In this document: piece after piece, positions 1 to 64,000 of the stretch
How positions within the stretch are numbered: the first letter of the stretch is position 1
How the letters are laid out: each line of letters begins with the position of its first letter
Assembly: GCA_018822105.1 (NCBI GenBank)
Contig: JAHJLB010000051.1
Span: 124,001-188,000 of the forward strand
DNA length: 64,000 nt
Reading direction: 5' to 3'
From: Pseudomonadota bacterium
Lineage (GTDB): Bacteria > Desulfobacterota > Desulfovibrionia > Desulfovibrionales > Desulfovibrionaceae
Made by a program: the position numbers and the translations under genes
The notes under the pieces: model-generated
The model's input: only the letters and a program-made list of their open reading frames with translations
Told to the model about the DNA's origin: nothing
Database searches by the model: none

Positions 1-621
1 TCCGGGGCGGCAGTGCTCCTGTGCGGCGGGCTCACCTGCTGCGCGCTGGAGGCCCTGCGCAACTCCGGGGTGCATGTGGTGCCCTGGATCGGCGGCGCGC
101 CGGCCAAGGTGGCCCAGGCCTGGTGGTCGGACAATATCCAAACGGTAAAAATGCCAGGCTGCCTGGGCTGCGGCGGAAAACGCCGGCGCCGCGGCGGCCA
201 GGGCAGGAGAAGGGAGATGACGGACATGCAACAGGGAATCATCGCCGTGACCAGCGAAGGCCCGAAATTGACGGACATGGTGGACCCGCGCTTCGGCCGG
301 GCCGCCGGGTTCGTGGTGGTCGACCTGGCGACAATGGGAACCAGCTACGTGGGCAATGGCGGCTCCCAGGCCATGGCCCAGGGCGCCGGCATCCAGGCGG
401 CGGAAAACGTGGCCAGGGCGGGCGCGCAGACGGTGCTGAGCGGCTTCGTCGGCCCCAAGGCCTTCATGGCCCTGCAGGCCGGAGGCATCCAGGTCATCCA
501 GAACGTTGAGGGCATGACCGTGGGCCAGGCCGTGGACAAGTTCAAGCGCGGCGAGCTGGCCCCGGCCGACGCCCCCAACGCACCCTCCGGAGGACATCCG
601 GGGGGCGGGCACAAGGGCTAG
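1..621 (+). CDS. NifX/ORP-family metal-cluster-binding protein, two modules in one frame (5' end outside window)
   Basis: The frame is open from the window edge. Residues before the internal Met (codon at 217) contain CGGLTCCALEALRNSG, VVPW and MPGC, the tail of NifX-like proteins that end in a basic Arg/Lys-rich stretch. Without a stop, a second module follows with DPRFGRAAGFVVVD and AGAQTVLSGFVGPKA, typical of the dinitrogenase Mo-Fe cofactor (NifX/NafY) fold. The ATG at 217 has a purine-rich upstream stretch (AGGAGAAGGGAG) and could start a separate protein of 134 residues. Such proteins bind Fe-S or Mo/Cu-S clusters in the cytoplasm. The ferredoxin-ATPase gene begins 5 bases downstream, so this is one operon. 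Fusion versus two products from one frame is unresolved. Confidence 0.7.
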   Translation, partial: SGAAVLLCGGLTCCALEALRNSGVHVVPWIGGAPAKVAQAWWSDNIQTVKMPGCLGCGGKRRRRGGQGRRREMTDMQQGIIAVTSEGPKLTDMVDPRFGRAAGFVVVDLATMGTSYVGNGGSQAMAQGAGIQAAENVARAGAQTVLSGFVGPKAFMALQAGGIQVIQNVEGMTVGQAVDKFKRGELAPADAPNAPSGGHPGGGHKG

Positions 622-626
622 GGCAC

Positions 627-1547
627 GTGATTTACGCCATCGCCAGCGGCAAGGGCGGCACGGGCAAGACCACGGTGACGGCCTCCCTGGCCGCCCTGTG
701 GGACCGGCCCGTCATGGCCGTGGACCTGGACGTGGAGGAGCCGAACCTGCACCTGTTCCTGCACCCGGAGCTGACGGGCGGGGAGACCGCGCTCATGGAG
801 GTCCCGGTGGTGGACGCCGCGCGCTGCACCCTCTGCGGCCAATGCGCGGCCTTCTGCCAGTTCAAGGCGCTCTCGGTCATGGGCAAGACCCTGCTCGCGT
901 TCCCGGAGATGTGCCACGGCTGCGGCGGCTGCCTGCTCCTGTGCCCGGAAAAGGCGCTTGCGCCAGGCGGGCGCGAGCTGGGGCAGGTGGTCTCCGGACA
1001 TTTCCGGGCCGGGCGCTCGGAGGACGCGGGCTTTCTCATGGGCCGCCTGCGCGTGGGCGAGGCCATGAGCCCGCCGCTCATGCGCCAGGTCAAGGCCCGG
1101 CTGCCCGAGTCCGGCGCGGCCGACATCCTCATCGACTCCCCGCCCGGGGTGAGCTGCCCGGCCGTGAACGCCGTCATGGACGCGGACGTCATCGTGCTCG
1201 TCACCGAGCCCACGCCCTTCGGCCTGCACGACTTCCGGCTGGCCGTGGAGGCCTTCAGGCCCCTGGGCAAGCCCTTGGGCGCGGTGGTCAACCGTTCGGA
1301 CATCAACCGTTCGGGCGACAGCCGGGGCGCGGGCATGGGGGACAGCGGCGTGCAGAATTTTTGCCGCGCGGAGGGCATCCCGGTCTGGGCGGAGATCCCT
1401 TTCAGCCGCGCCGTGGCCGAGGCCTACTCGCGCGGGGAGGTGGCGGCCCGCGCCGTGCCGGAGATGCACGCCGTGGTCCTGGCGCTCATGGCGCGCATGC
1501 AGGGCGCGGCCGCCTCCCAAACGACCGGGGAGGCCCTCCATGCGTGA
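627..1547 (+). CDS. MinD/Mrp-type P-loop ATPase with inserted 2[4Fe-4S] ferredoxin domain
   Basis: A 306-residue protein with GTG start. GKGGTGKTT (residues 8-16) is the deviant Walker A of MinD/Mrp ATPases and AVDLDVEEPN is the following switch region. A ferredoxin insert carries two CxxCxxCxxxC motifs (C67/70/73/77 and C96/99/102/106), expected to hold two 4Fe-4S clusters. IDSPPG and TEPTPFGLHD are conserved C-terminal ATPase motifs. In Desulfovibrio, paired ATPases of this type belong to the orange-protein (ORP) operons (DVU2103/DVU2104), linked in published work to division-site placement. It overlaps the next gene by 8 bases, so translation is probably coupled. Function is inferred from family and context. 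Confidence 0.88.
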   Translation: MIYAIASGKGGTGKTTVTASLAALWDRPVMAVDLDVEEPNLHLFLHPELTGGETALMEVPVVDAARCTLCGQCAAFCQFKALSVMGKTLLAFPEMCHGCGGCLLLCPEKALAPGGRELGQVVSGHFRAGRSEDAGFLMGRLRVGEAMSPPLMRQVKARLPESGAADILIDSPPGVSCPAVNAVMDADVIVLVTEPTPFGLHDFRLAVEAFRPLGKPLGAVVNRSDINRSGDSRGAGMGDSGVQNFCRAEGIPVWAEIPFSRAVAEAYSRGEVAARAVPEMHAVVLALMARMQGAAASQTTGEALHA

Positions 1548-2466
1548 ACTCGTCGTCATCAGCGGCAAGGGCGGCACGGGCAAGACCAGCATCACCGCAG
1601 CCTTTGCCCACTTGGCCCAGAACTCCATGCTCTGCGACCTGGATGTGGACGCCCCGGACCTGCATCTGCTGCTGGCCCCCAAGCGCTTTGAGGAGCACGC
1701 GTTCCGCTCCGGATTTGTGGCCGCCATCGACCCGGAGGCCTGCGTGGCCTGCGGAACCTGCGTGGACCTCTGCCGTTTCGGCGCGGTGCGCAAGCCCACC
1801 TGGGACGACCCCACGGGCTACAGCATCAATCCTCTGCGCTGCGAGGGCTGCAAGGTCTGCGTGCAGTTCTGCCCGGCCGGGGCCATCGGCTTCACGGAGA
1901 AGCACTGCGGCCAGCGGTACGCCTCGAGCACGCGCTTCGGGCCCATGGTCCACGCCCAGCTCTTCCCGGGCGAGGAGAACTCCGGGCGGCTGGTGGCGCT
2001 GCTCAAAAAGGAGGCGCGCAGCCGGGCCGGGGTCCTGGGCTTGGACCTCATCCTCTGCGACGGCGCACCGGGCATCGGCTGCCCGGTCATCAGCTCTCTG
2101 TCCGGGGCCAGCCAGGCCGTCATCGTCACCGAGCCCACGCCCTCGGGCCGCCACGACCTGGAGCGCGTGGCCGACCTGTGCCGCCACTTCCGCATCCCCG
2201 CTGGCGTCATCATCAACAAGTTCGACCTGAACCCTGGGAACACGGTGGACATCGAAAACTATTGCCTGAATCAGGGCCACGCCCTGCTCGGCCGCTTGCC
2301 CCACGACGAGGTGGTGGTGCGGGCCATGGTCCAGGCCAAATGCGCCACCGAGCTTCCACCCACCCCGTTTTCCGAGGCCCTGCGCTCCATCTGGGAGCAA
2401 CTCGCCGACATTGAGCCCAAGGCCGCAGCACGGCCTGAGCCCTTCCAACCAACACCAAACGCATAG
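1540..2466 (+). CDS. MinD/Mrp-type P-loop ATPase with inserted 2[4Fe-4S] ferredoxin domain (second paralogue)
   Basis: A 308-residue paralogue of the preceding gene. It has GKGGTGKTS near residue 9, LCDLDVDAPDLHLLL, and a ferredoxin insert with C68/71/74/78 and C101/104/107/111. The insert is followed by CDGAPGIGCPVISS and TEPTPSGRHDLERV. The ATG lies inside the end of the upstream gene. The two ATPases probably form a heterodimer that loads or senses a metal cluster on the neighbouring NifX/ORP-like proteins, as in the ORP complex of Desulfovibrio. That partnership is inferred from conserved gene order. Confidence 0.88.
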   Translation: MRELVVISGKGGTGKTSITAAFAHLAQNSMLCDLDVDAPDLHLLLAPKRFEEHAFRSGFVAAIDPEACVACGTCVDLCRFGAVRKPTWDDPTGYSINPLRCEGCKVCVQFCPAGAIGFTEKHCGQRYASSTRFGPMVHAQLFPGEENSGRLVALLKKEARSRAGVLGLDLILCDGAPGIGCPVISSLSGASQAVIVTEPTPSGRHDLERVADLCRHFRIPAGVIINKFDLNPGNTVDIENYCLNQGHALLGRLPHDEVVVRAMVQAKCATELPPTPFSEALRSIWEQLADIEPKAAARPEPFQPTPNA

Positions 2467-2476
2467 GAGATACGCC

Positions 2477-2866
2477 ATGGACACGGTCAAGGACACCCTC
2501 ATCATCGCCATCCCTTCCGACATGCCCGGCGGCCTGGACGCTGGGCTGGGCCAGCACTTCGGCCACTGCGACATCTACACCATCGTGGAAGCCCAGAATG
2601 GCAAGATATTGGACGTGCGCACCCTGCCCAACGTGCCGCACCAGCAGGGCGGCTGCATGGCTCCGGTGAATCATCTGGCTGGGAACGGCGTCAAGGTGCT
2701 CATCGCCGGAGGCATGGGCATGCGCCCGCTCATGGGCTTCCAGCAGGTGGGCGTGCAGGTCTACCACGGCTCGGGCGCCCCCAGCGTCGGCCATGCGGTG
2801 CAGGCCTTCCTCATGGGCTCACTGCCCGCCTTCAGCACCGAGTTCACCTGCGGCGGCGGCAAGTAG
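2477..2866 (+). CDS. ORP-like (MTH1175-type, NifX-fold) Mo/Fe cluster-binding protein
   Basis: A 129-residue protein started at the ATG after AGGAGA (2465-2470); a longer in-frame start exists but its extra residues look like out-of-frame coding sequence. HFGHCDIYTIV, NVPHQQGGCMAPVNHLAGNGVKVLIAGGMGMRPLMGF and the C-terminal TCGGGK are signatures of the MTH1175/ORP branch of the NifX family. The Desulfovibrio orange protein (DVU2108) binds a mixed Mo-Cu sulfide cluster. Whether this protein binds Mo-Cu or an Fe-S cluster cannot be read from sequence. It sits directly after the two ATPases, supporting a shared complex. Confidence 0.85.
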   Translation: MDTVKDTLIIAIPSDMPGGLDAGLGQHFGHCDIYTIVEAQNGKILDVRTLPNVPHQQGGCMAPVNHLAGNGVKVLIAGGMGMRPLMGFQQVGVQVYHGSGAPSVGHAVQAFLMGSLPAFSTEFTCGGGK

Positions 2867-2888
2867 CCCCGCCAGCCCGGAGGAACCG

Positions 2889-3257
2889 ATGCACATCCTC
2901 ATCGTCACCCGGCGCGCCCTGGAGCTTGCCCCCTTTGCCGACGCCCTGGCGCAGGGGACCGGCCTGGCGCTGCGCTTCACCGATGGCTGGGTCAACGCCC
3001 AGGCCGTGACCAAGGGCCTCCCCCCGGCTTTCGCCGTGCTGGACGAGGGGCTGCGGAGCGGCCCCCCCCTGGATTTGGCCCGGCAGATCATAAAGGCCAA
3101 CGCCATGATCAACATCGCCGTGGTCAGCCCCCTTGGCGCGGAGGCCTTCCACGAGGCCAGCGAGGGCCTGGGCATCCTGGCGCCGGTGCCCGTGCAGCCA
3201 ACGGCGGCGGATGGCCGGGCGCTGGCCAAGGTGTTCCGCAGATTCCTGCAGGCTTGA
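2889..3257 (+). CDS. Small receiver-like protein at the end of the ORP-type operon
   Basis: A 122-residue protein with ATG preceded by CCGGAGGAACC. It starts HILIVTRRALELAPFADAL, has a central FAVLDEGLRSGPPLDLARQIIKANAMINIAVVSP stretch, and ends with a helix (LAKVFRRFL). The alternation of strands and helices and the INIAVVSPLG segment resemble a CheY-like receiver fold, but the acidic phosphoacceptor pocket is not clear, so it may be a pseudo-receiver. D. vulgaris orp operons carry a similarly placed small hypothetical gene (DVU2105). It is the last gene of the operon. Function is unknown. Confidence 0.75.
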   Translation: MHILIVTRRALELAPFADALAQGTGLALRFTDGWVNAQAVTKGLPPAFAVLDEGLRSGPPLDLARQIIKANAMINIAVVSPLGAEAFHEASEGLGILAPVPVQPTAADGRALAKVFRRFLQA

Positions 3258-3506
3258 AGCAGCCTGCCGCGCAAAAAGCGGCAAAGGCGCTGCGGGCTCG
3301 GTGCTGAAGACAGCGCCGCCACGAAGGGCTGCCGCCGCATTGGCGCGACGCCGCGGCGCTGCCCTGGCCCGGAAAATAGGGGCCGCCCTTGGGCGGGATG
3401 CGGGTGCGGATTGCGGGACGGCTGGATGCGGGCGGGATGCCACGCAGACCTCGAAGGCGCTGCCCCTGGGACTCACTGCGGAACAGCGGCCCCTGGGCCG
3501 GCTCCT

Positions 3507-4229
3507 CTAGAGATACTCGGCGTCGCGCTCGCGCTGGCGGCAGGCGGAGACGATGCGCGCCACCATGCGCTCCAGATAGCGGATGTCGCGGATCTCCATG
3601 TTGGTGAAGAAGATGCCCAGAAGCAGGGAGCCGCCGTCCGGGGCGCGCTGGACGCTGCGCACCACGCCGTCGCCATCGGCGTAGCCTGATCCCAGGAACA
3701 GGAGCTGAAAGGGCAGGCTCTGCCCCACCTCCACCTGCGCATCGCCGTGCAGGCGAACGCGCGCGCCGCCGGCGGAGAAATCCAGCAGCTCGGCGGTCTC
3801 GAAACTCCCCAGGCGGACAAGCACCCCCATGCCCTCCTCCACGGGCACGCGGTAGTGCATGCGCAGGCTGGTCTCGAAGAAGTCCTCCGGACCCGGGGCG
3901 CTGAAGGCCAGGGCCGGGACCAGGGCATGGTCCGGCAGGGGGTAGTCCTCGGGAATGTCCAGCAGCCGGGCGGCATAGCCCACGGGCCGCAGGGCCCCGC
4001 CCTCGTCCAGCAGCGTGGCCAGCTCCAGCGTGGCGCCAACCACCTCGCGGGACACGGGCGGCTCAGTCTGGGCCAGGAAGAGCACGTCGCCCTCCAGGCC
4101 CAGCACCTCGGAGGTGCGCACGTCGATGCGCTCGCGCAGGGGATCCTTGCGCAGGATGACGAAGAACTTCGCTCCGCTGGCCAGGCGCTCGGCAAGGTTC
4201 GGCACCCGGAAGGGCGTGTCCTCGCTCAT
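3507..4229 (-). CDS. PilZ-domain protein (YcgR-like, c-di-GMP effector), motor-linked
   Basis: A 240-residue protein. The start is the ATG after AAGGGGGACATTAGC, a single base from the motB stop, so translation is likely coupled. The N-terminal half is YcgR-like. The C-terminal PilZ domain has the c-di-GMP motifs RxxxR (R123-R127 in RMHYR) and DxSxxG (D150-G155 in DFSAGG), so binding looks intact. Placed behind motAB, it probably slows or tunes the flagellar motor when c-di-GMP rises, as YcgR does in enterobacteria. The motor role is inference from operon position. Confidence 0.88.
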   Translation of the reverse strand: MSEDTPFRVPNLAERLASGAKFFVILRKDPLRERIDVRTSEVLGLEGDVLFLAQTEPPVSREVVGATLELATLLDEGGALRPVGYAARLLDIPEDYPLPDHALVPALAFSAPGPEDFFETSLRMHYRVPVEEGMGVLVRLGSFETAELLDFSAGGARVRLHGDAQVEVGQSLPFQLLFLGSGYADGDGVVRSVQRAPDGGSLLLGIFFTNMEIRDIRYLERMVARIVSACRQRERDAEYL

Positions 4230-4230
4230 G

Positions 4231-5187
4231 CTAATGTCCCCCTTTCTTGGCGGCGGGCTTCTTGTCCGGTTCGCCCGCCGCGCTGCCGCGGCCCTCGGCC
4301 GAAAGCATCTGCTCGATGGTGGCGTTGAGCTCCTCGGCGATGCTTGGCTCCCTTGGCTTGGCGTGCCCCTCGGACCCGAAGGCCTCATGCAGCCCCTTGC
4401 CGCCCTCGGGCGGGGAATAGTTCATCACCAGGACGCTGATGCGCCGGTTGCGCGCGTCCGTGGGATCAGCCGGGAACAGCGGCTGGGTGGCGGCATAGCC
4501 GGACACCCGGGCCAGGCGTTCCTCGGGCAGGCCGCCCTGCTCCAGGGCCACGCGGGCCGAGCTGGCGCGCTGGGTGGAAAGCTCCCAATTGGTGTATTTC
4601 CCGCCGGAATAATTGATGGAATCCGTGTGCCCCTCCACCACCACCTTGTTCGGCAGGGGCTTGACCTGTTCGCCGATGATCTGCAGGGCCTTGCGGCCGC
4701 TGGCCGTGAGCTCCGGGCTGCCCTTGGCGAACATGGGGGATTTCTCGTCGTACACGAGCTGGATGCGCACCCCGGCCTCGGTGACGTCCACGAAGACCTG
4801 GTCCTTGACCTCGGGCAGGTTGACGTTCAGGGCGGCCTGGACCTTGCGCTTGATCTCCGCGGGCTGCACCGCGGCGGCCTTGCCGTGCTCGGCGGGCTCG
4901 GTGAGCTCGTCGCGCTGGGGCACCGGGGGCTTGTCCTTGTCCGGGATCATGGCCCCGCCCTGGCGCACGTCCAGGGCATTCTGCTTGTCGAACAGGCTGA
5001 ACTCCTTGAAGTACTGCTCCACGCCTGCGCGCTTCTCGGGCACGACCATGGAAAGCAGCCACATGAGCAGGAAGAAGGCCATCATGGCGGTCATGAAGTC
5101 GGCGTAGGCCACCTTCCAGGCGCCGCCATGCGCGCCCGCGTGCCCCTTCTTGATCTTCTTGATGATGATGGACTTGTTCTCAGCCAC
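4231..5187 (-). CDS. motB: Flagellar motor stator protein MotB
   Basis: A 318-residue protein with GTG start after GGGGAG. Residues 24-48 (WKVAYADFMTAMMAFFLLMWLLSMV) form the single membrane helix, with D30 as the ion-carrying aspartate. The C-terminal OmpA-like domain carries VVVEGHTDSI and RRISVLVMN, which bind peptidoglycan. It lies 32 bases after motA, the usual pairing for a stator unit. Ion type (H+ or Na+) cannot be fixed from the sequence alone. Confidence 0.95.
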   Translation of the reverse strand: MAENKSIIIKKIKKGHAGAHGGAWKVAYADFMTAMMAFFLLMWLLSMVVPEKRAGVEQYFKEFSLFDKQNALDVRQGGAMIPDKDKPPVPQRDELTEPAEHGKAAAVQPAEIKRKVQAALNVNLPEVKDQVFVDVTEAGVRIQLVYDEKSPMFAKGSPELTASGRKALQIIGEQVKPLPNKVVVEGHTDSINYSGGKYTNWELSTQRASSARVALEQGGLPEERLARVSGYAATQPLFPADPTDARNRRISVLVMNYSPPEGGKGLHEAFGSEGHAKPREPSIAEELNATIEQMLSAEGRGSAAGEPDKKPAAKKGGH

Positions 5188-5219
5188 GCTTGCTCACTCC
5201 CCGTTTCCGCTGCGGCGCC

Positions 5220-6089
5220 TTAGGCCTTGCCGCTCTTCTTGCTCTCGCGCAGGAGCTGCTCCAGCTCGTCGAAGCCGGGGCGGTCGTGGGCCGGGATGGC
5301 CCGGCGGGCGGATTCCAGGGACATGGCCGGGGGCCAGCCCATGGCGAAGGCGTTCATGGCCGCCTTGACCACCTGGAGCTGGATGGAGGTCTCCTTGACC
5401 ATGGTGTCCATGATGGCCGCCAGGGGGCCGGCGATGCCATAGGACAGGAGCACGCCCAGAAAGGTGCCCACGAGGGCCGCGCCGATGGAGTGGCCCAGCA
5501 CCTCGGGCGGCTCGGAGAGCTTGCCCATGGTCAGCACGACGCCCATGACCGCGGCCACGATGCCCAGCGCCGGAAAGGCGTCGGCCATGCGGTTCAGGTT
5601 GGTGGGTGCCTGGTGGGCGTCCTCGTGGTGGGAGTCGATGTCCGTGTCCATGAGGGCCTCGAACTCGTGGGGCTCCATGCTGGCGGCCGTATAGGCCTTG
5701 AAATTGTCGCAGATGAAGTCGAGCACGTGGTGGTTCTTGAGCACCGAGGGGCGGTTGGTGAAGATGGTGCTCGTTTCGGGCTTGTTCACGTGTGCTTCCA
5801 GGGCGATGACGCCCTCGCGCCGGGCCAGGGACAAGAGGTCGAAGATCACGAGGAGGATGTCCACGTAGTCGCCCTTGGTCTTGGGCTTGCCCGTGAAGAT
5901 GATCATCAGGTTCTTGCCGATGGCCACATTGACCTTCATGGGCGAGCCCACAAGCAGCGACCCCACGCCGGACCCCAGGATGATCAGGAGCTCCACGGGC
6001 TGCCAGAGCACGTGCAGATTGCCGCCCTCCAGCAGGTACCCGCCGATGACGGCGCCCATGACGATGACAAGGCCTATGATCGCGAACAT
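5220..6089 (-). CDS. motA: Flagellar motor stator protein MotA
   Basis: A 289-residue protein with ATG after GAGGGGAGATT. It opens MFAIIGLVIVMGAVIGGYLLEGG and has four predicted membrane helices, two near the N-terminus and two around residues 160-220 (NRMADAFPALGIVAAVMGVVLTM and GAALVGTFLGVLLSYGIAGPL). The charged cytoplasmic loop and the conserved helix-3 and helix-4 prolines fit MotA. With MotB it forms the ion-driven stator. It is followed by motB and the PilZ gene in one minus-strand unit. Confidence 0.95.
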   Translation of the reverse strand: MFAIIGLVIVMGAVIGGYLLEGGNLHVLWQPVELLIILGSGVGSLLVGSPMKVNVAIGKNLMIIFTGKPKTKGDYVDILLVIFDLLSLARREGVIALEAHVNKPETSTIFTNRPSVLKNHHVLDFICDNFKAYTAASMEPHEFEALMDTDIDSHHEDAHQAPTNLNRMADAFPALGIVAAVMGVVLTMGKLSEPPEVLGHSIGAALVGTFLGVLLSYGIAGPLAAIMDTMVKETSIQLQVVKAAMNAFAMGWPPAMSLESARRAIPAHDRPGFDELEQLLRESKKSGKA

Positions 6090-6143
6090 AATCTCCCCTC
6101 ATGCGGCGGGCGCGCCCCCGCCCCGAAGGCCCGCTGCCGGGCG

Positions 6144-6332
6144 TCAGGGCTTTGGCGGGTGCTCGCCGGAGTCCTTCTTCTTCTCGGTGATGTCTATCTC
6201 CTCGGGCTCGTTCAGGCTGCGCTTGAAATTGCTGATGGCCTTGCCGATGCCGCCGCCCATCTGGGGCAGCTTGCGCCAGTTGAACAGAACAAGTCCAATG
6301 ATCACGATGATCAGCACTTCCTGAAAATTCAT
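6144..6332 (-). CDS. tatA: Twin-arginine translocase TatA/TatE-family protein
   Basis: A 62-residue protein starting MNFQEVLIIVIIGLVLFNWRKLPQMGGGIGKAISNFK: one N-terminal membrane helix, then an amphipathic helix with the LPQMGGGIGKA motif, typical of TatA/E. The C-terminus is short and charged. TatA oligomers form the protein-conducting part of the Tat export system. tatB and tatC are not adjacent, so it may be a stand-alone TatA. It lies 54 bases upstream of motA on the same strand and could share its transcript. Confidence 0.85.
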   Translation of the reverse strand: MNFQEVLIIVIIGLVLFNWRKLPQMGGGIGKAISNFKRSLNEPEEIDITEKKKDSGEHPPKP

Positions 6333-6503
6333 GCGGGGCCTCCCTGGGCGTGCGCCGGGCCGGGAGCGCTCCTCCACGGTCGACGTCAATGCAAGTTGCG
6401 TACCTTGTTCATAAATGCCGGGTCCGCAGGCGAAGCGGTCCCGGCACATGTCCGCACGTCCCTGACTATCCCCCTTTTCCCCGCCTTGGCAACCCGCCGA
6501 TTC

Positions 6504-6532
6504 TTGACAAGGCCTCAGCGCCGGGAGTAAAC
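6504..6532 (+). promoter_or_regulatory. Sigma-70-like promoter of the first riboswitch/KimA unit
   Basis: TTGACA at 6504-6509, a 17-base spacer, then GTAAAC at 6527-6532. The same TTGACA-17-xTAAAC layout recurs upstream of the other two riboswitches, which supports it as the real start site just ahead of the aptamer. Confidence 0.7.
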
Positions 6533-6534
6533 GC

Positions 6535-6669
6535 GTACTTGCCGAGTTCCGGGAGCGTCTCCCGGGAGCGGGGGACCCACATCCCTTGGGGCGCATCGCC
6601 GATAACGGCGTAGGACACTCTTCGGTCCGAGCCCGTCAGCTAACCTCGCAGGCGTCGAAGGGGAAGACC
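6535..6669 (+). promoter_or_regulatory. ydaO/yuaA-type c-di-AMP riboswitch (copy 1)
   Basis: The leader holds the conserved ydaO blocks in order: GCCGAGTTCCGGG, GAGCGGGGGACCCA, TTGGGGCGCATCGCC, GGTCCGAGCCCGTCAGC and TAACCTCGCAGGCGTCGAA. The ydaO class binds cyclic di-AMP and usually represses potassium uptake or cell-wall genes. The transporter that follows is of the KimA family, a classic target. Identification is by recall of consensus blocks, not a covariance search. Confidence 0.9.
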
Positions 6670-6713
6670 TCCGGTACAACGGGGCCATCCCCCGTATCCA
6701 CTCGTACCGGAGG
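6668..6713 (+). promoter_or_regulatory. RBS-sequestering hairpin downstream of riboswitch 1
   Basis: CCTCCGGTAC (6668-6677) is perfectly complementary to GTACCGGAGG (6704-6713), with a smaller ACGGGG/CCCCGT stem inside the loop. The 3' arm contains the GGAGG ribosome-binding site of the ATG at 6721. It is a plausible expression platform acting on translation; the trailing TATTTT could also allow some termination. Confidence 0.65.
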
Positions 6714-6720
6714 TATTTTC

Positions 6721-6825
6721 ATGCCCGCCGTTCATCTGGCCGTATTCCGGCCCCTGGCCTTGTTGCGTCCGAGTTCCGGCCGCGCCACCGCAGTCGCGTC
6801 GCGCCCCGCGCCCTTGCAGCGCTAG
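6721..6825 (+). CDS. 34-residue leader peptide between riboswitch and kimA-like gene
   Basis: MPAVHLAVFRPLALLRP... has an ATG 7 bases after the sequestered GGAGG and stops 9 bases before the transporter ATG, overlapping its ribosome-binding region. Its first residues resemble the N-termini of the two Kup proteins downstream (MSTASLAALRPL and MSAFCLAALGPF), which start at the same place relative to their riboswitches. It could be a translated leader coupling riboswitch state to kimA translation, or a relic of the Kup N-terminus carried along when the leader was copied. No conserved domain is visible. Confidence 0.45.
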   Translation: MPAVHLAVFRPLALLRPSSGRATAVASRPAPLQR

Positions 6826-6834
6826 GAGGCCGCC

Positions 6835-8835
6835 ATGCGCCCCGCCCCGAATTTTGGCCGCAAGGTCAAAAACCTGTTCCTCGGCAAGTCCCTGAACCTG
6901 GGCGACACGTCCATCTTCCACAACCTCTCCCTGGTGGCCTTCTTCGCCTGGGTGGGCCTGGGCTCCGACGGGCTGTCCTCGTCCTGCTACGGCCCGGCCG
7001 AGGCCTACCTGGCCCTGGGCGAGCACACCTTCCTGGCGCTCTTCGTGGGCCTGGCCTCGGTCTTGACCATCTTCGTCATCAGCGCCAGCTACTCGCAGAT
7101 CATCGAGCTCTTTCCTTCCGGCGGCGGCGGCTACGTGGTGGCCAGCAAGCTCTTGAACCCCACCCTGGGCATGATCTCCGGCTGCGCGCTCATGGTGGAC
7201 TACGTGCTGACCATCACCCTCTCCGTGGCCAGCGGCGCGGACGCCCTGTTCAGCTTCCTGCCCCCGGCCTGGGTGCCCTACAGGCTCGCCACGGCGGTTT
7301 TCGGCGTCCTGCTGCTCGTCGTGCTCAACCTGCGCGGGGTCAAGGAGTCCGTCACGGCCCTGGTGCCCATCTTCATGGTCTTCGTCATCACCCACGCTTT
7401 CGCCATCCTCTACGGCCTGGGCACCCACCTGGGCAACCTGCCCGCGGTGGTCGAACGCACCAGCGCGGACATCGGCGTGGCCCAAAGCCAGCTCGGGCTC
7501 ATGGGCATGTTCCTCTTGATCCTGCGCGCCTACAGCATGGGCGCGGGCACCTACACCGGCCTGGAGGCCGTGAGCAACGGGCTGGCCATCTTGCGCGAGC
7601 CCAAGGTGCAGACCGGCAAGCGCACCATGACCTACATGGCCGTGTCGCTTTCGGTGACGGTCATGGGCCTGATCCTGACCTACATCCTTTTCGACGTGGC
7701 CCAGATAAAGGGCAAGACCCTGAACGCGGTGCTCTTTGAGGCCATCGCCCAGGGCTGGGGCGTGCCGGGCCAGGTGTTCGTGCTGGTGACCCTGGTGTCC
7801 GAGGCGGCCATCCTCTTCGTGGCCGCGCAGACAGGCTTCCTCGACGGCCCTCGCGTCCTGGCCAACATGGCCATGGACCGCTGGTTCCCCGCGCGCTTCG
7901 CCATGCTCTCCGACCGCCTGGTGACCCAGAAGGGCATCCTGCTCATGGGCGGGGCCGCGCTGGCGCTCATGGTCCTGACCCACGGCTCGGTGGAGCTGCT
8001 GATCGTGCTTTACTCCATCAACGTGTTCATCACCTTCGTGCTCTCGCAGCTGGGCATGGTGCGCCACTGGCTCCAGGCCGACAAGAACGAGCCGCACAGG
8101 AAGAAGGGCCTGGCCCTGAACGGGCTGGGGCTGCTCTTGTGCAGCTTCATCCTCGTCACCGTCACGGCCATCAAGTTCTTTGAGGGCGGCTGGGCCACCC
8201 TCGTGGTCACCGGCGCGGTGTCCGCCCTGGCCCTGACCATCCGCCGCCACTACGACGCCACCTGGATCATGCTGAAGAAGCTCGACGCCCTCATCCCCGT
8301 GGCCGAGGCCGACACGCGCTTTTTATCCGGCGAGGGGCACGCCGAAGGCCCGGGCATGGCCGAGGCCGCCTGCGACCCCAAGGCCAAGACCGCGGTCATC
8401 CTGGTCAACGGCTACAACGGCCTGGGCATGCACACCCTGCTCTCCATCCACCGCCTGTTCGCCGGGGAGTTCAAAAACTTCATCTTCGTGCAGGTGGGCA
8501 TGGTGGACGCCGGCGTGTTCAAGGGCGCGGAGGAGCTGGAGGCGCTCAAGACGCACATCCGCTCCGACCTGGACCGCTACGTGCGCTTCATCCGCAACCG
8601 GGGCCTTTACGCCGAGGGCATAAGCTCCGTGGGCGTGGACGTGGTGGAGGAGGTGGTCAAGCTGGCCCCTTCGATCCGCCTCCGCTTCCCCAGGGCCATC
8701 TTCTTCGGCGGGCAGCTGGTCTTCCAGAGCGACACCTTCTTCACCCGCATGCTGCACAACTACATCGTCTTCGCCGTGCAGCGGCAGCTGTACCGGGAGG
8801 GCGTGGCCTTCGTCATCATGCCCATCCGGGTCTGA
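6835..8835 (+). CDS. kimA: KimA-like APC-family potassium/proton symporter
   Basis: A 666-residue protein with start after AGGAGG. It opens with a short basic cytoplasmic segment, then about 12 membrane helices; GLGSDGLSSSCYGPAE and PSGGGGYVVASKLLNP match APC/KimA helix 1 and the following loop. The C-terminal ~200 residues (from about 470) are soluble and end in a USP-like domain (VILVNGYNGLGMHTLLSIHRLF), as in KimA. KimA takes up potassium and is inhibited by c-di-AMP, both at the protein and through its riboswitch. The symbol is assigned by family resemblance and riboswitch context; a related amino-acid permease is the main alternative. Confidence 0.8.
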   Translation: MRPAPNFGRKVKNLFLGKSLNLGDTSIFHNLSLVAFFAWVGLGSDGLSSSCYGPAEAYLALGEHTFLALFVGLASVLTIFVISASYSQIIELFPSGGGGYVVASKLLNPTLGMISGCALMVDYVLTITLSVASGADALFSFLPPAWVPYRLATAVFGVLLLVVLNLRGVKESVTALVPIFMVFVITHAFAILYGLGTHLGNLPAVVERTSADIGVAQSQLGLMGMFLLILRAYSMGAGTYTGLEAVSNGLAILREPKVQTGKRTMTYMAVSLSVTVMGLILTYILFDVAQIKGKTLNAVLFEAIAQGWGVPGQVFVLVTLVSEAAILFVAAQTGFLDGPRVLANMAMDRWFPARFAMLSDRLVTQKGILLMGGAALALMVLTHGSVELLIVLYSINVFITFVLSQLGMVRHWLQADKNEPHRKKGLALNGLGLLLCSFILVTVTAIKFFEGGWATLVVTGAVSALALTIRRHYDATWIMLKKLDALIPVAEADTRFLSGEGHAEGPGMAEAACDPKAKTAVILVNGYNGLGMHTLLSIHRLFAGEFKNFIFVQVGMVDAGVFKGAEELEALKTHIRSDLDRYVRFIRNRGLYAEGISSVGVDVVEEVVKLAPSIRLRFPRAIFFGGQLVFQSDTFFTRMLHNYIVFAVQRQLYREGVAFVIMPIRV

Positions 8836-8905
8836 CCTCCTGAAGGCACGCCGCGCCCCCTCCTCCGCAGGCTGGGCGCAGCCCCGGCGCCCCCGCAGCG
8901 CGATC

Positions 8906-8934
8906 TTGACAGGGCCTTGGCGCCGGGAGTAAAC
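8906..8934 (+). promoter_or_regulatory. Sigma-70-like promoter of the second riboswitch/kup unit
   Basis: TTGACA at 8906-8911, 17 bases, GTAAAC at 8929-8934: the same hexamers and spacing as upstream of riboswitch 1. It lies 70 bases after the KimA-like stop codon, so the kup gene has its own promoter. Confidence 0.7.
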
Positions 8935-8937
8935 GGG

Positions 8938-9071
8938 GGTCTTGCCGAATTCCGGGAGCGTCTCCCGGGAGCGGGGGACCCAATCCCTTGGGGCGCATCG
9001 CCGATAACGGCGTAGGACACTCTTCGGTCCGAGCCCGTCAGCTAACCTCGCAGGCGTCGAAGGGGAAGACC
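8938..9071 (+). promoter_or_regulatory. ydaO/yuaA-type c-di-AMP riboswitch (copy 2)
   Basis: Nearly base-for-base identical to copy 1 from GCCGAATTCCGGG through CGCAGGCGTCGAAGGGGAAGACC. GGTCTT (8938-8943) pairs perfectly with AAGACC (9066-9071), giving the closing P1 helix. All conserved ydaO blocks are present. It precedes a Kup potassium transporter, a known riboswitch target. In the known class, ligand binding lowers expression. Confidence 0.9.
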
Positions 9072-9116
9072 TCCGGTACACGGGGCCATCCCCGGCATCC
9101 ACTTGTACCGAAGGAG
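9071..9116 (+). promoter_or_regulatory. RBS-sequestering hairpin downstream of riboswitch 2
   Basis: CTCCGGTACA (9071-9080) can pair with TGTACC (9104-9109) and, after a three-base bulge, GGAG (9113-9116), the ribosome-binding site of kup. The first base is shared with the 3' side of the P1 helix, a possible link between ligand binding and translation start. Confidence 0.55.
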
Positions 9117-9120
9117 CAGC

Positions 9121-11184
9121 ATGTCCACCGCCTCCCTGGCCGCACTTCGGCCGCTCCGCAGCCTGGCCGCCCGCATCGCCCCCTGGGCGGCCACGGCCGC
9201 CACGGACAAGGCCACGCCACAGGCCGGCCCCCCCGGCTCCGGCGAGGGCCCGGCCTCCGGCAAATCCCCGGATGCGGCCCCGCCCGCTGGCGGCCACGGC
9301 GGCCACGGCGACCGCACTTCGGCCCGGAACGCGGCCCTGGCCCTGGCGGCCCTGGGCGTGGTCTACGGCGACATCGGCACCAGCCCGCTCTACGCCGTGC
9401 GCGAATGCTTCCACGGCCTGCACGCCATCGCGCTTCTGCCCGGCAACATCATGGGCGTGCTCTCGCTCATCGTCTGGTCGCTCATCGTCGTGGTCAGCCT
9501 CAAATATGTCATGTTCATCATGCGCGCCGACAACAAGGGCGAGGGCGGCATCTTCGCGCTGCTGGCCCTGGCCAAGTCCTCGCTGGACAGCAAGGGCGGC
9601 AGGGGCCGCACCCTGCTCATCACCCTTGCCATCTTCGGCGCGGCCCTGCTCTATGGCGACGGCATCATCACCCCGGCCATCTCCGTGCTCTCCGCCATGG
9701 AGGGCCTGGACGTGGCCACGGACGCCGCGGCCCCCTTCATCCTGCCCGGCACCTGCCTCATCCTCATCGTGCTCTTCCGCTTCCAGAAGCACGGCACGGA
9801 GCGCATCGGCAAGGTCTTCGGGCCGCTCATGGTCGTCTGGTTCACGGTCATCGCCGTGCTGGGCGTGCGGGCCATCCTGGACCGCCCGGACATCCTGGCC
9901 TCGGTGAACCCGGTCCACGCCTACCGCTTCTTCCTGGAAAACCATCTGCACGGCCTGGTGGTGCTGGGCTCGGTGGTGCTCTGCATCACCGGCGGCGAGG
10001 CCCTCTACGCCGACATGGGCCACTTCGGCGCCAGGCCCATCCGCCTGTCCTGGTACGCCATGGTGCTGCCCTCCCTGCTGCTCAACTACTTCGGCCAGGG
10101 CGCGCTGCTGCTCAGCCATCCGGAGAAGGCCTTCAACCCCTTCTACGCCATGGTGCCCCACGTCATGCTCTACCCCATGGTGGCCCTGGCCACCATGGCC
10201 ACGGTCATCGCCTCCCAGGCCATGATCTCCGGCGTCTTTTCCCTGACGCAGCAGGCCATGCAGCTGGGCTACTGCCCGCGCATCCACATCGTGAACACCT
10301 CCGCCGAGACCAAGGGCCAGATCTACCTGCCGGGCGTGAACAACGCCATGATGGTGGCCTGCCTGGGATTGGTGCTGGCCTTCAAGAGCTCCAGCAGCCT
10401 GGCCGGGGCATACGGCATCGCCGTGACGGCCACCATGGGCATCACCTCGGTGATCTATTTTTACGTGGTGCACACCCTGTGGCGCTGGTCCTACTGGAAG
10501 ACCATCCCCCTCATCACCCTGTTCCTGGTCTTCGACGTGACCTACCTCTCCGCGAACCTGCTGAAGATCCTGGACGGCGGCTGGTTCACCCTCACCGTGG
10601 CCGGGCTCATCATGCTGGCCATCGTCACCTGGCGCGACGGCAAGCAGGCCCTGGGCGAAAAGTTCGCGGCCATGGGCCTGCCCATCAACCTGTTCCTGGA
10701 GAGCCTCGTGGCCACGGAGCGCCCCATCCGCGCGCCCGGCACGGCGGTGTTCATGTCCATGTCCCCCACGGGCACGCCCATCACGCTGCTGCACCACTAC
10801 AAGCACATCAAGGTGCTGCACGAGCAGATCATCCTGCTTTCCGTCATCTCCTCCGAGACGCCCTTCGTGCCCCGCTCCGCCCGCCTGGAGGTGACCAGCC
10901 TGGGCCACGGGTTCTTCCGCATCCTCGCCCGCTACGGGTTCATGCAGACCCCGAGCGTGCCGGATATCCTCCGCCTGGCCAAGACGCACGGACTGGACAT
11001 CCGGCTGGAGAGCACCACCTTCTATCTGGGCCGCGAGACCCTGCTCACCAGCGGCCAGGCGAAAATGGCCGGCTGGCGCAAGGCCCTGTTCGCCTACATG
11101 TCGCGCAACGCCTGGAACGCCACGACCTTCTTCGGCATCCCGCCGGGACGCGTGGTGGAGCTGGGCACCCAGGTGGAGCTTTAG
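9121..11184 (+). CDS. kup: Kup-family potassium uptake protein (copy 1)
   Basis: A 687-residue protein. ATG follows AAGGAG; a TTG 18 bases upstream is less likely. Residues 1-72 are a Pro/Ala/Gly/His-rich extension not usual for Kup. The family core starts at LALAALGVVYGDIGTSPLYAV, with MRADNKGEGGIFALLAL and GALLYGDGIITPAISVLSAMEG as Kup signatures. About 12 membrane helices are followed by a soluble C-terminal domain from about residue 520. Kup imports potassium with protons. It is a close paralogue of the gene at 11486 and has its own riboswitch. Confidence 0.93.
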   Translation: MSTASLAALRPLRSLAARIAPWAATAATDKATPQAGPPGSGEGPASGKSPDAAPPAGGHGGHGDRTSARNAALALAALGVVYGDIGTSPLYAVRECFHGLHAIALLPGNIMGVLSLIVWSLIVVVSLKYVMFIMRADNKGEGGIFALLALAKSSLDSKGGRGRTLLITLAIFGAALLYGDGIITPAISVLSAMEGLDVATDAAAPFILPGTCLILIVLFRFQKHGTERIGKVFGPLMVVWFTVIAVLGVRAILDRPDILASVNPVHAYRFFLENHLHGLVVLGSVVLCITGGEALYADMGHFGARPIRLSWYAMVLPSLLLNYFGQGALLLSHPEKAFNPFYAMVPHVMLYPMVALATMATVIASQAMISGVFSLTQQAMQLGYCPRIHIVNTSAETKGQIYLPGVNNAMMVACLGLVLAFKSSSSLAGAYGIAVTATMGITSVIYFYVVHTLWRWSYWKTIPLITLFLVFDVTYLSANLLKILDGGWFTLTVAGLIMLAIVTWRDGKQALGEKFAAMGLPINLFLESLVATERPIRAPGTAVFMSMSPTGTPITLLHHYKHIKVLHEQIILLSVISSETPFVPRSARLEVTSLGHGFFRILARYGFMQTPSVPDILRLAKTHGLDIRLESTTFYLGRETLLTSGQAKMAGWRKALFAYMSRNAWNATTFFGIPPGRVVELGTQVEL

Positions 11185-11188
11185 GCAG

Positions 11189-11238
11189 CCCCCCGCTCCT
11201 TCGCTCCCGCGCGGGCTTTGCCCCGCGGGCCGGACGCG
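11189..11238 (+). repeat. Duplicated 3' flank of kup copy 1
   Basis: About 50 bases after the stop (CCGCTCCTTCGCTCCCGCGC followed by a GC-rich hairpin around CCGCGCGGG/CCCGCGG) recur almost unchanged at 13551-13600 after the second kup. The shared flank shows that the whole kup unit was duplicated in tandem. The hairpin lacks a T-tract and is a weak terminator candidate. Confidence 0.7.
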
Positions 11239-11277
11239 CGGCAAAGCCCGGCCCGGCAATCGGCATGGGCGTCCGAG

Positions 11278-11306
11278 TTGACAGCCGCGCACCCCCGGCT
11301 TAAACA
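11278..11306 (+). promoter_or_regulatory. Sigma-70-like promoter of the third riboswitch/kup unit
   Basis: TTGACA at 11278-11283, 17 bases, TAAACA at 11301-11306, the same arrangement as at the first two units. It gives the second kup gene its own transcription start. Confidence 0.7.
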
Positions 11307-11308
11307 GA

Positions 11309-11442
11309 CGCTGCCGAATCCAAAGGATCACTCCTTGGAGCGGGGAAACCATTTCCTTGGGATGCAACCCGACTTAAGCTGCGCAGGACATCCTTCCGTC
11401 CTCGCCCATCAATGCACCTCGCAGGCTTCAAAAAGGGAACCA
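11309..11442 (+). promoter_or_regulatory. Divergent ydaO-type riboswitch (copy 3)
   Basis: The block order of the ydaO aptamer is kept: GCCGAATCC, a CCAAAGGA/TCCTTGG hairpin, GAGCGGGGAAACCA, TTGGGATGCA, GGAC, GCCC and ACCTCGCAGGC. The highly conserved GTCAGCTAACC of copies 1 and 2 reads ATCAATGCACC here. It may bind c-di-AMP more weakly, bind something related, or be decaying. Its position between promoter and kup start fits a regulatory leader. The downstream GCGGGG/CCCCGC hairpin differs from the platforms of copies 1 and 2. Confidence 0.65.
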
Positions 11443-11485
11443 CACACAGCGGGGCCCCCCGCCGCATGCGTCCTGGAGGTCTTTC

Positions 11486-13543
11486 ATGTCCGCCTTTTGC
11501 CTTGCCGCCCTTGGGCCGTTCTTCTCCCGGATGTTTCCGCGCGGCCCCTGGGCCTCCTGCTCTGCGGCCGGGGAGGCCCCGGCTGGCCCGCCGCAGGCAA
11601 GCCCCACACCAAGCCCGGACGCCCAGGGCCGCGCCCCGGATGCCGAGCCGTCACCGGACGGCCACGGCTCCCACGCCACCACCCGGACCATGGCCATGGC
11701 CCTGGCTGCCCTGGGCGTGGTCTACGGCGACATCGGCACCAGCCCGCTCTACGCCGTGAAGGAATGCTTCCACGGCCCGCACGCCATCCCGCTGCTTTCG
11801 GTCAACATCATGGGCGTGCTCTCGCTCATCGTCTGGTCCCTGACCATCGTCGTCAGCATCAAGTACGTCATGTTCGTCCTGCGCGCCGACAACAAGGGCG
11901 AGGGCGGCGTCTTCGCCCTCCTCGCCCTGCTGCACAGCGAGGTGGAGAACAAGAGCAAGGCGAAATACGCCCTGGTGATCTTCCTGGCCATCTTCGGCGC
12001 GGCGCTGCTCTACGGCGACGGCATCATCACCCCGGCCATCTCCGTGCTCTCCGCCATGGAGGGCTTGAGCGTGGCCACGGACGCCGCGACCCCCTTCATC
12101 ATCCCCGGCACATGCCTGGTGCTCGTCGCGCTGTTCATGATGCAGAAGCACGGCACGGACAAGATCGGCAAGGTCTTCGGGCCGGTGATGATCCTCTGGT
12201 TCTCCACCCTGGCCGTGCTGGGGCTGGTCGCCATCTTCAAGAATCCTGAGATACTGAAGGCCGTGAACCCCTACTACGCCGTCCGCTTCTTCGCAGAAAA
12301 CCACTTCCACGGCATGGTGGTGCTGGGCTCGGTGGTGCTCTGCATCACCGGCGGCGAGGCCCTCTATGCCGACATGGGCCATTTCGGGCGCGTTCCCATC
12401 CGCCTGTCCTGGTACGGCCTGGTGCTGCCCGCGCTGCTTTTGAACTATTTCGGGCAGGGCGCCCTGCTGCTGTCCGAGCCGGAGAAGTCCTTCAACCCCT
12501 TTTACGGGCTTGTGCCGGAATTCCTGCTCTACCCCATGGTCGGGCTGGCCACCATCGCCACGGTCATCGCCTCCCAGGCCATGATCTCCGGCGTCTTTTC
12601 CCTGACGCAGCAGGCCGTGCAGATGGGCTTCTGCCCGCGCATCCGCATCGTCAACACCTCCGCCGAGACCAAGGGCCAGATCTATCTGCCGGGCGTGAAC
12701 AACGCCATGATGGTGGCCTGCATCGGGCTTGTGCTGGCCTTCAAGAGCTCCAGCGGCCTTGCCGCAGCCTACGGCATCGCCGTGACCATCGACATGACCA
12801 TCACCTCCATCTTCTTCTTCTTCGTCATGTCCATGCTGTGGCGCTGGCCCGCCTGGAAGACCGTGCCCCTGGTCTCGCTGTTCCTGCTTTTCGACCTGTC
12901 GTTCCTTGGCTCCAACCTGCTCAAGATTCCTGATGGCGGCTGGTTCACCCTCACTGTGGCGGCGCTCATCATGACCACCATGATCACCTGGCGCGACGGC
13001 AAGCAGGCTCTGGGCCGCCAGTTTGCGGCCATGGGCCTGCCCATCAACCTGTTTCTGGAAAGCCTCGTGGCCTCGGACCGCCCGCTGCGCATCCCCGGCT
13101 CGGCGGTGTTCATGTCGGTGTCCACCACGGGCACGCCCATCACGCTCCTGCACCATTACAAGCACAACAAGGTGCTGCACGAGCAGGTCATGCTCTTGTC
13201 CATCACCTCCTCCGAGACCCCCTTCGTGCCCCGCGGCTCCCGGCTTGAGGTGACCAGCCTGGGCCACGGGTTCTTCCGCGTCATCGCCCGCTACGGGTTC
13301 ATGCAGACCCCGAGCGTGCCGGAGATCCTCCGCCTAGCCAAGGGCCACGGGCTGGACATCCGGCTGGAGAGCACCACCTTCTATCTGGGCCGCGAGACCC
13401 TGCTCACCGGCGGGGTGGCGCGCATGGCCGGCTGGCGCAAATCCCTGTTCGCCTTCATGTCGCGCAACGCCTGGAACGCCACGACATTCTTCGGCATTCC
13501 GCCGGGGCGCGTGGTGGAGCTGGGCACCCAGGTGGAGCTTTAG
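11486..13543 (+). CDS. kup: Kup-family potassium uptake protein (copy 2)
   Basis: A 685-residue protein whose start follows GGAGG. The sequence is very close to the Kup at 9121 through the core and C-terminus (GVVYGDIGTSPLYAV, LRADNKGEGGVFALLAL, YGDGIITPAISVLSAMEG, AETKGQIYLPGVNNAMM), while the 60-70 residue N-terminal extension has diverged. About 12 membrane helices plus a soluble C-terminal domain. Retention of two near-identical Kup proteins with separate, now different riboswitches suggests different c-di-AMP set points. Role: proton-coupled potassium import. Confidence 0.93.
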   Translation: MSAFCLAALGPFFSRMFPRGPWASCSAAGEAPAGPPQASPTPSPDAQGRAPDAEPSPDGHGSHATTRTMAMALAALGVVYGDIGTSPLYAVKECFHGPHAIPLLSVNIMGVLSLIVWSLTIVVSIKYVMFVLRADNKGEGGVFALLALLHSEVENKSKAKYALVIFLAIFGAALLYGDGIITPAISVLSAMEGLSVATDAATPFIIPGTCLVLVALFMMQKHGTDKIGKVFGPVMILWFSTLAVLGLVAIFKNPEILKAVNPYYAVRFFAENHFHGMVVLGSVVLCITGGEALYADMGHFGRVPIRLSWYGLVLPALLLNYFGQGALLLSEPEKSFNPFYGLVPEFLLYPMVGLATIATVIASQAMISGVFSLTQQAVQMGFCPRIRIVNTSAETKGQIYLPGVNNAMMVACIGLVLAFKSSSGLAAAYGIAVTIDMTITSIFFFFVMSMLWRWPAWKTVPLVSLFLLFDLSFLGSNLLKIPDGGWFTLTVAALIMTTMITWRDGKQALGRQFAAMGLPINLFLESLVASDRPLRIPGSAVFMSVSTTGTPITLLHHYKHNKVLHEQVMLLSITSSETPFVPRGSRLEVTSLGHGFFRVIARYGFMQTPSVPEILRLAKGHGLDIRLESTTFYLGRETLLTGGVARMAGWRKSLFAFMSRNAWNATTFFGIPPGRVVELGTQVEL

Positions 13544-13550
13544 GCAGAGT

Positions 13551-13600
13551 CCCCCCGCTCCTTCGCTCCCGCGCGGGCTTTACCCCGCGGCCCGGACGCG
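13551..13600 (+). repeat. Duplicated 3' flank of kup copy 2
   Basis: Matches 11189-11238 after the first kup, with a few substitutions in the hairpin loop. It marks the right edge of the tandem duplication. Confidence 0.7.
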
Positions 13601-13683
13601 CTATTCCCCTGGCCGGGGATATTTCCCCGGAGACATGCCATGCGCCAGTCCCAGGCCAGCCAGCCCCGCCCCGAGGGCCGCCA

Positions 13684-14916
13684 ATGAAAGCACCCGGAAA
13701 CCAGCTCCTGGCCTGGCTGCCCTTCCTGGCGGCCTACGTCCTGGCGCCCTTCGCCGTGCTGGCCGGCCGCCTGGCCGGACAGCCGGAGGTCTTCCGGCCC
13801 TTCGGGCCCCAGGGTCTGGCCCTGTGGCTGGCCCTGTCCGGGCTGGCGCTCATGGTCTGCCTTGGACGCGACATCCTGGCCCGCACCCGCCAGGCCAAGC
13901 CCGCCTGGCCCGGACTTGTGCTGAGCCTGCTGCTGGCTGCCGGAGTCCTGGCCGGCTTGCGCCTGTTCGGCCCGGCCTTGGCCCAGGCCGAAGCCCTGGC
14001 CCCGCTGCTGGATGAACTGCGCCTCCCGGCCCTGGCCCTGTTCGCCGCAGCCTGGGTCTGGAGCTTCGGCGCGCCTTCGCGGGAGGCCTTGGCCCGCCTG
14101 GGCGGCGGACTGGGCGCTTTGGTGCTCCTCGACTTCCTGCTCACGGCCATCGTGGCCCGGCAGGTGGTTCTGGGCGGAGGCTACCTCCTGGGTGGAGGAT
14201 TGGCCGGGGCCGACACCCTGGCCCTTCTGCTGTGCGTCGCCCTTTCGGCCACCCTGGACCGGCCCGGCGCCGAGGAACCTGGACACAGGCCCGCCATGCT
14301 CGCCCGCTGGCTCATCCTGGCCGGGATCATGGCCACGTTCTCGCGCTCCGGCCTGGCCGCCGCCGGGCTCATGACCCTGCTTCTGGAGCGCGGCCCGCTG
14401 CAGGAGCGCCTGGCCCTGGCCTGCGCCTGCGCGCTGGGCGTCTGGATGTCCCTGGCCCTGCCTCTGGCGCACACCGTCGGCGGCGGGGAGGAGCTGGGCC
14501 TCTCCTGGCATTTGACCGCTACCCTGGAGGCCCTGCGGCAGGCTCCGCAGGCCTGGCTGCATGGACTGCCCCTGGACGAGCCCGTGGCGCTGGCCCTGCC
14601 GGACCTGGGCGGTCTGGACTGGGACCCCGAATCGGCCGGGCTCGCCGTGTCGGTCTTCCAGATCCCCTCGTCCTGGCTGCGGCTTCTGGCCGCCTGGGGC
14701 GCGGGCGGACCGATCCTTGTCCTGACCGCAATGCTGGCCTGCGCGCTCCACGGCCGCAGGCGCTTCGGTTTCGGGCTTTTGTGCGCGGCCCTGGTTTCCG
14801 CAGCCCTGACCCCGGCCCTGCACACCCCGGCCACGGTCGGCGTCCTGGCCCTGGCCTGCGCCCTGGCCTGGCGCGATGTTCCGGCCCGCCCGCAGCCCGT
14901 GCCGAACGCTGAATGA
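13684..14916 (+). CDS. Polytopic membrane protein, O-antigen ligase-like
   Basis: A 410-residue, Leu/Ala-rich protein with about 10-11 membrane helices. A large soluble loop lies around residues 265-330 (GGGEELGLSWHLTATLEALRQ to AGLAVSVFQIPSSW), and TFSRSGLAAAGLMTLLL precedes it. An SRSGLxA-type helix followed by a long periplasmic loop is the layout of O-antigen ligases and polymerases (WaaL/Wzy). No sequence motif is decisive, and no polysaccharide genes lie beside it here; the nearest are about 24 kb downstream. It is followed 46 bases later by an exported protein gene that may share its transcript. Confidence 0.6.
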   Translation: MKAPGNQLLAWLPFLAAYVLAPFAVLAGRLAGQPEVFRPFGPQGLALWLALSGLALMVCLGRDILARTRQAKPAWPGLVLSLLLAAGVLAGLRLFGPALAQAEALAPLLDELRLPALALFAAAWVWSFGAPSREALARLGGGLGALVLLDFLLTAIVARQVVLGGGYLLGGGLAGADTLALLLCVALSATLDRPGAEEPGHRPAMLARWLILAGIMATFSRSGLAAAGLMTLLLERGPLQERLALACACALGVWMSLALPLAHTVGGGEELGLSWHLTATLEALRQAPQAWLHGLPLDEPVALALPDLGGLDWDPESAGLAVSVFQIPSSWLRLLAAWGAGGPILVLTAMLACALHGRRRFGFGLLCAALVSAALTPALHTPATVGVLALACALAWRDVPARPQPVPNAE

Positions 14917-14962
14917 CCCCGGCCCCTGAAACACAACCCCGCGACCTTTGCAGAGAGAGAGC

Positions 14963-15589
14963 ATGACCGCACGTTCCCAACTCGCCCTTCTTATTCTCGC
15001 AGCCGCCCTGGGCTGCGCCGTTCTGACTCCACCCGCCCCGGCCCTGGCCGTCAGCGACGACCCGGTGCTCCGGCGCATGGACACCGTGCTCGAGGAAAAC
15101 GCGAGGCTGCGCGAGGAGGCCTGGAAGGCCCACAAAAGCCACGACCAGAGCGCCGCCCGGCAGGCTGCCGAGGAGCTGGCAGCCTCCGAGGAGCGCGTGG
15201 AGCGCACCCGGGCCGAGGCCCTGGCCCATGTGGCCAACGTCAGCCCGGGCCAGGTGGAGGCCCTGCGCAAGGACGGCAAGTCCTGGGGCCAGACCGCCGG
15301 CGAGCTCGGCGTGCATCCTGGATTTCTGGGCATAGGAAAAACGCCCATGTACGAGTCGCTTCCCAAGCGCAAGGCCAAGGGCGCCGCGGCTGCGGTCAAG
15401 AAAGGCAAGGCCGCGCGCGGCAAGACAGCGGCCAAGAGCGAGGGCAAGGACAAGCCAGCCAAGGTCGCCGCGGCCAAGGGCAAGAGCCAAAAGGCCTCCA
15501 AAGGCGAGGCCAGGATAAAGACCAAGGCCAAGGCCCCGTCAAAGGCCAAGGCGAAGCCGGAAAAGAAGACCAGGGGAAACAAGAAGTAA
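14963..15589 (+). CDS. Exported protein with lysine/alanine-rich histone-like tail
   Basis: A 208-residue protein; ATG follows AGAGAGAG. Residues 1-29 look like a signal peptide (MTARSQLALLILAAALGCAVLTP...ALA). The middle (35-95) is a charged helical segment (VLRRMDTVLEENARLREEAWKAHKSHD), likely coiled coil, and the region near 95-120 reads DGKSWGQTAGELGVHPGFLGIG. From about residue 135 the chain is a Lys/Ala/Gly-rich tail (KAKGAAAAVKKGKAARGK) reminiscent of histone H1-like repeats. A polycation in the periplasm could bind anionic polymers. Function unknown. Confidence 0.7.
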   Translation: MTARSQLALLILAAALGCAVLTPPAPALAVSDDPVLRRMDTVLEENARLREEAWKAHKSHDQSAARQAAEELAASEERVERTRAEALAHVANVSPGQVEALRKDGKSWGQTAGELGVHPGFLGIGKTPMYESLPKRKAKGAAAAVKKGKAARGKTAAKSEGKDKPAKVAAAKGKSQKASKGEARIKTKAKAPSKAKAKPEKKTRGNKK

Positions 15590-15808
15590 CCACGCGCGAA
15601 GTCGAGGCGCGCCCCCCCCTTCGGCCGACCTGCGCCGCCGAGCGGCCCCGGATCCGGGTTCCCAGCCCGGACGGCACGGCGGCATCGGCGCGCGCCCGCA
15701 CCCTGCGCCCTGTCCAGTTCCGCACCACCCGCCCGACGCCAGGCGCAGCAACCGGGCCAGGCGCCGGAAATCCGCGCAGAATACTTTCGGGCCAAGCCCT
15801 CGCCCGAC

Positions 15809-16312
15809 CTACCCCCGCCCGGACTCCAGGGACAGCAGCAGGGCCTTCAAATCCAGCCCGTGGGGATTGGTGTAGCCCGTGAGCCTTCCGCCAGCGCCCA
15901 GCACCCGGTGGCAGGGGACCACGAGGGGCCAGGGGTTGCGGGCCATGGCCTGACCCACGGCCCGGGCCTTGCCGGGGTGCCCGGCCAGGGAGGCCAGTTC
16001 GCCGTAGGTCACGGTGCAGCCCTCCGGCACGCGCTCCACAAGGGTGCGCAGGATCTCGGCCGTGAAGGGCGGCAGGCCGGACCAGCACAGCGGCAGGGCC
16101 GGAAACTCCGCCGCCCGGCCCGCTGCCAGCCTCTGCAATGCCGCGCGCACTGCGCGGGCCTCGGAGCTGGCGTCCGGGGACAGATGTTCCGCCTCGGCCC
16201 GGCCCAGCTCCAGGCGCAGCACCCCCTCCCCGCGCCAGACCAAAGTGAGGGCCAGGGGCGGCACGGCCACGTGCTCCACACGCTCGTCCAGGGGCTGCGG
16301 ATCTCCGCTCAT
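15809..16312 (-). CDS. ogt: Methylated-DNA--[protein]-cysteine S-methyltransferase
   Basis: A 167-residue protein. The active-site motif VPCHRVLGAGGRLTGY is intact (Cys accepts the alkyl group from O6-alkylguanine), preceded by TVTYGELASLAGHPGKARAVGQAMARNP, the helix-turn-helix that binds DNA. The N-terminal domain is typical of Ogt-like single-domain enzymes. Its ATG overlaps the stop of the upstream radical SAM gene (ATGA), so the two are co-translated. The role is direct repair of alkylated DNA. Confidence 0.92.
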   Translation of the reverse strand: MSGDPQPLDERVEHVAVPPLALTLVWRGEGVLRLELGRAEAEHLSPDASSEARAVRAALQRLAAGRAAEFPALPLCWSGLPPFTAEILRTLVERVPEGCTVTYGELASLAGHPGKARAVGQAMARNPWPLVVPCHRVLGAGGRLTGYTNPHGLDLKALLLSLESGRG

Positions 16313-17340
16313 GGCGTCTCCTCCACGGTATCGCCCCAGCGGGGCGGGCTGTCCGGGCAAAACCCGTCGCGGCCCTGCCAGGTGTTCCGCCGGTGCAGTT
16401 CGGCCCGGATGCGGGCCAGCGTGCCCGCCTTGTCCGCGCCCCAGTCCGGGGCCAATAGTTCTCCAGGTGCCGGGTCAGCCGCCAGTCGCTGCACGCAGAT
16501 GTCCGGCCTGAGGCGTGCGAGGGCGGCCACCACGGCCTGCGCGTAGTCCTCCCGGCCCGACGGCACGAACCGTCCCGCGCGCCACATTCCCTCCAGCGCC
16601 GTTCCCCGGCACACCAACAGATTGTGCAGCTTGACCCCGGCCACGGGCAAACCGTTCAGAAAGTCCACGGAATCGCGCAGGTCGTGCGGCCCGGCCCCGG
16701 GCAGGCCGTGCACCAGATGTGCACACACGGACAGGCCGCGCGCGGCGGCGGCCCTCGCGGCGCGGGCGAAACAGGCCGCGTCGTGGCCTCGGCCCGCACG
16801 CTCCAGCACCCGGTCATCCGCGCTCTGCAGGCCGAGGTCCAGTTGCACGAAGCCCGGGCCGGGCTGCCCCCGGCCCGTTGCGGCGCCTCTTTCCGCAAAG
16901 GCGGCCAAGGCGTCCAGCCGGGCGCAGTCGCCCTCGGCATCGAGGCAATCCGGCCTCGTGCCCAGGCACAGCCCCGCCACCCCGGGCAGGGCGGAGATCT
17001 CGTCCAGCACGTCCCGCAGGCGGCCGGCGCTGGCGTGGGTGTTGGTATACGACTGCAGGTAGGCCAGGAGCAGGGCCTTGGGGTGCCGGGCGCGCAGGCG
17101 CGGGGCCAAGCGCGCCCATTGCTGCGCCAGGGAATGCCCCTGGGCGAAAAGCCCTGTGCCGGAGCCGGCCGGGTTGCAGAACACGCAGCCGGCGCGGGAG
17201 AGGGTGCCGTCGCGGTTGGGGCAGGAAAACCCGGCATCCAGGGGCACCTTGCGCGCCGCGCCGCCCAGGCGCGCCCGGAAATACGCGGCCAGGGGGAATA
17301 TGCGCGGGAAGTCCGCCGCCGGGCCTGGGGGAGTGCTCAT
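16309..17340 (-). CDS. TIGR01212-family radical SAM protein (YhcC-like)
   Basis: A 343-residue protein. The cluster motif reads CPNRDGTLSRAGCVFC near residue 39, the long-spaced Cys pattern of the TIGR01212/YhcC family rather than plain CxxxCxxC. AYLQSYTNTHA, LCLGTRPDC, VQLDLGLQSADD and HLVHGLPGAG are further family motifs. The substrate of this family is not established. The start chosen (MSTPPGPAADFP) removes an unlikely 64-residue extension. It is divergent from mreB and overlaps the MGMT gene. Confidence 0.9.
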   Translation of the reverse strand: MSTPPGPAADFPRIFPLAAYFRARLGGAARKVPLDAGFSCPNRDGTLSRAGCVFCNPAGSGTGLFAQGHSLAQQWARLAPRLRARHPKALLLAYLQSYTNTHASAGRLRDVLDEISALPGVAGLCLGTRPDCLDAEGDCARLDALAAFAERGAATGRGQPGPGFVQLDLGLQSADDRVLERAGRGHDAACFARAARAAAARGLSVCAHLVHGLPGAGPHDLRDSVDFLNGLPVAGVKLHNLLVCRGTALEGMWRAGRFVPSGREDYAQAVVAALARLRPDICVQRLAADPAPGELLAPDWGADKAGTLARIRAELHRRNTWQGRDGFCPDSPPRWGDTVEETP

Positions 17341-17446
17341 GTATTGCCTGCCGGTGCTTCTTTTGGTATAAGTTAACGTTCTGCGGCATTCAGCGACATT
17401 CGCCGCCGCCTCGCGCACCTGTCGGCGGCCATGAAATATATTATGA

Positions 17447-18499
<1,053 letters not shown>

Positions 18500-18500
18500 T

Positions 18501-19346
18501 GTGAACCCCAAACGTGTCGCCATCTTCCTCGTCGCCGGGCTGTTCTTCTACCTGGCGCTGTACACCTGGAATCTGCGCACCGGGCTTCTGACCCGCCTGA
18601 GCATCTATTCCGGGCTGGACAGCGTCGGCGCTGTGCTGCGCCCCGGCTCCTGGGCCGGGCATGCCGCCGGCGGGTTCGTGGAGCGCTACCTCTCCCTTGT
18701 GGGCCTGAAGCAGGAGAACGAAGCCCTGCGCGAGGAGATCAAGGCCCTGCGCCTGGAGAGCATGACCCTGCGCGAACGCGCCGAGGCCACGGCCAGGGTG
18801 GAAAAGCTCCTGGGCTTCCCCGAGCCGCCGGACTGGCGGCGCGAGGGAGCGCGCGTCATCGCCCACCGCATAGGCCCCACGGCCATCCTGGAGACCATCC
18901 TCGTGGACAGGGGCAAGCTCTCCGGGGCCAAGGAAGACACCCCCGTGCTCTGCACCGAGGGCGTGGTGGGCCGCATCTACCGCGCGGGACTCACCGTCGC
19001 CACAGTGCTCCTCCTGACCGACCCCTCCAGCCGGGTGGCCGTGGTGGGCCGCGATAACCGAGCCGCCGGGGTGATCTACGGCATGGGCGCGGGCGAAAAG
19101 CTCATGGTCAAGTACGTGGGGCTCCAGTCCAGCATCGAGCCCCAGGAGATCCTCGTCACCTCCGGCATGGACGGCGTGTACCCCAAGGGCCTGCCCGTGG
19201 CCCGGGTCACAAGCGTGCGCCGCGAGGAAGGCACCCTGTTCATGGACGTGCAGGCCGAGCCCCTGGTGGACATCGCCCACCTGGAGGAGGTGCTCCTGCT
19301 CAAGCGCGCGGCCCGGCCCGAAGACTCGCGCCCCTTGTGGGACTAG
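18501..19346 (+). CDS. mreC: Rod shape-determining protein MreC
   Basis: A 281-residue protein; GTG start one base after the mreB stop. One N-terminal membrane helix (IFLVAGLFFYLALYTWNL) is followed by a coiled coil (LKQENEALREEIKALRLESMTLRERAEA, about residues 70-97). Then comes the periplasmic beta-domain with GVVGRIYRAG, LLTDPSSRVAVVGRDNRAAGVIYG and VTSGMDGVYPKGLPVARV. It links MreB to PBP2 and RodA. Confidence 0.95.
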   Translation: MNPKRVAIFLVAGLFFYLALYTWNLRTGLLTRLSIYSGLDSVGAVLRPGSWAGHAAGGFVERYLSLVGLKQENEALREEIKALRLESMTLRERAEATARVEKLLGFPEPPDWRREGARVIAHRIGPTAILETILVDRGKLSGAKEDTPVLCTEGVVGRIYRAGLTVATVLLLTDPSSRVAVVGRDNRAAGVIYGMGAGEKLMVKYVGLQSSIEPQEILVTSGMDGVYPKGLPVARVTSVRREEGTLFMDVQAEPLVDIAHLEEVLLLKRAARPEDSRPLWD

Positions 19347-19349
19347 GCC

Positions 19350-19820
19350 ATGCTGGCGCCCATCTGGTGGACTGCGTTTACCGTCCTGGGCATCTGGGGC
19401 CACAGCCTCCTGCCCGGCGTGGACTTCTTCGCCCCCGGCATGGCCGTGAGCCTGCGCTGGCAGCGGCCCGCCGCCACCATCACCCTGACCCTGGCCTGGC
19501 TGGCCATTCAGGAGGGCGCGGGCGGCCTGGCCTTCGGGTACGCCATCCTGTGGTACGGCATCCTCTTCACCCTGCTGACCGTCGGCCGCTGGCTCCTGGA
19601 CCCCGGCAGCATCCAGTTCCAGGCCCTGCTGGGCCTGGCCCTGGGCCTGGCCCACTTCCTGCTGCTCTATCTCATGGCTGTGCTGGAAATGCGGGCCTTC
19701 CCGCTCAAGCGCGTGCTGGGCGAATGTCTGCTCCAGGCCGCGCTGTACCCGGTGCTGTGGTACCTCACGGAATCCCTGTTCCCCGAACGGCTGAAGAAAC
19801 GACGTGAAGAGCTCCTATAA
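19350..19820 (+). CDS. mreD: Rod shape-determining protein MreD
   Basis: A 156-residue protein with about five membrane helices, starting MLAPIWWTAFTVLGIWGHSLLPGVDFF. There is little strict motif content, but size, hydrophobicity and position between mreC and mrdA identify it. The end overlaps the mrdA start by 17 bases. Confidence 0.85.
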   Translation: MLAPIWWTAFTVLGIWGHSLLPGVDFFAPGMAVSLRWQRPAATITLTLAWLAIQEGAGGLAFGYAILWYGILFTLLTVGRWLLDPGSIQFQALLGLALGLAHFLLLYLMAVLEMRAFPLKRVLGECLLQAALYPVLWYLTESLFPERLKKRREELL

Positions 19821-21711
19821 CTCCTGCGGCCAAGAGCCGCCGCGCCTGGGCGTGGGCCTCCTGCAATGCCTGATCTTCGGGCTGTTCTGCCTCTTCGCCG
19901 TGCGCCTGTGGTACCTGCAGATCCACCTCGGCCCGGTGTTCACGGAAAAGTCGCGCAACAACCAGCTGCGCACCGAGTATATTTTCGCCCCGCGCGGGTT
20001 CCTGCGCGACCGCAACGGCGAGCTGCTGGCCGTCAACGAACCGGCCTTCGTGCTGGGCCTGGTGCGCGAGGACTGCGACGACATCCCCGCCACCCTGAAC
20101 CAGGTGGCCGCCTGGACGGGCCTCCCGGCGGAGCGCCTGAAGGACATCTATGCGCGCAACAAGCCCAAGGTGAAGCCCTTCGAGGCCTTGACCCTGGTCC
20201 CGGATCTGGACTTCCCGCTCATCGCCAAGGTGGAGGGCGGCAGCCTGCGCTGGCCGGGACTGGAGATCCTCTCGCGCACCCGGCGCAAGTACATTTACGG
20301 CCACCTGCTCTCCCATGTGCTGGGCTTCGTGGCCGAGGCCAGCGAGACCGAAATGCAGGCCGACCCCACCCTCTCCCTGGGCGACTTCGTGGGCAAGCAG
20401 GGCCTGGAGAACCGCCTGGACGACCGCCTGCGCGGAGCCAAGGGCAGGCGGCTCATCGAGGTCGACGTCACCGGGCGCAGGCTCTCGGAGGAGCTGCAGC
20501 GCGGGCCCAAGGCGGGCGAGGAGATCTTCCTCAGCATCGACCTCGGCCTGCAGCAGCTGGGGCACAAGGTGCTGGAAGGCAAGGCCGGCTCCGTGGTGGT
20601 CATGGACCCGGATTCCGGCGAGATCCACGCCCTGGTGAGCGAGCCCAGCTACGACAGCAACACCTTCACCACCGGGCTGTCCTCGGCCCAATGGGCGGAG
20701 CTGCGCGACGACCCCATGCACCCCCTGCAGAACCGCGCCACCCAGGGCGTGTATCCCCCGGGCTCGGTGTTCAAGCTGCTCATGGCCGCCGCCGGGCTGC
20801 ACGAAAAGGCCATTGACCCCAATGAGACCGTCTACTGCACCGGGGAGCTGGCCCTGGGCAACCACGTCTTCCGCTGCTGGAAAAAAGGCGGGCACGGCAC
20901 CGTGAACTTCCAGCGCGCCCTCATCGAATCCTGCGACACCTATTTCTACAAGCTCGGCATGAAGCTCGGCGTGGACCGCATCAGCTCCTACGCCAAGCTG
21001 GCCGGATTGGGCGTGGCCACGGGCATCGATCTGCCGCACGAGAAAGCCGGGCTCATCCCCTCGCGCGAATGGAAGATGAAGCGCTACGGCGTGCGCTGGA
21101 CCAAGGGCGAGGACTTGAACATGTCCATCGGCCAGGGCTACACCGGCCTGACCCCCCTGCAGGTGGCGCGCCTCATCTCCGCCCTGATCAACGGCGGAAA
21201 GGTGCTCAAGCCGCAGCTCATGCGCGGCGTGCCCGCCCAGGTGCTGAGCTCCGTGCCCCTGACCCCGGAGCACGCGGCCATGATCAAGCGGGCCATGGTC
21301 GCCACCGTGGAGGACCCGCGCGGGACCTGCCGCCGGGTGCTCACTCCGGGGGTGGTGGTGGGGGCCAAGACCGGCACCGCCCAGGTGGTGCGCCTTTCCG
21401 AGGAGATGAAGCGCATGGGCGACGCCGTGCCCTACAGGTTCCGCGACCACGCCTGGATGGCCGGCTTTGGCGAGCAGGGCAAGAAGCGCTATGTGGTGGT
21501 GGCCATGGTGGAGCACGGCCTGCACGGCGCGTCTGGGGCCGGCCCGGTGGTCAAGGCCATGCTCGACGCCCTGTTCCTGGGCAAGAAGGAGCTGCCCCCC
21601 CGCGACGTGGGTGGCGCGGAGCGCGCAGGCGAGCCGGCCGCACGGCTGGTCGTCGACCCGGTGGAGCCGACGTTCCCGGAAGTGCCGCACGAGCCGGGAG
21701 CCGCCCAATGA
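19804..21711 (+). CDS. mrdA: Penicillin-binding protein 2 (peptidoglycan DD-transpeptidase)
   Basis: A 635-residue protein with GTG start inside the end of mreD. An N-terminal membrane anchor (LLQCLIFGLFCLFAVRLWYLQI) is followed by the dimerisation domain. The transpeptidase motifs are S321-V-F-K (PPGSVFKLLMAA), SCD (ESCDTYFYKLG) and KTG at K522 (GAKTGTAQVV). It crosslinks new wall during elongation together with RodA. Its last 40 residues are a low-complexity tail. It overlaps rodA by 4 bases (ATGA). Confidence 0.96.
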   Translation: MKSSYNSCGQEPPRLGVGLLQCLIFGLFCLFAVRLWYLQIHLGPVFTEKSRNNQLRTEYIFAPRGFLRDRNGELLAVNEPAFVLGLVREDCDDIPATLNQVAAWTGLPAERLKDIYARNKPKVKPFEALTLVPDLDFPLIAKVEGGSLRWPGLEILSRTRRKYIYGHLLSHVLGFVAEASETEMQADPTLSLGDFVGKQGLENRLDDRLRGAKGRRLIEVDVTGRRLSEELQRGPKAGEEIFLSIDLGLQQLGHKVLEGKAGSVVVMDPDSGEIHALVSEPSYDSNTFTTGLSSAQWAELRDDPMHPLQNRATQGVYPPGSVFKLLMAAAGLHEKAIDPNETVYCTGELALGNHVFRCWKKGGHGTVNFQRALIESCDTYFYKLGMKLGVDRISSYAKLAGLGVATGIDLPHEKAGLIPSREWKMKRYGVRWTKGEDLNMSIGQGYTGLTPLQVARLISALINGGKVLKPQLMRGVPAQVLSSVPLTPEHAAMIKRAMVATVEDPRGTCRRVLTPGVVVGAKTGTAQVVRLSEEMKRMGDAVPYRFRDHAWMAGFGEQGKKRYVVVAMVEHGLHGASGAGPVVKAMLDALFLGKKELPPRDVGGAERAGEPAARLVVDPVEPTFPEVPHEPGAAQ

Positions 21712-22823
21712 GCCCCATCGACCGCCGCATGCTCTACCACGTCAACTGGCCGCTGGTGGGAGTCCTGGCCGCGCTGTTCTTCGTCGGCGTGCTCAACCTG
21801 TATTCCGCCAGCGGGGTGCGCCTGGGCGAAGGCGTGTCCGTTGAGCCCTACTACCAGAAGCAGGTCATCTGGGGCACCATCGGCCTGTTCGGCATGGTGG
21901 CCTTCACGGCCTTTGACTACCGCAGGCTGTCCGCCGTGGCCTGGCCCCTTTACGCCGTCAGCCTGCTGCTGCTGCTGGCCGTGCCCTTCCTCGGCAAGAC
22001 CATCTACGGCGCCAAGCGCTGGCTCGACTTCGGCCTGTTCAGCTTCCAGCCGAGCGAACTGGCCAAGTTCGCCATGCTGCTGCTCGGGGCGCGCATCCTC
22101 TCCGCCCAGCCCGACCGCCTGGACCTCAAGCGCCTGTCCTACATCATCGGCCTGGGCCTGGTGCCCGCCCTCATGATCATCAAGCAGCCGGACCTGGGCA
22201 CGGGCATGCTCGTGCTTCTGCTCCTGTGCGGGCTCATCCTCTACCGGGGCATCCGGCCCTGGCTGTTCCGCACCCTGTGCGTGCTGATGCCCCTGGTCAT
22301 GCCCCTGGCCTGGTTCGGGCTCAAGGACTACCAAAAACGCCGCATCCTGGCCTTCCTCGACCCGGCCACAGATCCATTGGGCTCGGGCTATCACATCCTG
22401 CAATCGGAAATCGCCCTGGGCTCGGGCCGCATCTTCGGCAAGGGCTATCTGAGCGGCACCCAAAGCCAGCTGCGCTTTCTGCCGGAAAAGCACACCGACT
22501 TCGCCGTGGCCGTGCTGGGCGAGGAATGGGGCTTCTTCGGCATGATGCTGCTCTTGTCCCTGTTCTGCGCCTTTCTCTACCAGATCGCCACGGTGGCCCG
22601 CGAGGCCAAGGACCCCTTCGGCAGCTATCTTGCCGCCGGGGTGTTCTTCTACTTCTTCTGGCAGATCCTCATCAACATGGGCATGGTCATGGGCCTCATG
22701 CCCGTGGTGGGCATCCCGCTGCCCTTCATCAGCTATGGCGGCAGCGCCACCCTGGTGAACTTCTGCCTCCTCGGCCTCGTGCTCAACGTCTCCATGCGCC
22801 GCTATTTGTTCAAGCAATCCTGA
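21708..22823 (+). CDS. rodA: Peptidoglycan glycosyltransferase RodA (SEDS family)
   Basis: A 371-residue protein, start ATG overlapping the mrdA stop. About ten membrane helices; family motifs include AFTAFDYRRL, AKRWLDFGLFSFQPSELAKFAMLL, IIKQPDLGTG, FLPEKHTDFAVAVLGEEWGF and GIPLPFISYGGSATL. RodA polymerises lipid II glycan strands with PBP2 as partner. Last gene of the rod operon. Confidence 0.97.
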   Translation: MSPIDRRMLYHVNWPLVGVLAALFFVGVLNLYSASGVRLGEGVSVEPYYQKQVIWGTIGLFGMVAFTAFDYRRLSAVAWPLYAVSLLLLLAVPFLGKTIYGAKRWLDFGLFSFQPSELAKFAMLLLGARILSAQPDRLDLKRLSYIIGLGLVPALMIIKQPDLGTGMLVLLLLCGLILYRGIRPWLFRTLCVLMPLVMPLAWFGLKDYQKRRILAFLDPATDPLGSGYHILQSEIALGSGRIFGKGYLSGTQSQLRFLPEKHTDFAVAVLGEEWGFFGMMLLLSLFCAFLYQIATVAREAKDPFGSYLAAGVFFYFFWQILINMGMVMGLMPVVGIPLPFISYGGSATLVNFCLLGLVLNVSMRRYLFKQS

Positions 22824-23012
22824 TCCCGCCCGCCCCATCTTCCCCGCCGCCAATATCCCCCTGCCCTCCGTTTCCTGGCGGATATCGCGGCTGGCCGATT
22901 GCTGCCCTTTTGCGCAACATCAGCCCTGCGCAAGAATTCCGCTACACCCGCAAAAGTACTGGCTCTGTTGAGATTTTAGGCCCCGAGGAGCCGAGAAAAT
23001 CGAAAAAAGGCT

Positions 23013-23041
23013 TTGACAGGCCGCTGGCAATCAGGTAGGCA
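23013..23041 (+). promoter_or_regulatory. Candidate promoter of the ATP synthase b'-epsilon operon
   Basis: TTGACA (23013-23018), 17 bases, TAGGCA (23036-23041), 58 bases before the first atp start. It lies in the 275-base gap after rodA, which otherwise shows no gene or clear terminator. The F0 operon at the other end of the window has the closely similar TTGACG-17-TAGGTG. Confidence 0.6.
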
Positions 23042-23098
23042 CCCACTGACTTTGGACCAAAATTCACAATCCCATTTCCAACGCGCCGGGGGCCGATC

Positions 23099-23521
23099 AT
23101 GATTGACATCGACAAAACGTTTCTAATCCAGCTGGTCAACTTTCTCATCACCATTGTGGGCCTGAACCTCCTGCTCATCCGCCCCATCCGGGACATGATC
23201 CAGGAACGCAACACTCTCATGGCCGACCAGGTGGGCAAGATCGAAGGCTTCAACTCCAGTGCCGAGGAGAAGCTCAAGAGCTACCAGGCGGCCATCGACG
23301 CCGCCCGCCAGGAAGGGCTTGAAGTGCGCAAGCTTATGCGCGCCGAAGGCACTGGCGAGGAACAGCAGATCATGGCCGCTGCCGGCAAGGAGGTCTCCAC
23401 CACCTTGAAGGCCGCCCACGAGGACATCGCCGCACAGGTGGCCGGGGCCAAGCAGGCCCTTTTCGCCGATGTGGAGAAATTCGCGCAGAAGGCCACGGCC
23501 AAGATTCTGGGCCAGGCTTAA
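23099..23521 (+). CDS. atpF': ATP synthase F0 subunit b'
   Basis: A 140-residue protein: one N-terminal membrane helix (FLIQLVNFLITIVGLNLLLIRPIRDMI) and a long amphipathic helix to the end (AHEDIAAQVAGAKQALFADVEKFAQKATAKILG). This is the peripheral stalk layout. No signal peptide, unlike the b subunit that follows. Two different b-type genes in tandem imply a b/b' heterodimeric stalk. Confidence 0.9.
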   Translation: MIDIDKTFLIQLVNFLITIVGLNLLLIRPIRDMIQERNTLMADQVGKIEGFNSSAEEKLKSYQAAIDAARQEGLEVRKLMRAEGTGEEQQIMAAAGKEVSTTLKAAHEDIAAQVAGAKQALFADVEKFAQKATAKILGQA

Positions 23522-23549
23522 AGCCGCAGGAAGAAGGAGGGGGAACATT

Positions 23550-24125
23550 TTGAAAGTCGCGAGACATGCAGTTTTAAGCCTTATCGGAGTCCTGGCCCTG
23601 GCCGCGGTGGCCTACGCCAGCGACGGCGAAGGCCACGGAATCAGTGCGGAGACGTGGAAGAACTACGCCTTCCGCATCGTCAACTTCATCATCTTCATCT
23701 TCCTCATCTACAAGTTCGGCGGAGCCAAGATCGCCGCCTTCTTCGGCGGCCGTCGCGCCCAGATCAAGAAGGACCTGGAAGATCTCGAGATCCGCAAGAC
23801 CGAGGCCGAGAAGAAGCTGAAGGACGTGGAGGCCGGCATCCGCAACCTGGAGCAGGAAAAGGCCGCCATCCTTGTCGAGGCCAAGACTCAGGGCGAGGCC
23901 ATCAAGTCCGCCATCATTGAGAAGGCCAAGAAGGACGCCGCCCAGATGCTGGTCCAGGCCAAGGTCAGCGCCGAGAACGAGTCCAGGGCGGCCTTTGACC
24001 GCGTGCGGGGAGAGATCGCCGACCAGGTCATCGTGCAGGCAACCAAAATCGTGCGGGAGAAGCTCACCGAGAAGGATCATGAGCGCCTCGTGGATGAATA
24101 CTTAACAAAGGTGGTGCTCAATTGA
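23550..24125 (+). CDS. atpF: ATP synthase F0 subunit b
   Basis: A 191-residue protein. The start is TTG after AGGAGGGGG (an ATT one codon earlier is an alternative). Residues 1-23 look like a cleavable signal peptide (HAVLSLIGVLALAAVAYASDG). A membrane helix (NYAFRIVNFIIFIFLIYKFG) follows and then a long coiled coil rich in E/K/R. Forms the peripheral stalk with b'. Its stop overlaps the TTG start of atpH. Confidence 0.92.
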   Translation: MKVARHAVLSLIGVLALAAVAYASDGEGHGISAETWKNYAFRIVNFIIFIFLIYKFGGAKIAAFFGGRRAQIKKDLEDLEIRKTEAEKKLKDVEAGIRNLEQEKAAILVEAKTQGEAIKSAIIEKAKKDAAQMLVQAKVSAENESRAAFDRVRGEIADQVIVQATKIVREKLTEKDHERLVDEYLTKVVLN

Positions 24126-24673
24126 GCGGGAACATCGTCGCGCGCAGGTACGCCAAGGCGCTGTTCACCGTAGGGAGCAAGCAGGGTTCCCCTGAGCTTG
24201 CGGCCTACGGCAAACAGCTTGCCGACCTGGCAGAGACACTGGCGGGAGCGCCGGAAGCCCTGCGGTTCTTCAAGAACCCGGTCTTCAACGTGGAGGAGAA
24301 GAAAGCCGTCCTGAAGCAGATCACGCAGCAGCTGGGGCTCACCGGAGCCATGGCCAACTTCGCGAATCTGCTGGCCGACAAGAACCGCCTCGTCTCCATC
24401 CCCGAAATCGCCGCAGACTTTAAGGCCATGCTCGATGAAGCGGGCGGCATCGTCTCCGGCAAGCTCGTCACCGCCGTCGCACTTTCCGATACCCGGAAGG
24501 TGGAGCTGAAAGAACGGCTGGAGAAGCAGACCGGCAAAAAGCTGGTCCTCGACTACACCACCGACGCCGACATCCTGGGCGGCGTGGTGCTGCAGATCGG
24601 GGACAGCGTGCTTGACGCCAGCCTGCGTGCTCAGCTGAACATTTTGAAAGAAACCATCAAGAGGGGTGAGTAG
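24122..24673 (+). CDS. atpH: ATP synthase F1 subunit delta
   Basis: A 183-residue protein with TTG start overlapping the atpF stop. [14 protein letters not shown] at the N-terminus and [36 protein letters not shown] at the C-terminus are the OSCP/delta signatures. It joins the F1 head to the peripheral stalk. Confidence 0.95.
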
Positions 24674-24677
24674 GGCC

Positions 24678-26186
<1,509 letters not shown>

Positions 26187-26203
26187 CGGCGCAGGAGGGT
26201 GCG

Positions 26204-27079
26204 ATGGCTTCCCTGAGGGATGTCAAAACGAAAATTGGCGCGATCAAGAAGACCAAGCAGATCACCAAGGCCATGAACATGGTGGCCTCGGCGAAGCTGC
26301 GCAACGCGCAAAGCCGCATTGAGCGGTTCAAGCCGTACGCGCAGAAGTTCTTCGAGATGCTTGGCGACTTGGCGGCCGGAGCGGACGAGTCGGTCCATCC
26401 GCTTTTGGCCAAGCGCGATGAAAAAAAGACCGTGGGCATTGTGCTCGTCACATCAGATCGCGGCCTGTGCGGCAGCTTCAACGTCAACCTGATCAAGGCC
26501 GCGCTCACGTTGGCCAAAGAGAAGAAGGCCGCCGGCCTGGACGTGAAGTTCTACTGCGTGGGCAAAAAGGGTCGTGACGCCGTCCGCAAGGCCGAGCACG
26601 AAATCCTTGTGCAATACCGTGATGTCATGAACAGCTTTGATTTCACCCTGGCCAGCAAGCTCGGGCAGGAGCTCATCAACTCCTTCCTGGACGCCACCCT
26701 GGACGAGGTGGTGTTGGTCTACGGCGAGTTCATCAGCCTGGGCAGACAGGTGCCTGTTGCGCAGACCATTCTGCCCATCAGCGGCGACCAGGCCGGCGTG
26801 GCCGCAGTGAAGAGCTCGGGCAAGGAATACGTCTATGAGCCCTCCGTGGAGGGACTCCTGGCCGAACTCCTGCCCCGCTTCATCAAGGTTCAGGTCTATC
26901 GTGGAATGCTCGACACGTCCGCCAGCGAGCATGCGGCCCGCATGAGCGCCATGAACAACGCGACGCGCGCCTGCGACGACATGACAAATGCCCTGACGCT
27001 TCTGTACAACAAGACGCGCCAGGCTGCCATCACCAGAGACCTTATGGACATCGTCGGCGCCACAGAAGCGCTGAAGTAA
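26204..27079 (+). CDS. atpG: ATP synthase F1 subunit gamma
   Basis: A 291-residue protein: MASLRDVKTKIGAIKKTKQITKAMNMVASAKLRNAQ at the N-terminus and SEHAARMSAMNNATRACDDM plus a final helix at the C-terminus form the rotor shaft coiled coil. ITRDLMDIVGATEALK closes the protein as usual. ATG follows GCAGGAGGGTGCG. Confidence 0.97.
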   Translation: MASLRDVKTKIGAIKKTKQITKAMNMVASAKLRNAQSRIERFKPYAQKFFEMLGDLAAGADESVHPLLAKRDEKKTVGIVLVTSDRGLCGSFNVNLIKAALTLAKEKKAAGLDVKFYCVGKKGRDAVRKAEHEILVQYRDVMNSFDFTLASKLGQELINSFLDATLDEVVLVYGEFISLGRQVPVAQTILPISGDQAGVAAVKSSGKEYVYEPSVEGLLAELLPRFIKVQVYRGMLDTSASEHAARMSAMNNATRACDDMTNALTLLYNKTRQAAITRDLMDIVGATEALK

Positions 27080-28498
<1,419 letters not shown>

Positions 28499-28504
28499 TG
28501 TGCC

Positions 28505-28927
28505 ATGTCCAAGAAGCTGCTGCTTGAAATCGTGACGCCCGACCGCAAGGTCCTCTCGCAGGACGTTGACTATGTCGGAGCTCCCGGCGCGCTGGGCGAG
28601 TTCGGTGTTTTGCCGAACCACATCCCCTTCCTGTCCGCGCTGGGCATCGGCAACCTGTACTACAAGGACGCCGGCAAGACGCATTACGTCTTCGTCTCCG
28701 GCGGGTTTGCCGAGGTCAGCCCGGACAAGGTCACCATCCTGGCCGAGGCTGCGGAAAAGGCGACGGACATTGACTTGGAACGCGCCCGCAAGGCCCAGGA
28801 ACGTGCCCAGCAGCGTCTGGCCCGCGCCCAGGAAAAGATCGACCATGCCCGCGCCCAGGCCGCGCTGCGTCGCTCCCTGGCCCGGTTGAGCTGCCGCAAC
28901 TCCGGGGAAAAGTCCGGGACGTGCTAG
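28505..28927 (+). CDS. atpC: ATP synthase F1 subunit epsilon
   Basis: A 140-residue protein. The N-terminal beta-sandwich ([43 protein letters not shown]) and C-terminal helix pair ([37 protein letters not shown]) are complete. The last ten residues ([11 protein letters not shown]) look non-conserved. It regulates ATPase activity and binds gamma. Last gene of the operon, followed by a terminator. Confidence 0.96.
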
Positions 28928-28975
28928 CCGACCTCACCCTGCGCCGCTCATTGGCTCAGGACGTCTAAGAAACCT

Positions 28976-29008
28976 AGGCAGGCCGGGCTCATCCGGCCTG
29001 CCTTTTTT
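28976..29008 (+). terminator. Rho-independent terminator of the atp F1 operon
   Basis: AGGCAGGCCGG (28976-28986), loop GCTCAT, CCGGCCTGCCT (28993-29003), then a run of T to 29008. Confidence 0.93.
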
Positions 29009-29057
29009 CATCCGCCAGACGGCCACTACACGGGCAGCCCCGCTGCCAGGAGAAGCC

Positions 29058-30434
29058 ATGCCGCACCAGAACACCATCGCCGTCATCCTGGCCGCCGGAA
29101 AGGGCACGCGCATGCACTCGGACAAGCCCAAGGTGCTGCAGACGCTTCTGGGGGAGACCATGCTGCGCTATGTGGCCGATGCCGCCAATGCCGTGGCCGC
29201 CAACGTGGTCACCGTTGTGGGGCACGGGCAGGACCTGGTCCGCAGGACGCATCCCGACCTGGCCGAGGGCTTCGTGCTCCAGGAAGACCAGAAGGGCACG
29301 GGACACGCCCTGCAGGTGGCCTGGGAGAGGGTCCGCGCCTCTGGCGCCAGCCACTGCCTCGTGCTCAACGGGGACACGCCGCTGGTGACGCCCGAGGCCC
29401 TGGAAGACCTCATGAACACCGCCCAGGAGGGCGCGGACATCGCCTTTCTCTCGGCCCTGCTGCCCCAGGCCGGGGCCTTTGGCCGTGTCTTGCGCGGCTC
29501 CGACGGCGAGGTCGTGGGCATCGTGGAGGCCAAGGACTATGACCCCCAGCGCTTTGGCCCCGACACCGGCGAGGTGAACACCGGTTTGTTCTGCCTGCGC
29601 GTGTCCGCCGTGGAGGCCATCCTGTTCTCCCTCACCAGCGCCAACCGGGCGGGGGAATTCTACATCACCGACCTGGTGGGCCTGGGCGTTGAGGCCGGTC
29701 TCGATGTCCACGCCCTGCCCCGCGAGGACGCCAACACGCTCATGGGCATCAATTCGCCGGCCGAGCTCGCCATTGCCGAAGAAAGCCTTCGCAAAGGCAT
29801 TGTGGACCGGCTCCTGGCCTCAGGCTGCCTCATCCACCAGCCCCAGGGCGTGGTGGTGGGACCGCATGCCGTGGTTGAGCCCGGCGCGGAGCTCAACGGG
29901 CCCTGCCGCATCCTCGGTGCATCCCGTGTCGCGCAGGGGGCGCGGGTCGGCGCCTTCAGCCAGCTGCTCAGCTCCGTGCTGGAGCCTGGAGCCGAGGTGC
30001 GTGAATTCAGCCATCTGGAATCCGCGCGGCTCTCTTCCGGCAGCGTCGCCGGACCCTATGCCCGCCTGCGGCCCGGGGCGGTGCTCATGGAGAACGCGCG
30101 CGTGGGCAATTTCGTGGAGATGAAGAAATCCGTGCTGGGGCCCGGGGCCAAGGCCGGGCATCTGACCTACCTGGGCGACGCGGACGTGGGCGCCGGCGCC
30201 AACATCGGCGCAGGGACCATCACGTGCAATTACGACGGCACCAACAAGCACAAAACACACATCGGGTCCGGCGCCTTCATCGGCAGCAATACGGCCCTGG
30301 TGGCCCCTGTGCGCGTTGGCGAGAACGCTTTGATTGGCGCGGGTTCCGTCATCACCAAGGACGTTCCGGACAAGGCCCTGGGCATCGCCAGGGCGCGCCA
30401 GAGCAATCTTGAGGGCCGTGGCAAGAAACCTTGA
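29058..30434 (+). CDS. glmU: Bifunctional UDP-N-acetylglucosamine pyrophosphorylase / glucosamine-1-phosphate N-acetyltransferase
   Basis: A 458-residue protein. The N-terminal uridylyltransferase domain starts IAVILAAGKGTRMHSDKPKVLQ and carries LNGDTPLV. From about residue 250 a left-handed beta-helix of hexapeptide repeats (acetyltransferase) leads to the conserved YLGDADVGAGANIGAGTITCNYDGTNKHKTHIG. It makes UDP-GlcNAc for peptidoglycan and for the amino-sugar pathway encoded at 41930-47680. ATG follows AGGAG. Confidence 0.97.
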   Translation: MPHQNTIAVILAAGKGTRMHSDKPKVLQTLLGETMLRYVADAANAVAANVVTVVGHGQDLVRRTHPDLAEGFVLQEDQKGTGHALQVAWERVRASGASHCLVLNGDTPLVTPEALEDLMNTAQEGADIAFLSALLPQAGAFGRVLRGSDGEVVGIVEAKDYDPQRFGPDTGEVNTGLFCLRVSAVEAILFSLTSANRAGEFYITDLVGLGVEAGLDVHALPREDANTLMGINSPAELAIAEESLRKGIVDRLLASGCLIHQPQGVVVGPHAVVEPGAELNGPCRILGASRVAQGARVGAFSQLLSSVLEPGAEVREFSHLESARLSSGSVAGPYARLRPGAVLMENARVGNFVEMKKSVLGPGAKAGHLTYLGDADVGAGANIGAGTITCNYDGTNKHKTHIGSGAFIGSNTALVAPVRVGENALIGAGSVITKDVPDKALGIARARQSNLEGRGKKP

Positions 30435-30465
30435 TTTCAGTTTCGGAAGGCGGTAGGGTCTGAGC

Positions 30466-30648
30466 ATGGAACTTATCGAAAGGTTGGAAGCGCGTTTTGG
30501 AGAGCTTATGGCGCGCATTCGGCTGCTGGAAGAGGAGAACCGGTCCCTGGCCGAGCAAAAAGAGGTCGAGGCCGGCAAAAGGCGGGAGGTCCAGGAGCGC
30601 ATTGAGGCCCTTCTGGTGAAGGTACAGGCATCGCTCGACGGGCGATAA
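30466..30648 (+). CDS. zapB: ZapB-like coiled-coil cell-division protein
   Basis: A 60-residue protein that is almost all coiled coil (MELIERLEARFGELMARIRLLEEENRSLAEQK). Its size, heptad pattern and place immediately before zapA match ZapB-type septal ring factors. The symbol rests on this resemblance; sequence conservation in short coiled coils is low. Confidence 0.75.
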   Translation: MELIERLEARFGELMARIRLLEEENRSLAEQKEVEAGKRREVQERIEALLVKVQASLDGR

Positions 30649-30663
30649 GGCACGACGTACGCC

Positions 30664-30918
30664 ATGCCTCGCTACACCATATCGGTCAACGGACTGGAAC
30701 TTTCATTCAAGACGGATGCGGATGAAAAACGCATTCAGGCTGCCCAGGCCCTGCTTGAGGACCGATTCGTCGAGCTGAGCAGGGATGGGCGATATATCAG
30801 CAGGGAGAAACTGCTCACGCTTTTGGCCCTCGGGATTGCAGACGATTATCTCGAACTTCGCCAGAAGCTGGCGGGCCAGGAGGCCCGGATGCAGGAGCTC
30901 TTGGAGAGGCGACAATAG
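30664..30918 (+). CDS. zapA: Cell division protein ZapA
   Basis: An 84-residue protein: YTISVNGLELSFKTDADEKRIQAAQALLEDRFVEL is the ZapA N-terminal beta-hairpin/helix, followed by a coiled-coil helix (LLALGIADDYLELRQKLAGQEARMQELLERRQ). It crosslinks FtsZ filaments. The order zapB-zapA-6S RNA is also seen around the 6S gene in many proteobacteria. Confidence 0.9.
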   Translation: MPRYTISVNGLELSFKTDADEKRIQAAQALLEDRFVELSRDGRYISREKLLTLLALGIADDYLELRQKLAGQEARMQELLERRQ

Positions 30919-30959
30919 GCCGGACCAACGGCCTTGCGCATAGGGAAAAGTGGGATAAA

Positions 30960-31136
30960 CCCTGGGGAGTTCGTGATTGCTCTTGAGTTTTTGAGCCAAT
31001 AAGCATCAAAAGGGATCTGCCAGAGCGCGCCCGTGTGCATGCCCGTCTTCGTGCGGGGAGCCTGACGGCCAGCCGGTGGAGCCCACCTCGATAAACGAGG
31101 TTCATAACTCCAAGAACGACACGGCGCCCCGGGGCT
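30960..31136 (+). ncRNA. ssrS: 6S RNA
   Basis: The 413-base gap between zapA and rny has no ORF and contains a long closing stem: CCCTGGGG (30960-30967) pairs with CCCCGGGG (31127-31134), and CGTG (30972-30975) pairs with CACG (31120-31123), enclosing about 180 bases with internal hairpins such as CCTCG-ATAAA-CGAGG near 31086. Position right after zapA is the hallmark site of ssrS in proteobacteria. 6S RNA mimics an open promoter and sequesters the housekeeping RNA polymerase. Ends are approximate. The rest of the gap (31137-31331) shows no further feature. Confidence 0.75.
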
Positions 31137-31331
31137 TAACAGTCCACGGAGCTCTTTCCTGCACCACGCGGCATGAAAGGGCATTCCCCCTCGCATAAAC
31201 GCCCACTGCCCTCCATCAGCTCCCTACCAAGCAGCATGACCCGCGCGGGGATGAGCCCCTCTGGGGCGCTTTCCGCCGCGCACGTATCAGGCCCGTCAAG
31301 GCCTGTCCATATAACCGGAAGGGAGCAGCGC

Positions 31332-32900
<1,569 letters not shown>

Positions 32901-32924
32901 GCCGGACCAGATCTAACGCGCCAG

Positions 32925-32959
32925 AAAGGGCCGGGGAGCGCTGCTCTCCGGCCCTTTTT
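32925..32959 (+). terminator. Rho-independent terminator after rny
   Basis: AAAGGGCCGG-GGAGC pairs with GCTC-TCCGGCCCTTT around a short loop, followed by T residues to 32959. Confidence 0.9.
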
Positions 32960-32998
32960 ATCGGCCCCTGGCGCACAGCGCCCTGCCCCTGGCACGCC

Positions 32999-33029
32999 TT
33001 GCCCTGGCCGGGACAATCCCATATTGTCC
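32999..33029 (+). promoter_or_regulatory. bfr promoter with overlapping palindromic operator
   Basis: TTGCCC (32999-33004), 17 bases, TATTGT (33022-33027). A perfect inverted repeat GGACAAT-CCCAT-ATTGTCC (33011-33029) covers the -10 element, the position expected for a repressor. A second palindrome AGCCCTG-C-CAGGGCT lies at 33042-33056 in the leader. The regulator is unknown; an iron, redox or peroxide sensor would fit the gene. Confidence 0.6.
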
Positions 33030-33090
33030 GTATGCACCAAGAGCCCTGCCAGGGCTTTGAGCAGAACCTAAACGCTGATGGAGGTGCCGC

Positions 33091-33639
33091 ATGGCCGCTG
33101 AAAGCAGGGCGCAACGCAAGGCCAAGGTCCTGGATGCGCTGAACAAGGCAAGGGCGATGGAGCTCTACGCCATCTCCCAGTACATGAACCAGCACTACAA
33201 CCTGGACAACATGGACTACGGCGAAATGGCCGCCAACATGAAGCTCATCGCTATCGACGAGATGCGCCACGCGGAGATGTTCGCCGAGCGCATCAAGGAG
33301 CTGGGCGGCGAGCCCGTGACCCAGGGCGAGGGCAAGGTGGTCAAGGGCCAGGACGTGCGCAAGATCTTCGTGTTCGACGCCGGAGTCGAGGACAGCACCA
33401 TCGACACCTACAACAAGTTCCTGCAGACCTGCCGCGACTGCGGCGACAACATCAGCGTGAACCTGTTCCAGAGCGTCATCGACGAGGAGCAGATCCACTT
33501 CAACCACTTCGACAACGTGGCCGGGCACATCAAGAGCCTGGGCGACAGCTACCTCTCGCGCATCGCGGGCACCCCCTCCACCACCGGCGGCACCACCAAG
33601 GGCTTCGCCCTCAAGCCCGGAGGCGGCGCGGGCGCGTAG
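33091..33639 (+). CDS. bfr: Bacterioferritin (Desulfovibrio-type)
   Basis: A 182-residue four-helix protein, close to Desulfovibrio bacterioferritin (KARAMELYAISQYMNQHY, MKLIAIDEMRHAEMFAERIKELGGEP). All di-iron ferroxidase ligands are present: E24, E57, H60, E100, E133, H136. M58 is in the heme-ligand position; the D. desulfuricans protein holds an iron-coproporphyrin III there. It stores iron in a 24-mer shell and removes oxidants. The C-terminal Gly-rich tail is variable. ATG follows GGAGG. It is bounded by terminators on both sides, so it is its own unit. Confidence 0.93.
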   Translation: MAAESRAQRKAKVLDALNKARAMELYAISQYMNQHYNLDNMDYGEMAANMKLIAIDEMRHAEMFAERIKELGGEPVTQGEGKVVKGQDVRKIFVFDAGVEDSTIDTYNKFLQTCRDCGDNISVNLFQSVIDEEQIHFNHFDNVAGHIKSLGDSYLSRIAGTPSTTGGTTKGFALKPGGGAGA

Positions 33640-33665
33640 CGGCTCTGCCCCATGACGCCAACGGC

Positions 33666-33703
33666 GCGGACGAGGGGACTCTCCCCCTTGTCCGCATTTT
33701 TTT
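33666..33703 (+). terminator. Rho-independent terminator after bfr
   Basis: GCGGAC-GAGGGG pairs with CCCCTT-GTCCGC around a GACTCTC loop, then ATTTTTTT to 33703. Confidence 0.9.
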
Positions 33704-33713
33704 GCGCCGCATA

Positions 33714-33742
33714 TTGACCCAGCGCCTCTCAATCAGTAACTA
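33714..33742 (+). promoter_or_regulatory. katA promoter
   Basis: TTGACC (33714-33719), 17 bases, TAACTA (33737-33742). AACTAGTT (33738-33745) is a palindrome over the -10, and AATCAG/CTGATT flank the start region, so a repressor site is possible. The leader to the ATG at 33830 is about 80 bases. Confidence 0.6.
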
Positions 33743-33829
33743 GTTCCATTAGACTGCTGATTTCTCTGCAGAGCCATGCAGGAGCATGTTTCCCTTCCCT
33801 GCAAAGCCATTTCATCCAGGAGGCCAAAC

Positions 33830-35281
33830 ATGGCGAAGAAGATGCTGACCACCAATGCCGGCGCCCCCGTTGTCGACAACCAAAACATCATGACCGCCGG
33901 CCCGCGCGGCCCCGCCCTGCTCCAGGACGTCTGGTTCCTGGAGAAGCTGGCCCACTTCGACCGCGAGGTCATCCCGGAGCGGCGGATGCACGCCAAGGGC
34001 TCCGGAGCCTATGGCACCTTCACGGTCACCAGGGACATCTCCAAGTTCACCCGGGCCAAGATCTTCTCCAAGGTAGGCAAGAAGACCGAACTCTTCGCGC
34101 GCTTCTCCACCGTGGCTGGAGAACGCGGTGCGGCCGACGCTGAGCGCGACATCCGCGGCTTTGCGCTCAAGTTCTACACCGAAGAAGGCAATTGGGACCT
34201 GGTTGGCAACAACACGCCCGTGTTCTTCATCCGCGACACCATGAAGTTCCCGGACCTGAACCACGCGGTGAAGCGGGACCCGCGCACCAACATGCGCAGC
34301 GCGAAGAACAACTGGGACTTCTGGTCTAGCCTGCCCGAGGCCCTGCATCAGGTCACCGTGGTCATGAGCGACCGGGGCATTCCGGCCTCGTACCGGCACA
34401 TGCACGGGTTCGGCAGCCACACCTTCAGCTTCATCAACAAGAAGAACGAGCGCTTCTGGTGCAAGTTCCACTTCAAGACCCAGCAGGGCATCAAGAACCT
34501 CACCGACGCCGAGGCTGAGGCCCTGGTGGGCAAGTGCCGCGAGAGTCACCAGCGCGACCTCTACGAAAGCATCGAAAAGGGCGACTTTCCGCGCTGGACC
34601 ATGTCCGTGCAGGTGCTCACGGACAAGCAGGCCGCCAAGCTGCCCTACAACCCTTTCGATCTGACCAAGGTCTGGAGGCACAAGGACGCCCCGCTGCTTG
34701 AAGTGGGCGTGCTGGAGTTGAACAAGAACCCGGAGAATTACTTCGCCGAGGTCGAGCAGGCAGCCTTCAATCCGGCCAACGTCGTGCCGGGCATCTCCTT
34801 CTCGCCGGACAAGATGCTTCAGGGACGGCTGTTCTCGTACGGAGACGCCCAGCGGTACCGCCTCGGCGTCAACCACCACCTCATTCCCGTGAACGCCGCG
34901 CGCTGCCCCTTCAACAGCTACCACCGCGACGGGGCCATGCGCGTGGACGGCAACCACGGCAGCACCCTGGGCTACGAGCCCAACAGCTACGGGGAATGGC
35001 AGCAGCAGCCTGACTTCGCCGAGCCGCCGCTCGAGCTTTCCGGAGCCGCAGCCCACTGGGACGCCCGCGAGGACGACGGCGACGATTACTCCCAGCCCGG
35101 CGAACTGTTTCGGATCATGACCAAGGCCCAGCAGCAGGCCCTGTTCGACAACACGGCGCGCTCCCTCAATGAGGCCCCGAAGGAGATCAAGCTTCGGCAC
35201 ATCGGCAACTGCGCCAAGGCCGACCCGGCCTACGGCGCTGGCGTGGCCAAGGCCCTGGGGCTCAAGGTGCCCAAGCTCTGA
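33830..35281 (+). CDS. katA: Monofunctional heme catalase
   Basis: A 483-residue protein, the size of small-subunit (clade 3) catalases. Catalytic His54 sits in [18 protein letters not shown] and the distal Asn in [12 protein letters not shown]. The heme-ligand tyrosine is in [23 protein letters not shown]. The start is the ATG after CAGGAGG; the longer upstream start adds an unlikely extension. It breaks down hydrogen peroxide, here beside bacterioferritin in an otherwise anaerobe-type genome. Confidence 0.96.
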
Positions 35282-35320
35282 CGGGTCCGGCTGCGGACCG
35301 CTCAGGAAGCCCAGGATCCA

Positions 35321-35358
35321 GGGGGGGGGCCGGGCAGACGGGACGCCCCCCCCTTTTT
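35321..35358 (+). terminator. Rho-independent terminator after katA
   Basis: A run of nine G then C (35321-35330) pairs with GCCCCCCCC (35345-35353) around CGGGCAGACGGGAC, followed by five T. Confidence 0.85.
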
Positions 35359-35394
35359 CTTGCCCCGCGCTCCGCCCTCGCGTAAGCACTGCAC

Positions 35395-36183
35395 ATGCGC
35401 ATCCTTTTCCTGGGCGACATCGTGGGCCGGCCCGGCCGCCACGCCGTGAAGAAGCACCTCCCGGCCATCCGTCAGGCCGAGGCCGTGGATCTGGTCCTGG
35501 CCAACGCGGAGAACGCCTCCGGCGGCCTCGGGCTCTCCGCGGAAGGCGCCAAGGAGCTCTTCGGCGCCGGCGTGGACGGCCTGAGTTCCGGCAACCACAT
35601 CTGGAAGTTCAAGGACATGCCCTCGTACATGGCCCGCGAGGAACGCCTCGTGCGTCCGGCCAACTATCCGCCCGGCACGCCGGGTCGAGGCTGGACCATC
35701 CTGCGCGTGGGCGGCCTGCCGCCGGTGGCCCTTCTGAACCTCATGGGCCGCACCTACATGCAGGCCCTCGACTGCCCCTTCCGCGCCGCGGACGCGCTCC
35801 TGGCGCAGCTCGACGCCGAGCATCCGGACGCGCGCGTACGCATCCTCGACTTCCACGCCGAGGCCACCAGCGAAAAAAGCTCCCTGGGCTGGCACCTGGA
35901 CGGCCGGGTCACGGCCGTGCTCGGCACGCACACCCACGTGCAGACCAACGACGCGCGCCTTTTGAGAAATGGCACGGCCTTCATCACCGACCTGGGCATG
36001 TGCGGGCCCTTGGACTCCTGCCTGGGCATGGACATCCAGCCCATCCTGAGGAAGTTCTTGACTGCGGCCCCGGAACGATTTGAAGTGGCCAGCGGTCCCG
36101 TGGGCTTGCGCGGGGCCGTGCTCGACATCGACGTATCCACCGGCCGGGCGCGCGACATCCAAGCCTGGCGGTTCAATGCATAG
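35395..36183 (+). CDS. ymdB: TIGR00282-family metallophosphoesterase (YmdB-like)
   Basis: A 262-residue protein: MRILFLGDIVGRPGRHAV, LVLANAENASGGLGLS, GNHIWKF, ILDFHAEATSEKSSLGWHLDGRVTAVLGTHTHVQTNDARL and FITDLGMCGPLDS are the metal-binding motifs of the YmdB family. YmdB of Bacillus hydrolyses 2',3'-cyclic nucleotides and affects biofilm decisions; it is classically encoded next to rny. Here rny lies about 2.5 kb upstream with bfr and katA between. Confidence 0.92.
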   Translation: MRILFLGDIVGRPGRHAVKKHLPAIRQAEAVDLVLANAENASGGLGLSAEGAKELFGAGVDGLSSGNHIWKFKDMPSYMAREERLVRPANYPPGTPGRGWTILRVGGLPPVALLNLMGRTYMQALDCPFRAADALLAQLDAEHPDARVRILDFHAEATSEKSSLGWHLDGRVTAVLGTHTHVQTNDARLLRNGTAFITDLGMCGPLDSCLGMDIQPILRKFLTAAPERFEVASGPVGLRGAVLDIDVSTGRARDIQAWRFNA

Positions 36184-36194
36184 GAGAGGCAACG

Positions 36195-37481
36195 GTGAAC
36201 ATTTTCGACGAACTGTCCTGGCGCGGCCTGGTGCATCAGGTCTCTGACGCGGAGGGCCTGCGCGGGTATCTCGCCACCCCCGGCCAGAGTATGTACTGCG
36301 GCTTCGACCCCACGGCCGAAAGCCTGCACATCGGCAACCTTGTGCCGCTGCTGGCCCTGGTGCGCATGCAGCGCGCCGGGCACAGGCCCATCTTCCTGCT
36401 CGGCGGGGCCACGGGCCTCATCGGCGACCCCTCGGGCAAGGACAAGGAGCGCGAGCTCTCCGACGAGGCCGCCCTGAACGCGCGGGCGGAGCGCATCCGC
36501 ACCCAGGTAGAGGCCTTTTTCGAGCGCAACACCGGCGCCAAGCCCTGGGTGGTGAACAACTACGATTGGGTCAAGAACATGAGCGCCATCGAACTCTTGC
36601 GCGACGTTGGCAAGCATTTCACCGTGAACTGGATGCTGGCCAAGGACTCCGTGAAGGGACGCATCGAGCGCGAGGAGACCGGCATCTCCTACACCGAGTT
36701 CAGCTACATGATCCTGCAGGGCTATGACTTCTACCATTTGTGCAAGGAGCACGGCTGCCGCCTGCAGATCGGCGGCGGCGACCAGTGGGGCAACATCACC
36801 GCCGGCACGGAGCTCATCCGCAAGAAGCAGGCGGGCGAGGCCTTTGCCCTGACCTTCCCGCTCATCACCACGGCCTCGGGCAAGAAGTTCGGCAAGAGCG
36901 AAAAGGGCGCCATCTTCATGAGCACGGCGCTCACCAGCCCCTACGCCTTCTACCAGTACTGGATCAACACCGAAGACGCGGACGTCATCAAGTTCCTCAA
37001 GTACTTCACCTTCCTGACGCAGGAGGAGATCGCCGGGCTGGAGGCCGAGCTGGCGCGGGCCCCGCAGGAGCGCGCCGCGCAGAAGGCCCTGGCGGCCAAC
37101 GCCACCATCATGGTCCACGGCGAGAAGGAGCTCCAGAAGGTGCTGGCCGCCACAGACGCCCTGTTCGGCAAGGGCGACCTGCGCGCCATCGACCACGGCA
37201 CGCTCAACGCCGCCCTGGAGGCCGCGCCGGCAAGGGAGTATGCCTTCGACGCCCTGCCCGACCTGCCGCAGATCCTGGTGGACCTGGGCCTGAGCCCCTC
37301 CAAGGGCCAGGCCCGAAAGGACATCCAGGCCGGGGCCATCGCCCTGAACGGCGGCAAGGTGCTGGACGCCGCGCGCGCCCTCGGCCAGGCCGATTTCCTG
37401 GGCGAAGTCAACGCCACGCACGGTGCCTTCGCGGTGCTGCGCAAGGGCAAGAAGAACTACGGACTGGTGCGGCTGGGCTAG
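36195..37481 (+). CDS. tyrS: Tyrosine--tRNA ligase
   Basis: A 428-residue class I synthetase with GTG start after AGGAGAGG. It has the HIGN motif ([16 protein letters not shown]), the KFGKS motif ([13 protein letters not shown]) and a C-terminal S4 RNA-binding domain ([24 protein letters not shown]). It charges tRNA-Tyr. It follows ymdB by 11 bases. Its end overlaps the convergent glycosyltransferase gene by 4 bases. Confidence 0.97.
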
Positions 37482-38215
37482 GGGAAGAGGCTGTAGCGCA
37501 CGATGCAGTAGAGCGCCCGGACCCCGTCCTTCCAGGTGATCTTCTTGCCTTCCTGGTAGGTGCGTCCGGAATACCCTATGCCCACTTCGTAGATCACCGG
37601 ACGGGCCTTCAGACGGCTGATGCGCGCGGTGACCTCCGGCTCGAAACCGAAGCGCTCCTCGCGCAACCGCACGCTGCGCAGGACCTCCCGACGGAAGACC
37701 TTGTAGCAGGTCTCCATGTCCGTCAGGGTCATGTTGGTCATGATGTTGGAGCACAAGGTCAGGAAGCGATTGCCCATCATGTGCCAGAAATACAGCACGC
37801 GCTTGCTCTCCCCGCCCAGGAAGCGCGACCCGTAGACAACGTCCGCGCGGCCGTCGAGGATGGGCTGCAGGAGCTTCGGATATTCCCTGGGGTCGTACTC
37901 CAGGTCCGCGTCCTGGATAAGCACGATGTCCCCGCCGGCTTGCGCGAACCCGGCATGCAGGGCAGCGCCCTTGCCCCGGTTGACCTCCTGGCGGAAGACC
38001 CGCAGGCGGGGATCCTGCGCGGCCACTGCCTGGGCAACCGCCAGTGAGCCGTCCCGGGACGCATCGTCCACCAGGATGACCTCCAGCTCCAGGCCACACG
38101 CGTCCGCAGCGAGGACGGCCAGCAGCAGGCGCTCCAGGGTGGTCTCCTCATTATAGCAGGGGATAACCACGGAGAGCTTGCGCAGAGGCGCTTCAGGTTG
38201 ACGCATGTAGATCAT
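37478..38215 (-). CDS. Family 2 glycosyltransferase, dolichyl-phosphate mannose synthase (DPM1)-like
   Basis: A 245-residue GT-A protein: [49 protein letters not shown] and YGSRFLGG are DPM1/GtrB-like nucleotide and metal motifs. No C-terminal membrane helices, so it acts as a soluble or peripheral enzyme. It probably transfers a sugar to polyprenyl phosphate, which the divergent GT39-like protein could then use. The start is uncertain: ATG 38215 or 38206, neither with a clear ribosome-binding site. Confidence 0.88.
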
Positions 38216-38269
38216 ATGCGTAAAATATTAAGCTATTCGGCAAGAAAAGGCAACGTGCATGGAGAACGA

Positions 38270-39583
38270 TTGAACCTGTCACGCCCCCGCAACGTCATCT
38301 GGCTTATCCTGGGGCTCGCCCTGGCCCTGCGCCTGGTCCTGTTTGCATCTGCGGCGGGCGAACCGGAACGCTTTTCCATGCCCGACTCTGGAGGCTATCT
38401 GTTGCTGGCGCGGCAGGCCGCCGCCGTCTATGCCTCCTCCCCGGAAATGAGCCCGGACGTGTCCCTGTCCATGGACCGCCCCCCGCTGTACCCCCTGTTC
38501 CTGCGTCTTGCCGGGATGCCCGCGGAAGGGGAGGTCTGGCCCATGATCTTGGCGCAGATCCTGTGCAGTGTCGGAACGGTCTGGCTGGTCTGGGCTCTCG
38601 GCAGGCAGAGCCTGGGGGACGGCCCGGCCCAATGGGCAGCGCTGCTGCTTGCCGCGGACCCTGCCAGCGCTGTCTACGCCAACCTCCTGCTGACCGAGAG
38701 CATGTTCACCACGGGGCTTGCCCTTTCCTTCTGGCAACTGTCCCTGGCCCTGCAAGGCCAAAGCCTTCGGAACTCGGCCCTTGGCGCCCTGGCCCTGAGC
38801 CTGAGCACGCTCACCCGCCCGGCCTCACTCTATCTTCCCGTGCTGCTGGCCCCATTGCTGGCCCTCGGCGGTCGGCCCCGGCGCTTCTGGTGGCAGGGGG
38901 CCTGCCTCTTTCTCGCCGTGTTCACCCTGTTCGCGTCCCTTTGGATCTGGCGGAACCGCTCCATCTGCGGGGAGGCCATGTTCACCACCATGGAGCCCAG
39001 CAACATGAACTACCGGGCCATCTGGGCCGTGGCCGAGCAGAGGGGCATCTCTTTCGAGGCGGCCGAGGCGGCCATCGAGGACATGGGCCTCCCCCGGCAG
39101 CCCGGCCGCAACATCCGCCAAAGCTTCAACAACATCACCAGCAAGGCCTCCATTCAGCTGCTCCTGGACAACCCCTACGGCTTTGCGAAGTCCTCCCTGC
39201 GCGGCCTGGGCTACTATTTCCTGGGACCGGGCCAGACCGGGCTGGCCCAGCTCACGCGCCTGGAGATCGGCGGGCCGGCCTCGCTGGCCGCCAGCGCCGC
39301 CACCCTGGCTTTTCTCTTTGCGGTCTACGCCGGCGCAGCCTGGGGCATGGTCGTGCTCTTCCGCACCGGGCAGCGCCAGAGCTTGATGCTCCTGCTTGCG
39401 CCCATCGCCTATTTCACGCTGCTCTCCGCAGCGCCCGAGGCCTACGTGCGCTTCCGCATCCCGGCGATGCCCTTTTTCTGTCTGCTTGCCGGATCCGGGC
39501 TGGACGCGTCCTGGACGGCCTTCCGGAGGCGTCACCCCAATTCCCGCACGGCGGAGCTTGGCAAACCGCAGGCCATGCCGTAG
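38270..39583 (+). CDS. GT39/ArnT-like membrane glycosyltransferase
   Basis: A 437-residue protein from TTG 38270, which has GGAG 9 bases upstream; ATG 38216 would add 18 residues but shares the CATATG of the divergent gene. About ten membrane helices. After the first helix come MPDSGGYLLLARQAA and MDRPPLYPLFLRLAG, the acidic and proline-rich loop of polyprenyl-phosphate-sugar-dependent transferases. The C-terminal part (AYVRFRIPAMPFFCLLAG) matches the family. Likely moves a sugar from a lipid carrier to a surface acceptor. Confidence 0.78.
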   Translation: MNLSRPRNVIWLILGLALALRLVLFASAAGEPERFSMPDSGGYLLLARQAAAVYASSPEMSPDVSLSMDRPPLYPLFLRLAGMPAEGEVWPMILAQILCSVGTVWLVWALGRQSLGDGPAQWAALLLAADPASAVYANLLLTESMFTTGLALSFWQLSLALQGQSLRNSALGALALSLSTLTRPASLYLPVLLAPLLALGGRPRRFWWQGACLFLAVFTLFASLWIWRNRSICGEAMFTTMEPSNMNYRAIWAVAEQRGISFEAAEAAIEDMGLPRQPGRNIRQSFNNITSKASIQLLLDNPYGFAKSSLRGLGYYFLGPGQTGLAQLTRLEIGGPASLAASAATLAFLFAVYAGAAWGMVVLFRTGQRQSLMLLLAPIAYFTLLSAAPEAYVRFRIPAMPFFCLLAGSGLDASWTAFRRRHPNSRTAELGKPQAMP

Positions 39584-39594
39584 GAATACCGCCC

Positions 39595-40974
39595 ATGCGC
39601 ACCCTGCTTATCAACCCGCCCTGGATCCGCCGCCACGGGAACATCTGGCTGGACATCGCCAGCGTCATGCCGCCCCTTGGATTGGCCTGGCTGGCCGCAC
39701 AACTGGAGCGCCAGGGCCACCCGGTCACCATCCTGGACGCCCACGCCGAGCGGCTGGACCTGCCCATGATCGCAACCCGCCTACGGGATCTTGGCCATTT
39801 CGACCTTGTGGGCATCACCGCCACCACAAGCCTCATCACCAACGCCCTGGCCATCGCCAGGATCGCCCGCAGCGAGTATCCGGAGGCGCGCATCATGCTG
39901 GGCGGGGTGCATCCGACGGTTCTGCCGGAAGAGGTGTTGAGCGACCCGAACGTGAACCTTGTGGTGCGCGGCGAAGGCGAGATGACCCTGCTGGAGATCG
40001 TCGCCGGAGCCGACCTGCGCGACATCCAGGGCATCAGCTTCCGAGACGGCTCAGGCTTTGTGCATACCCCGGAACGCCCGCTGGTGCAGGACCTCGACAG
40101 CCTGGCCCCCCCGGCCTACCACCTGCTGCCCATGAGCCGCTACTACCCCGCGGCCGGCGCCTACCGCCGCCTGCCTGCGGTCTCCATGCTGGCCACTCGG
40201 GGCTGCCCCGGGCGCTGCACTTTCTGCTACCGCCTCTTCGGCAGCCGCATTCGAGTGCGCTCCGGCAGGCTTCTGGCCCAGGAAGCCAAGAACCTGCAGG
40301 ACCGCTTCGGCATCCGCGAGATCAGCTTCTACGACGACACCTTCACCGTATTCCGCAAGGAGGTGGAGGCCTTCCTCGACGGGCTGGAAGAATTCGGGGT
40401 AGACATTTCCTGGAGCTGCTTCAGCCGGGTGGACGCCGTGGACGAGGACCTGCTCCGGCGCATGAAGGCCTCAGGCTGCCACCAGATCATGTACGGCGTG
40501 GAGTCCGCAGACCCGGACATCCTGCGCAACATCGGCAAACGCATCACCACCGAGAAGGTGGAGCACGCCGTGCGCATGACGCAAAAGGCCGGCATCGACG
40601 TGCGCGCTGCATTCATGATCGGCAACCCTGGCGAGACCCCGGCGAGCATGGAGGCCACCTTCCAGTTCGCCCTGCGGCTGAATCCAGACCTGGTGGTCTT
40701 CAACGTGGCCACACCCTTCCCCGGCACCGAGATGCACGCCTGGGCCGATGAACGCGGCTATTTGTCCACCAAGGACTGGCGCGAATACGATTTCTCACGC
40801 CCCATCATGAACCTGCCCACGGTGACGCACGCCGAGCTGAGCGCCTTCTACAAGAACGTCTACCGCAGGTTCTACCTGCGCCCAGGCTATGTGGCGCTGC
40901 GCGCAAGCAAGCTGCGCTCCTTAAACGATCTCGTGCAGGCCTGGCGCGGCGTGCGCGGAGTGCTGCACATCTAG
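39595..40974 (+). CDS. B12-binding-domain radical SAM protein
   Basis: A 459-residue protein. The N-terminal B12-binding-like domain (LINPPW, PPLGLAWLAAQLERQGHPVTILDAH, DLVGITATTSLI, IMLGGVHPTVLPEEVL, VVRGEGE) precedes a radical SAM core with CxxxCxxC in TRGCPGRCTFCYR near residue 205 and FYDDTFTVFRKEVEAFLDGL. These enzymes often methylate or rearrange lipids and surface molecules. The substrate cannot be read. It is 11 bases after the GT39-like gene, so it is probably part of the same surface pathway. Confidence 0.88.
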   Translation: MRTLLINPPWIRRHGNIWLDIASVMPPLGLAWLAAQLERQGHPVTILDAHAERLDLPMIATRLRDLGHFDLVGITATTSLITNALAIARIARSEYPEARIMLGGVHPTVLPEEVLSDPNVNLVVRGEGEMTLLEIVAGADLRDIQGISFRDGSGFVHTPERPLVQDLDSLAPPAYHLLPMSRYYPAAGAYRRLPAVSMLATRGCPGRCTFCYRLFGSRIRVRSGRLLAQEAKNLQDRFGIREISFYDDTFTVFRKEVEAFLDGLEEFGVDISWSCFSRVDAVDEDLLRRMKASGCHQIMYGVESADPDILRNIGKRITTEKVEHAVRMTQKAGIDVRAAFMIGNPGETPASMEATFQFALRLNPDLVVFNVATPFPGTEMHAWADERGYLSTKDWREYDFSRPIMNLPTVTHAELSAFYKNVYRRFYLRPGYVALRASKLRSLNDLVQAWRGVRGVLHI

Positions 40975-40982
40975 CCCCTTTG

Positions 40983-41933
40983 TTACCCGGGCCCCGCCTG
41001 CCCCAGGCGCAAGGCCGCCTTCACCCCGATGCGCAGCATGGCCCAGCAGCCGCTGACGAGCATCGGCAGCAGCATGACGCCGTGCATCAGCAGGGCTGCG
41101 GCCAGCGACTCCTCGCGGCCCTGCCCGAAGGCCACCAGGGCCGCCACCAGGGCCGCCTCGTAAACGCCCACGCTTCCGGGCGTGGCCGGGGCGGACAGGC
41201 CGGCCATGCCCACCACGGACACGGCGATGATCTGCACCAGGGTCAGGTCCAGGCCAAAGACCCCGCCCAGCATGTAGCCGTGCACCAGCACCTCGCCCAG
41301 CCAGAGGGGCAGGGTCAGGATGACCAGCCCGAGGGTGAAGCCGGGGGACAGCCGCTCGCGCAGGGCACGGGCCACGCCCACGAGATATCCGGCCAGCCGG
41401 GGCCAGGGCAGGCGCAGCAGGAGGCCCTCCACAAACCCGCCCCAGAACTTGAGGATGAACACCGCGCCCCACACTCCGGCCACCACCAGGGCCAGCGGTG
41501 CGGCCAGGGTGGAGCTGCCCAGAAGCGCCCCGGACAGCAGGGCCAGCAGCAGCAGGGCGTTGAGGTCCGAGAAGCGCTCCCAGAACACGACCTCCGTCAC
41601 GCGGGCAAGGCCCCCGTCCAGGGCGCGGGCCAGCAGCGCCATCTTGGCCGCCTCGCCCAGCTTGGCCGGAAGCAGCATGTTCAGGAACTGGGCCAGGCTC
41701 TGGGCCAGCAGCACGGTGCCAAAGGGGGCCTCCCTGCGGCAGAGGGAATACAGCCGGAAGGCGCTGCCGAACCAGCACAGGAAGGCCTGGAACAGAAGCA
41801 CCGCCACGACCTTCCAGACCGGCACGCCGGAAAGCGTCGCCAACACGCGCGAGAAGTCCAGGTAGTTCAGAGCATAATAGACGCAGGCGGCGAGGATGCC
41901 GACCTGGACGAGGATGAGCAGGAGCCGCTTCAC
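40983..41933 (-). CDS. LPG-synthase-TM / UPF0104 family membrane protein
   Basis: A 316-residue protein with about eight membrane helices. FLNMLLPAKLGEAAKMALLAR and SAPATPGSVGVYEAALVAALVAF are signatures of the lysylphosphatidylglycerol synthase transmembrane (UPF0104/AglD) family. Members act as flippase-like or transferase-like membrane proteins in surface glycan and lipid pathways. GTG start overlaps the stop of the upstream dehydratase gene, so it is the last gene of that operon. It converges on the radical SAM gene with an 8-base gap. Confidence 0.85.
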   Translation of the reverse strand: MKRLLLILVQVGILAACVYYALNYLDFSRVLATLSGVPVWKVVAVLLFQAFLCWFGSAFRLYSLCRREAPFGTVLLAQSLAQFLNMLLPAKLGEAAKMALLARALDGGLARVTEVVFWERFSDLNALLLLALLSGALLGSSTLAAPLALVVAGVWGAVFILKFWGGFVEGLLLRLPWPRLAGYLVGVARALRERLSPGFTLGLVILTLPLWLGEVLVHGYMLGGVFGLDLTLVQIIAVSVVGMAGLSAPATPGSVGVYEAALVAALVAFGQGREESLAAALLMHGVMLLPMLVSGCWAMLRIGVKAALRLGQAGPG

Positions 41934-43816
41934 TGGGCCACGTCGCCGTCAGGCCGGGAATATTCCGGGACCAGGCGCGCCAGCAGCGCGCGGATGGCCG
42001 GGCCGTCCTGGGCCTCTGCCGCCGCGGCCAGCTCCGCAAGGGCCGCATCCAGGGCGCAGGCCAGGTCCGAGGGGTCAGCCCCCAGGGTGCCGCCCAGCAC
42101 CATGATCTTCTCGTGCTCCGTGCGCACCACACCCTCGCCCTCGGTGATAAGTTCCTCAAAGATCTTCTCGCCAGGCCGCAAGCCCGTGAACACGATGTCC
42201 ACATCCACGCCGGGCTCCTTGCCCGAAAGCCGGATCAGGTCGCGGGCCATGTCCACGATGCGCACGGGCTCTCCCATCTCCAGTACAAAGATCTCCCCGC
42301 CCCGGCTCATGGCGCCGGCCTGGAGGATGAGCTGGCACGACTCCGCAATGCTCATGAAGTAGCGCGTCATCTCCGGGTGGGTCACGGTGACCGGCCCGCC
42401 GCGCTCGATCTGCCTCTGGAACAGCGGCACCACCGAGCCCGAGGAGCCCACCACGTTGCCAAAGCGCACAGCCATGAAGCGGGTCGGGCTGCCGGCTTTG
42501 GTGAAGCAGGCCATAAGCCGCTCGGTGACGCGCTTGCTGGCGCCCATGACGCTGGTGGGGCGCACGGCCTTGTCCGTGGACACCAGCACAAAGCGCTCCA
42601 CCCCGTTTTCCACCGCGGCCTGCATCACCGCGCGGGTGCCGAAGATGTTGTTCGTCACCGCCGACCAGGGGTTCTCCTCAAGCATGGGCACATGCTTGTA
42701 GGCCGCCGCATGGAGCACGAAGGCGGGCTTGTGCTCGGCCATGACCCGGCACATGAGCCCCAGGTCGGCCACGCTGCCCAGCACGCAGGCCAGGTCCGCA
42801 AACCCCAGCTCCGAGGACAGCTCCCCGGCGATGGCGTAGAGGTTGTACTCGCTGACATCCACCAGGACGAGGCGCGCGGGCTTGAAGCGCGCCACCTGGC
42901 GGCAGAGCTCCGAGCCGATGGACCCGCCGCAGCCGGTGACGAGCACCACGCGACCCTTGAGCATGCGCGCTATGCCACCCTCGTCCAGGGCCACCTCGGT
43001 GCGGCCCAGCAGATCCAGGTAGTCCACCGGGCGCAAGGTCAGGGCCACCCTGCCCTCCAGAAGCTCGCTGGTGGCGGGCAGGATGCGGTGCGGCAGCCCG
43101 GAGGCCTTGCAGGCCTCCACGATGCGGCGCATCTGCTCCGCGCTGGCGCTGCTCACGGCGATGCAGAGCTCCTCGACCCCCTTGTCCTCGATCACGCGCT
43201 CCAGATCATCCACGCCGCCCAGCACCTCCCTGCCGTGCAGGGAGCGTCCGCGCTTGGCCGGATCGTCGTCCAGGAAGCCGACCACGTCATAGTTCAGTTC
43301 CGGAGTCAGGGCGATCTCGCGCACCAGGCGTTCGCCCAGATTGCCCGCGCCGATGACCAGGATCCGCCGGGCCGGGCGCTGCGGGTTGCGCCGGGCGCTG
43401 CTCCAGGCCGCCGTGCGGGCGTAGATGGTGCGGATGGACAGCCTGACCCCGGCGGTGGACATCAGGCACAGCAGGGCGTCCATGGCCAGCACGCTGCGCG
43501 AAAAGCCCATGAAGCCGAAGCGGAAGGCCACCAGGGCCACGAACAGGGCCGAGGCGAGCACCACGGCCTCGGTGAGCTTCCAGAAGTCCACCAGGCTGGT
43601 GTAGCGCCACATGCCCCGGTACAGGCCAAGGGCCAGGAAGACCCCGAGCTTGAGCGGCAGGACATATTTGAGCAGGCCCAGAAGCTGCGCGCCGTAGAAG
43701 TTGGACAGGTTGAAGTCGAAGCGCAGCAGGTAGCTCAGGGTGAGGGCCAGGGCAAAGCACAGGCCATCCGCCGCGAGCATGAGGTAGAAATTCAGGTTGC
43801 GCGGGTTGCAGAGCAT
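41930..43816 (-). CDS. pglF: Membrane-bound nucleotide-sugar 4,6-dehydratase (PglF/WbpM/CapD family)
   Basis: A 628-residue protein. Four N-terminal membrane helices (LMLAADGLCFALALTLSYLLRF and following) are joined to two Rossmann domains: ILVIGAGNLGERLVREI and VLVTGCGGSIGSELCRQ. HAAAYKHVPMLEENPWSAVTNNIFGT and STDKAVRPTSVMGASKRVTERLM carry the catalytic residues. The family converts UDP-GlcNAc to the 4-keto-6-deoxy sugar, first step to bacillosamine or QuiNAc/FucNAc-type sugars. Neighbouring aminotransferase and acetyltransferase genes favour bacillosamine-like chemistry. Confidence 0.92.
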   Translation of the reverse strand: MLCNPRNLNFYLMLAADGLCFALALTLSYLLRFDFNLSNFYGAQLLGLLKYVLPLKLGVFLALGLYRGMWRYTSLVDFWKLTEAVVLASALFVALVAFRFGFMGFSRSVLAMDALLCLMSTAGVRLSIRTIYARTAAWSSARRNPQRPARRILVIGAGNLGERLVREIALTPELNYDVVGFLDDDPAKRGRSLHGREVLGGVDDLERVIEDKGVEELCIAVSSASAEQMRRIVEACKASGLPHRILPATSELLEGRVALTLRPVDYLDLLGRTEVALDEGGIARMLKGRVVLVTGCGGSIGSELCRQVARFKPARLVLVDVSEYNLYAIAGELSSELGFADLACVLGSVADLGLMCRVMAEHKPAFVLHAAAYKHVPMLEENPWSAVTNNIFGTRAVMQAAVENGVERFVLVSTDKAVRPTSVMGASKRVTERLMACFTKAGSPTRFMAVRFGNVVGSSGSVVPLFQRQIERGGPVTVTHPEMTRYFMSIAESCQLILQAGAMSRGGEIFVLEMGEPVRIVDMARDLIRLSGKEPGVDVDIVFTGLRPGEKIFEELITEGEGVVRTEHEKIMVLGGTLGADPSDLACALDAALAELAAAAEAQDGPAIRALLARLVPEYSRPDGDVAQ

Positions 43817-45019
43817 CTAGGGCCGCCCCCTGCGCACGGATCCCCGGAGGATGGTTGCCACGCGCGCCACGTCGTCCCGGGTCATGGCCGTGCCCGAGGG
43901 CAGGCAGAGCCCGCGCGCGAACAGCTCCTCGGAGACCGCACCGCCGAACACTCGGCCGCCCGCGAACACCGGCTGCAGGTGCATGGGCTTCCACACGGGC
44001 CGGGCCTCGATGTTCTCGGCCTCCAGGGCCTGGCGCAGGGCCTCCGGCGTCGCCCCGAAGGCCTGGGGCTCGACCTGGAGCACCGTGAGCCAGCGGTTGG
44101 ACTTGCCGTAGGCGGCCTCGGGCATGAAGGACAGCCCCGGCAGGCCCGAGAGCGCCTCCTGGTACCAGCGGAAGATCAGCCGGCGCTTGGCCACCCTCGC
44201 CTCCAGCACGTCCAGCTGGCCCAGGCCGATGGCCGCCAGGATGTTGCTCAGACGGTAGTTGTAGCCGATCTCGGCGTGCTCGTAGTGGGCGGCGGGCTCC
44301 CGGGCCTGCTGCGAGAGCCTTCTGGCCCGCCGGATGAGCTCGCCGTCCTCCGAGGCCAGCATGCCGCCTCCGGAGGTGGTGATGATCTTGTTGCCGTTGA
44401 AAGAAAAGATGCTCGCCTTCAGGCCCGGCTGCGCCCCGGCGTGGCGGCCGTCCTCGCCCCCTGCCCCGGAGGGATGCCCATAGCGCGCGCCCATGGCCTC
44501 GGCGGCGTCGGCCACGATGGGCACGCCGAAGAGGGCGCAGACGTCCAGCAGCCGCTGGTAGTCCGCGCACTGGCCGTAAAGGTCCGTGGGGATGACGGCC
44601 TTGACCCGACGGCCCTCGGAGGTCAGCGCGTGCAGGGCCTCGCGCAGCAGCTCCGGGTCCATGTTCCAGGTGGCGCGGTCGCAGTCCACAAAGGCGACGT
44701 CGGCCCCCAGGTAGCGCGCCGGGCTCACGGAGCCGATGAAGGTCAGGGTCGAGGCCAGGACGACATCGCCAGGGCCAAGGCCGAGGCAATGCAGGGCCAG
44801 GTGCATGGCCGCGGTGCCGCTGGCCAGGGCCAGGCAGTGGGGGATGCCGGTCAACTCCGCAAAGGCCGCCTCAAAGGCGTCCACCTGCGGCCCCAGGGGC
44901 GCGATGTAATTGCTGGCAAAGGCCTCGGCGACGCGGGCCTCCTCGGTTCCGCCCAGGTGCGGCGGCGAGAGGAACAGGCGGGGCGGCCCCTTGGGGGGCT
45001 TCTGCTGGCTTGCGCTCAT
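43817..45019 (-). CDS. pglE: DegT/DnrJ/EryC1-family aminotransferase (PglE-like)
   Basis: A 400-residue PLP enzyme. LALASGTAAMHLAL, IPTDLYGQCADY, VADAAEAMGARY and FSFNGNKIITTSGGGML (Lys forms the PLP aldimine) are family motifs; SPPHLGGTEEARVAEAFASNYIAPLGP at the start matches PglE-type enzymes. It probably aminates C4 of the 4-keto sugar made by the dehydratase that it abuts with no gap. A longer frame upstream is rejected because it runs into the acetyltransferase gene. Confidence 0.9.
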   Translation of the reverse strand: MSASQQKPPKGPPRLFLSPPHLGGTEEARVAEAFASNYIAPLGPQVDAFEAAFAELTGIPHCLALASGTAAMHLALHCLGLGPGDVVLASTLTFIGSVSPARYLGADVAFVDCDRATWNMDPELLREALHALTSEGRRVKAVIPTDLYGQCADYQRLLDVCALFGVPIVADAAEAMGARYGHPSGAGGEDGRHAGAQPGLKASIFSFNGNKIITTSGGGMLASEDGELIRRARRLSQQAREPAAHYEHAEIGYNYRLSNILAAIGLGQLDVLEARVAKRRLIFRWYQEALSGLPGLSFMPEAAYGKSNRWLTVLQVEPQAFGATPEALRQALEAENIEARPVWKPMHLQPVFAGGRVFGGAVSEELFARGLCLPSGTAMTRDDVARVATILRGSVRRGRP

Positions 45020-45033
45020 GCCGGACCCATGCG

Positions 45034-45663
45034 TCAGCTCAGCGCTTTGGCGGGCACGCCGCCCACGGTTGCGCGCTGGGCCACATCCCGGGTCACCGCG
45101 GACCCGGCGCCGACCACGCTCCACGCGCCGATCTTGACCCCGGGCACGGCGCAGGCCCCGATGCCCACCAGGGCGCCCTCGCCCACGCAGACGTTCCCGG
45201 CCAGGTGCGCGCCGGGCCCCACATGGCAGTGCCGTTCCAGCACGCTGTGGTGGTCCAGGCTGGCGCAGGTGTTCAGGATGGCGTTTTCCAGGATGCGGCC
45301 GCCGGTGTTGACCACCGTGCCCGCGCACAGCACCGCCCCGGGGCTGACCACCACATCCGGGGCCAGAATGGCCGTGGGGTGTATGCCCGTGGCGAAGCGC
45401 TTGCCGGCCTGCGTGAGCTCCGCAAACAGCCGGGCGCGGCTGGCGTTGTCGCCGATGCCCAGGATGACGCAGTCGTGCGGCTGGGCGGGCAGATCCGCCA
45501 GCCTGCCCAGCACGGGCAGGCCCAGGACCCTTGTCCCCTGGAGCGCCTCGTCGTCGTCAAGAAAGCCCACCAGCTCCATTTCCCGGCCCTTGGCCCACAT
45601 CTGGAAGATCACGTCGGCCACGACCTGGCCGTGTCCGCTCGCACCCATGACGACTATCTTCAT
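45034..45663 (-). CDS. pglD: Sugar O/N-acetyltransferase, PglD/NeuD family
   Basis: A 209-residue protein. The N-terminal Rossmann-like part (MKIVVMGASGHGQVVADVI, LVGFLDDDE) is typical of PglD/NeuD. From about residue 90 there are left-handed beta-helix hexapeptides (AVLCAGTVVNTGGRILENAILNTCASLDHHSVLERHCHVGPGAHLAGN), and H137/H138 in the LDHH motif match the catalytic His of PglD. It would N-acetylate the 4-amino sugar, completing UDP-diNAc-bacillosamine. Confidence 0.9.
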   Translation of the reverse strand: MKIVVMGASGHGQVVADVIFQMWAKGREMELVGFLDDDEALQGTRVLGLPVLGRLADLPAQPHDCVILGIGDNASRARLFAELTQAGKRFATGIHPTAILAPDVVVSPGAVLCAGTVVNTGGRILENAILNTCASLDHHSVLERHCHVGPGAHLAGNVCVGEGALVGIGACAVPGVKIGAWSVVGAGSAVTRDVAQRATVGGVPAKALS

Positions 45664-45817
45664 CGCAGCCTCCGGCAGGTGTTTGCCGTCTGTCTTTTCT
45701 GCTCTCTACCGCCCAGTTGGCGCCTGCGTCAACGAAACCGGCGCGGAGCCGCCGCCCCAATCCGCCCGGGCAATGAACCGCTCCAAAACAGGGGCCTGCG
45801 CGCAGCCCCCCTTGCCT

Positions 45818-47014
45818 TCACTCCGCGCCCAGCACGCGCCGAACGGCGGTGATAACGTCATTCACGTCGGCATCGGTGAGCCGGGCCGAGATGGGCAGGC
45901 TCACGGTCTGGCGCCCCAGGCGCATGGCCTGGGGAAAGTCTTCGGGCCGCCAGCCCAGGCGCTCCTGGTAGTAGGGATGCTCCGGCAGGCTCATGTAGTG
46001 CACGCCCACGCCGATGCCCTGCCTGGTCATGGCCGTGAGGAAGGCGTCGCGGCCGATGCCGCTTGCGGCCTCGTCCACCAGCACGGAATAGAGGTGCCGG
46101 GCGTGCAGGGTGTCCGGGTCCAGCTCCGGGGGCGCGGGCAGGCCCAGGCGCCTGCCCTCCGGCAGACCGGCGAAGGCCTTGTCGTAGGCTGCCCAGACCT
46201 GCACGCGGCGGGCGTGGTAGGCGTCCACGCGCGGCAACTGGTGGATGCCCAGGGCCGCCTGCAGGTCCATCATGTTGTACTTGAACCCGGCCTCGACCAC
46301 CAGATAGTGCTTGTAGCCCTCGTCGCCGAAGCGCTTCCAGGCGTCGGCGCTCATGCCGTGCAGGCCCAGCACCTTGATGCGCGCCAGGTCCTCGGGACGC
46401 CTGGCGATGACCATGCCGCCCTCGCCGGTGATGATGTTCTTGGTGACGTAGAAGCTGAAGCAGCCGAAATCCCCGAGGGTGCCGGCCTTTTTGCCGTGGT
46501 AGGTGGTCTCGATGGCGTGGGCGCAGTCCTCGATGACGGCCAGGCCATGCTCGGCGGCCATGGCCAGGAGGGCGTCCATGTCGCAGGGCCGCCCGGCGAA
46601 GTGCACGGGCAGAAGGGCGCGGGTGCGCGGCGTGATCTTCTCGCGCACCAGGGCCGGGTCGATGTTCATGGTCAGGGGGTCAACGTCGGCCAGCACCGGG
46701 GTGCCTCCGGCGTGCAGGATGGCGTTCACCGTGGCGCAGAAGGTCAGCGGCGTGGTGATGACCTCGTCGCCGGGCTGCAGGTTCAGGGCCACCAGGGCCA
46801 AGTGCAGGGCCGCCGTGCAGGAGTGCAGCGCCACGGCGGACTCCACGCCCTTGTAGGCCGCGAAGTCGCGTTCGAAGCGGGCCGTGCGCGGGCCGGTGCC
46901 GATCCAGCGGCTGGTGAGGCAGGCCACCACCTCATCGATCTCGGCCTGCTCCAGCGCGGGCGAGCCGAAGACGAGGAAATTTTCCTTGCTGCGGACAGGA
47001 GGCGTGTCAGACAT
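45818..47014 (-). CDS. DegT/DnrJ/EryC1-family aminotransferase (second)
   Basis: A 398-residue PLP enzyme with ALHSCTAALHLALVAL, PLTFCATVNAILHAGGTPVLADVD, IEDCAHAIETTYHGKKAG and FSFYVTKNIITGEGGMV (Lys in VTKN binds PLP). It differs clearly from the PglE-like enzyme and belongs to another branch of the family (SpsC/ArnB-like core). It may make a second amino sugar used by the same pathway. A gap of 154 bases separates it from the acetyltransferase gene. Confidence 0.88.
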   Translation of the reverse strand: MSDTPPVRSKENFLVFGSPALEQAEIDEVVACLTSRWIGTGPRTARFERDFAAYKGVESAVALHSCTAALHLALVALNLQPGDEVITTPLTFCATVNAILHAGGTPVLADVDPLTMNIDPALVREKITPRTRALLPVHFAGRPCDMDALLAMAAEHGLAVIEDCAHAIETTYHGKKAGTLGDFGCFSFYVTKNIITGEGGMVIARRPEDLARIKVLGLHGMSADAWKRFGDEGYKHYLVVEAGFKYNMMDLQAALGIHQLPRVDAYHARRVQVWAAYDKAFAGLPEGRRLGLPAPPELDPDTLHARHLYSVLVDEAASGIGRDAFLTAMTRQGIGVGVHYMSLPEHPYYQERLGWRPEDFPQAMRLGRQTVSLPISARLTDADVNDVITAVRRVLGAE

Positions 47015-47074
47015 CAGATGTTCCTTGCTCCAGCGTTCAGGTTGCCGCTGGGGTACCAGATGACGCCCGGATGT

Positions 47075-47680
47075 TCAATGCGGGGTTTCGCCCCGGTCCT
47101 GGGCGGGCGTGCCCAGGAATTCCGGCATGGTCGCCTCGCCAGCGGCGCTGATGCCCTCGCGCCGCAGCACCGCCCGCACCGTACGCCACAGGATGACGAG
47201 GTCAAGCCAAAGCGAGCGGTTGTCCACGTACCAGACGTCCAGGACGAACTTCTCCTCCCAGGTGAGGGCGTTGCGGCCATTGATCTGCGCCCAGCCGGTG
47301 ATGCCCGGCGGCACCTCGTGGCGCCGGGCCTGCTCCGGCGTATAGCGCGGCAGGTAGCGCATCAGAAGCGGCCTGGGCCCGACCAGGCTCATGTCCCCGG
47401 CAAGCACGTTGAACAGCTCCGGCAGCTCGTCCAGGGAGGTGCTGCGCAGCCAGCGGCCAAAGGGCGTCAGGCGCTCCGCGTCGGGGCCGTCCCCTTCCAG
47501 CATGGTCCGGAACTTCAGGATAAAGAACGCCCTGCCCTGCAGGCCGGGGCGCTGTTGGCGGAAAAACACGCCGGGGCCGAGCCTGACCCGCACGGCCAGG
47601 GCCACGGCCAGCAGCACCGGGGCCAGCAGCGCCAGCCCCGGCAGCACCAGGGCCAGGTCCAGCAGGCGCTTTGCCCTCAC
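47075..47680 (-). CDS. pglC: Undecaprenyl-phosphate sugar-phosphate transferase (PglC-like)
   Basis: A 201-residue monotopic phosphoglycosyltransferase, minimal PglC size: one membrane segment (LDLALVLPGLALLAPVLLAVALAVRV), FFRQQRPGLQGRAFFILKFRTM, STSLDELPELFNVLAGDMSLVGPRPLL and GITGWAQINGRN. It loads the first sugar phosphate on undecaprenyl phosphate. GTG start overlaps the end of the GT4 gene. Confidence 0.92.
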   Translation of the reverse strand: MRAKRLLDLALVLPGLALLAPVLLAVALAVRVRLGPGVFFRQQRPGLQGRAFFILKFRTMLEGDGPDAERLTPFGRWLRSTSLDELPELFNVLAGDMSLVGPRPLLMRYLPRYTPEQARRHEVPPGITGWAQINGRNALTWEEKFVLDVWYVDNRSLWLDLVILWRTVRAVLRREGISAAGEATMPEFLGTPAQDRGETPH

Positions 47681-48882
47681 CGCCCTGCTCCGTCATTTGC
47701 GTCGGCGGTGTCGCCCCCGTCCAGGCCCAGGACCGCGAGCATGTCCCGCACCACCAGCCGGGCGTCAAAGGTCTCCTCGGCCAGGCGGCGGCCGGCAGCC
47801 CCCATGTGCGCGATGAGCTCCGGCTCCTCCACGAAGCGCGCCATGGCCCGCATCAGCGCCCCGGGCTCGCAGGGCGGCACCAGGAAGCCGGTGACGCCCT
47901 CCTCCACGGTCTGGCGGCAGCCGGGCATGTCCGTGGTGATGACGGGCCGGGCCATGCTCATGGCCTCCAGGATGGAGCGCGGCGTGCCCTCCCGGTAGTA
48001 GGTGGGCAGCACGAACACGCTGGCCGCGGCCAGGTGGGGCCGGACGTCCTCGACGGGATCCAGCACCTCGACCACGCGCTCCTCGCGCCAGCGGCGCAGC
48101 ATCTCCTGCGAAACGCCGTCCGGACCATGGTCCAGCGGCCCCAGCAGGCGGCACACCACCTGGGGATGGCGCTTCTTCAGCATCTGGCAGGCCTCGACAA
48201 ACACGCCCACGCCCTTGGCCCACAGCAGCCGGGCCATGCACAGGAAAACGGGGGCTCCGGTCTGCGGATGCGCCAGGACCGGCGGGGCCGGGGCGAAATG
48301 CCCCAGATCCACGCCGGACCCGGCCAGCACGGCCTCGCGCTGGCCTTGGCCCCGGCCGGTGATGCCCAACTGGTCGAACAGGGCGCGGTCGTCCGGGTTC
48401 TGGAAAAACACCGCGCAATTCCGCTCCAGGGCCTTGCGGTACAGCCGCACCACCACCTCGGAAAGCAGGCGCCGCCCCGGGCTCAGCCGCGCCTCGGCCT
48501 CCAGGCCCCCGAAGGCGTAGCCCAGGCCCGTGATCAGGGAGGCCGCCCTGGGCGCCTTGGCCCACCGCGCGGCAAGGGAGCCGTAGATCACGGGCTTGAT
48601 GGTGTAGGACAAGACCAGGTCGGGGCGGAGCTCCAGGAAGGCCCGGCGCAGGGCCAGCAGGGTGCGCGCGTCCCGGAGGGGGTCCACCCCGCCGCGCCGC
48701 ATGGGGAAGCGCAGCAGCTCGACGCCCAGGGCGCGCAGGGCCTCCTGGACGTCTGGCGCGCCGGGCTCGTCCGGCGGGGCCAGGGCAGTGACCCTGTGCC
48801 CGCGCTGCACCAGGGCGGCAAGCAGGGGCCCGCGAAAGTTCACCAGGGACGGGGCGAATCCGGCGACGACGACGATGTGCAT
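47677..48882 (-). CDS. Family 4 glycosyltransferase (PglA-like)
   Basis: A 401-residue GT-B protein. HIVVVAGFAPSLVNFRGPLLAALVQRGHRVTALAPP at the start and SYTIKPVIYGSLAARWA, FLCMARLLWAKGVGVFVEAC, VFVLPTYYREGTPRSILEAMSMARPVITTDMPGCRQTVEEGVTGFLVPP in the C-terminal half are PglA/WbpY-like motifs (donor-binding E in REGTPRSILEA). Likely adds the second sugar to the undecaprenyl-linked primer. Confidence 0.92.
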   Translation of the reverse strand: MHIVVVAGFAPSLVNFRGPLLAALVQRGHRVTALAPPDEPGAPDVQEALRALGVELLRFPMRRGGVDPLRDARTLLALRRAFLELRPDLVLSYTIKPVIYGSLAARWAKAPRAASLITGLGYAFGGLEAEARLSPGRRLLSEVVVRLYRKALERNCAVFFQNPDDRALFDQLGITGRGQGQREAVLAGSGVDLGHFAPAPPVLAHPQTGAPVFLCMARLLWAKGVGVFVEACQMLKKRHPQVVCRLLGPLDHGPDGVSQEMLRRWREERVVEVLDPVEDVRPHLAAASVFVLPTYYREGTPRSILEAMSMARPVITTDMPGCRQTVEEGVTGFLVPPCEPGALMRAMARFVEEPELIAHMGAAGRRLAEETFDARLVVRDMLAVLGLDGGDTADANDGAGR

Positions 48883-48891
48883 GGCGCCCTT

Positions 48892-50907
48892 CTACTCCGA
48901 AATCCCGGCGCTTTCCAGCCAGGATTGGAACATGAGCAGGGGCCAGAGCCGGTACTGGCGGTTGAAGCGGCCGGACTGGTGCTCGGCCCAGGCGCCGGCC
49001 ACGGGCTCGGGCTGGAAATAGCCCTCGCGCCTTAGTCGCACGGGGTCCAGCAGCCCCACCGCCCAGTCCTTGAGCTCCCCGCGCAGCCAGGCGTCCAGCG
49101 GCACGCCGAAGCCCATCTTGGGCCGCTCCCACAGCTCCGGGGGCAGGTAGCGCCCCAGCAGCCCGCGCAGGGCCAGCTTGCCCTGCCCCGCGCGCACGCG
49201 CATGCCCACGGGCAGGCTCCAGGCGAACTCGGCCACGCGGTGGTCCAGATAGGGGGCGCGCGCCTCCAGGCCCACGCTCATGGCGGCGCGGTCCACCTTG
49301 GTCAGGATGTCCTCGGGCAGGTACCAGGCCGCGTCCAGGTATTGCAGCCAGGACAGGCCGCCCTGGGGGCAGAGGTGCGCCGCCGGCCAGGAGCCGGGCT
49401 GGCGCAAGGCCCAGGAGGCCTCGCTCGCGCCAGGCACCAGCAGCCCCGGATCAGGCCAGGCCGAGACCAGGGCCGCGTAAAAGGCCGTGGGCACCCGCGC
49501 CGGCAGGGCCATGGCCAGCTTGTGCAGTTTCTCGCCCGGCAGCCTCTGCCTGGCCCTGGCCGGCAGGACGCGCCCCGCAGCCCGGAAGGCCCTGTCCCAG
49601 GCCCTGGGCGCAAGGGACTGCAGCAGACCCGCCGCCACGCTGCGCAGCCCCACGGACAGGCCGGACAGCCTCTCCCAGAGCCGCGGGGCGTGGACATGGC
49701 GGTTGTACCCGGCGAAAAGCTCGTCCCCGCCGTCGCCGGACAGGCACACCGTGACGTGCCCGCGCGTCAGCTCGGCCACCAGGCGCGTGGGCAATAGCGA
49801 GGCGTCGGCAAAGGGCTCGCCGGAAATCTGCGCCAGCCTCGGCACCAACTCCAGGGCGTCCCTGGGCCCGGCCACCAGGGTGGTGTGCTCGCAGCCCAGG
49901 TGCCGGGCCACGGCCTCGGCCTGGGCCGACTCGTCGTAGGCCGCGTCGCTGTAGCCGATGGTGAAGGTGCGCACCCTGCCCGCCGGACCGCTGGAGGCCT
50001 GCTCGGCCATGAGCGCGGCGATGAGCGAGGAGTCGATGCCGCCGGACAGGAGCGCGCCCAGGGGCACGTCGGCCACCATCTGCCCGCGCACGCTCTGGCG
50101 CAGGAGGCCCAGCAGGGCGTCCTGGGCCTCGGCTTCGGTCCCGCCAAAGGGCCGGGCCAGCCCGGCCTCCACCGCGCCGGAGAGCGACCACCAGGGCCGC
50201 GGCGCGGGCAGATCGCCCCTCGCGGCGTCCGCCAGGCGCACGCTGAGCAGGTGCGCGGCCGGGAGCTTGCGCACGCCCTCCAGAATGCTGTGCGGGGCGG
50301 GCACGCAGGACAGCCGCAGAAACAGGGCCAGGGCCGCGCGGTCCACTCGTGCGCCGAATCCCGGCGCAGCGGTGAGCCCCGGCAGTTCCGAGGCGAAGAA
50401 GAGCCGGCCCTGGCGCAGGGCGTAGTACAGGGGCTTCTCGCCCAGGCGGTCGCGGGCCAGGGTCAGGGTGCGCTCGCGCACGTCCCACAAGGCCAGGGCG
50501 AACATGCCCGCCGCGCGGGCCAAGGCCTCCTCCGGGCCCCACAGGGCCAAGGCCTCCAGCAGGATCTCCGAGTCTGAATGCCCGCGCCAGGAAATGGCGC
50601 TGCGCCCGGAATAGGCCCGCGCAGCCTCGATCTGGGACCGCAGCTCGGCGTGGTTGTATATCTCGCCGTTGTAGCAGAGCACGAAACGGCCGCAGTGGCT
50701 GCGCATGGGCTGGCCGCCCTGGGGCGATAGGTCGAGGATGGCCAGGCGGCGGTGGCCCAGGGCCAGATGCCCGGCGGGGTCGGCATAGGCGCCGTGGCCA
50801 TCCGGCCCACGGTGGGCCAGGGCATTGGCCATGCGCGCGGCGGCCTCGGCCAGTTCAGCCGGGGTGGAGGCGCCTGTGGCGTCGAGGATGCCCGAAATGC
50901 CGCACAT
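48892..50907 (-). CDS. asnB: Glutamine-hydrolysing asparagine synthase-type amidotransferase
   Basis: A 671-residue protein starting MCGISGILD; Cys2 is the class II glutaminase nucleophile. ALAHRGPDGHGAY, GHRRLAILDLS and YNGEIYNHAELR follow. The synthetase domain has GALLSGGIDSSLIAALMAEQA (PP-loop), GDGGDELFAGYNRHV and DILTKVDRAAMSVGLEARAPYLD. In polysaccharide clusters such enzymes often amidate uronic acids (WbpS-like) rather than make asparagine. Operon context with the Pgl set favours that; true AsnB cannot be excluded. Confidence 0.92.
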   Translation of the reverse strand: MCGISGILDATGASTPAELAEAAARMANALAHRGPDGHGAYADPAGHLALGHRRLAILDLSPQGGQPMRSHCGRFVLCYNGEIYNHAELRSQIEAARAYSGRSAISWRGHSDSEILLEALALWGPEEALARAAGMFALALWDVRERTLTLARDRLGEKPLYYALRQGRLFFASELPGLTAAPGFGARVDRAALALFLRLSCVPAPHSILEGVRKLPAAHLLSVRLADAARGDLPAPRPWWSLSGAVEAGLARPFGGTEAEAQDALLGLLRQSVRGQMVADVPLGALLSGGIDSSLIAALMAEQASSGPAGRVRTFTIGYSDAAYDESAQAEAVARHLGCEHTTLVAGPRDALELVPRLAQISGEPFADASLLPTRLVAELTRGHVTVCLSGDGGDELFAGYNRHVHAPRLWERLSGLSVGLRSVAAGLLQSLAPRAWDRAFRAAGRVLPARARQRLPGEKLHKLAMALPARVPTAFYAALVSAWPDPGLLVPGASEASWALRQPGSWPAAHLCPQGGLSWLQYLDAAWYLPEDILTKVDRAAMSVGLEARAPYLDHRVAEFAWSLPVGMRVRAGQGKLALRGLLGRYLPPELWERPKMGFGVPLDAWLRGELKDWAVGLLDPVRLRREGYFQPEPVAGAWAEHQSGRFNRQYRLWPLLMFQSWLESAGISE

Positions 50908-51079
50908 GATGCGCAAATCCCTAGCAGGTCGCGGCAGGGGTGGCAATGCACGCCAGCGCGCGGGCATCTGCCCCGGCTTTACACCCGCCAGGACCAGGAG
51001 TAGACAGCCCCCATCATCTTGGCGCGCGCGGGCGCTACCCAACAAAACGCGCGCCCATCCACCCCGGAGGTCCACTGCA

Positions 51080-51883
51080 ATGGTCGCAGCCTGGCTTTTC
51101 TACATCGGCACCGGCGCCTTCGCCGGAGTCCTGGCCGGACTCCTCGGCGTGGGCGGCGGGCTGGTCATCGTGCCCATGCTCAATTTCGTCTTCACCATCC
51201 AGGGACTGCCAGCGGCCTATATCCAGCACCTGGCCCTGGGCACATCCCTGGCCAGCATCATGTTCACCTCCGTGTCTTCCCTGCGCGCGCACCACCAGCA
51301 CGGCGCCGTGGTCTGGGCCATCGTCCGCGCCATCACGCCGGGCATCCTCCTCGGCACCTTCCTGGGCTCCAAGGTCGCTGCCCTGCTCTCCACGCGCTTT
51401 CTCACCGGATTCTTCGTGGTCTTCCTGTTCTACGTGGCCGCGCAGATGCTGCTGAACATCAAGCCCAAGGCCTCGCGCCAGACGCCGGGCGGCCTGGGCA
51501 TGTTCGGGGCGGGCAGCGTCATCGGCGGGGTGTCCAGTCTCGTGGGCATCGGCGGCGGCACGCTCTCCGTGCCCTTCATGACCTGGTGCAACGTGCCCCT
51601 GCACACCAGCATCGGCACCTCGGCGGCCATTGGCTTCCCCATCGCCGTGGCCGGGGCCGCGGGCTATTGCCTCAACGGCCTGGGGGCCGCCCTGCCCGGC
51701 CTTTCCGAGGGCTATGCCGGGTTCATCTACCTCCCGGCGCTGCTCGGCGTGGCCGCCACCAGCATCCTCACCGCGCCCCTGGGCGCGCGGCTGGCCCACA
51801 GCCTGCCCGTGGGCAGGCTCAAGAAGATCTTCGCCTGCCTGCTCGTCATCATGGGCAGCAAGATGCTCTACGGGATGCTCTAG
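51080..51883 (+). CDS. TauE/SafE-family sulfite/organosulfonate-type permease
   Basis: A 267-residue protein with about eight membrane helices. FAGVLAGLLGVGGGLVIVPML and the repeat GVSSLVGIGGGTLSVPFMTWCNVPLHTSIGTSAAIGFPIAVAG are the two GxGGG repeats of the family. Start after CCGGAGG. Members export or import sulfur-containing anions such as sulfite, taurine or sulfoacetate; the substrate here is unknown. It stands alone and is divergent from asnB. Confidence 0.9.
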   Translation: MVAAWLFYIGTGAFAGVLAGLLGVGGGLVIVPMLNFVFTIQGLPAAYIQHLALGTSLASIMFTSVSSLRAHHQHGAVVWAIVRAITPGILLGTFLGSKVAALLSTRFLTGFFVVFLFYVAAQMLLNIKPKASRQTPGGLGMFGAGSVIGGVSSLVGIGGGTLSVPFMTWCNVPLHTSIGTSAAIGFPIAVAGAAGYCLNGLGAALPGLSEGYAGFIYLPALLGVAATSILTAPLGARLAHSLPVGRLKKIFACLLVIMGSKMLYGML

Positions 51884-51901
51884 CCAGGCCTGAAGGACGC
51901 G

Positions 51902-52852
51902 TCAGACCGTACAGCCCATCTTGCCGAAGGGATTGGCAAACTGCTCCAGGTGCGGGGTGGTGCGGAAGGCCTGCCCGGCTGTGGACAGGCGCACCGGCTT
52001 GGCGTCCGGCGCGGCCCTGACCAGCACCATCTCCGGCGAGAATTCCAGCCACATGGGCACGGGCTCGCGCTCGGCGTCGCCGCAGAGGCTCTCCCGGCTG
52101 GCGGGCCTGAACCGGCGCTCGCTTTTGTCCGGTCCAACGGCCACGATCTGCGTCAGGCTCGTGGCCACGCGGCGGACCGACCCGTCCGGCGTAAAGGCCA
52201 GGGAGTTGCTGTCGCCGTGGATGCCGCAGGCGTCCAGGTCAAAGGCCTGCACCACGCCCACGGGCGTGGTGACGGGCACTGGCCGGGCCGGCTCCACGCT
52301 GCGCAGCGAGCCGTCGGGCCGAAAGCTGATCCCGGTGCGCGTGGAAATCACCCCCGCCGGGGTGAGCACATCCAGAACCTCGCCCGGCCACAGGGTCAGG
52401 CTGCGCAGGGTGCCCTCCGGGCAGAAGCTTACGCCGATGACCCGCGCGGTGACGCTGCCAAGAGGCGTTGCAAGGGTTACCGGACCGGCCAGGCGGCCCT
52501 CGTCCTCCTGGGTCCAGTACCCCGAGAGCTTGCCGTTGAGCGGGAAGGCGCGGGCCAGCGCCCCGTTGGCGTGGAAGGTCACCAGCTCCGCCCGCATGCG
52601 CCCGGCCGGGGTCTGGATCTCGGTGGGGGCTTCGAGCGGCAGGTGCTTGAGCAGGCCGTTCCTGTGGAAATGCAGGGCCTGCACGGTGCGCCGGCGCAGG
52701 TCGTCTGTGCTGTGCTGGACCGGCAGCACGCCGTGCGGGGTCTCAAGCAGCATCGGCCCAGCCGGAGCGCAGGACATGAGCGCCCCGTTGTCGTGCCACT
52801 CCAGGCAGCCGGCCACAGGAATCTCGCCATAACGCGTATGCACCGTGTCCAT
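51902..52852 (-). CDS. Beta-repeat protein of unknown function (MORN_2/YwqK-like repeats)
   Basis: A 316-residue protein with ATG after AGAGGGGAGG. It has at least six copies of a 35-45-residue unit: an F/WxxxGxL turn (WHDNGAL 19, FHRNGLL 62, FHANGAL 93, FCPEGTL 143, FRPDGSL 177, FTPDGSV 220) alternating with TPxG (TPHG 39, TPAG 81, TPLG 129, TPAG 164, TPVG 196). This resembles the strand-turn-strand units of MORN_2/YwqK-type antitoxin repeats but is not a clear member. No signal peptide or membrane helix, so probably cytoplasmic. Cys209-Gly-Ile-His and the C-terminal CTV are noticeable. Function unknown. Confidence 0.75.
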   Translation of the reverse strand: MDTVHTRYGEIPVAGCLEWHDNGALMSCAPAGPMLLETPHGVLPVQHSTDDLRRRTVQALHFHRNGLLKHLPLEAPTEIQTPAGRMRAELVTFHANGALARAFPLNGKLSGYWTQEDEGRLAGPVTLATPLGSVTARVIGVSFCPEGTLRSLTLWPGEVLDVLTPAGVISTRTGISFRPDGSLRSVEPARPVPVTTPVGVVQAFDLDACGIHGDSNSLAFTPDGSVRRVATSLTQIVAVGPDKSERRFRPASRESLCGDAEREPVPMWLEFSPEMVLVRAAPDAKPVRLSTAGQAFRTTPHLEQFANPFGKMGCTV

Positions 52853-52954
52853 TGCGCCTCCCCTCTTTTGCCAGGGGTAGGCAAGAACCGCGCCAATATT
52901 TTCCCCTGTCATAGCGAGGTGTTTGCAGACCGTCGACAAAGACAATCCACATAT

Positions 52955-52972
52955 TTGTCGTTCTGACGACAA
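52955..52972. promoter_or_regulatory. Palindrome TTGTCGT-TCTG-ACGACAA (CRP/FNR-type operator candidate)
   Basis: A perfect 7-4-7 inverted repeat about 100 bases upstream of the repeat-protein start. TGTCG-N6-CGACA fits the layout of CRP/FNR-superfamily sites, and the half-site resembles that reported for CooA. A third half-site CGACAA lies at 52934-52939, and GACAAT...TTTGTC between them recalls the bfr operator. Confidence 0.5.
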
Positions 52973-53064
52973 GAGTGTAGCCGTCCGCCCCCTTTGCACC
53001 GTCCAGGCCATCTGGCGCCTTTGGCCAACGGGATGCCCTCGGCCATCTGCACCGTCCTGACGGC

Positions 53065-53104
53065 GGACGGGGTTGCCCAGCGCCTTCGCCAAGCAACCCC
53101 GTCC
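53065..53104. repeat. Strong hairpin in the phoU/repeat-protein gap
   Basis: GGACGGGGTTGC (53065-53076) and GCAACCCCGTCC (53093-53104) are a perfect 12-base inverted repeat with a 16-base loop and no T-tract. The rest of the 370-base gap (52853-53222) holds the TTGTCG palindrome and two copies each of GGCCATCTG and GCACCGTCC in swapped order. No gene is seen. It could terminate phoU by a Rho-dependent route or be part of a small RNA. Confidence 0.5.
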
Positions 53105-53222
53105 GGTCATTGAATACACCAGCGCCAGCCGCCAGGTGAGCGGTCTCCCGCAAATCGTACGGACGGCCACAGCAGCGGCAAGGGCCTTCAGGCCCCCTGG
53201 CCGCCGGAGGCGACTCCCCGCC

Positions 53223-53888
53223 CTACCCCTTGCACCTGTGCTTCACGTTCTGCCCGTCCTTGATGAAGATGACGGCCTCGGCCAGGTTGGTGGCCAGGTC
53301 GCCGATGCGCTCCAGGTGGCGCGAGGCCATGATGACGTGCACGCTGCGCTCCACGATGCGCGTCTCGTCGACCATGGTGTTGATGGCCTCCTTGAGCACC
53401 TTCAGGCTCAGCTCATCTGCGGTGTGGTCCATGGCGCAGATCTCTCCGGCCAGCGCCGTGTCCCCATTCACGAAGGAGCGCACGGCCTTGGAGAGCATCT
53501 CCAGCACATGGGCGCAGAGGCGCTCCATGCGCGCGTTGGGCGGCAGCAAGGGCCGGGTGGACAGGAACAGGGTGCGGTGTGCCAGGTTCACGCACTCGTC
53601 CCCGATGCGCTCAAGGTTCACGGTCAGGCGCATGGAGCCTATGATGAAGCGCAGGTCGCAGGCCATGGGCTGGTCCAGGGCCAGAAGCTCCAGGTTGAAG
53701 GCGTCGATGGCGTCTTCCATGTCATTGACGGCCGTATCGTTCATGACCACGCTTTCGGCCAGGTCGGTGTCGTTCTCCAGGTAGGCGCGGGTGGCGTCAC
53801 GCACGGCCTGCTCGGTCAGGGCGGCCATGCGGATGAGCTGCATGCGCAGTTCCTCAAGCTTCTTGGAAAAATGGATGCGTTGCTGCAT
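53223..53888 (-). CDS. phoU: Phosphate-signalling complex protein PhoU
   Basis: A 221-residue all-helical protein made of two PhoU repeats: MACDLRFIIGSMRLTVNLERIGDECVNLAHR (residues 76-106) and SVHVIMASRHLERIGDLATNLAEAVIFIKDG (182-212), each with the E/DRxxD metal-binding core. ATG after GGGGAG, 12 bases from the pstB stop. It shuts down PhoR signalling and Pst transport when phosphate is plentiful. Confidence 0.95.
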   Translation of the reverse strand: MQQRIHFSKKLEELRMQLIRMAALTEQAVRDATRAYLENDTDLAESVVMNDTAVNDMEDAIDAFNLELLALDQPMACDLRFIIGSMRLTVNLERIGDECVNLAHRTLFLSTRPLLPPNARMERLCAHVLEMLSKAVRSFVNGDTALAGEICAMDHTADELSLKVLKEAINTMVDETRIVERSVHVIMASRHLERIGDLATNLAEAVIFIKDGQNVKHRCKG

Positions 53889-53900
53889 GGTGCGCTCCCC

Positions 53901-54659
53901 CTAGCCGAAGCGGCCGGTGATGTAGTCTTCTGTCTGCTTGTTGCGCGGACGGGTGAAGATGGCGCGCGTGTCGCCCTCCTCGATGAGCTTGCCCATGTAG
54001 AAGAAGGCCGTGCGGTCCGAAACGCGGGCGGCCTGCTGCATGCTGTGGGTGACGATGATGATGGTCAGGTCCCGCTTGAGCTCGTGGATCAGGTCCTCGA
54101 TCTTCTGGGTGGCGATGGGGTCAAGGGCGCTGGCGGGCTCGTCCATGAGCAGGACTTCCGGCCGCACGGCAAGGGCGCGGGCGATGCACAGCCGCTGCTG
54201 CTGCCCGCCGGAAAGCCCCAGGGCCGAAGAGTTCAGGCGGTCCTTGACCTCGTCCCACAAGGCTGCGCCGCGCAGGGAGGACTCCACGCTTTGCTCCAGC
54301 ACCCGCCTGTCCTTGGCGCCGTTGACGCGCAGCCCGTAGGCCACGTTCTCGTAGATGGTCTTGGGAAAGGGGTTGGGCTTCTGGAACACCATGCCTATGC
54401 GCCGCCTGAGCGCCACCACGTCGACGCCGTGGCCGTGGATGTCCTCGCCGTCCAGGGTCAGCCTGCCGGCAACCCGGGTGCCGGGGATGAGGTCGTTCAT
54501 GCGGTTGATGCAGCGCAGAAAGGTGCTCTTGCCGCAGCCCGAGGGACCGATGAGGGCCGTGACCTGGTGCTCCTCGAAGTTCAGGTCCACCTGATGCAGG
54601 GCGTGGAAGTCGCCGTAGTGGAAGTCCAGGGACTCGGAGGCTATTTTGATGTTGGGCAT
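53901..54659 (-). CDS. pstB: Phosphate ABC transporter ATP-binding protein PstB
   Basis: A 252-residue ABC ATPase. Walker [10 protein letters not shown], then [26 protein letters not shown] (PstB-specific), Q-loop [20 protein letters not shown], signature LSGGQQQR, Walker [14 protein letters not shown]. The usual partners pstS, pstC and pstA are not in the window, so they must lie elsewhere. It is transcribed with phoU. Confidence 0.96.
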
Positions 54660-54766
54660 GGACTCTCCGTACTCTGCCGGACAGCGCCCTGCGGGACGAA
54701 TCCCCGCATTGCCGCTTCCGGATGCATGGAGTTACACACAAGAGGCAACGTCTGGGCCACGGAAGT

Positions 54767-54783
54767 GTGACGATTCGGTGACA
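54767..54783 (-). promoter_or_regulatory. Pho-box-like direct repeat upstream of pstB
   Basis: On the minus strand TGTCAC and CGTCAC are spaced exactly 11 bases apart (TGTCACCGAATCGTCAC), the period of PhoB-binding repeats (consensus CTGTCAT). It lies about 108 bases before the pstB start. Matches are partial; no clear -10 follows at the canonical distance. Confidence 0.45.
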
Positions 54784-54817
54784 ACGCGCGGAAAGCCGGC
54801 GCCCGCAGTTCCGGGTG

Positions 54818-55684
54818 CTAGCGCTTGAGGCGCACGGCCAGCGGGATCGTCGCGGTGAGGCCCCTGGGGCCGAGCTCCACCGTGGGCTGCATGTCCGGGG
54901 CAACAGCGCCCTCGCGGAACTCCAGGGCCAGGCGCAGGCGGTCCGGGTGCTCGCCCGCCACCACGGCCTTCACCGGTCCGGAGCCGAAACGCAGCACAGA
55001 GCCGCCCTTCTTGCGCCAGGGGCCGCGCAGGTCCAGGGCCAGCTTGCGCGGCCCGGACGGGTTCGTGACGCCGAAATGCGTCACCCGCTCCACCTGGCTG
55101 CTTGTGGCCAGGCGCAGGATGATGCGGTCGGCCAGGAACTCCAGCTCCACATCCCCCGCGAACCGGCCGCCTTCAGGCAGGGCCAGCGCCTCGCGGGCGG
55201 GCTGGGTCGGGATCTCCAGGGCCAGGGGGTCGACCTTGGGCTCCGGCTTGGGCTTGGGCTCCGGCTTGGGCTTGGGCGCAGGCTTCGGCTTGGATTCGGG
55301 TTTGGACGCGTGGCCTGCAGCCTGGGGCGCGCCCGCGTCAACGGCTTTGGGGCCGCCGGCCTTGGCCTTGGCGGCCGCCTGGGAGGCGTTGGGCCGTGCC
55401 CCCTCCGGCTGCAAAACGCCAGCCCTCTTCGCCTCGGCCTGCGGCGCCGCGGCCTTGGGCGTTTCGGCCTTTGCAGGCGCAGGCTCGGTCCTGGCCTCAG
55501 GCTTCACGGTCTCCGCAGGCTTGGCGGTCCCCTGCTCGGTGGGCGGCGCTAGGCGAACGCTCTTTTCCACGGGGAGGCGCACCTCGTTGCCCGCAGCCAG
55601 AACGACTCCGGTCCCGGCCAGAAGACAAAGCGCGGCCCCCAGAACGAGCCCCTTGTATCCGAAATGGTTCAACATCCAGCGCAT
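54818..55684 (-). CDS. AMIN-domain protein with proline/lysine-rich linker
   Basis: A 288-residue protein. N-terminal membrane or signal segment (GYKGLVLGAALCLLAGTGVVLA), then a long low-complexity linker rich in Ala/Pro/Lys/Glu (PKPAPKPKPEPKPKPEPK around 130-150), then a C-terminal AMIN-like domain (DRIILRLATSSQVERV, PRKLALDLRGPW, SGPVKAVVAGEHPDRLRLALEF). AMIN domains bind peptidoglycan or target proteins to the envelope. ATG 55684 or 55675; the GGGG upstream fits the second slightly better. Confidence 0.75.
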   Translation of the reverse strand: MRWMLNHFGYKGLVLGAALCLLAGTGVVLAAGNEVRLPVEKSVRLAPPTEQGTAKPAETVKPEARTEPAPAKAETPKAAAPQAEAKRAGVLQPEGARPNASQAAAKAKAGGPKAVDAGAPQAAGHASKPESKPKPAPKPKPEPKPKPEPKVDPLALEIPTQPAREALALPEGGRFAGDVELEFLADRIILRLATSSQVERVTHFGVTNPSGPRKLALDLRGPWRKKGGSVLRFGSGPVKAVVAGEHPDRLRLALEFREGAVAPDMQPTVELGPRGLTATIPLAVRLKR

Positions 55685-55745
55685 CCCCCACGCTCTTGCC
55701 GTTTTCCTGACCGTACACAATCTCCAGGCGCTTGGCAAAGTCGGA

Positions 55746-56699
55746 CTACAACGCGGCCCAGAAGTCCGCAAGCCGCTCCGCCACCTTGGCCTCGGACCAG
55801 CAGTCCTGCATGAAGCGCCGCGAGGCCGCGCCGATCTCCCGGCAGCGGTCCAGGTCCGCGGCAAGCTCGCGCAGGCGCAGGGCCAGCTCCTCCCGCCCGC
55901 GCGCCAGGACCCAGGGCAGATCCCCGGTGCCCGCAAATTCCGCCACCCGGGCGCGGTTCCAGTCGTCCAGCCCGGCGATGACCGCCAGGCCCTGGCTCAA
56001 GCCCTCCAGGCTGCTGACCCCGTAGTAGCCCTGCATGTGGTCGAACAGGGCGTGGGCCGCCTGCTTGCGCGCCAGGCACTCGCGGTTAGGCACGTTGTCG
56101 ATGAGGTCCAGCTCAAGCTCCGCCCCGGAGCTTTTGAGCTCGGCCACCACGGACAGAAGCTCATCGGTGTTCTTGAGATCCCTGCGCGTGGGCGAATGGG
56201 CCAGCCTGAGCGCTCCGGACCAGCGGCGCTCCACGGGGCTGAAGAGCGGCTCCTGCTCGGGAACGAGATTGGGCTGCCAGCGCGCCTCGGGCATGAGGCG
56301 CAGGAGGTCCGGGGTGCTCACCAGCAGGTTGCGGCGGCCGAGGGCGCGGTATTTGGCCCGGAAGCGCTCGGGATCGCTGCGGAACTCGTGGTGCCCGTGT
56401 TCATGGTGCACCACGGCCTTGCCCGCCAGGAAGTCCGCCACGGGAAAGGGCCCCAGCCGCAGGCTCTCGTCGGCCGTCATGTGGAAGTGCAGCACGTCGC
56501 TGGTCTGAAGCAGGCGCTCCAGCTCGCCCAAGCCCGCGGCGTCCAGATCCGGCACATGCAGGTCCATGTCCCAGGAGTGCGCATAGCGCGTCTCCAGGGT
56601 GGCGATGCGGCAGGTGTGCCGCCCCAGGCGATTGACCGCCCGACAAAAGGCGATGCCCGTCCCGGCGGGGTCGTTCACCGCGATCATGAGGATGTTCAA
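55746..56699 (-). CDS. Glycosyltransferase-like protein (GT-B fold)
   Basis: A 317-residue protein: MNILMIAVNDPAGTGIAFCRAVNRLG at the N-terminus, HFHMTADESLRLGPFPVADFLAGKAVVHHEHGHHEF, LVSTPDLLRLMPEARWQPNLV and the C-terminal GYYGVSSLEGLSQGLAVIAG, which holds the donor-binding glutamate of GT4-type enzymes. The acceptor is unknown. Start overlaps the stop of the upstream decarboxylase gene by 4 bases. Confidence 0.75.
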   Translation of the reverse strand: MNILMIAVNDPAGTGIAFCRAVNRLGRHTCRIATLETRYAHSWDMDLHVPDLDAAGLGELERLLQTSDVLHFHMTADESLRLGPFPVADFLAGKAVVHHEHGHHEFRSDPERFRAKYRALGRRNLLVSTPDLLRLMPEARWQPNLVPEQEPLFSPVERRWSGALRLAHSPTRRDLKNTDELLSVVAELKSSGAELELDLIDNVPNRECLARKQAAHALFDHMQGYYGVSSLEGLSQGLAVIAGLDDWNRARVAEFAGTGDLPWVLARGREELALRLRELAADLDRCREIGAASRRFMQDCWSEAKVAERLADFWAAL

Positions 56700-57490
56700 C
56701 GCCCGGACTCCACAGCCTGGAGCTCGCCCCTGCGGTCCCTGGCCAGATCCAGGCCGCCCAGGCCCTGCTCGGGCAGGACGAGCTCCAGGCGCCGCAGGGG
56801 CGCAAGCCTGGCTTGGCCCGACTCAAGGGTCAAGTCGAGCACATGCCCGCCGCGCAGGCGGTCAGCCGTGAGGAAATGCCAGTGCCAGCCGGGCACGCCC
56901 AGACCGCGCACATAGTCCGGCCCGCGCAGGCCCACCAGGGTGCCGCGCACCTTTGCGAATTCGAACACGGACTGCTCCTTGGCCACCTCGGCCAGGGGGC
57001 GGTAGGGTCTGGTCTGGCGCGGCACGCTGCGCGCCTTTAGGGTGGCGAAGGTCGCCTCCACCCGGGCGGCGGCGAAGAGGCCCGTGTCGCCCAGCGCCGC
57101 GTCCAAGGCGGCCTCCATGTCCTTGAGCCCGACGCCGGGGGGCAGGTCCAGGGCCGGGCCGGGCCGCAGCCGCGCCACCTGCGCGAAGGGCGTGGTCAGC
57201 CGGGATTCCGCGCGGCGCACCCTGCCGCTGGCAGGCACCTGGAACACCACGCCATCCAGGATCACCATCTCGCCGTCCAGGGCGTCGAAGGTGCCCAGGC
57301 CCACATTGCCCAGGCGGGGCAGCTGGCCCACCGATACGGAGCCGTCGTAGCCTCCGGCCAGAAGAGCATCGATGACGCCGACTTGGACCAGGGCGGGCTT
57401 GTCCAGCAGTCCAGCCGCGCAAGCCGGCAGGGACTGCAAAAGCAGCGCAAACAGCATGGCCAAGGGCAGAACGGCGCGCCATTTCTTCAT
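56696..57490 (-). CDS. budA: Alpha-acetolactate decarboxylase with signal peptide
   Basis: A 264-residue protein. Residues 1-26 are a signal peptide (AVLPLAMLFALLLQSLPACAAG). The mature part has VGVIDALLAGGYDGSVSVGQLPRLGNVGLGTFDALDGEMVILDGVVFQV, the ALDC signature, and GWHWHFLTADRLRGGHVLDL with the three zinc-binding histidines. Known ALDCs convert acetolactate to acetoin; an exported version has been seen in some bacteria. Start chosen at ATG 57490 after AGGGAAG. It follows cheD directly. Confidence 0.9.
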   Translation of the reverse strand: MKKWRAVLPLAMLFALLLQSLPACAAGLLDKPALVQVGVIDALLAGGYDGSVSVGQLPRLGNVGLGTFDALDGEMVILDGVVFQVPASGRVRRAESRLTTPFAQVARLRPGPALDLPPGVGLKDMEAALDAALGDTGLFAAARVEATFATLKARSVPRQTRPYRPLAEVAKEQSVFEFAKVRGTLVGLRGPDYVRGLGVPGWHWHFLTADRLRGGHVLDLTLESGQARLAPLRRLELVLPEQGLGGLDLARDRRGELQAVESGR

Positions 57491-57492
57491 GA

Positions 57493-58002
57493 TCACTTCC
57501 CTTCGTTATAGGAATGCAAGAGTTTCACCCAGACGTCGCCCGTGTGCGTCAGGAACTTGAGCCTGCGGCCCTGGCGGCCGCCGCAGGCCGTGCGCGCCGC
57601 GCGAAGCCCATACTCGGCCAGGCGCTTGTGCACGGCGTTCACGTTGAGGCTGCCAATCTCGAAAAGGTTGCAGCTATCCCCCCGCAAGAGGCAGGAGGCG
57701 CCGCCGAACACCTTCACCACCAGGTCCTCAGGGGAGATCCTGAGGCGCATGAAGCTGGAAAGCATGTTCTCCAGGGCCGTGTCCACAAAGCGGCAGACCT
57801 GCGGATCCTTGGACTGGTTGTGGTACGAGGCGCTGTCCGGCAAAAAGGCATGGCAGATGGCGCCGATGCCCCCGCGCGCCGGCGAGTGCATGGTCACGGC
57901 CACGCAGGAACCCAGCACGGTGTTCACCAGCGTCGGCTGCACACCGAGGAAACAGTCGCCGGTCTGCAGGTACACCCTGGGATAGCTGTCAAGATCCCGC
58001 AT
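57493..58002 (-). CDS. cheD: Chemoreceptor glutamine deamidase CheD
   Basis: A 169-residue protein. T28, C33 (NTVLGSCVAVTMH) and H51 (GAICHAFLPDS) match the CheD catalytic triad; VKVFGGASCL and IGSLNVNAV are family motifs. CheD deamidates glutamines on methyl-accepting chemoreceptors. No other che gene is adjacent. The start with GGGGTG upstream is preferred over an ATG 12 codons earlier. Confidence 0.93.
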   Translation of the reverse strand: MRDLDSYPRVYLQTGDCFLGVQPTLVNTVLGSCVAVTMHSPARGGIGAICHAFLPDSASYHNQSKDPQVCRFVDTALENMLSSFMRLRISPEDLVVKVFGGASCLLRGDSCNLFEIGSLNVNAVHKRLAEYGLRAARTACGGRQGRRLKFLTHTGDVWVKLLHSYNEGK

Positions 58003-58095
58003 GCTGGCACACCCCAAAGGAATTCTCTGGCACGGCAAGAATCATCAGGCCATCGGCCTGGACTGTCAACTGTCTTTGATTTGGCCGGCGGAAGG

Positions 58096-58734
58096 CTATT
58101 CCTGGTGGTCCGCAAAGCGGATGTGGAAGGCCGCGGCGTAGAAATGGTGAAAGAAATCGACATATTCCAAGTGGATATGGCTGGGCACCGAGATGCGCGA
58201 CGGGGCGAAATTGATGATGCCCTTGATGCCCGCGCCGACGAGGTAGTTGGCGGCGCGCTGGGCGCGCTCGGGCGGGGTCGTGATGATGCCGATCTCCAGC
58301 GACAGCTCCTTGACCTTGGCCGGAAGCTGCCGGGAGCAGACGATCTCCATGCCTTCGACGATCTCGCCGATCTTGTAGGGATCGCAGTCAAAGGCGCCGC
58401 GGATGATGAAGCCCTTGCGCGGGAATTCGCGGTGGCGCAAGAGGGCCCGGCCCAGGTTGCCCACGCCGACGAGACCGCAGTTCCAGGCCCGGTCGATGCC
58501 CAGGGAGCGCTTGATGGAAGTGATGAGATCCTGGACGTAGTAGCCCACACCGCGCACGCCGAACTCACCGAAATACGCGAGATCCTTTCGAATCTGAGAT
58601 GAGTTGACCGCGCAGGCCTCGGCCAGGCGTTCCGAGGAGACCACATCCGTGCCCTCGCGCTTGAACTCGGAGAGCACCTGGATATAGGTGGCCAGGCGGG
58701 CGATGGTAGCCTTGGGGATATGCTCGCTCTTCAT
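58096..58734 (-). CDS. rex: Redox-sensing transcriptional repressor Rex
   Basis: A 212-residue protein. N-terminal winged helix (IPKATIARLATYIQVLSEFKREG, VNSSQIRKDLAYFGEFGVRGVGYYV) and C-terminal Rossmann domain (NCGLVGVGNLGRALL, AFDCDPYKIG). Rex senses NADH/NAD+; in sulfate reducers it controls sulfate reduction and energy genes, reportedly including ATP synthase. A Rex-type operator lies 17 bases upstream of its start, indicating autoregulation. Confidence 0.95.
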   Translation of the reverse strand: MKSEHIPKATIARLATYIQVLSEFKREGTDVVSSERLAEACAVNSSQIRKDLAYFGEFGVRGVGYYVQDLITSIKRSLGIDRAWNCGLVGVGNLGRALLRHREFPRKGFIIRGAFDCDPYKIGEIVEGMEIVCSRQLPAKVKELSLEIGIITTPPERAQRAANYLVGAGIKGIINFAPSRISVPSHIHLEYVDFFHHFYAAAFHIRFADHQE

Positions 58735-58750
58735 GGCCGATCCGACTGGA

Positions 58751-58768
58751 ATGTGAATTTTTTAACAA
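58751..58768 (-). promoter_or_regulatory. Rex-type operator upstream of rex
   Basis: ATGTGAATTTTTTAACAA (18 bases) fits the Rex pattern TTGTGAA-N4-TTCACAA / TTAACAA: TGTGAA, four T, TTAACAA. It lies between the atpE terminator and the rex start, the expected position for autoregulation. Confidence 0.7.
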
Positions 58769-58775
58769 AAGCTCC

Positions 58776-58804
58776 GGAAAAAAGGAGGCCTTGCGGCCTC
58801 CTTG
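58776..58804 (-). terminator. Rho-independent terminator of the atp F0 operon
   Basis: Read on the minus strand, AAGGAGGCC-GCAA-GGCCTCCTT is followed by a run of six T. It ends the atpZ-I-B-E transcript before rex. Confidence 0.9.
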
Positions 58805-58825
58805 ATTCCGGAAGGACTCGTTGAA

Positions 58826-59149
58826 CTAGGCGCCCAGGGGCTTCACGAAGAGCAGGATCAGGTTGACGACCAGGGCGTAAATGGCCAGGGACTCGATGAA
58901 GGCCAGGCCCAGGATCAGGGTGACGGTCAGCTTGCCGCCGGCTTCGGGGTTGCGGGCGGTGCCTTCGCAGGCGGCCTTGAGGCCCATGCCCTGGCCGAGG
59001 CCGCACAGACCGGCGGCAATGGCCATGCCAATGGCGGTGGCCCAGGCGGCGGTGGGGCCGACAGCGGCGCCGGCGGCGGGGGCGTCAGAAGCGTAGGCGG
59101 CGGAGGCGACCAGAACCAGAGCCAGGGTCATCAGGAAAGATTTACGCAT
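58826..59149 (-). CDS. atpE: ATP synthase F0 subunit c, with signal peptide and Na+-type ligands
   Basis: A 107-residue protein. Residues 1-20 look like a cleavable signal peptide ([17 protein letters not shown] before SDAP). Two membrane helices flank the RNPEAGG loop. The ion site is E86 in FIESLAIY, and Q53 in GLGQG lies exactly 33 residues earlier; with S87 and Y91 this matches the Na+-binding set (Q32, E65, S66, Y70) of Ilyobacter and Propionigenium, though residue 88 is Leu rather than Thr. Forms the rotor ring. ATG after AAGGAG. Confidence 0.95.
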
Positions 59150-59203
59150 AACAGTGGACTCCTTAAGGTATGTTGTGTTGGCCAAACGACCATTTCCCCA
59201 AGT

Positions 59204-59890
59204 TTAGTGGGCGTGCTCCAGGGAACCCTTCAGATAGATCATGGTCAGCATGAAGAAGATGAAGGCCTGGATGGTCTTGCCCAGAATGAACAGGAAGTAC
59301 ATCGGGATGGTCCCGAGCACCGGAGCCAGCACGAAGAGCAGCACCAGGACGATTTCCTCGCCGCGGATGTTGCCGAAGAGACGAAGGGTCAGCGACAGGG
59401 GCCGGGCGATGTGGCTGACGAGCTCAAGGACGAGCATCAGGGGAGCCAGGAAGACCACGGGGCCCATGAAGTGCTTGATGTAGCCGAAGCCCCACTTCTT
59501 GATGCCGATGTAGTTGTAGTAAACGAACACCGTGATGGCCATGGCCGCGTTGGTGTTCACATTGGCGGTTGCGGCGTCGCAGCCGGGAATGAGGCCGATG
59601 TAGTTCATCACCAGGATGAAAATGAACATGGCGCCGAGGAAGGGAAACACCTTGCGCCCTTCTTCGCCGATATTGAGGACGACGAAGTCCTCCAAACCGC
59701 CGAAGATGGTCTCGAAGACGTTCTGCAGTCCACCGGGGACCAATTGCAGCCGGCCGCGCAGGATGAAGCCGCAGGTAAAGAGAATGATCATGGCCAGCCA
59801 CATGTAGTACACGTGCGGCGGCAGGTGAAGCCCCAGCGACTCGTCGAGGATGACCGAGTAGGTCAGCGGATGCGGAAGTCCTGCAGACAT
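59204..59890 (-). CDS. atpB: ATP synthase F0 subunit a
   Basis: A 228-residue polytopic protein. The essential arginine is R170 in [32 protein letters not shown] is also typical. ATG after AAGGAGG. It forms the half-channels for ion entry to the c ring. It lies 54 bases upstream of atpE. Confidence 0.97.
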
Positions 59891-59893
59891 GTG

Positions 59894-60340
59894 TTAAGCC
59901 TCCTTCCCGTTCCCTGTGACGGGAACCTTGTGCCTGATCTGGAGAACCCCCCAGAGGGTGGCGTTTATGACCACCGTGGAGAGTCCGGCCAAAAGTCCAA
60001 AAACCGATGCCCCGAGCCATGCCACCAATGCGGCGATGGCGACCCCGGTCAATACCAGCCGACCATAAAAGAGCGTCAAAAGCGTGAACACTGCGCCGTG
60101 CCTGACCTTCACCAGCTCCTGGGCGGCCTTGACCAGCCACCAGAAATTCACGCTGATGATGAGCGCACCGGCCGCGAAAGAAAGCCCCCAACCCGAAAAT
60201 CCCGTGCCCAGACAGGCCAGCGCCGACCCCGCAACAGCCAGAAGCACCTGGTTGCGCATGAGCTTGCGCGCGTCCGCCACGGCAAAACCGCGACGGTACA
60301 GCAAGGCATCAATCCTCTGGACAAGCGTCCTCTGCATCAT
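59894..60340 (-). CDS. atpI: ATP synthase I-chain-like membrane protein (AtpI)
   Basis: A 148-residue protein with about four membrane helices; GWGLSFAAGALIISVNFWWLVKAAQEL and LFYGRLVLTGVAIAALV are typical of ATP-synt_I family proteins, which help assemble the c ring. ATG overlaps the atpZ stop (ATGA). Three bases separate it from atpB. Confidence 0.88.
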   Translation of the reverse strand: MMQRTLVQRIDALLYRRGFAVADARKLMRNQVLLAVAGSALACLGTGFSGWGLSFAAGALIISVNFWWLVKAAQELVKVRHGAVFTLLTLFYGRLVLTGVAIAALVAWLGASVFGLLAGLSTVVINATLWGVLQIRHKVPVTGNGKEA

Positions 60341-60645
60341 TTCCCCTGGCGGTCAGAGCCGCCCCTGGCATCATCTCGCCCCGGACCGCATGCCGGACCG
60401 GAGCTTTGCGCATCCGCACCCCGCTGAAGGCGCATGGCCTCGCGGTACACATCGCGAAAGCCCGTGACGATCCCCAGCAGCAGAAAGATGATGAGCATCC
60501 AGGGCTTGGTGCCGAGCCATTCATCGAGATAGTAGCCTATGGCCAACCCGATGAAGGTTGCGACCACGAGCTGCATCCCGATGGTTGCAACGTTGCCAAA
60601 GAGCTCCAAGGCCTCGGAAGGCTTGTCCCGCTTGAAAAAGAACAT
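60337..60645 (-). CDS. atpZ: AtpZ/AtpI-family F0F1 accessory protein
   Basis: A 102-residue protein: ATIGMQLVVATFIGLAIGYYLDEWLGTKPWMLIIFLLLGIVTGFRDVYREA is the two-helix AtpZ core. AtpZ with AtpI has been linked to Mg2+/Ca2+ transport and to ATP synthase stability. The start MFFFKRDKP is chosen; the longer frame upstream is unlikely to be coding. First gene of the F0 operon. Confidence 0.85.
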   Translation of the reverse strand: MFFFKRDKPSEALELFGNVATIGMQLVVATFIGLAIGYYLDEWLGTKPWMLIIFLLLGIVTGFRDVYREAMRLQRGADAQSSGPACGPGRDDARGGSDRQGK

Positions 60646-60710
60646 TTGTACCCCGGAGCGGCCGTCTAGCCGGTCGCCAGGCCGGACGTTCATTTCTTCA
60701 CAAGGAGGAA

Positions 60711-60739
60711 CACCTAGCACAAGCGCCCCTGCCCGTCAA
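60711..60739 (-). promoter_or_regulatory. Promoter of the atp F0 operon
   Basis: On the minus strand TTGACG (60739-60734), 17 bases, TAGGTG (60716-60711). It starts transcription about 60 bases before atpZ and closely resembles the promoter of the other atp operon. Confidence 0.6.
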
Positions 60740-60903
60740 TACGGTTGCACACCGAGGCCACCCATTTTTCACGTTTTCCCCGCCGCGCGCCAGGCCCGAG
60801 GCCCTGCCACCGCTCCTGCCCCGGGTCTAGTGACATTCGGCGCGGAAGCACGTACATTTCCGCCTGCATGCGCCCGTGCCCGACACCTTAGCCTGGACTA
60901 CCC

Positions 60904-63387
60904 ATGACCGACAAGAATGAACTGCCGACCCGCCGACCCGCTCGGCCCCTGCCTCCGGAAAAGCTCCGCAACCGCCTCGACCCGGCCTCCATACGCCCCG
61001 CTGACAGCCGGGGCCTCTCGCGCAAGAGCAGCCAGGCCGAATTCCAGCCCCGGGCCATGCAGGCCCTGCGCATGGCCCTGCACATCCCCGGCAACGAGTA
61101 CAACGTCTTCCTCGCGGGCGAGCCCGGCCAGGGCCGCACCCATTTCGTGCGCAGCTTCCTGGACCCAGAGGCGGCCAAGAGGCCGGTCCCTTCCGACTGG
61201 CTGTACCTGCACAATTTCAGCGACCCGGACCGCCCTCTGGCCGTCTCCCTGCCTGCGGGACAGGGCCGCGTCTTCAAGAACGGCCTGGCCAAGGCCCTGG
61301 CCGACGTGCGCGCCGCCATCGCCTCGCGTTTCGACCAGGAAGCCTACCGCCGCAAGCACGAAACCCTGTTCAAACGCTTTTCCGCCAAGCGCGACAGCAT
61401 CTTCAGCAAGATGGAGGACACCGCGCGCGGCAAGGGCTTTGCCCTGGAGATGGACGACGTCGGCGGCCTGACCATCATGCCCATTGTGGGCGGCAAGGTC
61501 ATGGGCGACGAGGAATACGGCCGCCTGGCGCCGGCCCGGCGCAAGATGCTCAAGAGCAAGGGCGAGCGCCTGCTCCAGGAGATCGGCGTCTTCCTGCGCA
61601 AGCTGAGCCAGAGCGAGCAGGGCTTCCGCCAGAGCGAGCTCAAGCTGCACCGCGAAATAGCTCAGGCCGCCCTCACCGAGCATCTGGCCCCGCTGCGCCG
61701 CGACTTCGCGCAGATCCAGCGCCTTCTGGACCAGATGCTGGCCGTGGAAAAGGACATCCTGGAAAACGTTGATTCCTACCTCCCGCGCGACACCCCGGAG
61801 GCCCCGCCGGCCCCGGCGGCCCCGGCGCACCCGCAGGCCGCGCACCAGGAAGCCCACGCGCCGGACGCCGAGCCCAACTACCGCCATGAGGTGAACCTCT
61901 TCGTGGACAACGGCGGCGCCGTCCGGGAGAAGGGGGGCGCGCCCGTGGTCCTGGAGGACCACCCCACGGCCTTCAACCTCCTGGGCAGCATCGAGCGCGA
62001 GAGCGAGCTGGGCGCCTTCTACACGGACTTCACCCTGGTGCGCGCAGGCAGCCTGCACCGCGCCAATGGCGGCTTCCTCATCCTCAACGTGGAGGACCTG
62101 CTGGGCAACCAGGGCTCCTGGGAAGGCCTGCTGCGCGCCCTGCGCCTGGGCCGCCTGCGCATGGAGGATCCCAGCGACGCCGAACAGGTGCGCACGCGCA
62201 CCATCGAGCCCGAGCCCATTCCCCTGGACCTGCGCATCATCCTGGTGGGCACGGACGAGGCCTACGAGGCCCTGCTCAGCGCGGACGACCGCTTCCGCAA
62301 GCATTTCAAGCTCAAGGCGCACATGCAGGGCGCGGCCATGCGCACGGCCCCGCACATCCGCAACTATCTGGCCGCCCTGTGCGGCATCATCGACGCCAGC
62401 GGCCTGCCGCCCTTCAGCCGCGAGGCCCTGGCCGGGCTGGTGGACCACGCCAGCCGCCTGGCCGAGGACCAGAAGCGCCTGTCCCTGTCCTTCACCCAGG
62501 TGCGCGCGCGCATGGTGGAGGCCGCGGCCATCGCCCGCATGGACGGCCGCGCGCTGGTGGAGGCCGCCGACCTGGCCCGGGCCGTGGCGGAGCACGATTT
62601 CCGGGCCAATCTCTTTGAAGAGGAGTTCATGGCCGACTACGACCGGGAGATCATCAAGGTGGCCACCGGCGGTGCCGCAGTGGGCCGGGCCAACGGCCTT
62701 TCGGTGACGCTCTTCGGCGACTACGAGTTCGGCCTGCCGCACCAGATCTCCTGCACCGTGGGCGTGGGCCACGGCGGCATCCTGGACCTGGAGCGCGAGG
62801 CCCAGCTGGGCGGGCCCATCCACACCAAGGGCATGATGATCATCAAGAGCTACCTGGTGCGCCTCTTCGCCCAGGACAAGCCCATCGTGCTCACCGGCAG
62901 CCTGTGCTTCGAGCAGAACTACGCCGGGGTCGAAGGGGACTCGGCCTCGGGCGCGGAGCTGGCCGCCCTGCTCTCGGCCCTTTCCGGCGCGCCCATCAAC
63001 CTGGCCCTGGCCTTCACCGGGGCGGTGAGCCAGTCCGGGGCCATCATGGCCGTGGGCGGGGTCAGCCGCAAGATCGAGGGGTTCTTCGAGGTCTGCCGGC
63101 GGCGGGGGCTCACGGGCCACCAGGGCGTGCTCTTCCCGGCGGACAACGCCGTGCACCTGATGCTCAAGGACGAGGTCGTGGAGGCCGTGGCGGACGGGCG
63201 CTTCCATCTGTACCCGGTGGCCACCATCGAGCAGGCCATGACCATCCTCACCTGCCGGCCCGCAGGCAGCCGCCGCAAGGATGGCCGCTACCCTCCCGGC
63301 ACCCTCTACCAGATGGTGGATTCCCGGCTGGCGGAGCTGACGCGCATGGCGGCCAGCGCCGAAAGCCCGCGCAAAAGGAGGAGCTAG
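60904..63387 (+). CDS. Lon-family ATP-dependent protease (AAA_32/LonB-like)
   Basis: An 827-residue protein. The N-terminal AAA domain has a P-loop GEPGQGRTHFV in which the usual Lys is Arg, a normal trait of this branch. A coiled-coil insertion and a Pro/Ala-rich stretch (PEAPPAPAAPAHPQAAHQ, about 300-320) follow; NGGFLILNVEDLLG is Walker B-like. The C-terminal Lon protease domain has S680 (EGDSASGAE) and K723 (GGVSRKIEG), 43 residues apart as in Lon. It degrades misfolded or specific proteins in the cytoplasm. It is divergent from the atp F0 operon. Confidence 0.9.
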   Translation: MTDKNELPTRRPARPLPPEKLRNRLDPASIRPADSRGLSRKSSQAEFQPRAMQALRMALHIPGNEYNVFLAGEPGQGRTHFVRSFLDPEAAKRPVPSDWLYLHNFSDPDRPLAVSLPAGQGRVFKNGLAKALADVRAAIASRFDQEAYRRKHETLFKRFSAKRDSIFSKMEDTARGKGFALEMDDVGGLTIMPIVGGKVMGDEEYGRLAPARRKMLKSKGERLLQEIGVFLRKLSQSEQGFRQSELKLHREIAQAALTEHLAPLRRDFAQIQRLLDQMLAVEKDILENVDSYLPRDTPEAPPAPAAPAHPQAAHQEAHAPDAEPNYRHEVNLFVDNGGAVREKGGAPVVLEDHPTAFNLLGSIERESELGAFYTDFTLVRAGSLHRANGGFLILNVEDLLGNQGSWEGLLRALRLGRLRMEDPSDAEQVRTRTIEPEPIPLDLRIILVGTDEAYEALLSADDRFRKHFKLKAHMQGAAMRTAPHIRNYLAALCGIIDASGLPPFSREALAGLVDHASRLAEDQKRLSLSFTQVRARMVEAAAIARMDGRALVEAADLARAVAEHDFRANLFEEEFMADYDREIIKVATGGAAVGRANGLSVTLFGDYEFGLPHQISCTVGVGHGGILDLEREAQLGGPIHTKGMMIIKSYLVRLFAQDKPIVLTGSLCFEQNYAGVEGDSASGAELAALLSALSGAPINLALAFTGAVSQSGAIMAVGGVSRKIEGFFEVCRRRGLTGHQGVLFPADNAVHLMLKDEVVEAVADGRFHLYPVATIEQAMTILTCRPAGSRRKDGRYPPGTLYQMVDSRLAELTRMAASAESPRKRRS

Positions 63388-63391
63388 ACCC

Positions 63392-64000
63392 ATGTCCAAG
63401 GCCTGGATCCGGGCGAAGCTGCCCGAGTTTGTACGCGACATGTTCCGCACCTTCTGCATGGCCGCCAAGGCCCTGGAGGAGCAGTTCCGGGCCTTTGACC
63501 GCGAGGGCGCCGTGGCCTTCACCGTCCTGCGCGACCTGGTGGGCCAGGAGATGGACAAGGGCCTCTTGTGGCGCATGAAGGACACCGCCCACCACGTCTT
63601 CCGCAACGACCCGGAGACGCCGCTCACCGGACAGTTCCTGGACTGGGGCCTGGGCTACATCTTCCACGAGACCATCAAGCTCAAGGAGGACGCCTACCAG
63701 GCCCTGACCTACGCCCCGTGGTTCCTGGCCCTGCGCGGCCGCGACCTGCCCGAGGCCGAACGCGTGGTGGTGGAGGAGCTCTTCCAGGTGCTCAAGCAGA
63801 CCGAGGAGAGCATGCGCCGGGAGATCGACCGCATCCGCTTCATCATCTTCCAGTGCCGCAGGCTCCTGCCCCTGTACCTCTCGCGCCACCGCGAGAACGC
63901 CCTGCTGGCGCGCTACCTGTTTTCCCAAAACGCGCTGGTGCGCGAGGTCTTCGGCAACGACTACGACCTCCTGGTGACCAGCATCTACGGCGACCACCCG
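63392..64000 (+). CDS. Unrecognised protein downstream of the Lon-like protease (3' end outside window)
   Basis: At least 203 residues; ATG after AAAGGAGGAG, 4 bases past the protease stop, so co-transcribed and probably co-translated. Starts MSKAWIRAKLPEFVRDMFRTFCMAAKALEEQF and continues charged and helical (VVVEELFQVLKQTEESMRREIDRIRFIIFQCRRLL). No domain is recognised. No signal peptide or membrane helix in the visible part. Confidence 0.8.
   Translation, partial: MSKAWIRAKLPEFVRDMFRTFCMAAKALEEQFRAFDREGAVAFTVLRDLVGQEMDKGLLWRMKDTAHHVFRNDPETPLTGQFLDWGLGYIFHETIKLKEDAYQALTYAPWFLALRGRDLPEAERVVVEELFQVLKQTEESMRREIDRIRFIIFQCRRLLPLYLSRHRENALLARYLFSQNALVREVFGNDYDLLVTSIYGDHP

Follow-up and report, generated by a model that had tools for sequence, protein, structure and literature searches.

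A three-unit potassium uptake locus with c-di-AMP-type riboswitches in a Humidesulfovibrio-like genome, with a leader ORF preceding kimA and a degenerate third switch

In Bacillus, ydaO/c-di-AMP riboswitches control kimA, ktrAB and kdpFABC (PMC10284832, PMC6488665). Tandem c-di-AMP riboswitches have been described as doublets located in one leader before one gene (PMC9481103). A different type of control is known from Mycobacterium tuberculosis, where a B12 riboswitch gates a short leader, the uORF, and ppe2 is translated by termination-reinitiation (PMC11260477).

The locus described here was found in a window of 64,000 nucleotides, the whole stretch of DNA that was analysed. It resembles the Bacillus systems in the aptamer family, in the potassium uptake targets and in the CdaA-cdaR-glmM operon, and differs from them in its three adjacent units, its expression platforms that mask Shine-Dalgarno (SD) sequences, the leader ORF of kimA, one degenerate copy and the Gram-negative host (PMC10284832, PMC6488665). 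With the tandem riboswitches it shares the presence of several aptamers close together, but each aptamer of the window has its own promoter and its own gene (PMC9481103). The likeness to the ppe2 system lies in a riboswitch-gated short leader with downstream translation via termination-reinitiation, the latter proposed for kimA. Ligand, organism and target are different, the leader ORF of the window appears to stem from the beginning of a gene next to it, and its coupling to kimA is a prediction (PMC11260477).

The array and its distribution

The host genome of 3.17 Mb is Humidesulfovibrio-like and belongs to the Desulfovibrionaceae; those relatives at the array that bear a name come from Humidesulfovibrio and other members of this family. 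The array occupies positions 6504-13543 of the window (Table 1). An earlier note, written from the letters of the sequence, had claimed three potassium transporters in a Gram-negative, Desulfovibrio-like host, each with its own promoter and ydaO-type leader, and this layout is confirmed: phmmer identified the KimA-like protein, both Kup proteins exceeded the TIGR00794 cut-off, and the promoters were found in front of all three genes. A scan of the window (cmscan, Rfam 15) yielded three RF00379 matches above the gathering score of 38 bits, of which copies 1 and 2 (88.5 and 91.5 bits) surpassed it by far and copy 3 reached 54.5 bits. Beyond these three, no RF00379 match was found in the 3.17-Mb genome.

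Table 1. Features of the array in the window
Feature	Position	Strand	Evidence and properties
Promoter 1	6504..6532	+	TTGACA 6504-6509, 17 nt, GTAAAC 6527-6532
c-di-AMP aptamer 1, intact	6530..6669	+	RF00379 88.5 bits, E 2.4e-19; 0/52 near-invariant columns changed
Expression platform 1	6667..6714	+	11-bp hairpin ACCTCCGGTAC/GTACCGGAGGT over SD GGAGG 6709-6713, then ATTTTC
Leader ORF, 34 codons	6721..6825	+	SD in riboswitch hairpin; stop TAG overlaps kimA SD
kimA-like K+/H+ symporter gene, 666 aa	6835..8835	+	phmmer to B. subtilis KimA 6s3k, E 2.5e-56
Promoter 2	8906..8934	+	TTGACA 8906-8911, 17 nt, GTAAAC 8929-8934
c-di-AMP aptamer 2, intact	8933..9071	+	RF00379 91.5 bits, E 3.4e-20; 0/52 near-invariant columns changed
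Expression platform 2	9070..9114	+	Hairpin CCTCCGGTAC/GTACCGAAGG, one mismatch, immediately 5' of kupA start
kupA, 687 aa	9121..11184	+	TIGR00794 547.6 bits (cut-off 539.6); PF02705, PF22776
Promoter 3	11278..11306	+	TTGACA 11278-11283, 17 nt, TAAACA (equally TTAAAC at 16 nt)
c-di-AMP aptamer 3, degenerate	11302..11442	+	RF00379 54.5 bits, E 7e-10; 12/52 near-invariant columns changed
kupB, 685 aa, intact	11486..13543	+	TIGR00794 560.2 bits (cut-off 539.6); PF02705, PF22776

TTGACA is present at the equivalent place in 24 of the 25 leaders of the genus that were examined. With the -10 hexamer at this place, just upstream of the aptamer, the transcript is expected to start practically at the 5' strand of P1. 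The near-invariant columns were defined from 52 aptamers of the phylum, in an alignment whose mis-oriented row L141 slightly lowers the column counts, and there are 52 of them. At these positions copies 1 and 2 are identical, which gives no sequence reason to expect differing sensors. A putative pseudoknot between the loop and the 3' tail (CUCUUCG/CGAAGGG) can be read by eye in both, and both aptamers are predicted to bind c-di-AMP.

RF00379 occurs in all 15 genomes of the genus, with one to three matches each, and in 40 of the 297 genomes of the order; in both sets three matches were found only in the genome of the window. Among 395 genomes of the phylum one other had three, two in tandem and one on another contig (G377). 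Three copies side by side are thus confined to the window's genome among the 15 genus genomes and approximately 690 genomes of the order and phylum that were compared, some of them incomplete. The slot occupied by the array is constant across the genus: it follows tatA and motAB, which lie on the other strand, and precedes the same downstream genes. Its contents vary, being usually kimA and kup, in other genomes kup and kup or kup alone, and here kimA, kup and kup. The earlier note had called the triple array unusual. This holds with respect to its rarity (one of 15 genus genomes) but not in the sense of an isolated oddity, since two-unit arrays are the norm of the genus and the array is a lineage-specific elaboration of them. 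The array is real and its parts are of known kinds; new is its combination with a leader ORF that is probably coupled to kimA and with a decaying third switch.

Two further kinds of arrangement were noticed during the comparison. The c-di-AMP aptamers G135:C27:18548-18785 and G136:C5:14231-14468 are about 238 nt long owing to an insertion of some 100 nt, and the one in G135 precedes a kup gene. In other families of the phylum, RF00379 pairs lie approximately 2.4-2.6 kb apart (G377:C29:77100-79784 and G584:C45:5596-8076) and are possibly independent arrays.

Masking hairpins and the leader ORF of kimA

In the intact leaders, a hairpin located 3' of the aptamer pairs the SD with ACCTCC. The hairpin of platform 1 folds at -28.7 kcal/mol, that of platform 2 at -21.7 kcal/mol. 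In 20 leaders the masking helix is conserved, with 87.3% of the cells paired versus 30-42% in slid versions, and five of its pairs have changes on both sides. Some kimA and kup leaders contain 4-7 U after the hairpin, which would suggest that there the hairpin would also suit a terminator. The direction of the switches, OFF in the presence of the ligand, is taken from the behaviour of the family (PMC10284832) and would apply here by analogy. In equilibrium folding of the leaders the hairpin was closed in nearly all of them, no convincing ON-state (anti-masking) structure emerged, and the kimA hairpin was closed with or without the aptamer; switching would therefore have to be kinetic. A 5' helix of copy 2, GGGGGUCUU with AAGACCUCC, was considered as an anti-masking element and rejected, as it is located 5' of the place where transcription is expected to begin and, by inspection, is not conserved in other leaders.

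What is masked in the kup units is the start of kup; in the kimA units, the start of a short ORF takes its place. This leader ORF, like the degeneracy of copy 3, goes beyond what the earlier note had reported. Each of the ten riboswitch-kimA loci of the genus has such an ORF; it comprises 29-37 codons and always starts in the riboswitch platform and stops at the downstream start. The stop is situated 9-14 nt before the ATG of kimA or, in G298, overlaps it as ATGA (+4). The leader ORF starts 92-126 nt before kimA, and each of the three relative frames is represented among the ten loci; since the frame varies between genomes, the idea that the ORF extends KimA at its N-terminus was rejected. The kimA leaders of three genomes from two other genera of the family contained no ORF ending at the kimA start. 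In a first null model, the joint probability of the stop positions was 10^-10.5. In a stricter one, in which the SD, itself containing TAG or TAA, is kept and the frame is random, it was about 1e-5 if the genomes are independent; with shared ancestry and some six independent lineages, we estimate the joint chance at perhaps 1e-3.

In nine of the ten genomes, the first 11 codons of the leader ORF resemble Kup starts more than shuffled sequences do; in G269, the tenth, the comparison began at a wrong ATG. Most simply explained, a kup leader was copied before kimA together with its first codons, and the truncated ORF would now hand ribosomes over to kimA. The best reading of these data is that the captured kup leader would gate kimA through translational coupling. 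The SD of kimA is mostly paired in the untranslated leader, with an unpaired fraction of 0.02-0.29. Two observations count against coupling: the location of the stop inside the SD (TAGGAGG) is partly automatic, and kimA has an SD of its own, from which translation without the leader ORF might occur. In the literature searched, which included few subscription papers, no case of a c-di-AMP riboswitch coupled to a leader ORF was found.

The leader ORF could also be a useless remnant, with the riboswitch terminating kimA transcription at the hairpin and U-run and the SD of kimA itself serving translation. In several kimA leaders the hairpin is followed by 4-6 U, ATTTTC in the window and TTTTTT in G298, and the ydaO riboswitch of B. 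subtilis acts on kimA and ktrAB at the level of transcription (PMC10284832). However, the U-run of the window is short and was not called by the terminator scan, the kupA hairpin has no U-run, and in ten of ten genomes the stop has been held at the kimA start despite many changes in length and frame. We regard termination with a functionless ORF as unlikely, though it has to be taken seriously, and prefer coupling of the leader ORF to kimA translation.

The third unit

Both kup genes are intact, and KupA and KupB are 75% identical. The changed near-invariant positions of aptamer 3 include the GUCAGCUAACC stretch, and the kupB SD, GGAGG, lies just upstream of the gene without a CCTCC masking arm, CCACACA having replaced CCTCCGG. 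In a phylogeny of the leaders, which are too short to resolve it, aptamer 3 has a terminal branch of 1.89 compared with a median of 0.091. Judged by its sequence, copy 3 is a degenerate relative of RF00379 and is not classed as a working member. With its core and masking arm damaged, the third switch probably leaves kupB expression almost independent of c-di-AMP. Since aptamer 3 exceeds the Rfam threshold and by eye retains P1, P3, P5 and a weak pseudoknot of about five pairs (UCCUU/AAGGG), it may still be partly functional.

KupB falls into one group with kup genes from another locus (100/99 support), and three of these relatives have readable leaders, all without an aptamer. A second kup leader with 16 of 52 near-invariant columns changed is found in G297; by eye it keeps P1, P3 and a pseudoknot. 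It shares with copy 3 five identical changes at near-invariant positions (columns 47 G->A, 120 G->C, 126 A->C, 139 A->C and 154 G->A), which suggest common ancestry of the damaged leader. In G193 an intact aptamer has been kept before the second kup. The pattern suggests that second kup genes have lost their control by c-di-AMP more than once.

These findings bear on the interpretation given in the earlier note, according to which three working switches differing in affinity or strength would provide graded control of potassium uptake by c-di-AMP. Consistent with gradation, all three aptamers lie above the gathering score, the strength of the hairpins declines from platform 1 to platform 2 with no masking helix in copy 3, and the aptamer score of copy 3 is weaker. 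Against it, copies 1 and 2 share one core, copy 3 has lost near-invariant positions including GUCAGCUAACC as well as the masking arm, and no aptamer precedes those kupB relatives whose leader is readable. Graded control by three working switches is therefore quite improbable, and KupB is probably weakly controlled or constitutive rather than the third step of a gradient.

It is very improbable that aptamer 3, beyond mere decay, belongs to an altered lineage that recognises a different ligand or binds with far lower affinity. The changes shared with G297 might be read in this way, but the cores of the two differ from each other. A conserved variant class was sought with a covariance model that included copy 3 and copy 2 of G297 and was rejected, as the model revealed no further convincing variants in the 297 genomes of the order and no match before the far kup genes; this speaks against a new ligand class.

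A second conserved kup locus comprises the nearest kin of the window's kupB (L069:10001-11968, L070:10001-12025 and L071:7961-9817). These genes are aptamer-less and have a promoter, TTGACA-17-GTAAGG, with a layout like that of the array.

Potassium import, c-di-AMP and the proposed regulation

No Kup other than KupA and KupB was found in the genome, nor were TrkH/KtrB and KdpA, for which the same searches gave matches in control genomes. The three genes of the array hence constitute the whole detected potassium import, although a further family of importers may have been missed. A search of the genome for a diadenylate cyclase identified CdaA (TIGR00159, 223.8 bits, cut-off 188.8) in the gene order folP-cdaA-cdaR-glmM; by homology it is predicted to make c-di-AMP. 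A PgpH-type phosphodiesterase domain was not found in the genome, which encodes five DHH proteins, one of them (L155) NrnA-type-like by eye.

c-di-AMP also inhibits KimA and Kup proteins (PMC10284832). All four potassium ligands are kept in the KimA-like protein of the window, D36, Y43, T230 and Y377 aligning with D45, Y52, T241 and Y393 of KimA 6s3k. In B. subtilis KimA, Arg337 contacts c-di-AMP and supports the inhibition without being essential for it (PMC10284832); in the protein of the window this position is Ala353, with Arg354 adjoining. This difference makes control of the KimA-like protein by c-di-AMP at the protein level uncertain.

The aptamers, the hairpins, the leader ORF and its position, the decay of copy 3, the cyclase and the absence of TrkH and KdpA were computed; the mechanistic steps that go beyond the sequence we infer as follows. 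A potassium uptake locus found throughout the genus would have expanded in this genome to three independently transcribed units under c-di-AMP, the product of CdaA as judged by homology. When c-di-AMP is high, aptamers 1 and 2, both intact, would fold and the pseudoknot would take the GAAGGGG strand, leaving the ACCTCC stretch free to pair with the SD and turn translation off; where a U-run follows the hairpin, transcription would perhaps be shut off too. In kupA the masked site would be the gene's own start. In kimA it would be the start of the 34-codon leader ORF, presumably descended from the kup leader cassette with its first codons, and ribosomes that finish the leader ORF would translate kimA, either by termination-reinitiation or because the kimA site has been opened. 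The third unit would be decaying, and KupB would probably serve as a baseline importer nearly independent of c-di-AMP. To this account as a whole, a genus-wide potassium locus with three c-di-AMP-controlled units of which kimA is regulated via its leader ORF and kupB escapes, we assign a probability of about 0.62. If the coupling is true, a c-di-AMP riboswitch governs a transporter by way of a leader ORF acquired from an adjacent gene, and the locus is a natural example of a regulatory cassette that has moved to a new gene. The locus would also be a compact model from a Gram-negative host, where all potassium uptake detected is subject to a single second messenger and one copy seems to evade it.

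In the leader ORF, the synonymous fraction (40 of 121) equals the neutral expectation of 0.33, which indicates that the position of the stop has been kept and not the leader peptide. A functional small protein or stalling peptide is very improbable, for although the start MPAVxLAVxRPL is conserved, the synonymous/nonsynonymous ratio is neutral even in the best conserved part, and the C-terminal parts and lengths are unrelated.

The genome contains a second, weak DAC-domain protein (L005:499-1932, + strand, a frame of 477 aa) with DACND and DACNH sensor domains, the motif DGA...RGARY instead of the usual RHR, and a weak partial match to the NCBIfam anti-phage protein DS2_3. A hybrid histidine-kinase-like ORF adjoins its gene on the opposite strand. 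Elsewhere in the window, a 6S RNA is encoded at positions 30956-31139 on the + strand (RF00013, 98.6 bits).

What the first reader, a model, noticed from the sequence alone, without database searches (positions are those of the whole stretch)
51902..52852. Uncharacterised protein built from alternating FxxxGxL and TPxG beta-units
Six FxxxGxL turns alternate with five TPxG turns along 316 residues with no other recognised domain. The pattern recalls MORN_2/YwqK antitoxin repeats, suggesting a repetitive beta-sheet scaffold, possibly an immunity or ligand-binding protein. Its isolation and special upstream palindrome add interest.
Basis: partly seen in the sequence, partly recalled or inferred. 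Interest (0 to 1): 0.55.

Follow-up and report, generated by a model that had tools for sequence, protein, structure and literature searches.

The report
Unnamed MORN-like nitrogen-fixation accessory protein
The gene encodes a repetitive beta-sheet protein of no named family that turns up with nitrogen-fixation genes in oxygen-shunning bacteria, so it is probably an unrecognised helper of the nitrogen-fixing enzyme rather than part of a toxin system.

Summary
In detail: a real 316-residue gene (minus strand, 51902-52852) with alternating F/WxxxGxL/V and TPxG turns. The guess about function is not. In 199 genomes of the order, 91 of 91 with a strong hit carry nifH, against 19 of 108 others; in Clostridiaceae 39 of 39 against 17 of 127; of 48 genomes reached through loci of several phyla, 47 carry nifH over its cut-off. 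Relatives often lie beside nifH, nifV, modABC or anfO. The window gene stands alone, but has a sigma-54 promoter, and the 'special palindrome' overlaps upstream sites of a type also found before nifH. Most relatives end in one cysteine or a CxxCxxC tail. Best reading: a NifA/sigma-54-controlled nitrogenase accessory protein of anaerobes, plausibly handling molybdenum or cofactor precursors where NifQ is missing. The nif linkage is strong; the exact step is inferred. No NCBIfam model matches any of 66 members, and my ten paper searches found no description.

The parts
51902..52852 (-). CDS, 316 aa, MORN-like all-beta protein; highly conserved FPLNGKLSGYW....E centre (residues 103-118), EP (187-188), D205, NSL (216-218) and a Cys near the C-terminus (C314)
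52880..52896 (-). sigma-54 type -24/-12 promoter TTGGCGCGGTTCTTGCC, 7 of 9 scored positions plus GG-N10-GC
   Evidence: a site of this type at -28 to -55 from the ATG in 20 of 21 stand-alone genes, window included
52955..52972 (.). perfect 7-bp inverted repeat TTGTCGT-CAGA-ACGACAA; contains TGT-N10-ACA (NifA consensus, recalled)
   Evidence: the TGT-N10-ACA form was not found upstream of the 31 relatives scanned
52967..52980 (-). conserved upstream site 1, CTACACTCTTGTCG (8/8 of C[GT]AC-N6-GT[AC]G)
   Evidence: the five nearest relatives have a site at the same distance, four at 8/8 and one at 7/8
52947..52960 (-). upstream site 2, CGACAAATATGTGG (7/8)

Best explanation
The gene encodes a cytoplasmic nitrogenase accessory protein of anaerobic diazotrophs. 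Shown: it is an all-beta MORN-like protein by model, it occurs together with nifH across several phyla, many relatives sit in nif/nifV/mod/anfO gene blocks, and the window copy has its own sigma-54-type promoter with upstream sites like those before nifH. Inferred: it is made under NifA when nitrogen is scarce; its sheet docks on a nitrogenase component or assembly protein (NifEN, NifDK or NifH); and its mobile C-terminal cysteine (or CxxCxxC tail in many Firmicutes) binds and hands over molybdenum, an Fe-S unit or a cofactor precursor, a job done by NifQ elsewhere. My split: linked to nitrogen fixation 0.95; acts in maturation rather than regulation or protection 0.6; specifically a molybdenum/cofactor carrier about 0.22-0.25.
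For: Co-occurrence: 91/91 strong carriers have nifH over cut-off, 19/108 others; Clostridiaceae 39/39 and 17/127; 47/48 genomes behind mostly non-Desulfovibrio loci. Position: 33 of 91 lie 1.4-3.2 kb from nifH on the opposite strand, 12 lie about 11 kb from it on the same strand; inspected loci show nifH<|>nifV-modA-modB-gene, modABC-gene, and anfO-gene-nifH-nifI-nifDK. In the window's genome NifA, modC, modA, modB, nifV and the nifH cluster lie together on another contig, in the layout that this gene closes in L046. Promoter: sigma-54 score >=5 in 20/21, upstream site >=7/8 in 21/21 and 8/8 in 13/21 (background 3%, 16%, 1%), sites >=7/8 before nifH in 6/6 regions. Tail: Cys near the C-terminus in 54 of 66. 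NifQ above cut-off in 0/199. Models of two distant members give the same arrangement with a disordered tail.
Against: 19 nif genomes of the order and 17 of Clostridiaceae lack the gene and presumably fix nitrogen without it. 10 of 66 members have no Cys in the last 30 residues, among them the C. beijerinckii group, where the gene precedes nifH, so the tail is not universal. 36 of 73 scored loci show no nif/mod/anfO neighbour in the stretch held. NifQ is also absent from nif genomes of the order without this gene, so there is no replacement pattern. The Fisher tests are not corrected for kinship. The upstream motif was defined on the same sequences in which it was counted. No binding, expression or mutant data exist here.
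Confidence: 0.6

Rival explanations
1. A post-translational regulator or protective partner of nitrogenase: the sheet binds the enzyme to shield it or switch it off (as NifI, DraT or Shethna-type proteins do by other means; recalled), and the tail cysteine senses redox state or forms a disulphide.
For: Same co-occurrence and promoter data; the gene lies directly beside nifH-nifI in the C. beijerinckii group; the G-box of CPAP, a peptide-binding sheet, is the top structural neighbour (Z 6.7, under the noise level of 8).
Against: Operons with homocitrate synthase and molybdate transporter genes point to cofactor supply; the named hosts are anaerobes, so oxygen shielding is less needed.
Confidence: 0.22
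2. A molybdate- or homocitrate-handling factor not confined to nitrogenase.
For: nifV directly upstream at 3 loci, modB at 2 and modA at 1, a ModC-like ATPase upstream at 2 by inspection; modA present in 12 and modB in 7 of 73 stretches.
Against: Strictly tied to nifH: every strong carrier tested has it, one as a truncated hit, whereas molybdate use is far wider.
Confidence: 0.1
3. An immunity or antitoxin protein of the MORN_2/YwqK kind, as first proposed.
For: Fold and sequence resemblance to MORN_2/YwqK.
Against: No recurring toxin neighbour; single copy per genome in nearly all cases, none in the phage or plasmid collections; nif linkage.
Confidence: 0.03
4. A nitrogen-starvation protein co-regulated with nif but acting elsewhere (ammonium or amino-acid metabolism).
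For: Stand-alone position in the window and in 36 of 73 loci.
Against: Absent from nearly all genomes tested without nifH, which also face nitrogen starvation.
Confidence: 0.05

Closest known systems
MORN_2 repeat proteins (Pfam PF07661), incl. YwqK-family 'antitoxin'
   Same: Repeated aromatic-xx-N/D-G-x-L turns; all-beta model; 28 of 66 members hit the model at E<=1, best 1.2e-12; five of nine best viral fold matches named MORN/YwqK
   Different: The window protein does not hit it; additional TPxG turns; conserved FPLNGKLSGYW....E centre; Cys tail; nif linkage
CPAP/TCP10 G-box and OspA sheets
   Same: Top VIA-align matches, Z 6.7 and 6.5; Tcp10_C hit weakly by 3 of 66
   Different: Z below the noise level of 8 given by the tool, high rmsd; no functional link
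NifQ (Pfam PF04891), molybdenum donor for FeMo-co
   Same: Possible analogy only: nif-linked, C-terminal cysteines (the NifQ motif is recalled)
   Different: No sequence match; NifQ not above cut-off in any of 199 genomes of the order
AnfO (Pfam PF09582)
   Same: Frequent immediate neighbour (directly upstream at 21 loci) and nif-linked
   Different: Unrelated sequence; in only 15 of 199 genomes of the order and not in the window's genome
Paenibacillus Orf1 / DUF269
   Same: Accessory ORF in nif clusters whose loss lowers nitrogenase activity (PMC6429469, passages read)
   Different: A smaller DUF269 protein (567-bp gene), another family

Membership tests
MORN_2 / YwqK | Match to Pfam PF07661 over its cut-off | tested here: inconclusive
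   Window protein: none. 28 of 66 members at E<=1, best 1.2e-12; how many pass the curated cut-off is not shown by the tool
MORN_2 / YwqK | MORN-like beta-sheet fold | tested here: inconclusive
   Foldseek viral library E 4e-5 to 1e-3 but TM-scores 0.18-0.29; SET7/9 structure Z 4.4
MORN_2 / YwqK | Paired toxin gene (for an antitoxin role) | tested here: not met
   No recurring toxin among conserved neighbours
nif regulon (NifA/sigma-54) | sigma-54 -24/-12 promoter | tested here: met
   52880-52896; 20 of 21 stand-alone genes, background 3%
nif regulon (NifA/sigma-54) | Upstream activator site shared with nifH | tested here: met
   >=7/8 in 21 of 21 and before nifH in 6 of 6; the motif was defined on the same data, and which protein binds it was not tested
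nif regulon (NifA/sigma-54) | NifA gene in the genome | tested here: met
   L115:4507-6096, TIGR01817 535.5 bits, cut-off 528.85
nif regulon (NifA/sigma-54) | Induced under N2 by NifA | not testable with these tools
   no expression data
Nitrogenase accessory proteins | Occurs with nifH and not without it | tested here: met
   91/91, 39/39, 47/48; not the reverse: 36 nif genomes lack it
Nitrogenase accessory proteins | Needed for full nitrogenase activity or assembly | not testable with these tools
   needs a mutant
NifQ | Match to PF04891 | tested here: not met
   not among the Pfam hits of the protein or of 66 members
NifQ | Carries a Mo-Fe-S cluster and donates molybdenum | not testable with these tools
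   needs biochemistry

The most novel reading that the evidence does not exclude
A MORN-like sheet with a metal-binding C-terminal cysteine tail is the missing molybdenum (or cofactor-precursor) carrier for FeMo-cofactor synthesis in anaerobic diazotrophs that lack NifQ: a non-homologous counterpart of NifQ, kept together with nifV and modABC.
Probability: 0.22. Interest if true: 0.82.

Novelty: new variant of a known kind. Interest (0 to 1): 0.62.

Why it matters
How molybdenum reaches the cofactor in diazotrophs without NifQ is, to my knowledge, open: one paper states that Clostridium, Paenibacillus, cyanobacteria and Frankia have no nifQ (PMC4761190, passages read), and I found none above cut-off in 199 genomes of this order. 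An unnamed, widely conserved, nif-linked protein, in part of its range in operons with homocitrate synthase and molybdate transport, is a concrete candidate, and could be a missing part in efforts to move nitrogenase from anaerobes into other hosts.

Tried and rejected
Toxin/antitoxin or immunity: rejected for lack of toxin neighbours and for the nif link. Mobile element or phage origin: no match in the phage and plasmid collections, none in PHROGs for three members. CO-sensor (CooA) site: I recalled that the palindrome also fits a CooA-like pattern, but relatives conserve a different, nifH-like site pair, so I dropped it; not formally tested. Exact NifA site TGT-N10-ACA as the conserved element: not so, it was found only in the window among 32 upstream regions. 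AnfO as an obligate partner: rejected, in 15 of 199 genomes only. Paenibacillus orf1 as the same gene: rejected, it is DUF269. No fold in the PDB at Foldseek E<=0.001; this does not show that the fold is new.

Rows dropped. Co-occurrence in the order: two weak hits, G126 (81 residues) and G158 (two stops inside), neither with nifH over cut-off, were left out of 91/91; with them it is 91 of 93. Promoter counts: 33 upstream regions were looked at (window plus 31 loci; one search added L034); 21 went into the counts. Left out: L038, L043, L045, L046, L055, L093, L094 (behind nifV, mod or anfO genes) and L048, L049, L053, L057, L067 (no clear site near the ATG; L048 and L049 may lie behind a nifV that my gene caller missed; the rest count against a universal promoter). 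One search was given 48 of the 76 loci; the one below cut-off (L106's genome) has a truncated nifH hit. Neighbour counts use 73 of 76 loci (no intact target found in L034, L102, L106), with a simple gene caller of my own that can pick antisense ORFs in GC-rich DNA. Alignment A2 used 65 of 76 loci plus the window protein; A3 used 43 loci plus the window protein.

Papers: PMC4641369, PMC6429469, PMC4342158, PMC7341956, PMC3464626 and PMC4761190 were read as passages found by term only; all others as listings with the start of abstracts. PMC4641369 predicts an AnfA/VnfA-like regulator for the D. vulgaris nitrogenase operon; I saw no mention of this family in the passages. 'Not described' rests on ten searches of open-access papers only; one search returned no papers and one search matched mostly an animal gene.

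Full report
What was claimed and what is there. The finding is the minus-strand ORF 51902-52852, 316 residues. Its turns are real: FxxxGxL five times strictly, seven times if W and V are allowed; TPxG six times; none of 20,000 shuffles reached these counts. The window protein has no match over a cut-off in Pfam or NCBIfam, no phmmer match in the PDB, and none in PHROGs. It occurs once in its own genome.

Family and spread. Homologues were found in 93 of 199 genomes of the order, usually one per genome; none in the plasmid and phage collections. A profile search of genome contigs gave 76 loci in Desulfovibrionales, Clostridia, Spirochaetales, Lentisphaerae and binned Deltaproteobacteria. Over the wider phylum 10 of 297 genomes matched, eight of them from the same family. 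A tree of 66 members clusters by phylum far better than shuffled labels (7 changes, shuffled mean 27.5), so frequent transfer between phyla is not indicated, though bins and long branches limit this. No NCBIfam model matches any of the 66 at E<=0.01.

Fold. AlphaFold2 on the 66-row alignment gives mean pLDDT 92.4, pTM 0.87, nearly all beta, with residues 308-316 disordered. A second model, of the Petroclostridium member at 35% identity, gives the same arrangement (pLDDT 92.5) with its cysteine tail at low confidence. Foldseek finds nothing in the PDB at E<=0.001 but nine viral-library matches at that level, five named MORN or YwqK, all with low TM-scores. VIA-align's best rows are the CPAP G-box and OspA, both with single-layer sheets as recalled, Z 6.7 and 6.5, which the tool says may mean only a common arrangement. 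28 of 66 members hit Pfam MORN_2 at E<=1, best 1.2e-12.

Link to nitrogen fixation. Gene families recurring beside the relatives are NifH, NifD/K/E/N, NifI, AnfO, NifV, ModA and ModB (37 of 73 loci have at least one). Three layouts stand out: nifH<|>nifV-modA-modB-gene (L046; nifV-gene in L038 and L043); modABC-gene (L066, L080); and, in the C. beijerinckii group, a PBP/HTH regulator - anfO - gene - nifH-nifI1-nifI2-nifD-nifK. Tested genome by genome: in the order, 91 of 91 strong carriers have nifH over the curated cut-off against 19 of 108 others; two weak partial hits without nifH were dropped. In Clostridiaceae 39 of 39 against 17 of 127. Of 48 genomes behind loci mostly outside Desulfovibrionales, 47 have nifH over cut-off and one a truncated hit. 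The p-values (5e-38 and 7e-25) ignore kinship. As a partial control within one genus (g2), 12 strong carriers all have nifH, and the listed g2 genomes without nifH have no strong hit; one nif genome there (G140) lacks the gene.

The window's copy. In its genome NifA, modC, modA, modB and nifV lie next to nifH-nifI1-nifI2-nifD-nifK and further nif genes on another contig: the layout whose nifV-mod arm ends with this gene in L046. In 21 stand-alone genes the sigma-54 score is at least 5 in 20 (background 3%), the site C[GT]AC-N6-GT[AC]G is present at 8/8 in 13 (background 1%) and at least 7/8 in all 21 (background 16%); sites of at least 7/8 precede nifH in 6 of 6 regions examined, 8/8 in 3. The motif was read off the same sequences, so these rates flatter it; five of the twelve regions left out show no clear promoter without an obvious operon to explain it. 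The exact TGT-N10-ACA form is special to the window.

The tail. 54 of 66 members end with cysteine close to the C-terminus: 16, all Bacillota, with CxxCxxC in the last 30 residues, 38 with at least one Cys in the last 12; all 28 Desulfovibrionales-type members are among the 54. Ten have none in the last 30, including the C. beijerinckii group. CxxCxxC occurs nowhere else in these proteins.

Mechanism. Established here by sequence: conservation, nif co-occurrence, operon linkage, promoter type, predicted fold, terminal cysteines. Inferred: the protein is made with nitrogenase, stays in the cytoplasm (no N-terminal hydrophobic stretch is visible), and uses a rigid sheet with the conserved FPLNGKLSGYW....E centre to bind a nitrogenase or assembly protein while the mobile cysteine end carries metal or a cluster. 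Association with homocitrate and molybdate genes makes cofactor assembly the likeliest step; NifQ was not above cut-off in any of 199 genomes and is reported absent from Clostridium (PMC4761190, passages). Against the carrier idea: the tail is not universal, and other nif genomes of the order manage without both NifQ and this gene. A regulator or protective partner remains the main rival.

Novelty. I call it a new variant of a known kind: a nif accessory family, unnamed in the libraries searched, on a MORN-like scaffold not tied to nitrogenase in the papers I could search (ten searches, open-access only; two searches asked for MORN and YwqK with nitrogenase directly and gave three papers on other subjects, judged from the listings). 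Overall interest 0.62; the bold reading, a NifQ counterpart of anaerobes, is 0.22 likely and worth 0.82 if true.

Noticed in passing
L098:7992-8777 and L099:4956-5741: A short (262 aa), very divergent branch of the family; in L099 it follows two nitrogenase-component-like genes, a cysteine-synthase-like gene and an ABC ATPase (by eye). Possibly a paralogue serving a nitrogenase-like enzyme.
   Followed up: partly
L092:7358-7969 and similar (21 loci): AnfO, named as an Fe-only nitrogenase protein, lies directly upstream of this gene and near nifH in Clostridium nif clusters (Pfam PF09582, E 1e-51), so its name may be too narrow.
   Followed up: partly
L092:6269-7222, L060:8956-9936: A HTH_17 plus PBP_like regulator is a recurrent neighbour (9 loci); a possible molybdate sensor of these nif clusters.
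   Followed up: no
L063:11590-15816: The gene lies about 2.6 kb upstream of genes that look by eye like anfH, anfD, anfG and anfK, so a link to alternative nitrogenase is possible.
   Followed up: no
L115:14865-16037 (own genome, other contig): NifB-like ORF scores 166 bits, well under the TIGR01290 cut-off of 344, matching only the first part; a variant or a frameshifted assembly.
   Followed up: no
window 51081-51883: Permease gene that looks like the TSUP/TauE kind, convergent with the gene studied; identified by eye only.
   Followed up: no
window 45034-49000, minus strand: Exopolysaccharide-type cluster (acetyltransferase, aminotransferase, sugar transferase, glycosyltransferase, asparagine synthase-like), by eye only.
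   Followed up: no
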